Below, one piece after another: positions 1 through 45,710 of a DNA stretch of 45,710 nucleotides. Position 1 is the first letter of the stretch. Each line of letters opens with the position of its first letter. The notes under the pieces were generated by a model. That model was given only the letters and a program-made list of their open reading frames with translations, had not been told where the DNA came from and ran no database searches. The position numbers and the translations under genes are program-made. Source of the DNA: Erythrobasidium yunnanense. Taxonomy: Eukaryota; Basidiomycota; Cystobasidiomycetes; Erythrobasidiales; Erythrobasidiaceae. The stretch lies in the NCBI GenBank assembly GCA_001600175.1, contig BCJC01000006.1:217123-262832 (forward strand), given 5' to 3'.

Positions 1-38
1 TAAGCGGTTTGTGCATCGTCGGAGCAGCCAATCGAAAC

Positions 39-153
39 GCAAGGATGGCCGAGTGGTTAAGGCGTGCCGCTCGAAACGGATGAACCTCTGGATTGTCCAT
101 ACGAAGCTCACGGCATGGGATCTCCCGCGCAGGTTCAAATCCTGCTTCTTGCG
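39..153 (+). tRNA. tRNA-Ser (anticodon CGA) with intron
   Basis: The acceptor stem pairs GCAAGGA (39-45) with TTCTTGC (146-152), including one G-T pair, and 153 is the discriminator base. The D-arm consensus TGGCCGAGTGG, a long variable arm and the T arm GCAGG/TTCAAAT/CCTGC mark a class II serine tRNA. The anticodon stem TGCCG pairs with CGGCA (111-115). The loop reads CTCGAA, giving anticodon CGA, which reads UCG. A 34-nt intron (about 76-109) lies one base 3' of the anticodon, the canonical position for nuclear tRNA introns. Confidence 0.93.
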
Positions 154-304
154 CACCTCGTAGGAACCCCCTATACTTTTTGCTCGGCGTGACAAGGTCC
201 CCCCAAAACCGCTTGGAAATGCTGCTTGCGCAGCTTTTGGCAGCTTCTACTACTACCATCTCGACTACAACGATGCACAGAATACCCTGGAAAAGCCCGC
301 CAAA

Positions 305-1199
305 TCACTGACACCTCTCCTGGTAGGCCGCCCATCCGGCATCCCTGTATTCCTGAGCCCTCTCTGCTATCCGCTCTGGTTCCCCATATATACCACGTCC
401 AACAATGATGATATCGCACCCGCTCTCCAGGACAACCTGCCTAGGAGTCCTGTATTGCTGACCCAGAGCGTCGCCAGAGGCTGCAAGCTGAACGCCTGGA
501 GTGAAGGAGATAAAGTCCTCATCTGGATGTTCGTTGATCCTCCTCATCGTAACAAACCCAATAACGAAATCTTGATGCCGCCTGGCCATTTCAACGGTTT
601 CCGCGGAATATTGACCTTTAGCAAGCGTGCCAGCACTGCTCATTTCGGCTAGGAGTAGCAGACCACGGCCCAGAGGCTGCCCAACCTTCTTCAGACCATG
701 TATCACACCTTCTCCGGGTACTGTGTGAGCATTGGTGATATGCGCCCAGGACGCGATCTTGTAGACGCCAGAAGAGTACTGCAGAGAGACGGTATTCCCG
801 ATATCCGCAAACTTGCGATCCTCTGCGCATAGTATGTCAGCGTGAGGATATGGAAAACGACATGTATACCCACCAAAGATCATAAAATCGTGCTCTTCAG
901 CCAGTTGGGTAAGGGTGTCAACCAGCGACTGGGAAAAGTCTTCTACGATGTCGATATGTGTCTATGACATGCGTAAGAACGTGTAAGGCTGTTATTTGGC
1001 ACATGCGACTGACTTTGACCATGCAGACATTTGGAGCTGCTGCGCGCACTATGCGCAGAAGCTCTTCTGCTTTTGTAACATCGACAGAGATTGCTAGATT
1101 GGACTTCTTGCGCTCTACCAGCTCTAGAAACTGCTTCGCCAGCGGATGCTTGTGTTTCGAAGCTCTTTCGGTATATGTAGGAATAGAAGGCTGCGGCAT
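305..1199 (-). CDS. URA3: Orotidine 5'-phosphate decarboxylase
   Basis: Decarboxylates OMP to UMP, the last step of de novo pyrimidine synthesis in the cytosol. Exons are 1199-1014 and 961-305. The 52-nt intron has donor GTCAGT and acceptor CATAG and joins MVK to THIDIVED. The protein is 280 residues against about 267 for the yeast enzyme. The catalytic D-x-K-x-x-D motif is visible as [10 protein letters not shown]. The phosphate-binding end is clear in the C-terminal part as GRGIYG. The start [13 protein letters not shown] is the first ATG before the conserved N-terminal [18 protein letters not shown]. It is divergent from the START gene across 254 bp. I see no lesion, so it should be functional. 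Confidence 0.95.
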
Positions 1200-1453
1200 A
1201 TCGTTCTTCTTCGCGTTTGAGCTCAGCAGAACCGGTCCTCAGCAGATGAGCAGTAGGGAAGAGAAGAAGAGGTACAATTCGGTACAGAGCCAATGTCCAG
1301 TTTGGTCACGCTTCGCTTTTTGACGACTTCTCGATACTGGGTTGCTATTCTGGCGAAATACACAACTTGGGGATACTCTTACAAAGCCGCCTGTGGGCTG
1401 CCTGAAGATACGGCTTAGGACACCCTGCGTAGACAAGCCCGGCCAGACGGAGC

Positions 1454-4400
1454 ATGAGCGATGGAGGCTCGTATTCCAGGTTCGCACGGCCTCGAGAACG
1501 GGAATATAGGTTATTCTGACGATGTACGATCAGTCTACGCCAACGGTACAACTCTGCTTTGAGTGCTGGTGAATCCAGTCTCCGCGCTTTGCTTGGTGCA
1601 CCTTCTTCATCATGGAAACCTCTGCCTACCAGCGCTCCCAGGAAGCTATCCACTGAAAGTACGCTGTCTCGAGGGGATGAAGCGACTTCGAACGCCTCAG
1701 CGGTCACAGGTGGTATAGAGGGACCGATCATCCTGCACAAGAAACGCAGCAAGGGAGCGCCAGATATCGTTCGCGCAGTGTGTCACGTACCAGTGTCAGA
1801 TCATGCGTCTGCTCTGGAGTCGTTTCGGGCGGTCCTTTCCTCTTCCGAAATCAGGCATAATTGGGACACCGTGACCGAAAAGCAAGAAACTCTGGAGATT
1901 GTGGAGCCTAGCATAAGAGTAGTTCGCAACTTCACTCGAATAGGATGGCCGAGCAGGTGCGAGCCAGCTCTACAGAAGTCAAGACGAGCGAGACCGGTGC
2001 TGATCGCCATCTTCGCAGTCCTCGTGATATAGTAGCCATCAACAAAGTCCTCATCGATCCTACGGTAACCCTCATCGATCTTTCGGTCTCCCTGTCCCGT
2101 AGCGCCGGTAACAAGACCAACGATGATCCTCCCTTCTTGCAGCCTTCGCCGCCCTACGTGCGTTCACATCTGCACCTCTGTGCCTTTGTCGTAACGTTCC
2201 CTGTCGCTGGAAAAGCCAGGCTATCCATGTACTGGCAATGGAACCTTCGCGGCTCTGGAGTGGTCTGGACAAACCATGTCAACGCTATACCGGCTATTCT
2301 AGGCGGCTTAGTGAGGCATGTACGCGAGCACTCATCTCAAATTCCCTACGTTCGCGGATGGGGTAAAGGTGCCGCTCTCACTAGCGAAGCCTACGACTCC
2401 GCTCAGGATCGTTTGATGATTGAGTATGGTGTTTTCCAAGAGGGCGAGGAGCAGGAGAAGGATAATGTGCGACTTGACAAGAGCAAAGAAAGAAGGCGCT
2501 TGGAAAGGGCTCTTGAGATTCGTCTCCCGCCTCTGCTGGAAGCAGGCTGGGATATCACCCTCAAGACGATACCTGCCAACGCTGTATCGAAACACTGGGA
2601 GTGTGTAGTGGAGCAGCTAGCTAGCACATCTCAAGATGCAGCTGCCTTATCTCGCTTGACATTGAGGGTTATGCACTCCAAGCCAGACACAGACTTTGTC
2701 AAAGTGATCCTGAGTGTGCAGAGGCTGGCTGGAGGCAAGACGCTGCTGCTCAATGGCGAGCATCTTGGCGTATCAACGATCGAAGAAAGAAATCCGGCTT
2801 CCTTCGATAAAGTGCCGTCTCTCGATCATATAGCTGTTAACGATACCGCAAGCCTCGTTACCACCACTACAGCGGACTCGACTTCTTCTGCCTCGCTGGT
2901 ACCTCCCTCACCTACGACGGCTACTCGTTTGGCCACAGCCAAACAGTCTTACGATGCCCTTAATGCCCATACACAGCGGTCATATACTACGTTCCTTGCT
3001 CTACTCCAGTCTCCAGCTGGAAAATGGAAGTCTGTCGCGGACGTGCGAAGAGTCACCGTAAGCTCCTACGCTTCGATCGATACGGCAAGTACGCCCATCT
3101 ACAAGCATGAGGTATCCTTCGTCAATACCTCACTCTGGGACGTATTTAGCGTGTTCATGAATGGCGGCGCACGTCTGGTGTGGGACAAATACAGTGGTCT
3201 GGAGGAATTTAAGCTGCTGAAAGAGCTGGAAAGTACCGAGTCAAACGCCAGCGACTCCGTGATCAGTGAGGCTGGATCAGGAGGGGAAGGACTTAACAGC
3301 TTTTGGAGCGCCAAATGGAAGGCCGTTTGGCCAGCTGTGCCAAGAGATGCTGTCCTTCTTCGCACAGTCTACAGATCGCCGACATCGATACATATCCTAT
3401 ATACTTCGGTCACAGAGGCAGATAAGTCTGTCTGGGAGCATGTCGCGGACACGGTACCTGCAAAAGATGCGAATACCATACGTATAGATGTCAAGCTACA
3501 GGCAATAGCCATCGACCAAATATCGCCGACCACGACAGCCATCACAGTGGTAGATCAGACCAATCCTGGCGGCTGGTCGCGCAGTAGCTATACAGCAATG
3601 GCAGAAGGAGTAGCGAGCATGGGCGACTTTGGTGAGTATCTGCTTTGGAGGCTAACCAATATTACCCGTAATAGATGCTGAGTACTTTTCTCGATCTGCG
3701 CAGCTCTAAAAGCCGGGGCACCTCCTGTCTTGACCAGGCTCTCCAGCGGCAGGGTGATATCTGCTACATATGTTCATGCGACGGGCATATGGTCAGCTAC
3801 GTATACAGCGTCAACAGATGAGAAGCCCAAGACCGATCATCAAGACACGCTGGAGTGTGTCATCCGCTGCGATACCAGCATCTGGTCATCGTCTGGGTTG
3901 GATCTCAGTATCGAGCCTACCCAAAGTCGGATTTCTATACTAGCGCGACATCGCCTCTCTGATAGAGGGTCTGGCTGCTGGCTGACTGTAGAGCATACAT
4001 GCGACTCCATGCCAGCGGGCAACACACCAGTCACTATCACAATAAGAAGAGCAGCACACAGGCAAGCCACGGAAAAGGCTGACAAGGGCGCAGTATGGGT
4101 GAACGGAACCAGGGTGAAAGTCGAAATCGAAGAGCTCAAGGACGACGAAGTGAAGGAGTTGAAGGCGAAAAGGCGGATCAAGAACCGGGCCTTGATGCTG
4201 GACCAACCTCTGGCGCAGCAGCAGACCCTTCACCGCTCACGCTCGTCAGTCACCCTTGGCAAACAGGATCTAGCCGCGATAACTTCGACCGGACCGCCGA
4301 CCGCTGTGCCTAGTCGACCACCCTCCATCATCAATGTCGAGACGACAGCTCGTATCTATCCACCTATATATTATGCGCTGGAGGGTCTCGCCTGGCTGCA

Positions 4401-6593
4401 AGCTTTGCATGCTGATCTCACCACGTCTGGCGCCTTTGCTGGCGCATCAGATTGGACCATTCTCTCGTATGCAGAAAACAACTCACCCCTACGAATCAGC
4501 AAGTCTCTGCTGCCTAAACTCTCTGCGTATCAGCCTATATTCAGAGTTGAGCGTAACTTCCCGAAAGTGTCTGCTGAACAAGTCATGGACGTGGTCTCGG
4601 CACTATCGACAACAAGTCGAACAGCCTGGGACGATCGTATCTCGTCAATAGACCTTATACACACCTATGAGAACAGTGCTTCGACAAGTGTTTGGACAAC
4701 TCGGCCCAACTTTCCCTTCCGAAGCAAAGTTGTCTATGCTGCAAATAGCAAGGCGCAATTCGTAGTCCCTGCTCCACCCGGGTCGCGAAAGAGCACGTCG
4801 ACGGTGCACATGTTTGCAAGCGCGTCCGTACCTCTGGCCTCCTTGCAAGAAACTGGATCGATAGAGCTTGACGGCTTGGACGTAGCCAAATTGAACCCGG
4901 GGCGCTTGGGGGAAACGAAGATTTTCCTGGAAGGCTGGATCCTGGAAACCATCGAGGATTCCGATGAAGAGGATGAGGAGGAGGCGCAGCCTGTGCCTTC
5001 CCACACAAGGTGCTCTTTCTTCACTTGCTCCGACCTACCCAGTACTTCGTCCGGAAACGCATTCGGTTTGGGAAATACTAGGACACGGTTCTCTACACTA
5101 TTCGACAATCTGGAGCGGATCCTCCGTAGCCAGGCCTCTAAGGAGCAACTTCTAAAGCCGGCATCAGCTATGCATATAGAGGGATCGATCCAGCAACACG
5201 AAGGACGACCCGGTCAGTGGCAGCTCGATTATGTCAACCATGCCTCCACAATATTGTCGGCAGAACCTGGCCGCCTGTTTGTCGTGGTGTCACTGCCGCG
5301 AACACCTGAACCAGCTCCTGGCAGCGCGAACGGCAATCTCGCAGCATCTGCAAGTGCGACCCACGAACGTCGACCGCCGGCTCCGAAACAAAGCAATAGT
5401 TCTGGTTCTTTGACTCGCTTCCGCTCCAACTCACTGCCGGCACCTACCGACTTCGTTCTGGCAGAGGTTCTTCTGACAAGAGACAGTCTGACGACAGGAT
5501 ACGATTTTAAAGTAATCGCAACTATGTGCGATACTAAACAATCGGAAGAAGCCCCTTTACTCGCCGATCCTACAAGTTGGCGCCCTTCGACAGCTCTACC
5601 GGTCAAATTGACCGCTTATCCCCTTTCCATGCCTGTGTCGCAAGCGCTCATCTATCTCGTACGGCTTACCTTGCCGACTTCTCAAGTAACATCGCCATTA
5701 CAACATCCTCTGTCCGGAGTCGCCTCAAAACCGACAACTCCCCTCTGGTTTAGGAAGCTTTCGGAAGGAAAAGCCATAATTCATGTATCTTATTCGACCG
5801 TTAGACATGCTATGCATGTAGACGGCAGACCGCCTTCGCCCCTGCAATTCACTCTAGATGGTGTGGGCGTTCCTCTGGCAGGAGATGCCGAGAGCAAGAT
5901 CGTAGCTGAGCAGTTTCGCGATGAGGAAGAGGCTCCGAGTGCCGCTCGTCTACGCAGGTGAGCTTCAGGCAGACACAATTCGACCGGTAGCTCAATCATA
6001 TGATACAGGACCGTCGCGGATGACCAGGGCCCTCCTCTGCCCAAAACTCTGAGTAATGCAAGACTTCTCAATGCCAAATTCGCTGTTGGTGTAAATACCC
6101 TGAGTGGCAAAGACGCTACAGCGTCAAGTCTCGGCTCAACTACTCCACCTGTGGAAACGGCTCAAAGACGCACGGCTAGTGAAGCGACCATAACATCCAC
6201 CGTGAGGTTCTAGGCCCATCATGTAGCCCAGAGACTGACGTAGTTATATAGGTGGCCAATATCGAGAAGGTTACGCAACCTGTTCTGGACATGTTCACCG
6301 TCACCAACGCCGATCCCGCTCGAAATGCTGGTCTAGCTATATCTCAGCGAACGTACAAGTTCTCTTTCGTACTCCTCGTAGCTGTCATCTCATTCTTGAT
6401 CGGCTCCCTCCTTCGATCTCTGCTGAGCCCGAATGACTATGTCTTCTTCACTTCATCCATCAATAACGTCGAAAGCGCGATGCTCGAGCTTGTAGACCCT
6501 ACGCGGAAATGGAAGTACGCAACCCGATTCATTCATCTGCATATACCCTGGTTCAATCGCGATCTTGTAGCATCTATCGTTGAGCAAGGTTAA
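1454..6593 (+). CDS. Large START-domain protein with C-terminal membrane anchor
   Basis: Six exons (1454-1479, 1534-1956, 2019-3631, 3704-5957, 6009-6201, 6252-6593) join in phase to give 1616 residues. About residues 85-290 resemble a StAR-related lipid-transfer (START) fold: a conserved start around RAVCHVPVSD, then FTRIGWPSSPRDIV, with a helix near VNAIPAILGGLVRHV. A second stretch of mixed strands (about 430-640) may be another lipid-binding module. The C terminus has one hydrophobic segment (FVLLVAVISFLIGSLL, about residues 1537-1552), so the protein is probably anchored in the ER or another membrane by its tail. The ATG at 1454 is supported by a 54-nt intron with a CTGAC branch site; without that intron the first long exon has no ATG. 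Lipid transfer is inferred from the family. Confidence 0.8.
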
Positions 6594-6777
6594 TTTGAGG
6601 TATCTGTACTGTTATAATTCTTATAATTCGAAGTTGTCGTTGTATTAGCTTTGACGATGCAGTAGGCACGGCATACTTTTACGATTCTGCTAAGCACGAG
6701 GCAACGAGATTCTAGCGCGTTTGCGAAGTACTATGAACAATAACAAGTACTCGATCGATAAAAACATGTGAATACTG

Positions 6778-9700
6778 CTAATTGCGATGTTTCTTCTGCT
6801 TTTTGCCCTCTTTCGATGGGTTTTCCTGTTTAGACTCGTCCCGCTCCTTACGCTTGCTACTGTCAGGATTCCGCACGCTCACGACCTTATTCAGGTCTTT
6901 GACGCTTTCCCATGCAGTCTCGTTGTTGGCGATCGCATACTGCTTGAGATCGAGCGAGTCGATGACTTCGCGCTGTTGAGCTCTCATCTGCTTGGTCACC
7001 TCGTCGCCCTCCTCTTCCAAATCTTGCGCGATAGCTTGCGCAGCAGAGACACTCGGTCGAGATTGACCGTTGGTCTGCTCCGGTTGCTGCTCGGGTATGG
7101 TCTTATCTATCTCTTTCTTCTGGATGTCCTCAATCGCTTGCGTAACCTTTCTGATGACCTTGACAAAGAGGGCTAATGCTTGCGATACCGGCAGCTTGAG
7201 CTCAGTCTCGATGTCTTCAATGACTTTCCGCTGCAAGCCAAGAGCTAGCAGAATAGAGCTCTGTACTCCTGATAGTTTAAGGTCGGCAGCAGGGAACCGT
7301 CCAGAGAAGTAGAGGCTTGCCAAGGATGGCAAGAGATCGAGAATGACGTGGTAGTCCAGCATGTTGTTCCCATACGAGGTCAGACGCTTCATGTCATGAG
7401 GCGAAAAGACTTCTCGAAGCTCTGCTGAGGTGACCACTGGAAGTACGGCAGCATTAGCGCTTGTCGATCATTCAGCAGCCGAAGGTACGTACAAGAACTC
7501 CTCCCGTTGTTAACTTCAGCTGCGTTGGCAGCTTCCAGCATACTGAGAGCGGTCACAGAAGGGAAGTCTCTGAACTTGAACGAAAGAAGGGCGATGAAGC
7601 GTTTCCTGAAATCAAGCGCGAAATCGCTTAACCATCCTTTGGCTTCTGCTGCATTTTCGCCGCCAAGTCCTCGAAGCATCACACAGGTGTGTTCGCCTGT
7701 AAGCTCGTTCTGCGTTTGCCGCAGATACAGAGGGACATAGCCCGCTCGCTTCCAGAACTTCAGGAGCTGAGGTGTAAGACCATATGATACGCCCAGCCAG
7801 TCTAAGTTCTGAGGCTTGATTTCGGACAGCCTTTGCAGAAGAGGCGGCATCTTGGAAGGATCGCGCACTCGCACAGATACATCCGTTGACAGGTTCGCAT
7901 TCTGATACAAGACATCAGCCTCGAGTACTAGCCGCTTGGGAAGAACGTTAATTACCTTATCAACCTTGCTAGCGGACTTGAAATCCTCGCCTACTTCCTT
8001 CTTGGCCACTTCATCCAGATTGAGCAATTTGCCAGAAAAGAAGTCCAGCAGGATCGAAAGAGCTCTTGAACCGTATCCCATCTTTGCGAACTCCGGATTC
8101 GTTGCGATTCTTACGATTCTCGCGCCAGAGAGGGTTGCAAAATCGTCATCTTGGAACTGCTGAGATACTGTCCAGGGAATGAGATCGCCTCCTGCTTTGA
8201 TACCTCGGGCCAAGCTGTTCATGACACTCTGCTTGGAGATACGACCTTCGAGCGCTACTTGAAGGACGACAAGCGGTTCGGGAAGAGTCATCTCCTTCGC
8301 ACCCTCTTTGATAGGCGGTAGGAGAACGAAGAGAAGATGGTTCGGTGCGTCTGAAAGCAGTTGAAGATCGTTGGGCGAATTCTTGTAGTGCGAAGAGACG
8401 AAGAGCGCCATTAACTTCTGCAAGAAAACTTCAGAGATCTGATGGTAGGAGAAGAGCGTGTCTCGATTGACGGCGTAAAGGTCGCATGCTGAAGGATGGG
8501 GAGCGCCACGGTTGAGGAGGGAATTGGAGTTGAGCATCGATAGAGAGGAGTCCAGGCAGAGTAACGAGTTGAGCCACTTTTCAATAGCATCGTTCTGCCC
8601 GTAACGAATGGGAGTATCTAGCTTGATCTCGCGAAGCGATCGGGTAGTCGATGCTGTAGATTTGCCTGCGCTCCCAGTGTCTTTGGCTGTCAGAGCAGAG
8701 TTCATCCCCGCTGCAGCTGATGATCGGGAGAGCTCGCGCAGAGATTGTATGAGTTTGAGCGACAGTGATCGACCAGTTCCTTCGTATCCATTGATGGTGG
8801 AAGCCATGAAGACGAGATACGGTCCCATCAAGGCTTTCACCAAAGGAAGCGGAATGGCCGCTGCTTCGTCTATCACTACTAGTTCTGCCTGGCCCAGGAC
8901 ATGAGCATCCTGGGGCTGGATGTACTGGATAGTCTGCCTGTGGTTGCGGAAGACATTGACTCTGACCACCGCTTCATTCCAATCTTTATTGCTGCTCTTG
9001 ACGATATCATAGTCTAGAAACTCCTTGTAGCCTAGCCTATCAAAGCCTTTGAACACGAACTGCCAGAATGTAGCCAAGTTGTCGGGATGAGGAGAGGTGA
9101 CGAAAACGTTGGAGTAGCTGTAGCTGACCGCGAGAGCGACTGCTAGCCCAAGCGCGGCTGACTTGCCTCGACCACGGGCAGCGGTCAAGGTGACTGTCGA
9201 GGAGAGTGATTTGGACGATAGAGCATCGGTGAATGTCAGAAGTGCCTGCGCTTGATCCAAGGTAACGGTTTCGGGCACTACACTGCCGACAGGTAGGGTA
9301 TCTTGCAGAGATTCGACAAGCTCCTTGAGCTCCTTCGCTGCTGGAGTCTCTCCTGTTTTCGGCGCCTCGATAGGCTTGATATCCTTTCCAACTGATATAG
9401 GGAGCACGTTCAACTCGTCATCCAATATCAGAGACGAGCGGCAGTTGCCTAGAGAGAGAATGAATCGCTCGTTGAACCTTGCAATAGGGTCTTCCGAGCT
9501 TTCTGTCCGATACCGAGAATGCACGTCCATCGACATAGTATATAGCTGCTTCAAGCTCTTCATGCTTTGCAGCAGAAGGACCACTATTCCGCCGCCCTGC
9601 ACGGTCTCTATCGTCCTTGCCAGCAGATTCGGTGTGATAGCTTCGAAGTCTTGTAATATAAGCATTCCATACGTTCTTCCGAGGATCTTATCGGTGTCCC

Positions 9701-10122
9701 GGTAATAACTGCAAAGAAACGTGATCAGCATGGAAAAAGTAGCAAACGCATACGTTCGTAAGGGCAGCTGCGTACCAGTATCTTATGTCAGTAACGCCTA
9801 CGAAGAGCTCAAAAGGGTCCATGTCGCCGTCTTCACGGATTCCTCGTTTGACATCTCTCTTGATTTTGCCTTCCCTCTTCTTTCGGTTGCTCGTAAAGGC
9901 CAGCTCTTTTTTGTAGCACCATAGCACGCTGGGTCGCGCTGTTGCGCTCTTGCTGGTGGAATGCGAAAGCTTTGACTGCGACAGAAGATAGTGAAGATTG
10001 ACAATTTGGCTATGCTGCTGCTTGCTGGATCCAACGACGAGGAAGAACGACCGCGTATGGCTCGCAACGCCGTTCGATATCAGCTGTGGTATGCGGGCAT
10101 CCAGAGGCTTTCGCGAAGACAT
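6778..10122 (-). CDS. KRE33: RNA cytidine acetyltransferase (Kre33/NAT10)
   Basis: Makes N4-acetylcytidine on 18S rRNA and some tRNAs in the nucleolus, using acetyl-CoA and ATP, and is needed for small-subunit ribosome assembly. Exons are 10122-9776, 9708-7493 and 7436-6778, with 67- and 56-nt introns, giving 1073 residues (yeast about 1056). Visible landmarks are an N terminus RKPLDARIPQLISNG, the RKKREGKIKRDVKRG basic block, LARTIETVQGGG, the Walker A-like TAARGRGKSAALG, the helicase-type VVIDEAAAIPLP and the GNAT acetyl-CoA segment IATNPEFAKMGYGSRAL. A lysine-rich tail is typical of a nucleolar protein. ATG 10122 (MSSRKPLDARIP) is preferred because the homology starts there. Confidence 0.96.
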
Positions 10123-10294
10123 CGTAGGCGAAAGATCCTGCAAGATTGGCGAAATGCGAAGGGTCGGTGAAATCTGGCGTACACCTTGTCAAGCAATCCA
10201 GCCTATGATTCTCATACAAACAGTCTTGACTACGATACTAATGCTGATATCGGACCTCTCCAGGAGTGAATTGAGGACTTGATGGCTCACGCAG

Positions 10295-10997
10295 GACCGC
10301 TATCGAGACAGCCCTTCCATCAATGCAGATGCAGTCTTTGATGGTCCCTTCACCACTCCACTTGCTGCTAAACAATGGGTTGCAGGTTAGTGCATCGCCG
10401 CAAAGTAGGTGGGCAAGCTGGAGCTGCCAGACCTCTCCTGGAATTACCAAAATCGCTGCCTAGCTTACACATCAAGAGCTGAATATGACATCGCTTGTTA
10501 CTCCACGCAGGTCGCCAGCCGCACGAGCAGCCTTGGCCAACTCTGTTGCAGCCATCACCGATGACAGTACTAGGACAAGTAATATTTTGTGGCTAGAAGA
10601 GCAGCACCCGCTAATTCAACCAAAGTGAGTATTGTGCGCTCTCCTGCTGCTCTGTTGTTGATGACTTGCCTCCTGCCGGCTCCGTAGCAAGAACAAAAGG
10701 GATGTCATCCATACTATCATCATCCTCAAGCAGCCTACTGGGGCTCAGAATTGGACACCAATGCCATTGTATTCTATCTCTATTGGCAGACATCGCTACC
10801 GGGCTAGCGAGACTCGGTTCCCCAAAGTTTCCGAAGATTTCGTCAATGCTGGGTTCAGATGCATACAGGTCAAGCTTGAGATTGAGCATAAGCCGCTGCC
10901 ATGGTCAAGCTACTTAACAAAGAACAAGGAACATATCTGGGTGCTTTGGCCAGGCAAAGTAGGGCCTGTCTTTCAGGCCTGCCGGCGACTGACTTGA
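10295..10997 (+). CDS. Hypothetical protein, 5' end unresolved
   Basis: Not recognised. Three segments join in one phase: 10295-10385, 10519-10624 and 10688-10997, ending in TGA. The second intron (63 nt, GTGAGT..CCGTAG with TTGATGAC) is textbook; the first would be 133 nt, so a further small exon may be hidden in it. The protein part reads DRYRDSPSINADAVF, then NILWLEEQHPLIQP, then KNKRDVIHTIIILKQPTG and ends IWVLWPGKVGPVFQACRRLT. It has no membrane segment or known motif. I cannot place the start codon; coding sequence may extend upstream to about 10200, close to the KRE33 start on the other strand. The opposite strand is also open from 10611 to 10889 but lacks splice support. Confidence 0.45.
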
Positions 10998-11211
10998 TGA
11001 ATAGCCTATAATCAAGGTCTATGCTACAGCTGCATTACAAGCGAATAGATCGTTCTCTGGCCTCTCCTCTGCTGCACATCAGGCATTTATGCACTGCTAA
11101 TACTCGTGGCCTTGACTGACATGGTTGTCTCGCGACTTGCCAGCTTGGGCTGCATGCATATTGTAAGACGCGCTGATTGCTTGCTTCAGCATAGCCGTGC
11201 ACACCTCAAGA

Positions 11212-12766
11212 TCAAGAATCCAAGAACCCTTCAAAGGCCTCGATGAGGTTGAATCGAGTGAGATGCGAGCTGATGTGTTCCGGAAAGGTCTTTTGGGTCC
11301 AACTCAGCTATGAAACACTGCTGTAGAAAGCGGATCTAGCTACCTCGGCAAGATAGCCTACGAATTTTCCAACCCGCTTTCTGTCCAACCCAGCTTTCAG
11401 CTCGTCCAAGTTGTCGATGTTGGCGGCTCTCAGCAGCTTTTCGAAGTCGGCTAGAGTCGTGGGTGTGGCTGCCTTCTCCATCTTGGCTTGGACTCCTAGA
11501 GGAGCAGCGGGTGCAATTGCATCATTCGATGGTTCAGCCTCGGCGTTGACCGCCTTCTTTTCCCCCTTGGCTTTCTTTTTCGTCTCTTGCGGCACCTTTG
11601 TCTCCGGTTTCTCCTTCTTCTTCTTCTGCTGCTTTTGCTGCTGTTGGTCGTCATTGATAGGTGTATGTACCTGTTCCGCAGTGGCAGCTTCCGCGTGCTG
11701 TGCAACCGTTGATGGGTCTACCAGAGAGGCTTGAATAGTCTCGCTAGAGTCGGGCTCGATTTTCGGCTTCTTGCGAGCAGGGGGCTGACTTGGTTCCGCT
11801 TCTGTTTCGTCGAACTTCGTTCGTCTGCAGTCCGCGTTCATTAGCAGTCATGTACAAGCTACAAGAAGTCTACGCTCACGGCTGCAGAACAGGCGTTATG
11901 GATGTCAGTGCCCTTGGCTTCTCGGCGTCCTTTCCTTTAGGGTCGCCTTTGCTTTTCTTCTTGCTTCCAATTGTTGTGGTAACTGTTTGCGACAGGATTC
12001 GGCTGCGAAGTTCTTCCTCGTCCACTGAACTGACTGGACTGGGACGATATTCCCTTCGGTCTTCCTCTGCTAGCTGCCTCTCGAGTATTTCATCTTGTTC
12101 CATGTCTAGCTCAGTCTCGCTGCGAGCGGCCCTCCTCTTGCCCTTCGCTGCGCTCGAAAGCACAGTTGGCACTTTATTCGGCGAAGCCTGTGCTCGTGTT
12201 GCGCTATTTTGCATGCTTCGCTGTTTCTCCTCATCTACAAATGCCAGATCCACCGACGTGAAAGCTCGGTAAAGTATCATTTTCTGACCCCTACGGAATG
12301 GTCCACAATTGAGTAAGGATGTGATTATGAGCGCGTTCGACTGAGAATGGCTGAGACTGGTTTTGAGGACCGGCTATCTTCTTGCACATCCGGCAGATGG
12401 ATACTGAAGTTCGCAGTGATGTTAGTAATCTGACATGCTCACGTCAAGTCATCCTACTGACTGCTTCTGTGCGGATGACCATCGCACAACCACCTAGTCG
12501 GAGAATTGTTTCATTCCTGTCTAGGAGCAGTAAAAAGCAGCCTACCCGCATTCACTACGCTTGTGTTCTTCTTGTAACTCATTTCTGTACGCAAAATACA
12601 GCTCGACTATAGGCTTGGAGGGATCTAGCTGCTGTTCGAGGGCATGTACGGGGGCAACGCCCGATTTAAGTTCCATAATGCTTTGGGAAATCTGCTTGAA
12701 CTCGCGCCTGACACCATCGGGCCCAGTGATGGTCTGACCGAACAATGGGTCGGTCTCGGTGGCCAT
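11212..12766 (-). CDS. Hypothetical cysteine-motif protein, intact copy of a tandem pair
   Basis: Function unknown. Six exons (12766-12546, 12493-12462, 12403-12342, 12283-11880, 11824-11344, 11289-11212) give 425 residues. The N-terminal block is DPLFGQTITGPDGVRREFK; then RSECGWLCDGHPH and ICRMCKK form a possible zinc site. The middle is low-complexity, rich in K, E, Q and S with nuclear-signal-like KKKSK and RKKPKIE. The C terminus has NIDNLDELKAGLDRKRVGKF and FPEHISSHLTRFNLIEAFEG. A decayed paralogue lies just upstream (13148-14213). The third intron (58 nt) removes a stretch whose counterpart in the paralogue carries an HxxxC half of a zinc finger; without that intron the frame shifts. 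The last intron could be 54 or 36 nt. The start is uncertain: an open stretch after an acceptor at 12872 could add about 35 residues. Confidence 0.6.
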
Positions 12767-13147
12767 ATTGCGTAAGTTAGAGATTACTGCTTGAAGGGAT
12801 TGGGTTGAGAGGAAAGCGCTCCATTCTAAACCGTCTTTGAGGGTGTTGACAGAAGCCAAAAGACGAAGCCGCTAATTCGGGAAGAAAATTTTCAAGGCCG
12901 TGCGGAAGGTCCGTGCTTTGTTTGGCTGCGGCTGCCGATCACGTCTTGTTAGCCAGAGTCTGTACTGGTTGAGAGCATCTTCACCAACTCCTGTTTCAGT
13001 TACGCTATAATTACACGATGAATGGTGAGAGATACAGCGGGATTTGGTGGGCGACGGATATTTCGACCATGAGGTTTTGCAGAAGCGTGTAGTCGAGAGA
13101 AGCATTGGGGCAGTGCCCAAGTAGACACAGGGTTTTGAGATTCCCGC
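12767..13147. other. Spacer between tandem paralogues
   Basis: Lies between the start of the intact copy and the end of the decayed copy, both on the minus strand. It may hold first exons of the intact copy: on the minus strand an acceptor AATTAG at about 12872 opens a frame that runs into the MATETDPLFG exon without a stop. A short open stretch reading NASLDYTLLQNLMVEISVAH (around 13000-13100) may be another exon or a remnant, but I could not connect it with canonical splice sites. Confidence 0.35.
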
Positions 13148-14213
13148 TCAAGCGTCTTGCAAGAACCGATCAAACGCTTCAATCAGATTGAAGCGAGTAA
13201 GGTGCGAGTCGATATGTTCAGGAAAGTTCCGCAGGCATCGTCAACATTCTGCAACCAATAACGAAGCTGTAGGAACCCACATCCGCCAGGTATCCTACGA
13301 ATTTCGGTACTCGCTGCCGATCCAGCTTAGCTCGTAATGATCCAAATTATGGATGTCCGCTGCTCCCTCACATCTCCGTACTTGGCGCCCTCGATCGATA
13401 GCGGACAAGCTGTGCGTCCTTTTGCTTTCTTCTCCTGGATGAACTTAGGCACCGGTAGTGCCGAAGCGTGTACCGGCTCTAGAAGCAGTTTCATGCTGCG
13501 GAAGGTCACTCCCTGCTCGATTTCTTGCTTGACGAAGTACAGATCCACTCTCCACAATCCAGCACGGTATATCAGTCGCTGAGTCTAAGTCAAAGCGCGA
13601 CAGTTGAGGAAGTGGTTGCGAGCGTCTAGAACGCCTATATCGCCGTTTTGGGTGTAGATGCCCGCTCTGATCTTGCAGATGCGGCATACGATAGCTGCAG
13701 GCAGTCCTCGTTGTCAATCAGCTTTTCGCCCTCACGCAGTTATGCCGGCTTACCGGCAGCTGGATGTGGTAGACCATCGCATGTCCAACTGAAGGCAGCG
13801 AGAAGTATCAGCAGATCACGTCGATTGCGCACAAAAAAAAAAACCGCGCAAGCTCACCCGCATTCGCTTCGCCGATGTTCGGCTGCGACTTCCATTCTAC
13901 GAGTAAAGTAAAGGCTGATAATCGACTTCGAGCGATCTGTCTGTTGCTCCAAGGCATACATAGGTCCGAAGCCCAGTTCCAACTGCTCGAGGGTTTTCGA
14001 GAGTGGCTTGAAGTCGTGTTCGACACCATCGGTACCTGTGAGCGTTTGACCGAATAGAGGGTCGTCTTGTAGAAGCATTGGATTGAAGGTGGAGTTCTGT
14101 AATGCTAGCTGATTGTCCATGTCAGCAATTGCAGTGTTTAGTTCAGATGGAGGAGCACTGCTTGCTATGTTGGTGGAAGGACAGGCAGAGAAGGTGGAAG
14201 CTGGAACTCGCAA
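13148..14213 (-). pseudogene. Decaying tandem paralogue of the 11.2-12.8 kb gene
   Basis: Shares the intact copy's order of blocks and splice phases: DPLFGQTLTGTDGVEHDFK, SKSIISLYFTRR, RSECG, an intron, WTCDGLPHP, an intron, CRICK..RNHFLNC, YRAGLWRVDLYF, RVPKFVGYLADV and FPEHIDSHLTRFNLIEAFD. The finger C-x2-C..H-x3-C is more complete than in the other copy. However, an in-frame TAG follows NCRALT near 13586, and frames change around 13365 and 13340, in front of the conserved GYLADV block. The acidic/lysine-rich middle of the intact copy is much shortened. A run of 11 A (plus strand) lies in the first intron. It is most likely a pseudogene; an assembly error would have to occur at least twice to explain it otherwise. 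Confidence 0.6.
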
Positions 14214-14251
14214 CGCGGGGAGGACTGATCAGCATGCTTCATCATCTCGGA

Positions 14252-14634
14252 TCACTTGTACTTGCTGAACGGTGCTACGCTTGACGGATTGGCTGCTTGA
14301 CATTGATAACTCATCGGCTATGCTTACAGGCTTCTTCAGACTTACCATCGTGACACCGTACATTACTTGTCGCCTGAACGCACCAGCGGATGTGATCGTA
14401 ATGGCTCTTGCTCTCTTTCTCCCAAGCGTTAAACTTAGATCTCCTGCCCTCTAAGCTGACGCGACTCCCTACTCCCTCCCGTTCAAAGTTGGCCAGTGCT
14501 GTCGACTCATTCCGTCCAGCAGTGCGCGCTCCTCCTCTGTCTTGTCTGGCGCGGACTTCTCTGCAGCTCAGCCTAGCGTGCCTTGAGAAAGAGGCGTTGT
14601 GCCAGGAAGCGATGCTCGTGCAGTCGCTGAGCAT
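14252..14634 (-). CDS. Small basic hypothetical protein
   Basis: Not recognised. Exons 14634-14346 and 14292-14252 (53-nt intron, donor GTAAGT, acceptor AGCAG) give 109 residues. The N-terminal half is rich in R and S; the C-terminal half is more ordered: FNAWEKESKSHYDHIRWCVQ, then RCHD, then NPSSVAPFSKYK at the end. The perfect donor at the end of a 96-codon open frame is the main support. Other frames in the first exon are also partly open, so the N terminus could be different. It sits between the decayed paralogue and a gene for a likely mitochondrial protein on the same strand. Confidence 0.4.
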
Positions 14635-14763
14635 TGTGGATGTCTAGCTGCCCAGATAGGTGAGTGTTGCTGCAGACTTTCGGAGCTGCGCGATGGAGGC
14701 TAGCATGGCCTTCTGAGTTCGTGAAATCCGAGGACAAAGCCTTCCAATATATATCTTGCTTGT

Positions 14764-15230
14764 CTAGACCAGCCTTTCTGTAGGTTTGCGATCCTGCATA
14801 GTCGTGCTAGCCTGTTGTCCGAGCAGGCGTCTGTCTTTTTCCGAGACGGTCATAAAGTCTTGCTGCAACTTCTGGAACGACTGTCGTATCTACCCGTTCA
14901 GACAAGCATAAGCTACAGTCCTTCTTCTGTTTGGTAAAGAATGAGGGAATCCGTACAGGCTGGAAGCAGTGGTCTTTCTGGTCAAAGTCGTAGAAGAGGA
15001 CAGCGTAGATGCCAGCGACTAGACATCATGGACATATCAGTTGGAAGGTCTTGCGATGCTGTATTGTAAGGGTAAGTCGCACCTCCGCTTGCGAGGAATC
15101 CTAGGACTTGTGCGCTTTTCTGCCAGGGCGCAGGAGCGTCGTGAGTAGGCAGCGGGCCAGAGGGTGTCGAATAGCAGCGATGGGAGCGTGTAAGAGTGCG
15201 ATAAGCTGAACGCTGAGCAGCTGCGAGCAT
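14764..15230 (-). CDS. Small mitochondrial membrane protein, unknown function
   Basis: Exons 15230-15083, 15018-14957 and 14880-14764 (introns 64 and 76 nt) give 108 residues. The N terminus MLAAAQRSAYRTLTRSHRCY is a clear mitochondrial presequence: Arg and Ser rich, no acids. It is followed by one membrane segment, VLGFLASGGVAGIYAVLFY, then DFDQKDHCFQP and a charged tail with DFMTVSEKDRRLLG. The size and layout resemble accessory subunits or assembly factors of the respiratory chain, but I cannot name it. If the second intron is retained, an alternative tail ends at 14807. The first intron and the presequence are the firmest parts. Confidence 0.55.
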
Positions 15231-15358
15231 CGTACGGAAGCTCGATTGAATGGGCAAAGACAGACACGCTTTTGCTGGTCAGGATCAAATGCTACGATTA
15301 TGCATTGCTTTTGGGGCTTTCTCTCATTTCTATTTCATTGACATTATTTCTAGCATCT

Positions 15359-15897
15359 CTAGTTCTGCTTCTGCTCCTCAGGGATGTTGGCAGTCTGCAA
15401 GAGAAAGAGCCAAGACGTCAGTACGGCTTCGCATAAAGTCTGATTTCTGCCGCCCACCGGTGCACCACCTCCAACCTGAGTTGTGCCGAATGCTCCTTCA
15501 GTGTTGAGTCCACCAGACTTGCCAGCAGAGTGGTTGTTGATTTCTGGGAGACATCGATCTTCAGAAAAGGTCTCCAAGAAATTGGGCAAAGCTGGAGCTG
15601 GGAATCACCTGTGATTCCAACGTTTGAGTCGTATGAATCCTGCACGACTGGCTGATCCAGCGGTTTCGATGGCTCTGTACGCCCCGGAGCCTGAATCGCG
15701 CCTGCTCCCTCGGCTGCAACATGACGAGTTAGTTACTGCTTCTCGATACAGATCTCGAGATGCTGCTGCCCACCCTCGGCCTGCTTCTTCAGGTATTTCT
15801 CGCTGGGCTGTCAATTTCGGACGTGAGCTGTCAGATCCCATCATGACGGGCCATCACTGTGTAGTCTGACCTGCTGTCCTCCTGGTGTCTTTGACAT
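15359..15897 (-). CDS. Small hydrophilic protein, five exons
   Basis: Function unknown. Exons 15897-15871, 15807-15750, 15713-15609, 15543-15458 and 15394-15359 join in phase to 103 residues: MSKTPGGQQ, PSEKYLKKQAEGGQQHLEI, then a proline-rich stretch, NVGIT, EINNHSAGKSGGLNTEG, a glycine run and TANIPEEQKQN at the end. There is no membrane segment, cysteine motif or known domain; composition suggests a disordered or stress-type protein. Intron lengths are 63, 36, 65 and 63 nt; the 36-nt one (15714-15749) contains a perfect TAACTAAC branch site. The gene is more than 40% intron. All four junctions use GT..AG with a recognisable branch site, which is why I accept such a small gene. Confidence 0.6.
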
Positions 15898-16095
15898 ATT
15901 GTAAGTTGTAGAGATGTATGGGTGTTTTGTGTACGAAAGGAAAAGAAAGAGAAGCCAACAATTTCTGAGCACTTCGGTTTCTTTTCCACCGATGACGACA
16001 GGCGAAAGAAAGTCGCGATGCTTTTTCAATATTCCCTTCACAAGGCACACACAACTACTACTCTTTGATGTACAACAAGAATATCTGTAAAGAGT

Positions 16096-17630
16096 CTAGT
16101 TGGCGGTCCCGCCGATATCGCGCTGTAACTTGTAGTTTGCGACTTTGGCCCAGTCCATTTTCTGGCGCGTGATCTGCGAGATTTCAATTCTTATCAGGAA
16201 CATCCACGCACACTGTGGTGTACTACTCACAGGCAACGCCCTTCTCAAGCTCTTAAACGTCTTGTCAGCCATCTCGCGATACGTCTCGTTAAGCTCAAGC
16301 TGGTATTCCTCCTCCGCCTTCCCAATGACCTTCATGACCGTCTTCGCGATCTCAGCTGGCGATGCATCTGCCGAGACAGAAGAAGGCAGCTCGAGTTTCG
16401 GCTGATGCGAAGTAGACAGCTGGACATTGCCTTGCTCGAAGAAATGGACGTTTAGCTGGATTTGGCCTGTTAAGCTCGCGGGAGAGGAAGAGAGGTCGAG
16501 TGTGTATGAGGAGCGCCATCTTCCGGTCCTATAAGACACCACACTGTCAGAACACCTTCACAAAAGAGAGGCTTCGGCGAGCTTACCAGTAATTGGACGG
16601 ATTATACTTGTTACCAACGAAATAGAGCGAGAACTTCTTCTGCAGTGGTTCATGCACTTCTTCCACCTCTTCTTCTTTGGTCTCTTCAGCTTTCGATTCA
16701 GGTACTGCGGCGACTGGCTCTTCAGCAGCACTTGCTGGGGTGGAGTCGGCTTGTACGTCTTCGACGATATCTTCGCCTTGGTCAGCAGCCGGTGTAGGTG
16801 CGCTTGTCATTTCGCTGTCCTCTTGAGACTCTGCAGCGCCCGTAGCTTGTTCCTCTGCGAGAGGAGCTGCGAGAGGAGGAACTTCCTCCGATGATGCCTG
16901 AGCGGTCTGTATCACTTCTTCGGATGTCTGTCCAGCAGCCGGCTCCTCCTGCGTCATCTTCTCATCCTCTTTCACTTCATCCTTCTCTACTTCTTCTTGC
17001 ACTGGCGCCTGTGTTTGTTGCGCCTGTTTCGGCTTCACCAGCCTAGTCTGGTACGTCGTGAATACCTTACTGACACCCTCCGCAAAGAACTCCTGCCCAT
17101 AGCTACGTGCAGTCTCTTCGAGCTCTTTCCGAATAACTTCGCACGCAGTATCGATGTGTACAGGAACGGGGTCGGAGCCTGTAAGTCGTAGATGATCAAA
17201 GGACCAGCTTGTACCGCTGTTAGGCTCTATGAACCTGCTTGTTGTACTAGTACTAGAAGTATCGTCTTGAGCAGCGCGGCCAGCTTCGCACACCAGCAAC
17301 TGGAGACGGTGAGCACGTATCAGTTCACGCCCGGGATGTGGTGTGGAAGGAGGGCATAAGAGCGCACTTGTGTCCTGTCAGGTAGGTCAGCAACTATGAA
17401 TTGCTCGACGTTGTATTGCTCCAGCGCAGGTAGGATCCCAGCTTCCAATGCCTCGTCGTCACCAACCAGGGCTCGGATGTCGTTGCTTCGAACATGAGCA
17501 CATTGGGACTTCAGCTGACTTGCTTACTGATATGGGATGAGACGACGCACAACACATCGTTCACTTCGCCGGGAGGACTCTGCAGGATGAACGAACTCGC
17601 GGCTTTCAGTCGCGCCTGGACGTCGGCCAT
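16096..17630 (-). CDS. CAP1: F-actin capping protein alpha subunit with acidic insert
   Basis: With the beta subunit it caps barbed ends of actin filaments, for example in cortical patches. Exons 17630-17551, 17485-17368, 17299-16587, 16528-16231 and 16173-16096 give 428 residues; the usual length is about 260-290. Family landmarks are SPPGEVNDVF-NDIR at the start, SFDHLR, YNPSNYWTGRWRS, QLNVHFFEQGNVQL and the C-terminal RRALP..KMDWAKVANYKLQRD. The extra length is a Glu/Ala/Pro/Gln-rich stretch at about residues 155-275, within exon 3 and placed between the VSKVFTTYQ strand and KFSLYFVGN. It has no stop or frame change and no sign of being an intron, so it is probably a disordered loop. Confidence 0.93.
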
Positions 17631-18129
17631 GCTCTGCTTCGCTGGTGATGCTATCTTCAACAACCGAATGCGAAGACTATTAGATGTTTCTGGTGTGCTT
17701 GTGATGATCAATGAAATGAGCTTGAGGTCCGGATGCAAGATAGACGAAGCCGGCCAAGCTGCGTCTCAAGAATGGTCTCTGTGCATGGACCGACTTATCA
17801 TCATTACCTACTACCTCTAATACCGACTATACCGACTTCCATCTCTCCCATCTTTCCCTGCGCAAGCCAGCTAAAGCGCTTCGCGAAGTTACGACAAGCA
17901 GCATGGCTGTACCATACTTATGTAAGAAGCGGGACAGAACGTCCCAAAAACGTATACCACCCAGCTGAGAAGCACCCAACCTCCCCATCTATTACCGACT
18001 GATCAAGCGCCTTCCCAGTCCCCACCTGATTAGTCCCGACCGCTCACCTAAGCCGGCGCATCAGCTCCATAGTAGACAACGTCATTATCGCTCGCATACT
18101 AATCTCGTCGCTGCTCCGTCTTGTGTCGG
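17631..18129. other. Divergent intergenic region
   Basis: Lies between the CAP1 start (minus) and a small plus-strand frame at 18130. Short open frames exist on both strands but none has a splice pattern, domain or composition that convinces me. It presumably holds the promoters of both neighbours; I see no clear TATA box or repeated motif. Confidence 0.4.
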
Positions 18130-18303
18130 ATGCCGAGCATAATCACTCCCCTTGAGCTTCTAGAGGAAATGACCCGTTTCGATGGCAAGCTCATAAAGCT
18201 GGCTCTCGTGTCAGCGGGACTCTGCTTCATCACCATCACCTTCATCTCCTCCGTCCGTCAAGTCGTGAAGTACCTCCCTGCTCCTCCTTTCCAGAAACAA
18301 TAA
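18130..18303 (+). CDS. Small single-pass membrane peptide (57 aa), tentative
   Basis: An ATG-initiated frame without introns reads MPSIITPLELLEEMTRFDGK, then a 19-residue hydrophobic segment (LALVSAGLCFITITFISSV), then VVKYLPAPPFQKQ and TAA. The charged residues before and the R/K after the segment look like a real membrane anchor. The next gene begins 6 bp downstream in the same frame. It could therefore be an independent micro-protein, an upstream frame of that gene, or its true first exon supplying a signal anchor; I could not find an intron that would fuse the two in phase. Confidence 0.35.
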   Translation: MPSIITPLELLEEMTRFDGKLIKLALVSAGLCFITITFISSVRQVVKYLPAPPFQKQ

Positions 18304-18309
18304 GCAAAG

Positions 18310-19122
18310 ATGCCTCTCGGACTCGCACCCGCTCTCACGCACCATCAATTCGCAAGAGCAGCTCTAGCTGACTCCTATCGTGAGTCAAGCTAGTCTCGGA
18401 CATCCCTGTCCCGATGCTGATCTTCCGATGTTGCAGCCATCTGGAAGAGACAAGACGGACTTCCACCCGCTGTCGGAGGAGAAGCAGTCACGGACGGTGC
18501 CACTGCTAGCCTTCTGGACTCACCCAGTCTGCTAGACCCCTCGCTGGCAGGTCTGGGAAGTGCAACCGACCTGGCTTCAGCTACGACCGCCGCCGCTACC
18601 ATCGCTACTGCTCCTACACAAGCTGCCGGTCCCGATGCTGCTCCAAACCTAGCCTGGCAGCAGTCCTACTCTTCCATGGCTGCTCAGCTCGCCGCTACTC
18701 CATCCCTGATCAACGACCCGACTTACCAGAGTGCCTTCGCTTCTGCTTTCGGACAAGACGGAGCCGCTATGCTCAGCCAGTACAGCACTGCCCTTGCTAC
18801 AGGCGCTACTCTCGATTCATCTGCTATTTCCGGTATCGTCTCGTCTATCGCTGCAAACACAGGCGCGCTCTCTTCAGCAGTAGCTAGCGTTACTTCTTCA
18901 GCTGAAGCCGCTGTCAAGTCGGCCACAAGCGCAATCTCCGACAACGACGACGATGACGAGCTACTACCAGGTGTCAGACCTTCTGGCTCGTCCACAAACA
19001 GCACTTCTACAGACGCTGATGACGATGATCACACTGGCGCTGGTTCTCGCGTCGTCAACACGCAATTCGGGCTCATCGCTGCAACCGCTCTTGTTGCTGG
19101 ATGTGCTGCCATGTTTATCTGA
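18310..19122 (+). CDS. Ser/Ala/Thr-rich probable GPI-anchored surface protein
   Basis: Exons 18310-18379 and 18437-19122 (57-nt intron, GTGAGT..TTGCAG, branch GCTGAT) give 251 residues. The body is rich in A, S, T and G, typical of O-glycosylated wall proteins, with WKRQDG near the start resembling a Kex2-type cleavage site. The C-terminal part has an acidic run (DNDDDDE and DADDDD), small residues, then a hydrophobic end FGLIAATALVAGCAAMFI that fits a GPI-attachment signal. A standard signal peptide is not evident at MPLGLAPALTHHQF, so secretion would need a different first exon, perhaps the hydrophobic frame immediately upstream. Function unknown; the surface role is inferred from composition. 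Confidence 0.6.
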
Positions 19123-19499
19123 TTACCCGAATCGATCTGTCTCTGAACTCGGAGACATGATAAGACCCTCCGGCTATTCTTGATCTGATTATCATAGAGC
19201 ATCTCTCTTGAGGCCACGTATACAGACACTGTTAGATGTATACTTCCTCGATGTAGACTAGTATCTGCTTGCAAACACCCGATTCGGGGTTGATGAGATT
19301 TCCAGTGACCTTTCTTGCCAAGTTGCCTATTTCACGAGACGCCGACGCTTTTGCTTCATGTTCGAATCAAACACCTTCTTCCACTTCATCAACATTCACT
19401 CCATCACCTTGAGCTTTGGCTAAGTCGCCTAAATTCTGCACCTCGGCAAAGCCAAATCAAAAGACCAGCTCGGCTCTGCTTTCTTGCGTTGCGTGTTCC
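19123..19499. other. Intergenic region
   Basis: Between the surface-protein stop and the start of the ACT-domain gene, both on the plus strand. It includes the 3' flank of the first and promoter of the second. An open frame from 19315 overlaps the next gene's first exon in a different phase and looks accidental. I see nothing else in it. Confidence 0.4.
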
Positions 19500-21736
19500 A
19501 TGTCGCACGCAAGAACTTCAATATCCATCTTGGATGCGCGAATCAAGCTTCTTACCATCCCTCGCCATGCCCTCAATGCGAACATGTACACGGTCGCGAG
19601 ATGTCTTGCGTTTCGACATCGCCTGGCGAGCCAGAAAAGGTAGAGCAACGCGAGAGCACTCCATGATATACATTATAAGTAGCGACGATCTTACTCTGCC
19701 TCATCTTCCAGCCGGGATCCCTTCTTCAGCCTGACTTTGAACGCGGTGGAGTTGTCATTATTCTGCGACGATGGAATAGTAGAAGAGGTCTTCTCGAGCG
19801 GCGAATCCGATGAAGCACTACCCAATGACTTTGAAATATCAGAGGATACCTGGCTGGCGCTCCAAGTCGAACAGCACGACAACGATAGCGGATCTCGCAT
19901 ACGCGATATTTCGGCACCTCTCGCAGAGGCAGGCATATCGATTCTCTTCTTGTCAACTTACATTTCAGATGTGATTGATCTCTCTGCTGCATAGAAGTGC
20001 GAACCTTGCTGACAATTTCGCCTGATGCCAGTTCCTCTTGGTGAGCACCACTTGCCCTCCACGCTTTCTATGCGGATCGCAGCCGACTTACAGAGATCGA
20101 TCTACAGATCAAGGAGCATCGACTTGAACTTGTTCTCGACATCCTGAAGCGGGAGAACTTCTACAGTAGCGAAGCAGAGCAGGACACCTCAGCAGGAACA
20201 AGATCGTATTCGCCGTATGCGAGCCAGCCTATGAGTCCGACCAGAAGTCACGACAGTACGCCATCTACATCGTCAGTTTCCAGCGCAGTACAAAGCCCTC
20301 GACATTTCGAACGTTCCTTGCCTGGCGGAACCATCTCAATCGATGATGAGCGAAGTGTATCACTTTCTGCAACGCGGCGGAGTAGCATAGTCAGGACGAC
20401 CTCCGGAAGTCCAGCAACGTCCCCTCTGCGGCCTTCAGACAAGGAGAAGAGTCATTACATCTCGTCGGCTTTGTCCAGCTCCCGACCCGTCTCCTTCTCC
20501 CTTCAAGGCTCAGCTTCACAGGTCGCAAATCCCCAAACAAATGAAAAACCCGATGGTATAGGCGCCGTGTCGGCAGAGATGTCTCCAGCCAGTTCACATG
20601 GCGGTTTTGAGTTGGCAGGTAGCACGTCAAACCAGAGCCAGCCGCGCTCGTGGGAGAAGATGCAGACATCGATGTTATCGGAGCAATCAACAGCTTCTCT
20701 CTTCGACAAAATCTCCCTTTTACCGGATGAGCTGGTCTGTGTCGGGCTTGACATGCAATCGGAGTCCGTTTGGCGACCGAAACTCATCGCTGCGCTCTTC
20801 TATCCAAAAGACCTTCTGCCTCGCAAGAATGTGTCTCGGTCGGACTCACCTGCAGTCGGACCGGAGGAAAAGGAGACGGAAATGAGCAGCCAGTCAACCC
20901 CGCATATCGGTGCGCTCAGAATGTCTGGAGCCGATGGCGAGCCTCAACAAGGTCTCTTCTCGACTACTCCCACCCCAGCTAGACCCATGACGAGTGATAA
21001 AGGCCGCGCCGGTATACATCGATCTGTCTCAGCGTCTTCTGAAGCTTCGATGTCAAACCCTCATCTCAAGAGCACTGAAGAGGCGGACTATCCAGTAAGC
21101 AGGTCGCACTGCTTTATTCGATGGGAATGCGATTGACCTTCGTTGACTTGTCAAACAGGCTCCTTTCGTGTCCTTGACGCTTACAGTCGAGGGCGGATCG
21201 CTGATAGCGGACATTCGAGTCCTACGTGCGCTCTTCGAAGATCAAGACGAATCTTGTGTCTATGCTACTGGTCAAGGCGGTCTTCTGGCAAAGTGGAGCG
21301 GAGAAGACGACGATTACGCCGACGGAAAGCACATCGACTTGGTGGGAGCACGGGACAGATCTGCATCAAGAGGAAGATCAACATCGCGCTCTAGGAGAAT
21401 GGGCCGTTCCGAAACAGATCGGGTACAGGAGCAAGAATACAGCAGCGAAGAAAGCTCGGATGAGGACGAAGACTCGAATATCCAAAGCAGGAAGCTGCTC
21501 AAGTGTCTACAGCTCGATCTATCTAGCTTTGGACTTGAGAAAGCCGGTCTTGTGCACCAATTTGCCGGACTTCTTACAAAAGAAAGGATAGACTTGCTCT
21601 ATTCTGCTACTTTCCGGTGCGCCATCACAATCGCCTGCTTGATACGTGTACTGACAATGTATATAGGACCGCCAACATTCTCGTTGCGAAAGGCAAGATC
21701 CGGAAAGCTCAATATGCTCTGGAGTCCGCTTTCTAG
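19500..21736 (+). CDS. ACT-domain protein resembling CASTOR/GATS arginine sensors
   Basis: Six exons (19500-19639, 19712-19970, 20032-20040, 20108-21094, 21159-21616, 21667-21736) give 640 residues. The first part follows the CASTOR pattern: ISILDARIKLLTIPRHAL, DPFFSLTLNAVELSLFCDDG, WLALQV, then ISAPLAEAGISILFLSTYIS, DFLLIKEHRLELVLDIL. The third exon is only 9 nt (TTCCTCTTG, residues FLL), and leaving it out would delete a core strand. A long Ser/Thr/Pro-rich insert (about 165-400) follows. The second ACT-like half has LVCVGLDMQSESVWRPKLI, APFVSLTLTVEGGSLIAD and ends LLYSATFRTANILVAKGKI. Human CASTOR1 binds arginine and controls TORC1 through GATOR2; a nutrient-sensing role here is inference. 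Confidence 0.75.
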
Positions 21737-22086
21737 CCAGCACTTGTATGACTCGGATACCGAAGTTTCTCAAGCTTGGCTTTCCCTAGATGCCACTGTT
21801 CTTGGCCACTTCGTTTACAGTCTTGACGGTGCCATCAGTGTTTCAACATAGGCTTCGCACTTGGCTAGCGCAGCATTGGCACAGATGCCAACCATGTTAG
21901 ATATGTCTATCAGTCCAGAGGCAGCGGTCTGAGAATGCTTCGGCATTCTTCCTCGATTTTGGTTCAGACCGCGAAACAACATAACATGGAAAAACAATGG
22001 CGCTCTTTCTCAGCCATCCTAGCTTCACTCCTCGTCTCTCCTCTCGTCCACTTCCCTCCAGTCTGCGCATCTAGCCTACCTCCGAT
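21737..22086. other. Intergenic region
   Basis: Between the CASTOR-like gene and the Ecl1-like gene (both plus). A long open frame starting at ATG 21935 runs through here into the next gene, but it ignores a perfect intron at 22224-22275 and reads the conserved cysteine segment in the wrong phase. I therefore treat this stretch as promoter and leader; no distinct motif stands out. Confidence 0.45.
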
Positions 22087-23181
22087 ATGCCGCTTCCTCG
22101 ATCATCGTCTCTTCCACACAATGCTCCACCAGCACAGACTTGCTTCTGTGGTCGAAGACTCGACATTCATACAGACGAATCCTCAATATACTGCAGTGCT
22201 GCCTGCGCTCGCCTCGATTCCATGTGAGCCATGCGCTTTGTTCCCTCGACCCTGCCTGACAAACCCATACCGCAGGTCCGCCCTATGCGCGCAAGAGAAC
22301 ATCGGTAGTGCAGGCAGTAATCGAGTCAAGCAAGTCTTCCGCTTCGGCATGAAGGAAGCGCTCGCGAAATCTTCGCACTACAGGCGCATTGAGCGAGAAG
22401 GCCATCGCCGCTTAGCTGGAAAGGGCATAGAAGCTGTAAGGGCGGAAAGGATCAAACAGAAAGCTGTACCTGCTCCCACAGTTCAAGCATCGGCGAAAGC
22501 TATACTCGCGCCCGCTCCAGTCACCAAGCTTCGACCACTTCTTCTTTCTCCTTCTCTACCTGCGATGGCGCTAGCTCGCGACATGGGCAAGCTAGAACTG
22601 CAACAAGGGTATATCAATCAGCAAGCGCCTACGTCCGCGGCTTTCGAGCGAGAGAAGCGGCCAGATGTCCCTCGATCAAACGCGTATCAAGGCAGATCAG
22701 CGCATACACCTCCTCTTCATTCATACTTCTCCAATTCTACGATATCTATCTCGACAATACGCTCAGAGGCTCTGTCGGAAGCCGGACTCGGCTTACGTAT
22801 CACGCCATCGAGCTCTAGTGGATCCCTCAGCTCGTCAGAATCGATGTCTTCCCTATCTTCCGGCGAGAGCATACGCTTGCGTGAGCCGACTACTGAGAAT
22901 GATGCCTTGAGCCCGAAGTTCCAGGACCTCTTTACTCCTCTCGTCCTGCAGACGCCGATGTTGTAAGTCGATTTTCCTTACCACGCAGCGCTTATGCTGA
23001 CGTTGTCGGCAGCCATTCACATCTCTTCGCTGCGCTGGATGACACCAAGTCTGGCTTTCAGGAAGAACGGGAGAAAGTTACGTTGCCTTCAAGTAAATCG
23101 CCAATGCTAGACTTTAGGCCTGAATCAGCTTGGAAGCCTAGCGAGGACAGTGCTCTAGGTGACTTCTTGTATGACTTCTGA
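22087..23181 (+). CDS. Ecl1-like zinc-binding regulatory protein
   Basis: Exons 22087-22223, 22276-22962 and 23013-23181 give 330 residues. The N-terminal segment TCFCGRRLDIHTDESSIYCS followed by AACARLDS has the C-x-C-G..SxYCSxxCxxxD pattern of the fungal Ecl1 / life-span regulatory factor family, in which the cysteines bind zinc. The rest is Ser-rich and mostly disordered (SSSSGSLSSSESMSSLSSG) with a conserved-looking tail SALGDFLYDF. Both introns (52 and 50 nt) have GTGAGC or GTAAGT donors and CTGAC-type branch sites. In S. pombe, Ecl1-type proteins extend chronological life span; a similar role here is inference. It ends 55 bp before GEM1 on the same strand. Confidence 0.65.
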
Positions 23182-23236
23182 ACAGACGAAAGATCGCATC
23201 GTTGTTATCATCTAGAGCACTCTTGCCTCCTACCTA

Positions 23237-25684
23237 ATGTCACGAGATTTCCGCATACTAGTCTTGGGCGATGCTCAAGCTGGCAAGACGAGCCTCATCA
23301 GCGCCTTCCTGAAAGAAGAACCGATAGCGAATCCTTACGACTCATCTGACAGACCATGCACGAGATTACCGGTTGTCAGTGTTCCGTCGGTGTACGGCAG
23401 CTCTCTCTACATCGTCGATGGCAGCTCCAGTCAGTTAGGAAGCTCCTTCAACACATTCTACGATGTCTGAATGTGACATTGTTGCGTAGATGACGAGAAT
23501 GAAACGCAATCGATAAAATGGCGAAAGAACCAAGTTGGCAAAGCCGATGCTATTGTGTTGGCGTATACTAGCAATGGCTTTGCACGACTAGAAGAGTACT
23601 GGCTACCGTACTTGCGGCAAGCTACACAAGAAAGCACGTTCAAGCGCAATCGCAAGCAGCATCTCCCAATTATTCTGATCGCCTGCAAACAAGACTTGCA
23701 AGACTCTGAGATCTCTCATCATGTCTCTGGTCTACGTGCTCGCTGTATGTGATTAGCTTGGATTGTCTGTACTTGCTGACGCGTGATTCTTCCTAGTTCC
23801 TGAAGTCGAAGGACATGTACAGACATCAGCTTTGACGTATTCCAATGTCCCAGAAGGTGTGTTTCAAAATCCTTGCGTCTATATTCGTGCTGACAATGTC
23901 GGGCAGTGTATGTGCCGAAATGGCTAGAATGACGGTATCTTTCCCGCTGACACACTTTATATAGGTTTTGGCAAGCTCAACAAGCTGTTCTGTATCCTTC
24001 GTATCCACTCTATGACGCTGCGGTCCAGGTGCTTTGCGAACGGACCTCGTGGCGGGACTTGCTAATTTGAGTGCTACTCCGCAGACCTTCAGACCCAATG
24101 TGCAAACTGCTTTCGAGCGCATATTCCAGATCCTCTCCCGCGGAACTGCTCAGATATGTGCTGAAGGTCTCGCAGAAGTGCAGAAGCGAGTCTTCGGGAC
24201 CTCTCTTACCATAGGAGACGTACAAGCTCTAGTTGAGCAAAGCCATGCGCCAACAGCCAGCACCTCCAAAGCCGTCGATACCCAGTCTCTGGACAGAGCG
24301 GGCTGGCTGGGTCTAATGCAGCGCTTTATGCGATGCGGTCGAGCCGAGAACATCTGGAAGACGCTCCGTTTCTACGGCTACGACGATAATGTGGAGTTGA
24401 GCGAAGCATATCTGTATCCGAAACTACCTGGTAAACAAGATGGAACGGACGTGCTCGAGTACAGCGAGGAGGGCTGGGCTTTCATCGAAGCGCTTTATGA
24501 CCGCTATGACCATAGAGATCGAGTAAGCATGGCAGGATGAGCAGTAGGATGCGCTTTACTAATTGGTGTAGGATCCGATGACTCATCAGCCCACGAACGA
24601 TGTTCTGCAAGACCTCACACCACGCTTGCCATGGGTGTTCAGTTCGCCTGATCTGGCTACGAGAGAGATGTGGTCAGCGACCTGGGCGTGCGTAATCTCT
24701 TTTGTGTCGTTCTTCGCCTCTGACCGGCATTATACAGACGGCTAGCTTTTATAGACCCCAAAATCGCCTCGAGCTATCTAGGCATTCTCGGCTTTCCGCA
24801 ATCTGGTCCCGTTTCCAACAAAGATCAGCGTCAAAAGATAGCTGTTCCGAGATCTACAGCAGTAGCTTTCAAAGCGTGCAAAGCCCGTCAGAACCGCAAG
24901 CTGACTGCGCAAAGACGGATGTTCGGCTGTCTTGTGTATGGAAGCAAACAAAGTCTGAATCGTTTTGTGGAGACGGGCGGAGAGCATGTACTGTTGGACA
25001 ATGGTCGATATGCTACGGTGAGCCATCCGTCCATGCGAAGTTGGGCGCGACATCTGATGATTTACGCAGTTCCAGCTCGTATCGGACCCTTCGCAGATCA
25101 GCTCGCGAAAGCTAGCGAGTGCCGATCTGGCGATATACGTCTACACAGATGATACAGAAGCGCAAGACAAGGTCTCTACCAGCTCGATCGACTACCTAGT
25201 CGAAGTCCGCGAGAATGCACATCCAAGGCTCGTCGAAGCACCCAGTCTAGTGCTAGGCTTCCTGCAAGACAAGAAGCAGGACGGAGAAGCTACGCAAGAA
25301 GCGAAAGCGATGCCGCTAGAATTGCAGGATTTTTGCCAGGCTAGTAATCTAGGTGCTCTCTTGATATTGGATCAAAAGGCACCGAAAGCTGCTTTGAAAG
25401 CGCATCTGGAGAAGGTGCTATTGAAAGGGTGAGCAGCTATCTCCAATGCGTTCTTCGAAGCACAGTTGACACAATGCTGTCGTGGAAGGGCACCGCAAAG
25501 CAGAGGTTCGAGCGGATCAGACACTTTCTCAAGCTGGCTCGTTTGGTCAAGTGCTCTGGCCGCTACTTGTGCGATCGGCTATATCTTGTTACAGAGGACA
25601 GGCTGGCTGTCAGTGCATTCTTCGACGTCGTATGCGCACAGCTATGTCAGACAAGGCGCGGAGAGGATCAGGCCGATCTTCTAG
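23237..25684 (+). CDS. GEM1: Mitochondrial Rho GTPase (Miro/Gem1) with a one-nucleotide exon
   Basis: Ten exons: 23237-23429, 23490-23744, 23797-23856, 23907, 23965-24028, 24085-24522, 24572-24687, 24738-25017, 25070-25428, 25489-25684; 653 residues (yeast about 662). The N-terminal GTPase has P loop GDAQAGKTSLI and ACKQDL (variant of NKxD). Then come FWQAQQAVLYPSYPLYD, EF-hand-type helices (FERIFQILSRG, GWLGLMQRFMRCG), a second GTPase fold (ADLAIYVYTDD, VLGFLQDKK) and a C-terminal anchor WSSALAATCAIGYILL in the outer membrane. Miro acts in mitochondrial shape, inheritance and ER contacts. The second GTPase lacks a normal P loop (VYGSKQSLNR). Exon 4 is the single base T: only with it does VPE-V-FWQAQQ stay in frame. 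Confidence 0.92.
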
Positions 25685-26007
25685 ACGGTCTGAAGGCGTA
25701 CTTCTACTGCTGGACCAGTATCAAGACGCCTCATCTGTAAGCACACCTGGCGAACTCGTAGATGTAGCATAATCGCAAGGCAGGGAAAGAGGCTGAAAAC
25801 GATCATGGAGACGGCGATTCGCTACAATCTCAATAGAAGATGTGCGTAAAGAGTAGAACTATCACAACAACAGCCAGAACACTTCGAGCACATGAGCAGA
25901 TAGGTGAAGGGAGGAGGAGGAGGAGGGACCATGGGAGAAGCACGCAGTAAGGCCAGCTTGATGTAACCGTATCCGGTGCAGGCCAGGAGGAAGGTGGCCT
26001 AGTGCGA
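25685..26007. other. Convergent 3' flanks of GEM1 and CRIPT
   Basis: Between two stop codons that face each other. Contains a short GGA-repeat run (about 25911-25927) and no convincing frame. It is expected to hold the polyadenylation regions of both genes. Confidence 0.5.
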
Positions 26008-26474
26008 CTACTTGGCGCTCATCTTGTATTGCGTAGTGTCCAGGATCTTGGACTCGCACATAACGCATTTGCCTGCGATAAAAGATAAATCAGCATGGTA
26101 CTCGTCATGATAGTGATAGACATGCGCAACCCACCCTCCTTGAATGCGCACTTCTGGCAATACTTTGCACCCTCCTTGGCCACAGTAACCTTGCAGACCT
26201 TGCATTTCCCAAAAGGTGATTCCTTAGCAGCTGATGCACTCCCTGCTCCTCTCCTCGTACTTCCTACACTGGTACTGCCGCTCTCCCCTAGATTGCCCAC
26301 AGCAGCTGGCGTCGGTGCGGCATAGCGTTTCTTTGCTTCGAGCAGCTTGTTGCCTCCAATCTTGCGCTCGTTGCGCTGATCTGACCCTGATCCTGCCTTC
26401 TTCCATACGTCGGTCACTGCCAGTCCCGTCGTCTTTTTGGATCGTTCGGCGGCTTCGCACTTTGCGCAGACCAT
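26008..26474 (-). CDS. CRIPT: CRIPT-family cysteine-rich protein
   Basis: Exons 26474-26135 and 26072-26008 (62-nt intron) give 134 residues against about 100 for animal CRIPT. Paired cysteines are visible in order: MVCAKCE, CKVCK, YCQKC and CVMCE, followed by the typical tail KILDTTQYKMSAK. An Ala/Gly/Ser-rich stretch in the middle makes up the extra length. In animals CRIPT was described as binding the PDZ protein PSD-95; fungi lack that partner, and recent work links the family to the minor spliceosome and RNA processing, so the older name should not be read literally. It shares a 461-bp divergent region with ARP2. Confidence 0.92.
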
Positions 26475-26935
26475 CGTAACTAGACTGGCTAGACTGTTCC
26501 TGATGTATGTTCTGATTGTATATTCTGTATTTCCTCGCTGTTTTAAGATGCTGCTTGGAGTGAAGGAGACCGGCGAACCTCGCAGCTTGCGCTTGTGACG
26601 AGTGGTCGACCGAAACAAGGCAAAGGTAGGTTGACGAGACAAGATCCACAACATCATATACTATAATCTCATCTCAGACGTATTCGCTCCAGCTCAAACG
26701 ACCTCAAAGCGAGCCATTCAAGCCAGGCCGGAGCGTCACCTCGAAACCAGCGAGATCCGGGCTACTTCTGGACATACAGCAAGCCCGTCAGCATATACTG
26801 ACATTACAGCTACATCTTGATATTCTGGACTGACTCCCTGCCGTGCTTTGCGAACCAAGGCTGTACAGCTACTTCTAGCCGATCAGGACTCTCCCCCGTC
26901 ACCTCGCTTGAAAGCGTAGCAAGACAGTCGCAGCT
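26475..26935. promoter_or_regulatory. Divergent promoter region CRIPT / ARP2
   Basis: 461 bp between two outward-facing start codons. No gene-like frame, TATA box or repeated motif that I can support. Confidence 0.35.
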
Positions 26936-28401
26936 ATGGCGGACCAACCACCTATCGTGCTAGATGGAGGTACCGGTAATGTCAAGTGTGGATACGCCGG
27001 CCAGAGTAAGCACTCCTATGCTCGCATAGTAGGTACCGCCAACTGACTGACTCGACTGCAGATTTCCCGGCATTCACGTTCCCTTCTATCGTTGGACGAC
27101 CTATTCTTCGAGCAGAGGAGCGCGGCGCAGCTGGACTAGGGCTTCCAGAGGGATTAGGCGACATCATCTGCGGAGACGAAGCAAGCAAGTATAGAAGTTT
27201 CCTGCAGGTCTCACAGCCCATGGAACACGGTATCGTCAAGAACTGGGAAGACATGATGGAGATCTGGAACTATACCTTCTTCGACAAGCTCAAGACCGAT
27301 ACGAGAGGCCGAAAAATATTGCTCACGGAACCTCCTATGAACCCGCTCAAGAACAGAGAGAGAATGGTCCAGATCATGATTGAAAGCTATGGCTTTCAAG
27401 GTGTATTTGTCGCCATTCAGGCGGTACTCACGCTCTACGCGCAAGGTTTGCAGACTGGAGTGGTGGTAGACTCCGGAGACGGTGTTACCCACATAGTACC
27501 CGTATACGATGGGTTCGCACTGCCTCACACCACAAAGCGTCTGGACGTAGCTGGTCGAGACGTAACTCGATACCTCATCAAGCTTCTACTGCTGCGCGGA
27601 TATGCATTCAACAGAACAGCAGACTTTGAGACAGTCAGACAGATAAAGGAGAAGCTGTGTTACGTTTCGTAGGTCTCTTCTCACATTTTGCCATCGCCGC
27701 CTGTCTAAAAGCGACTCGCTAGATACGATCTTGAGCTTGACAAGAAGCTGGCTGAAGAGACGACAACACTGGTGGAGGAATACGATGTGCGTCTAGACCC
27801 TCAATGTCATGATATTCGAGCTCATTTCCTGCCGCAGCTCCCTGACGGCCGAAGGATCAAAGTCGGTTCCGAGCGCTACGAGGCGCCCGAGTGCATGTTC
27901 CAACCACATCTCGTTGATGTCGAGCAACCAGGAATGGCGGAGATGCTCTTCAACACGATCCAGTCTGCTGCTGTAGACGTAAGAGCTGATCTATACTCGC
28001 ACATCGTACTATCCGGAGGAAGTAGTATGTACCCTGGTCTGCCGTCGAGGTTGGAGAAGGAGATGAAGCAGCTCTACTTGACGAGAGTCCTTGGCGGTGA
28101 TGCTAGCAGGCTTAAGGTGCGTCGACTCTTGTTAAGCTCACAATTATGGGCTGAAGCTTTGCCTTTTCACAATAGAAATTCAAGGTCGGCATCGACTCGC
28201 ACCCTACCAGAGTACGCTTTTCTCACTCTGAAAGCTATCTGACGCGACTGATGGTGGATTTATCAGAAAAACATGGTCTTCATCGGAGGTGCCGTCCTGG
28301 CAGATGTCATGGCGTCCAACGACTCTTACTGGATTACAAAAGCAGAGTGGGATGAGCAGGGCGTTAGAGCATTGGATAAGCTTGCTCCTAGAACAGGTTA
28401 G
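26936..28401 (+). CDS. ARP2: Actin-related protein 2 (Arp2/3 complex)
   Basis: Core subunit of the Arp2/3 complex, which nucleates branched actin filaments at endocytic patches. Exons 26936-27005, 27062-27668, 27723-28116, 28176-28211 and 28267-28401 give 413 residues. The actin-fold nucleotide motifs are in place: [15 protein letters not shown] (phosphate 1), [11 protein letters not shown] (phosphate 2) and [13 protein letters not shown] (adenosine). Arp2-specific segments include [16 protein letters not shown] and [15 protein letters not shown]. The C terminus [11 protein letters not shown] is typical. The fourth exon is only 36 nt ([12 protein letters not shown]). Length and sequence look complete. 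Confidence 0.97.
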
Positions 28402-28764
28402 AAACGATATGACTATAAGCTTTTTTTTGTGCGCGTACATCTTTTCAAACGCGAAATGTACCAAAGACGATGCAGTAGTGGTCCCTTGAACGATATCCAA
28501 TAAGTATTTGGACATTTCTTCCTTGACTGGCTGGACAGGCACAACTTAGCGTCATAGCCTCTCGAAAGTGCCCGCTCCGCGCACTTGAGGCAACAAATGG
28601 CTTTCGAATCTTTCTGCTCTTTTCTCCCTTCTATTACAGACATATACGAAGACTTTCATCTTCATCTTCAAAAGCATCAACAAAGTCAGCATACAACGAC
28701 TCTGGCTTACCCCCTATCAATCACCAAACGGCTGACGGCGACTTCTCTGACAGCACCTGTCATT
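28402..28764. other. Intergenic region ARP2 - alcohol dehydrogenase
   Basis: 3' flank of ARP2 and leader of the dehydrogenase, both plus strand. The stretch 28650-28764 is CT/CA-rich, as in many fungal promoters and 5' leaders. Nothing else seen. Confidence 0.4.
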
Positions 28765-30417
28765 ATGTCTTACCCTGAGCAATTCGAAGGATGGATGGCA
28801 CATGGACCTGACAGTACTAAGGGAAACTTCAAGAAGACCAAGTTCACCCCCAAAGTTGGCGTCTTTTCGATCAAATAGATGCATTGACATGAAAGACTGA
28901 CTCTTATTTCTACAGACCTGGGAGGAGACAGATGTAGACATCAAAATTCAGTATTGCGGTAAGTGTCGCTTGTTCCGACAACGCAAGGAGTTTCTGCTGA
29001 CTTGTGCCTGATCTCGATTCTCTGTCTGGCTTTGTCTTCTAGGTATTTGCGCATCTGATTTGTAAGCTACATGTCTATGAACGCACAGGCTTTCCTTGAC
29101 TGACAAGCCGGTTCCTTGCTAGGCATATGGTGAGCCAGATCTGGGATCTTCAGATATCCATAGTGCTTTGCTGAATCTCCTTGTTATTTTTTATGGGCGA
29201 GCAACGGTTGGGGTGTAGCAGAGTATCCTATCTGCGTTGGCCACGAAAGTGAGTGACTTCTTCATGGCGAAAATGGGAAGAAAAGCTAAGGGTGTCCCCG
29301 TCCATTCACTTCTTTCCACCTGCCCTTCCAACGCTTCTACTCATCTTCTACTCTCTCATTACTCTCTCATATTGCTTCTCTTGCCGCTCTCAGTCGTTGG
29401 CGAGGCTGTCAAGGTCGGAAAAGAAGTCAAGCATGTCAAAGTCGGCGATATCGTCGGCGTCGGTGCACAGTGTGGAAGTTGCTTGTCTTGCGAGTACTGC
29501 AAGAAGGGTGAGGGCCAGTATTGCGATGCCGGGTATGTCTGCTGTCCCGAAAACCCGGTGAATTTCCCTGCTGAGCCACTGTATTCGTTCACAGACAAGT
29601 CGGAACTTATGCTGGTATGTATTACTACTACTCGCTATCCTCCTCACTATTAACAAGGCTTCCGTTCTTCCCAGGTCGCTTCAAGCAAGGTCCAGCGAAG
29701 GGGGACAGATCTCAGGGAGGATACGCAGACTACAATCGAAGCCCTGCAGCCTACGTTGTGAAGATCCCCGACGGTCTGGATCCAGCTGTGGCCGCTCCAA
29801 TGCTTTGCGGAGGTGTTACCGTCTACTCTCCGCTTAAGAGATACGGAGCAGGCACCACTGCCAAGAAGGTCGGTGTTGTAGGACTTGGTGGTCTCGGACA
29901 TTTCGCCGTCCTCTTCGCGAACCATATGGGAGCCGAAGTCACAGTCATCAGCCACAGTCATAGCAAAGAAGAAGACGCAAAGAAGATGGGCGCAACCAAT
30001 TTCATTGCTACACACGGCGATGGCGATGTCTTCAAGAAGAATGCTCGTTCTCTTGACCTTATTATATCTACTACCAATGACAGCAACATGCCAATTATGG
30101 ACTACGTCAGTCTCCTGCGCCCACACGGTATCCTTTGTATGGTCGGCGCTCCGGAGAAGCCTCTACCACCCCTTACCGTCTTCCCACTTCTTATGGGTAA
30201 TATCATGATCGGTGGATCAGCTATTGGATCGCCGGAGGAGATTGCCGAAATGCTGGAACTTGCAAAGAAGGAGGAGATCCATGGTTGGGTCAAAAAGTGG
30301 GATATGGAGGAGGTTAACACTGCCGTCCCTGACATGGAGGCTGGAAAGGCCAGATACAGATACGTTCTGGTAAACCAGAAGAACGGTGGAAAGCTACAGG
30401 ACGGTAGCAAGCTCTGA
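28765..30417 (+). CDS. Zinc-dependent alcohol dehydrogenase, NADP(H)/cinnamyl type (ADH6-like)
   Basis: Reduces medium-chain or aromatic aldehydes in the cytosol. Exons 28765-28854, 28916-28958, 29043-29061, one starting at 29123, 29202-29248, 29394-29532, 29595-29614 and 29675-30417; about 370 residues. Motifs in order: catalytic zinc CGICASDLH and VGHE, structural zinc CGSCLSCEYCKKGEGQYC, QVGTYAGRF, catalytic PMLCGGVTV, and nucleotide-binding VGVVGLGGLGHF. SHSHSKEED at the second strand fits NADP rather than NAD. The exon at 29123 cannot be joined to 29202 in frame with GT..AG ends: the canonical donor at 29130 gives a frameshift, while the length of homologous proteins predicts HMVSNGWG across this junction. 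Confidence 0.9.
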
Positions 30418-30489
30418 TCCGGCTACATTGTACACTCCCCCTTGCCTAACACAACTATCAGGACAATTGATCAAATTAGACTGGATATA

Positions 30490-31480
30490 TTATCGGCCTG
30501 CTATCCACTGCAATAAGTCGTCACCCCACACGTCCTCTTTCCCACCGAGCCCAAAACCTAAGAAAGGACTTATATGATTGTGCCCTTTGATATACAGCTC
30601 GTCCGGCTTCTTTAGGCCGTTTTGGGTAAAGAGCTCCATGAATTCGCGGTTCTATAGCCCGGTTCGGTCAGCGAAACAGATGCTAACGACCGCGCAGATA
30701 CTTACGGGCGAAAGAATCTCATTATCTGGGTCCCTTTCTGCCACGATAACCAATGTTTCGGTAGTATCCCGACTCTTCTGTCGCAATGCATAAGGGCATC
30801 GTCCTTCATGATCTCCTCTAAAGTAGCCATCGAGAGTTTCCTTCCTAGATGCATCGGAATTCATGAAATGCATGGGCACCTGTGCCAAAATGGCCGCTCG
30901 TACATTGACGCGTGGAGTATTATTAGGCCGCTCATCAGACCAGAGATACGTTGTGATATGCACTCCGCTGTATACGGCTTAGCATAAGGTCGCGAGGCGA
31001 ATGATTGCAGGAAGCTCACCCAGCGGAGTTTCCGATCAAAAATATGCGTTCTGTATCTACCTCCTTCAAATTTTCAACTATCCATTGTAGCGTAAGTCCG
31101 ACATCTTCTCCTCCACTAGGGAAGACCGCATCATGTTGTCCATAGAGTCTGTAATCCGGCAAGACCGCAACGTAGCCACGTTCGCTGAAGTATTTGCCAA
31201 CGTTTGCGTATATCACGCCCTCTGCTGGACCTCCCATACGTTTATCTCCTCTGACGAGACCACCACCATAGACAAAGACAATGCAGGGAAGCTTGGAAGA
31301 CTGGGGATGCGGAGGGAGGTAGACATCCAGCTTTTGTCGTTCATGAGGACCATAGGAATGCTCAGAAGGTGGTCTTGCGAGAATAGAATCCTTGCGCGCG
31401 CGTTGTAATGGTATGTACGCTTTGAAGGTAGGCTGCGCGATCTCTCCAATGTTGGTTCCCAGCTTTGCGATCTCGTTCAT
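30490..31480 (-). CDS. Alpha/beta hydrolase, HSL-type esterase
   Basis: Exons 31480-31020, 30967-30706 and 30651-30490 (introns 52 and 54 nt) give 294 residues. The oxyanion-hole motif is YGGGLVRGDK, where Tyr replaces the first His of the usual HGGG. The nucleophile elbow GNSAGG spans the first intron. A likely catalytic Asp is in VIVAERDPDNEI, and a His in KGHNHISPF near the end. The family includes kynurenine formamidases and carboxylesterases; the substrate is unknown. It is transcribed away from a quercetinase-like cupin across 196 bp, so the two may be co-regulated. Its 3' end lies 72 bp from the dehydrogenase stop. Confidence 0.88.
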
Positions 31481-31545
31481 TGTTGGCAACAGGCAGAGGA
31501 TAAGTCAAAGGTGAAAGGAGAGATCCTGCATGTTGTTGCTTCCCC

Positions 31546-31552
31546 TATAAAA
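31546..31552 (+). promoter_or_regulatory. TATA-like element in the divergent esterase/cupin promoter
   Basis: TATAAAA lies about 125 bp upstream of the cupin ATG, inside the 196-bp region (31481-31676) that serves both genes. In orientation it would serve the cupin. Assignment rests on position and sequence only. Confidence 0.35.
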
Positions 31553-31676
31553 TGTTTCGGAAAACGACACTCCACCCTCCTCCGCAATTATAGCCGGAGT
31601 TTACGTCCGACTTCGAGGATGTACGCTTCTCTAGAGCTTTCTTTCCTTAACACAATACACAAACCAGAAGATCATC

Positions 31677-32866
31677 ATGGATGCAGTCAGAAAAGCCGTC
31701 CGCCAGGATATGTATATACTTGAAGTCGACGATGGAGAAACATGGACTATTCCTGGCACGAATTCGTCAATCCGTAGGCGAGCGAGACGCCACTACCAGA
31801 TCAATCACTGAGACTTTCGTCGACAGGCTTCGTAGCAGATGAGAAGACTGCGCCGTTCGCCGTTCTGCATAGTCGCGGCATGGTGGGTCGAAAGCCGAAA
31901 GAAAGACCAAGAAGATTGCTAACCAGCGAAACAGCCGGACGAGCCTGTTCCCCCACATCTACACAAATTTGCCATTGACACTTGGCTAGTCCTGGAAGGC
32001 AAGCTGAATGTTTGGGCCGGAAACGAAGGACGCGTGCTCTGCGGAGGCGACTTCGCATTCGTGCCGCCTGGCATCACGCATTCCTATCAAGTTGTCGAGC
32101 CTCATACCGAATTTCTGGGCGTGATTCACCCTAGCCAGTGGATCGAGTTCTTCAAAGCCATCGGCGAGCTGTACAAGGATGCAGGACCGCTGCCCTCCAA
32201 CGACCAGCGGCCTTTCCCCAAAGACAAGTTTATCCAAGCCATTAGAGATGGTCACGATGTAGTTCCTCAATTCCAACACCGCTTCCCAGAGCCGCAGCAT
32301 GACTGGAAAGATAGTGAAGTACCTTCCACACCGCAGGCCTATTTCCTCAAGGCGCATCGAGGACCACGGTACGCTCTAGGCGGGCAGACATGTGCACCGT
32401 TGTGCTTGAGCGGAGCTACAGAGGGGAAATTCAGCATCAGCTACTTGGAGGCCCACAAATCGCTTGAACACCCTACCGGCCTTTCCACGATCAAACTGGG
32501 AGATGGCTGCCTAGTAGTATTCGCTCAGACAGGAGCCTGGACTCTCTCCGTCAACGGAAGCGAGTCTACGCTACAGACCGGTGATAGCGCATACATCCCT
32601 CCCAGCGCTACATACAGCCTTCTGCCGAGGTCGAGATTTGCAAGGTAGGCCTACTTCATATTCTTGACTGCCTGAGTGGCAGCTGACTCGAAACCCGCAG
32701 AGCCATCCTTCTGGCAGACGGTGCGAGCGTGGAGGAAATCTTCGCCAAAGCAGGCAAGAAGATTAATGGTGTCATTGGAAGTGATGAAGTTGCTGCTTCT
32801 GACTTCGACAAAGCAACGGTGCTGAGTGCTGCGAAGGAGATCGGCTACTCGCTCCCGAACCTGTAG
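31677..32866 (+). CDS. Bicupin dioxygenase, quercetinase-like
   Basis: About 351 residues in four exons: 31677-31773, 31800-31882, 31935-32644, 32701-32866. It resembles fungal quercetin 2,3-dioxygenases, which open the flavonol ring with copper or iron. N-terminal cupin metal ligands are visible in PPHLHKFAIDTWLVLEGKL and PPGITHSYQV: the two His of H-x-H and a later His are present, but Asp stands where the family usually has Glu. The second cupin half has VFAQTGAWTLSVNGSE and IPPSATYSL without an evident metal site. The first intron is odd: either 26 nt with GT..AG (31774-31799) or 35 nt with GC..AG (31778-31812). The stop is 3 bases from the neighbour's stop. Confidence 0.83.
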
Positions 32867-32868
32867 AC

Positions 32869-33759
32869 CTATGGTGCGGAAGACAGGCGCATTGTGCGAT
32901 TCCAGAAAGTATGGTCATTAGTGTCCTTCTTTGCCTTTTCGACGGAAGGCATCTTGCCGTCTCGTTCGCTTCTAGGCGGCCTTCGCATGTAAGACTCCGT
33001 CCAATTGCCCTTCTCTTCGTCAGGATAGCAAAGTCGGGCTTCCAAGACCTCAAAGCCAGCTTTGCGATAGAGACCGACGCCTTGCGGGCTGGCACTGAGG
33101 TATACAGCTTGATCCCGCTTATCGGCTTTGTCCAGGCCCCATTGCAGGAGCTGCTGTCCTAGTCCTTTGCGGCCATGTGTAGGCAGTACGCCAAGCCATG
33201 AGAGGTACCAGTACCCTTTCTGCTTATCTGATGGGCTGATATGCCTCGTTCCGAAGCCGTCCTGCACGGCAGCCCAGCGTTCGCGTTTCTTCAAGATATG
33301 CCCCACTGGTGCGAATCGTTTGCCGAGCGGTATCATGAGTGTATCCCAGATCTTGTACGCGAAAGACCACAGACATTCCGTCCAGCTTTGAGCTCGCCAA
33401 AGCTTTTTGTCATTTGCTGGTGCGTCCCAGACTGACATGCCAACGTGGTGTCCATCATTATCTTGCCCGAAGAAGAGGTGAGCTCGTGGATCAAGAGGAA
33501 GGCGGTTTGTGTATGCTGTCTTTGCATGATGGACAGCTTTGTCGGTTTCTTTCTCGCCAAGACCAGCCGAGGAAGGGATGTGATAGTACTGATGCCCAGA
33601 CAGGCTCAGCAATATCAAGCGATTGGAATGTAGATGACCAACCCATGACACGCTTGGCCCTTCTGCAAAACACTTTGTCCAAATTGAATGCAAGGCCTGG
33701 CAATCAGCAAGCGATACCATCGGGCGCAGCGTGAAGGCTGGATTCTGTGCAGATGTCAT
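32869..33759 (-). CDS. GNAT-family N-acetyltransferase
   Basis: Intronless, 296 residues. The acetyl-CoA-binding core is YLSWLGVLPTHGRKGLGQQL, with the R/Q-x-x-G-x-G/A loop as RKGLGQ, followed by YLSASPQGVGLYRKAGFEVL, the typical C-terminal GNAT strands. The architecture matches fungal GNATs that acetylate small molecules such as toxins or amino acid derivatives. The substrate is unknown. I chose ATG 33759 (MTSAQNPAFTLRP) since the conserved part begins soon after; an upstream start is possible at 33768. Its stop faces the cupin stop with 2 bp between. Confidence 0.88.
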   Translation of the reverse strand: MTSAQNPAFTLRPMVSLADCQALHSIWTKCFAEGPSVSWVGHLHSNRLILLSLSGHQYYHIPSSAGLGEKETDKAVHHAKTAYTNRLPLDPRAHLFFGQDNDGHHVGMSVWDAPANDKKLWRAQSWTECLWSFAYKIWDTLMIPLGKRFAPVGHILKKRERWAAVQDGFGTRHISPSDKQKGYWYLSWLGVLPTHGRKGLGQQLLQWGLDKADKRDQAVYLSASPQGVGLYRKAGFEVLEARLCYPDEEKGNWTESYMRRPPRSERDGKMPSVEKAKKDTNDHTFWNRTMRLSSAP

Positions 33760-33887
33760 GATGATAGGTTTGTAGAGGACCACAGGGATCTGAATCTAGC
33801 GCAGGTAGTCGAGGCAAGAGTCAAGACGCGAAGGTCTACATCTGGCGCAGAGGATCTGAGGAGACGATTCCGACATATTTCCAGATC

Positions 33888-36090
33888 TTACATCTCCTCG
33901 CGACTGCTTCGTAGGCCATCTAGGTATGCTTGCGTTGCGACAGCCTGCTGTTTGGCTTTGTCGCACTGCTTCTGCCAGTCCACTCTGCAAAACAGTCCTC
34001 GCTTAGCTTTCCAGATTCAGAGAAAGTCAAGATACATACCTGGCGACTCTGTAGCTCAGAAGCAGTGCCAAAAGTCCCAGGGAGCAGACATGTCCTGTCC
34101 AAATGCCAACTACGCCGAAGTCGAACCGAAAGGTCAAGAGCAAGCCAAGAGGTATGCCCACTGTCCAGTATGCTGTTGGAAAGGCAGTTTCAACTCGTTA
34201 TAACGCGGCATCACTGTCACTTACCAGTCAAATTGGCATTCGCGACGGTCGACTGTGGATGCATCAGCAGTCAATCAATGGTGCGGTCCCTGCATCACTT
34301 ACAGCTAAGCCAGCTCCTCTCAGTATACCGAAGGCTGCGCCCGCTATGTCATCTCCCATCTGAAAGAGCGCTATGAGCAGAAGCTAGCAAGACTCGACCT
34401 CAGACTATCGTCGCAGATGCGTATCTGTCTATGACCCACCATTCTATGCAGATATTTCAGCACGTCAAGGTCTTCTGTGATGAATCTCATGAATGTTGGC
34501 CCGAGGATTAAGACGGTTGCCGAGTTGAGGAAGCCTAGGAAGATGCCCGATGCGTAGGCGCATCTGGCCGCCAAGGCGGCTCCGCAAACATCTCCTCTAC
34601 CAGTGTGATTACCGCTGCGGTGAAGAATGTTCAGAGCTTTTCCTTGCGATGGGAAATCAAGTATAGCAACTTACACCCTGACGCCTGCTGCCGTACCCAG
34701 AGCGTATGGGAGCTGATACGCTAGACTTGCGAACAAGACTGCACATCAACTTCAGCCGTCAAATCGTATTCAGCGTATGGACAGTTTGGTGCTTACGGCT
34801 TATCTGGTTAGCAGCGAACTGTGAAGAACCCAAGTACGAAGATACAAGAGCACAAGTGTCCCATGCTAGCCATTCACTGCAGACAGACAGCGTGCCAGCT
34901 ATACCGAGCCTGATATTCGGGCCTAGATCCAGAAACATCGCTCTTGAGAGTGGGCACCAGGCATCCCGAGAGACGAAAAAGTAGCAGTACGAGACTATGA
35001 GAAAGCACTGTTGGGAACTTCAGGCATCAGAGCTGAAGGCCTCGACAGGAAGGTGCCCATACCGTGAATATGTTGGTAAGGGTTAACGCGATCGGCGCGC
35101 CAATAAAGCCCAATCGGACCGAAGGCCTGTAGATTTGATAGTTTAGCAGAGCTAGCTGGAGATCTTCATGTCTTACGGGCCGTGGACGAGCAGAACGTTC
35201 AAGGCCACAGATATTGGAGCGCTAACGGCGAAGATGATGGACGGGACTTTCACCAGACCTATGTAAAGCAAGCTTAGTGTAACAAAAGCGTGCTTCGTGG
35301 GTGTAGAAGGTACCTTGCGCCTGTAGCCAGCGCCTGGTCAGTTCCGAAATCGCCAGGAAGGGTACATAAGCGAGGGAAACTGCCGTGAAGTGGAGCGTAA
35401 GCAACTTGAACGACTTTGGATTCTGCTGCAACCATGACTGACCGCGTATATACCTTCCTGCAAGCGAAGCTACGTAGGGATCCTGATGGATCAGAAGGAA
35501 AAGATCCTCTGCCATGAACAGCACCGCATAGCAAGGTATGCATCCGATCAAAATAAGGACTCCGGTACGCTGAGCATACAGTGCCGTATTTTTAGGACTC
35601 GCAGAGCCGAAAGCCTGCGTCGCGAGTGTGTCCAGAGCTGCATAGTACGTCAGACTCGCGGTCCCCGATCCTTCAGGACAAAGATGTTCACCGGTACTCA
35701 ATCCGTAGATAAGAGGAGCCAGGCACAAACTTGTCATCGTGATTTGAGCAAGGGAAGCGGCATTAAGCTCCTTTGTGCCGAGGCGGTCAGCTGTGATAGT
35801 GGTTATTCCGCCAATGCTGAACTCGAGTAGCAAGGCTATCCAATTGGGTACAGCCAGCGCCCAAAGAGCTTTCAACTCGCTAGTCCAGGCTTCCTTGGTA
35901 TCGCGCTCGACTTCGACTCCAGGAGATCGCGTCAGCAGGGGTGTGTTTTCAGTAGCCTGCTGGGAGCACGAGTTCAGTTCATTCGATACAAGCGTCGTGT
36001 CTAGAGTGAGAGGTCATGAGCGTCGGGTTGCAGACTCTGTCCGATAGTATCTAGACATGCCGGAGTTGGAGTCGCTCGCCTGTTGAGCAT
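33888..36090 (-). CDS. MATE-family multidrug/metabolite efflux transporter
   Basis: Many exons; the first ones are 36090-36057, 36000-35692, 35637-35443, 35379-35314, 35258-35177 and 35126-about 35063. Segments in order: LAVPNWIALLLEFSIGGITT, IYGLSTALDTLATQAFGS, LIGCIPCYAVLFMAEDLFLL, ELTRRWLQAQG, IFAVSAPISVALNVLLVHG, VRLGFIGAPIALTLT, IRLGIAGTLSVCSEWLAWDT, AYQLPYALGTAAGVRVG and DDIAGAAFGILRGAG. These fit a 12-helix MATE carrier that exports organic cations or metabolites using H+ or Na+. The C-terminal tail ends QAYLDGLRSSREEM. The first exon (MLNRRATPTPA) is tentative because its donor GTCTAG is weak. Several exons are 60-90 nt. It follows an acetyltransferase on the same strand, an arrangement compatible with detoxification. 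Confidence 0.88.
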
Positions 36091-37043
36091 GAGCGGCCAT
36101 CTTGAGTGTAGTCAGCAAGAACGAACAGCAAAGCAGAGGAAAGGAAAGGAAAGCTCGCGATAAATTTCCCTTTTGAAGATGACCAGTCAAGTTGGACTGT
36201 CAAACACGTCGGCTTAGCTCCGGTACTTTGACGCGTACATTGTATCATCGCGTGGGCTGCTAGGTCATCGAGTAGCTTGCTGGCCTCCCGGCTGGTTATC
36301 ATGTCTTTCTTGAAGCACTTTCGCAAGTTCTTTTGCAGCGTGAGCAGCAGCAGTCGCATACGTGATTGAGGTATGTGACGGTCTCTGAGAGCAGAATGTC
36401 AGTCGTTGGAGAGTGTGCTCATTCTCTAAGGATGGGAGCTACGCGTTGATAAGCAGAGACGAGGGTGAAATGTGCAGAACGGAAGAGAGATTCTCGAAAT
36501 ATAGAAGAGAGAGGTCGATTCATTCGTGATTGTAGCCTGTATCTGACAAGCTATAACGCCGGCAGGCGTTACGTTCTGGGCTTTCGAAATCTTTCAGCGC
36601 AAGCCGAATTTCGACAAGTTCCAGACCAGGGCAGATTGCAGGGTAGGTGTCGGATTCAAATCAACTTGGAGCTCTGCTTGAATGTACATTAGACATTGGT
36701 CTTCGTCTTGTAACCCTTGACCCTCTTTGACTGTCGACCTGTACATCTTTGATTAACCCGCTTCGTCTCAGGTTAACCGGACCCTTACACCTCGCTTGAA
36801 ACCAAGGCAAAGAATTCAAGACTTTGGGTTAACCAGATCCTTACGTCTCACATCAAGAACACTTCTCTTGCTGTAAGGGCACCTCTGGAAACGAGAGAGC
36901 AAAACGGCCGACAAACAGCCTGACGTATCGCCAGAAGGAGCGCAATCGCGAAATAGGTTGAAAAGCGAGCGTAGCATACCAGCAACGCTACGCTGGATCA
37001 ACACATACCATACATCACAACTGGCCATAGCTAGCGTCCAAGC
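36091..37043. promoter_or_regulatory. Long divergent intergenic region MATE / PP2A-B
   Basis: 953 bp between two outward-facing starts. No convincing gene. The part nearest the PP2A gene carries repeated TTAACC motifs (listed separately); the rest shows short unremarkable open frames only. Confidence 0.4.
36753..36860. repeat. Imperfect direct repeat with TTAACC cores
   Basis: The palindrome GGTTAACC occurs at 36771-36778 and again at 36827-36834 (56 bp apart), and TTAACC also at 36753-36758. The two longer copies are followed by related sequence, CGGACCCTTACACCTC and AGATCCTTACGTCTC, then a CAAGAA/GAAACCAAG-like end. The block lies about 200-290 bp upstream of the PP2A-B start. It could be a transcription-factor binding cluster; no factor is assigned. 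Confidence 0.5.
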
Positions 37044-38918
37044 ATGGCCACTGTCCTCGACGCAGACTCGTCCGGTTGGCGGTTCGCGCAATGCTTTGGC
37101 GACAAAGGCGAGGTGAGGGCTTATGTTCAGCGAGAATGTTAGATATCTATTCTTACTTGATATGACTGCCCAGGTCGAGGATGTGACGGAGGCAGACATC
37201 ATTTCGACCGTCGAGTTTGACCATACCGGAAACTACCTAGCTACGGGAGACAAGGGCGGCAGGGTTGTGCTATTCGAACGTCATGAGAGCAAGAAGCAGA
37301 CCTGCGAATACAAATTTTATACCGAGTTCCAATCGCACGAACCCGAATTCGACTACCTCAAATCCCTGGAAATTGAAGAAAAGATCAACAAGATCAGGTG
37401 GTGCAGACGTCAGAACCAAGCTCATTTCTTATTGTCTACAAATGGTGAGTTCGGCCCAGGTCTCTGTGCTGCTCCTCAGCGGACGCGAGACCGTTCGATG
37501 TACCTCGTCATATACAGCAATACTGACACAAACTTCATGTTGTACCTCTCAGACAAGACGATCAAGCTATGGAAAGTGTTTGAGAAGTCTCTGCGGGTCG
37601 TGGCAGAGAATAACCTTTCAGCATCTTCACTCTCCTCCGGCTCCCTGAATACCTCCGACTTCCACCCTTCTCCCCTCAATAACAACACCAGCGCTCCCTT
37701 TCCCAACAATAACTCTCAAAGCCCTCAACTACGCCTACCTCGAATGGCCTTTCACGATAATATCGTAGCGGCTGTTCCGAGGAAGGTCTACGCGAACGCT
37801 CACGCATACCATATCAATTCGATCAGCATCAATAGCGATGGGGAGACTTACATGTCGGCAGATGACTTGAGGATCAACCTTTGGAACCTGAACATCAGCG
37901 ATCAGAGTTTCAGTGCGTGCCTGAAGGGTCTCTCGCGCGCCGGCGCTGGACTGATACTTCGCTTGCAGACGTTCTCGATATCAAGCCTGTCAACATGGAA
38001 GAGCTTACCGAGGTCATCACTGCTGCTGAATTCCATCCAGCTTCTTGCAATCTCTTCTGCTACTCGAGCTCGAAAGGGACCGTCAAGCTGGCCGACATGC
38101 GAGACTCGGCCTTGTGTGACAAGCATGCGAAGTGTATGTCCCATCTTACCGCATGCCACATTTCACAAGCATGGCTAACGCAATTCCGCAGTATACGAAG
38201 AAGAGGAAGATCCTTCGAACAAATCTTTCTTCAGCGAAATCATATCTTCAGTCAGCGACGTCAAGTTCTCTAGAGATGGTCGGTACATCCTATCTCGAGA
38301 CTACCTTACCCTGCGAATCTGGGATATCAACATGGACTCGAAGCCTATCAAGACGATAAACGTACATGATCACCTTCGTCCTAAGCTCTGCGATCTATAC
38401 GAGAATGATTGCATCTTTGATAAATTCGAATGTACATGGTCTGGTGACGGAGAGTGAGCCAATATCCAGCTCCTTCTGAAACACTACCTAATATACATCA
38501 ATTCACCTCTCAGACACGTTCTATCTGGATCATACAACAACAACTTCCATATCTACGACAAGAACGCAGAGACTGACGTTGTGCTGCAAGCGGACAAGTC
38601 GGCCTTCAAAGCCAAGAAAGTTGGGGCGCAAAAGAACAAGGCGGCTGGTATTGGGGCCAACAAGAATGCTAAAGGCGCAAATGGAGTTCGTACGCCTATC
38701 GATGTTGATAATATCGATTTCAACAAGAAGATCCTCCATGCGAGCTGGCATCCTAGGGAGGATACGATTGCTGTGAGTCCCGACAACTGAAGCGGAGCGG
38801 TAGTATGAATTGACTAATGCTGCATTCCTAGATCGCCGCTACAAACAATCTCTTCCTTTTTGCCAAGTCAGGCACTTCCAACACAGCTGCTCCGAACTCA
38901 ACGACCGGCTCATCGTGA
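37044..38918 (+). CDS. CDC55: Protein phosphatase 2A regulatory subunit B (PR55/Cdc55)
   Basis: WD40 beta-propeller that directs PP2A to its substrates in mitosis and morphogenesis. Exons 37044-37112, 37174-37444, 37553-37912, 37969-38133, 38192-38453, 38514-38772 and 38832-38918 give 490 residues. Family landmarks: [93 protein letters not shown] and [17 protein letters not shown]. Asn/Ser-rich and Lys/Ala-rich insertions lie at about 135-170 and 400-435, as in other basidiomycetes. Intron 2 is 108 nt, twice the usual, but joins LSTN to DKTIKLW without gap. Confidence 0.97.
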
Positions 38919-40178
38919 TTTGCCGGCTGCTCACTTGAGGTCTCGACAATACGAAGAATCGACTATGCCTGCTTTCAGACCCCAGAAGAGCGGGGCATGC
39001 GGGAGTCAATCAGTGCCTGAAGCCAAACATACACAGAACAGAAAGGGGGCAGTCCTCCGCTAGTACAAAATACAGAAGTTATAAGCGTTCTTTTCCTTTG
39101 GGGGCTTTCGCATTCTCGTGGCTGTTTATTCATTATCGTCGTATGATCGTTTCTTTCCCTTAATCGTTTCTGATCAGGTTGGTAGGTGATGTTAAGGGAG
39201 CTAGCGTTACTGTGTATGCTGACCATACTGATGAGTCGCGCTGCTGAGGTGTAGGACAGCGACAATCCCCGTCTATCTAGCTCGGCAATCCCGGGCTTAT
39301 GTGTCTCTGCCCTCAACAAGGCATGCACTGCCGGCGCATACCTCTTCCTTGTTCTGCCTCTCCTCCTCTTACCTTTCTTCGAGTCTGGCCTGGCAACAGC
39401 CACGCTCTTGTTTAGTCCACAGACGAAACCACCTGCAAAGTTGCGCAAGCGAGCGTTGCAAAGCAAAGCAAAAGCGACGGAACCCGCTCTACGGTGTCTG
39501 ATCTACATGAAGGCACAAGGATTACGGGTCGACACACATAATGCCTTCAAAGACGCACAGCCGCGGGCTGCTCACTTCAAAACTTGTAACATCATCTCAG
39601 GAATGAACGCGTCTCTCGATGCCGCCACAAACTCCAAGGCCAGAGCTCGGCCCCATCGCACTACTGTATTAAGAACAACCGAGACACCATATAGTCAAAC
39701 AGGCCTCCACTCTCCTCACGCCTTGTTCCCTCGCATACCCAAGGCTGAGCGAAGAATCGAAGATCATCCTCGATAGATCGTCCATAATGAATGGTTATCT
39801 GTCATCTGTCATTTGGGCCTGGGCGTTCACCCCAATTTGCCACCGAACAGATAAGGGCGATAAGGGTCCAGCATTCCTTCAGTCTTCACTACAACCCCGC
39901 AACTTAGGGACAGATGCACTCAGTAGCGCGCAGAAGCGGAAGCTGTCGGACTCCTTATCACATCCATAGATGATCTGCATCTCGCGCTCAACGGTACCCA
40001 TCTCTTGGCTTCACCACAATACTGCTGAGAACTACTTGGCAATGCAATGACAGTTAATGCTATTCGCTGGATATTCTGTATATCCTGATAAGATCCCTCT
40101 TCGTCTGCAGGATTGCCCGTTGCCTTTCTACACCTTTTCGTTACCTAACTTCCTAACACCGAATCTGATCTTCCCATC
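38919..40178. promoter_or_regulatory. Long intergenic region upstream of nitrate transporter 1
   Basis: 1260 bp. A 163-codon open frame on the minus strand (38975-39466) is low-complexity and unsupported by splicing or domain, so I leave it out. The 330 bp before the transporter carry four GATAAG-type sites described separately. The part from 39080 to 39780 shows nothing I can name. Confidence 0.45.
39828..40092 (+). promoter_or_regulatory. GATAAG cluster upstream of nitrate transporter 1
   Basis: GATAAG at 39850-39855 and 39859-39864 (paired, 9 bp apart), the inverted form CTTATC at 39954-39959, and GATAAG at 40087-40092, which is 92 bp before the ATG. The pair sits in a block starting CAATTTGCCACC that is conserved before transporter 2. 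GATAAG is the recognition core of fungal nitrogen GATA factors (AreA/NIT2/Gln3), which switch on nitrate uptake when ammonium is scarce. Binding is inference from motif, number and conservation. Confidence 0.65.
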
Positions 40179-42097
40179 ATGAAGTTCTGTCTTGGACGAC
40201 CACCTATCAATCCTATCAATGGAAAAGCGCAAGCGCTGCCCATCAGTCAGCTGATTGCAACTTGTCAAGCCCGGAGCGTTGCTCACCTACTTGCAATTTC
40301 CCAGTCAATCCTCTCGACCGCCATGGCAGGGTTTTCTTCTTCGCTTGGATGGGCTTTATGCTGTCTTTCATGGCCTGGGTGAATTGAAAATCGTCTGTAT
40401 GAAACCCCGGCGCTGACCGTTCTTCTATCAAGTACGCGTTTCCTCCTCTCCTCAACGTCACCATTCGACAAGACCTAGGTCTTACTCGCGAACAAGTGCT
40501 GAACAGCAATATCGTGGCACTTGGTACGGCTCCTCATTCTCACAGCCGGTTCCCTATTAATACCTGACTGAGGAGCTATCCCACAGTTGCCGGTCTATTG
40601 ATGCGATTCCTTGTTGGACCTCTTTGCGATGCCTTCGGACCCAGATATGTCATGGCTGGCGTTCTCGTCAGTGCTGCAATTCCCGCAGGTCTGGCAGGAA
40701 CGATCACCAAGTGAGGATTCGGAGCTTGACTGGCATCTGTCTGAGTGTTAATGCTGACTGCCTTCGACACCTCTCAGCGTCGGTGGCCTCTATGCTATCC
40801 GCTTCTTTGTGGGCATTGCTGGAGCATCTTTCGTACCGTGCCAAGTCATGTGCACCGGCTGGTACGACAAGAACGTCGTCGGCACGGCCAACGCATTTGC
40901 AGCTGGATGGGTGTGTGATCCTTTCTTCCATTCTATTCGTTTGAGTAGCTAAAGCAAGGTATTTCCAGGGCAATGCTGGAGCAGGTGTGACATAGTGAGC
41001 TGCGACGTCACATGTTATTCGCCCAGAAGATGCACTGACATAGTATTGTCTAGCTTCGTTATGCCGGCTGTTTTCGACTCGCTCGTACGTGATCGAGGAC
41101 TTACAAGACATGTCTCCTGGCGAGTTGTGAGTATTGGCTTCTCGCCAAACTTAACCGTGACCCATGCTAAACAACATGCGAGCAGTCCTTCATTGTTCCT
41201 TCCCTTTTGTTACTGGCAACGGCAGCAGGCGTTCTTTTCCTTTGTGATGATACTCCGAACGGCAAATGGGCAGACAGACACCTTCCATACTCTCCAAGTA
41301 CCGAAGACATCGTCAACGCCTCAACTGATCGGGCAAGCGAGTCTTCGGAAAAGAAGGATGAGGCTTCAGCGGTTGTACGATCAGCTCCAACACCCGAAGA
41401 AGAGGCAGCACTTCCTTCGCAAGATGCCAAGCCAATCATCGAAGTCGTCGAAAAGCCATCTTTGAAGACGGCACTCAAGGGACTACTCTGCTCGCAAACA
41501 TTGATGTTAGCTGCTCCTTATTTCTGCACGTTCGGAGGCGAGTTAGCTATCAACTCTATACTGTCGTCATGGTACCTGCGCAACCATCCATCCTGGGGCC
41601 AGACGCTGGCCGGGCGCTGGGCCGCCATGTTCGGCTTGTTGAACGTTATCACGCGACCAGCTGGCGGATTCGCTGGTGATTACATCTATAAGATTGTGGG
41701 ACCAAAGCGAGGAGTGGCTGCCAAGAAGTATTGGTACGCCTTCCTCTGCTTCATGCAAGGCGTCAACTGCTTGTGGCTAGGCTTGTTCGATCCCAAGTCG
41801 GCAGCTATTCAGATCCTTGGAGTAGCTCTCATTGCTATTCCTATGGACGCTGCAAACGGCGCTGCGTTTGCACTGGTCCCTCATGTCAACCCGCACATCA
41901 ACGGAATCATGTCTGGCACCATCGGAAGCACTGGCAATTTCGGAGGTGTAATCTTTTCAGTCATCTTCCGCTACGTCCCCTACCATTCCGGTGTCTGGAT
42001 CATTGGCGTCTTCTCATGCGCTATCGGAGCCGCAATCTGCTTCATCCACCCCATCCCAAAGGCTCAGCGAGGAGCGGGAGGTTATATGTCAACATGA
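40179..42097 (+). CDS. NNP-family nitrate/nitrite transporter, copy 1
   Basis: MFS carrier of the nitrate-nitrite porter family (CrnA/NrtA type), plasma membrane, H+ symport. Exons 40179-40245, 40305-40378, 40433-40523, 40587-40710, 40778-40910, 40969-40994, 41054-41126 and 41186-42097 give 499 residues. Motifs: [20 protein letters not shown] in the first helix, [13 protein letters not shown] (MFS motif), [20 protein letters not shown], and the nitrate signature region with [15 protein letters not shown] and [16 protein letters not shown]. The cytoplasmic loop is acidic ([22 protein letters not shown]). Compared with copy 2 it has an extra 67-nt intron (40711-40777, within TITN-VGG) and lacks one that copy 2 has. 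Confidence 0.93.
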
Positions 42098-42698
42098 GCA
42101 GTGAAGCTGGTAAGAGGATCGGGCACTGTCTCGCGGAGATGTTCGGGAAGCAAATAGGGGTTCACGAGGAAGCGTCAATCTAGACCTTGCCTTGCAGCCA
42201 GCAATCAGCGCATATTAGTTCACGTAAGTCTGTCAATATTAAGGACAGATTAATAGCAGTCCCACTGATCTGAGTGACTCTTCCATGCGACAGATTGTCA
42301 CATTATTCTTTTCCATCGAGGATGCGAATGGGAAGTTCTAGACTGGGAGGATGTAGACAACCCTCTTTGAAATATCAGACGAAGAAACACCTTTCGCCTC
42401 ATCTCCGACTGCCCAATTCGCCACCAACAAGATAAGACTGATAAGGCTGACCATTCCTCCATAACCCCACAAAGTAAAGACAGATGTTTTAGGTACACGG
42501 AGACAGACTACTGCTTATCACGAATGATTTGCGCGTCAAATCGAACGGATTGTCCCGTCATATGGGCGCGGCTGAAGATTCATTTCCTGACAATGATATG
42601 TCTTTTCTGACGTCCGATAAGGCTGGACTCCTCTATACATACAGCAGTTCTCTCTCGCTCGCTCTCGCTTTCACTCTTCAAGCAAAGTATAGAAGATT
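42098..42698. promoter_or_regulatory. Intergenic region between the nitrate transporters
   Basis: 601 bp. Holds the 3' flank of copy 1 and the promoter of copy 2, including the GATAAG cluster listed next. A CTCGCTCTCGCTTTC stretch lies just before the ATG. No gene seen. Confidence 0.5.
42414..42621 (+). promoter_or_regulatory. GATAAG cluster upstream of nitrate transporter 2
   Basis: GATAAG at 42431-42436 and 42440-42445 (again 9 bp apart), CTTATC at 42514-42519 and GATAAG at 42616-42621, 83 bp before the ATG. The order and orientation are the same as in front of copy 1, and the pair follows CAATTCGCCACC, matching the copy 1 block. The surrounding sequence has diverged, so the sites appear to be kept by selection. 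Likely bound by a nitrogen-regulatory GATA factor. Confidence 0.65.
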
Positions 42699-44590
42699 AT
42701 GAAGTTCTGCCTCGGACATCCGCCTGTCAACCCAATCAATGGAAAAGCGGAGGCGCTCCCCATCAGTCAGCTCTGACCATTTTATGGCATAATCTCAAGT
42801 AGTACTAAACGCGCAATGTGCCAGTCAATCCTTTCGACCGCCATGGCCGCGTCTTCTTCTTCAGCTGGCTGGCTTTCATGCTGTCCTTCCTGTCCTGGGT
42901 CAGTACGATGATTTGTACAGCGTATAGTAAGAGGCTCACTGTGCTTCCATTGCCAGTATGCCTTCCCACCTCTACTATCCCACAGCATCAAAGCAGATCT
43001 ACACCTTACTACTCCGCAAGTCTTGAATAGTAATATCGTAGCCTTAGGTAAGCATACACACAAAAGACCAGACGCTCGTGGCTAATTTCAGTATCCGCAG
43101 TCGCCGGATTCTGCATGCGCTTCATTGTTGGCCCCCTCTGCGATGCCTTTGGTCCACGAAAAGTTATGATCGCAATTCTCGCATGCGCTGCCATCCCAAC
43201 TGGTCTGGCGGGAACAATCTCGTCTGTCAACGGACTTTACGCGATTCGATTCTTTGTTGGTATCGCTGGTGCTGCGTTCGTTCCCTGTCAAGCTTGGTGT
43301 ACCAATTGGTATGATAAGGGTGTGGTGGGAACTGCCAATGCTTTCGCTGCCGGATGGGTAAGTAGCTAGCTCAGTGAAAAGGTCGTTGAGTCGTAGAACT
43401 AACTCCCTACTCAGGGAAATTCCGGAGGTGGTATCACATAGTAAGGCTACACTTTGCCATGTATTAAGATCAACAGCTGATCGAGAGAATTACAGCTTCG
43501 TCATGCCGGCAGTCTTTGATTCGCTCGTCCACTCACGGGGCTTGACCTCCCACGTTGCATGGCGTGTTGTAAGTTCGCGACGAGGATCTGTCAGGGATGC
43601 GCTAATATCCACGTACAGTCCTTCATCGTACCCTGCATATTACTATTGGCAACAGCGGCTGCGATTCTTCTCACCTGCGAAGATACGCCAAACGGAAAAT
43701 GGGCAGACAGGCATTTACAGCATTCTGCCGTGTCTGGAAATCCGAAGGAGACTGTCGATCGTGCCTGCAATTCCTCCATGGACAACGAAAAGAAGGTCGA
43801 AGGTAGCGCGTCTGTGCGGCCAGCCCCGACTCCGGAGGAAGAGATTGAAAGTGACCCAAAGAATACGATACCAATCATCGAAGTTGTAGAGAAGCCAAAC
43901 CTAAAAACAGCCTTGAGAGGGCTCCTGTGCATGCAAACCCTCATGTTGGCTGCTCCTTGTAGGTCGTCTCCAGCGCAGGCAGTTTCAAAGAAGTGGCTAA
44001 TGTACCACACAGACTTCTGCACCTTCGGAGGAGAGTTGTCTATTAACTCCATCCTTTCTGCCTGGTATCTGCAACACAACCCTCGCTGGACCCAGACCAA
44101 AGCTGGACAATGGGCGGCCATGTTCGGACTGCTCAATGTGGTGACCCGGCCATTGGGTGGCTTCGCAAGCGACTGGATCTACAAACTCGTTGGGCCAAAG
44201 CGAGGTGTCCATGCTAAGAAGTTTTGGTACGGCTTCCTCTGTTTCATGCAAGGGGTCTTCTGCCTTTGGGTGGGCTTGATCAACCCGAAGTCGCATGCCA
44301 CTCTCATAGGTGGAGTAGCAGGCATAGCTATTTTCATGGATGCTGCCAACGGTGCCGCCTTCTCCTTAGTCCCGCATGTCAACCCGCACATCAACGGAAT
44401 CATGTCTGGAACCGTCGGTGCATGCGGGAATCTGGGAGGCGTGGTCTTCTCAGTCATCTTTCGATTTGTGCCGTACAACAAGGGCATCTGGATTATCGGC
44501 ATCTTCTCTATGATCATCGGAGCCGCTATCACCTTGATCAAGCCCATTCCCAAAGCACAGCGTGGTGCAGGAGGTTATATGTCGACTTGA
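42699..44590 (+). CDS. NNP-family nitrate/nitrite transporter, copy 2
   Basis: Tandem paralogue of the previous gene. Exons 42699-42765, 42825-42898, 42957-43047, 43101-43357, 43415-43440, 43496-43568, 43619-43958 and 44013-44590 give 501 residues. It shares the start [59 protein letters not shown] and the end [14 protein letters not shown]. In the signature, Leu replaces Phe (GNLGG for GNFGG). The loop between helices 6 and 7 differs most (NPKETVDRACNSSMDNEKK). An intron at 43959-44012 is absent from copy 1 at the same codon (AAPY-FC). The two proteins probably differ in affinity or timing; this is inference. Confidence 0.93.
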
Positions 44591-44755
44591 TACGGCATCC
44601 ATTCTTCGCCAAAATGGGATTGCCATGCGCTGAATATAGAGTGACTGGGATTGGGAAAGGCATTATGGTGTGGAGTATATCATAAAATAGCATGCTTTTC
44701 AGATTTGTGTATGTGAGATCTTGATTAATGAAGTATAGGCTAGTCTACCCTACCC

Positions 44756-45560
44756 TCAGGTCGCAGCGGGAGACAGCACGACATCCGATCGCAGCACCCA
44801 TTTGACACCCTCTGTGACTGATCGGCCCTCATGCAGAAGGCATTCTCTCCCATGCCTGTGTAAGAGAGCCATACCGGCCTCGAGCTCCACTACTACATCT
44901 TCCTGTCCTATCGGGACTCTTCGTTTTCTGCCATTTCCGGGTGCAGTGTCACTGGGATAGAATGCCGTTTCTCCACCCTTGACACTATCGCCACCTGTAA
45001 GATATATGAGGAGTGTCCACTCCGTATGGTCTTTGCCAACACGGACGGTGTCATCGTAGTGTGGAGCGAAACTCTGGCCCGGCTCGTATCGGTAGACCTA
45101 CAGCATACAATTAGAAAGTTCCAGCTGGTACACAATAGAAGCTTACTCTGATATTGGGATTCAGTCCTGATGGAACACTTCCAGGTCTTTCGGAAGATCG
45201 GAAGGTCTCTGCATTATTGGCATCCAGGATAAGATCTTTGAGGCCAGTCTCTTGCCAGAGCTTCTTTGCAAAAGTATCATCTTGTATGCTAAAGCGATGA
45301 TTGGTCCTCTGAGCTTCTCCCTTCTGCGCAGGGGGAGATGCTAATAGAGGAACTGACGAGGTTAGGAAATTTACCCATTCCCCACAAGCTTTGGCTGGAA
45401 TGAAGTTATGAATGAGGAGGATCTGTGATTCTAGTATCTCTTCTAATTCGATAGGGACATATCGGTGGGCATTATTGGGAAGGGGAGGCCATGAGACGAT
45501 AGTAGGAACCTGGGCAGAAGTCGACGGAACAGAAGAAGCTTTTGCTGCTTTCTTGGGCAT
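44756..45560 (-). CDS. 2-oxoglutarate/Fe(II) dioxygenase, prolyl 4-hydroxylase type
   Basis: Exons 45560-45147 and 45097-44756 (49-nt intron) give 251 residues. The C-terminal half carries the double-stranded beta-helix: NIRVYRYEPGQSFAPHYDDT has the H-x-D iron ligands, EWTLLIYLTGG, GGETAFYP, then HEGRSVTEGVKWVLRSDV with the distal His and the Lys that binds 2-oxoglutarate. The N-terminal half (LIHNFIPAKACGEWVNFL) matches the helix of small P4H-like proteins of fungi. No signal peptide is seen, so it probably acts in the cytosol or nucleus rather than on collagen-type substrates. I chose ATG 45560 (MPKKAAKASS); a longer start at 45680 is possible but lacks family support. Confidence 0.88.
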
Positions 45561-45710
45561 GATGGAATGAATATGGGGTGAGATACGGACATCGGCTGCC
45601 AGGTCTCTGTACCCCTTTTTTTGTGTATACGTTTCTATATTGTGTACAACATCCCGTCCTAGAACGACAACGCTGTGCATGATATATACAAAGAAAAAGC
45701 CCTAACAGAA

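Follow-up and report, generated by a model that had tools for sequence, protein, structure and literature searches.

A probable one-nucleotide exon in the Miro/GEM1 gene of the basidiomycete Erythrobasidium yunnanense

We found that a Miro/GEM1-type GTPase gene of Erythrobasidium yunnanense very likely contains an exon of one nucleotide, a single T that is flanked by two complete short introns and is probably constitutive. The gene lies within a 45,710-nucleotide stretch of contig BCJC01000006.1 (assembly GCA_001600175.1), which we refer to in its entirety as the window. An earlier sequence-only reading had placed a 50-nt intron, the T, and a 57-nt intron between positions 23856 and 23965, and we verified these coordinates and their motifs (Table 1). 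One-base exons represent the lower limit of exon definition by the spliceosome, and the published nuclear cases that we found are few, namely APC11 and VPS55 in plants and CYP621A in Fusarium. If a conserved gene for a mitochondrial GTPase also has one, flanked by two short introns whose signals are clear, this would suggest that such exons have originated repeatedly and are missed by standard annotation.

Table 1. Positions in the window of the Miro/GEM1-type gene, the predicted one-nucleotide exon and its neighbors
Feature	Position	Strand	Basis
Miro/GEM1-type GTPase gene	23237..25684	+	spliced-model translation: ten exons, 653 aa + stop
Exon 3 (60 nt), last bases ..CCA GAA G, the final G opening a codon	23797..23856	+	
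Upstream intron, 50 nt, GTGTGT..GCTGAC..GGGCAG	23857..23906	+	regex match, signal score 18.8
Predicted one-nucleotide exon T, middle base of GTG = V170	23907	+	intron signals, gene search, protein match
Downstream intron, 57 nt, GTATGT..GCTGAC..TATATAG	23908..23964	+	regex match, signal score 18.8
Next exon, 64 nt, G TTT TGG CAA.. = FWQAQQAVLYPSYPLYD	23965..24028	+	gap-free alignment to Miro1

The reading frame requires one base between the end of exon 3 and the G TTT TGG exon. The T at 23907 restores the frame within the NVPEVFWQAQQAVLYP segment and completes a valine codon, while A, C, or G at the same position would encode Glu, Ala, or Gly, respectively. When 23856 is joined directly to 23965, translation runs into a stop at codon 234 (24212). 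The T stands in the arrangement CAG-T-GTATGT, with a complete acceptor on one side and a complete donor on the other, and each flanking intron has its own branch site, with 13 nt after the branch A in the upstream intron and 14 nt in the downstream one.

The protein encoded by the spliced model identifies the gene. It matched the PDB entry 9e2p, "Mitochondrial Rho GTPase 1," which we take to be the human protein, over residues 1-446 (E=1.2e-35), as well as the Miro1 GTPase domain in 6d71 (E=1.1e-14). In the alignment to Miro1, V170 stands opposite a Leu and there is no gap at that place, where the fungal side reads NVPEVFWQAQQAVLYPSYPLY. An N-terminal Ras-like GTPase domain (Pfam Ras, 26 bits; cut-off, 21.6) and an EF-hand-associated region (PF08356 EF_assoc_2, 48.4 bits; cut-off, 23.7) were both present; at E values of up to 0.001, the Miro protein had no Pfam match to PF08355 or to the EF-hand families. 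A hydrophobic stretch near the C terminus, WLVWSSALAATCAIGYILL, seen by eye in the translation, is a possible membrane anchor. Our translation also confirms the earlier claim that ten exons, including the one-base exon, yield 653 residues, although the protein could instead have 648, five fewer. At the last intron (in the stretch 25429-25503), the acceptor at 25488 (GGAAG) is weak, and the alternative at 25503 (CAG) was almost equal to it in a search over gene structures (121.9 versus 122.5 for 25488). Extending the gene past 25684 through additional predicted introns raised the score from 122.5 to 125.4. We retained the stop at 25684 because, on inspection, the protein then terminates shortly past the hydrophobic stretch.

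We scored the splice signals of both introns with models from which these two were left out. A strict intron regex, composed after the finding was known and before any model was trained, matched 28 times on the plus strand and 28 times on the minus strand; the matches include both introns flanking the T and 4 of the 7 other introns of the Miro gene. A signal model trained on 48 regex-found introns from both strands gave each of the two the same score, against a range of 10.6 to 20.1 for the seven other Miro introns. We also trained the model on 25 predicted introns from six other genes in the window. With this second training, the upstream intron scored 18.0 and the downstream intron 16.5, while the training introns ranged from 14.3 to 21.4 and the seven other Miro introns from 12.5 to 17.3. 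These scores should be read with the understanding that the training introns were predicted in this window, rather than taken from cDNA, and that some of them are surely false.

The sequence-only reading had claimed that every other exon candidate of suitable length carries a stop, and this proved wrong. We enumerated parses with GT or GC donors at 23810-23959 and AG acceptors at 23840-24027, holding the other introns fixed, and obtained 74 in-frame parses that encode more than 600 aa (17 with a single intron and 57 with two introns, the parse with the one-base exon being among the latter). Scored on intron signals, with intron-start priors and with GC donors included, the one-base exon had a net score of 14.7, compared to 1.8 for the best of the other 73, and was ahead of all of them by 12.8 nats. 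In a gene search that combined coding and GT-AG intron scores, with the start at 23237 and the stop at 25684 fixed and a penalty of 5 nats for each exon shorter than 6 nt, the structure with the T exon again ranked first (122.5), and the best structure without it scored 114.6, or 7.9 nats less. A run of the gene finder across the whole window likewise picked the T exon. The other 73 parses thus lose on splice signals, and the three that we compared at the protein level also lose on similarity: the match to Miro1 (9e2p) was 63.9 bits for the model with the T, 58.3 when a Gly was added, 50.3 when four residues were lost, and 42.1 when 17 residues were added, and in the same comparison the Pfam Ras match was 30.8, 25.7, 25.9, and 24.5 bits, respectively. 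Intron signals, the gene search with its penalty on tiny exons, and protein similarity all support the one-base exon proposed in the sequence-only reading as the best parse.

Could two such introns come to lie one base apart by chance? Across the two strands of the window, we found a single pair of tandem introns that are 1-3 nt apart and both score at least 16, the pair at this locus, and there were no such pairs in 60 dinucleotide-shuffled strands. At a threshold of 14, shuffled strands contained an average of 0.07 pairs each, and the minus strand of the window held one other pair, with a gap of 2 nt. We also shuffled the 79 interior bases of the 108-nt span, leaving 6 bases at its start and 23 at its end in place. 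An in-frame split with both halves scoring at least 18 arose in 2 of 20,000 such shuffles, and under the second training the summed score was reached in 0 of 50,000. The median length of 106 predicted introns in the window is 57 nt, with 103 of them shorter than 108 nt and 3 reaching that length, and an intron of 145 nt fits the neighboring dehydrogenase gene. Because longer introns do occur in the window, length speaks only weakly for the split. The gene finder also called nine other internal exons shorter than 25 nt (5-20 nt), among which we checked the 7-nt one; since it generates spurious tiny exons, its choice of the T proves nothing by itself. Local alignment gave no support for the idea that the two introns were copied from each other or from introns elsewhere in the window: the two scored 14 against each other, and of 69 intron-like stretches the highest-scoring pair reached 24, inside the 21-29 range of the maxima from 20 shuffles. 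On the minus strand, at 38246-38365, there is a weaker pair with a gap of 1 nt (scores of 15.3 and 12.1, found at a threshold of 12), which is probably due to chance.

One alternative is that 23857-23964 is a single 108-nt intron and that the assembly is missing a base in a flanking exon. We judge this unlikely. The outer sites of the span are valid (score, 12.8), long introns exist in the window, and one junction in the neighboring dehydrogenase gene keeps all conserved residues only as GT..GG, perhaps through a wrong base in the assembly. However, this explanation calls for an indel and also for an unrelated coincidence, namely a good acceptor and donor separated by a single base, in the correct phase and placing a Val opposite the Leu of Miro1, and such splits were the rare outcome of our interior shuffles (2/20,000 and 0/50,000). 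In addition, the predicted OMP decarboxylase and actin-family genes span nearly their whole Pfam profiles (1-216 of 221 and 4-406 of 410), and indels are therefore uncommon here. It is less probable still that the first half of the span is kept as coding sequence, adding 17 residues, and that a 59-nt intron at 23906-23964 is all that is removed. This parse is in frame, free of stops, and the second best, with an intron signal of 13.3, yet it falls 7.9 nats below the parse with the T. Its donor, GTGTAT, scores -0.35, compared to 5.0 for the GTATGT two bases downstream; it would keep a complete intron in the mRNA, the retained part having a coding score of -0.3; and the 17-residue insert breaks a conserved segment, with similarity to Miro1 falling to 42.1 bits from 63.9.

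The remaining alternatives shift one end of a long intron or dispense with the exonic base altogether. A single intron could begin at a donor at 23861 (GTTTCA, adding a Gly) or end at an acceptor at 23975 (GGCAAG, removing four residues). Both are in frame, but the signal totals of 0.2 for 23861-23964 and 6.5 for 23857-23975 compare poorly with 18.8 for each half of the split, the gene search placed the two structures 19.9 and 15.9 nats below the one with the T, respectively, and both weaken the similarity to Miro1 and Ras, so that we regard this pair of readings as highly improbable. The order of elements would also fit a [D1,2] stwintron, in which an internal intron (23857-23906) lies between G (23856) and TGTATG and splits the donor of an external intron, leaving no exonic base. 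As a coding route, we rejected it: it joins GAA to GTTTTGG, departs from the conserved frame, and reaches a stop at codon 186, and its donor GTGTAT scores -0.35 in the genomic context. Stwintron splicing could nonetheless occur here as mis-splicing, although we consider it exceedingly improbable as the explanation of the locus.

How might a one-base exon be spliced? Intron definition would suffice for each of the two introns, since each has a donor, a GCTGAC branch site, and an acceptor of its own by which it would be recognized. Since the acceptor and the donor that flank the single base overlap, they presumably could not be bound simultaneously, and the introns would then be removed sequentially. 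Either order of removal would work because AGT precedes the second donor both before and after the loss of the first intron (..CAGT and ..AAGT). Skipping of the T would cause a frameshift and termination at codon 234, and given that four introns remain downstream of this stop (24212), the skipped RNA may be degraded. With clear branch sites and a total span of only 108 nt, the locus lends itself to a simple test of which intron is removed first. We also considered whether the locus might act as a built-in decision point, at which the same two introns yield full-length Miro, the product with all 108 nt skipped, or the stwintron product; this seems doubtful to us. If it were true, Miro levels would depend on which second donor is chosen, GTGTAT or the GTATGT that lies two bases away, and the locus could reveal interconversion between stwintrons and one-base exons.

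The sequence-only reading called single-nucleotide exons extremely rare and named one, from an Arabidopsis gene; the kind is better known than that, with published cases in plant APC11 and VPS55 and in Fusarium CYP621A. The T exon in the Miro gene would therefore be a further case of a known, very rare kind and not just the second. Its closest counterpart is in the CYP621A P450 genes of Fusarium, where a one-nucleotide exon with RNA reads is described by its authors as the first in a fungal gene (Nelson and Syed 2026, PMC12940212). As in the Miro gene, a single base lies in a short intronic stretch of a fungal nuclear gene, between GT-AG introns, and takes the second position of a codon that belongs to a conserved motif, where it is essential for the frame (PMC12940212). 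That base is the G in AGGGT (PMC12940212), whereas the Miro base is the T in CAGTGT and is predicted from the sequence of a single genome. In Arabidopsis APC11, the single base is likewise essential for the frame, and sequential removal of the flanking introns has been proposed (Guo and Liu 2015, PMC4674806). Unlike the Miro base, however, it is an A in an intronic stretch of 422 nt, and protoplasts of Arabidopsis and rice carrying reporter constructs were used to test it (PMC4674806). In plants, APC11 and VPS55 have conserved one-nucleotide microexons that had likewise been overlooked by annotation, but these are kept across land plants, and VPS55 transcripts with and without the exon occur in some lineages (Yu et al. 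2022, PMC8831610). The [D1,2] stwintrons described from Ascomycota resemble the Miro locus in having two introns at a single place that are removed sequentially, but as described there they retain no exonic base (PMC12403724). In Miro that reading breaks the frame. At 20 nt, the regulated microexon of Trichoderma Xlr2 is a further small fungal exon (PMC11121469).

We found no report of a one-base exon in a Miro, Gem1, or RHOT1 gene in the literature searched, which consisted of open-access papers and was covered partly by title. No relative turned up when we scanned genome_contigs and viral_contigs, neither of which is a collection of eukaryotic genomes. Mitochondrial genomes employ splicing of another kind. 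The term one-base exon also appears in papers on those genomes, for placozoan cox1 (PMC5436844), Ophiostoma (PMC12308204), and Ceratocystis (PMC8208691).

Elsewhere on the plus strand of the window, the 7-nt exon that we checked (GCATATG, 29123-29129) falls within ..CGICASDLHMASNGWG.. of the alcohol-dehydrogenase-like gene. The protein that includes it aligned to 6kj5 without a gap in that stretch (283 bits), and the organism may therefore be able to splice very small exons. Keeping ASNGWGVAE in this protein requires that the next exon start at 29197, which is preceded by GG instead of AG; the AG acceptor at 29223 preserves the frame but loses nine residues. The intron at 29130-29196 would thus end in TTTTTTATGG, and it may be a GT..GG intron or reflect an error or polymorphism in an acceptor base. 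Two similar transporter genes, which we presume to be nitrate-transporter-like, lie in tandem on the same strand at 40179-42097 and 42699-44590, and the first of them matched Pfam MFS_1.
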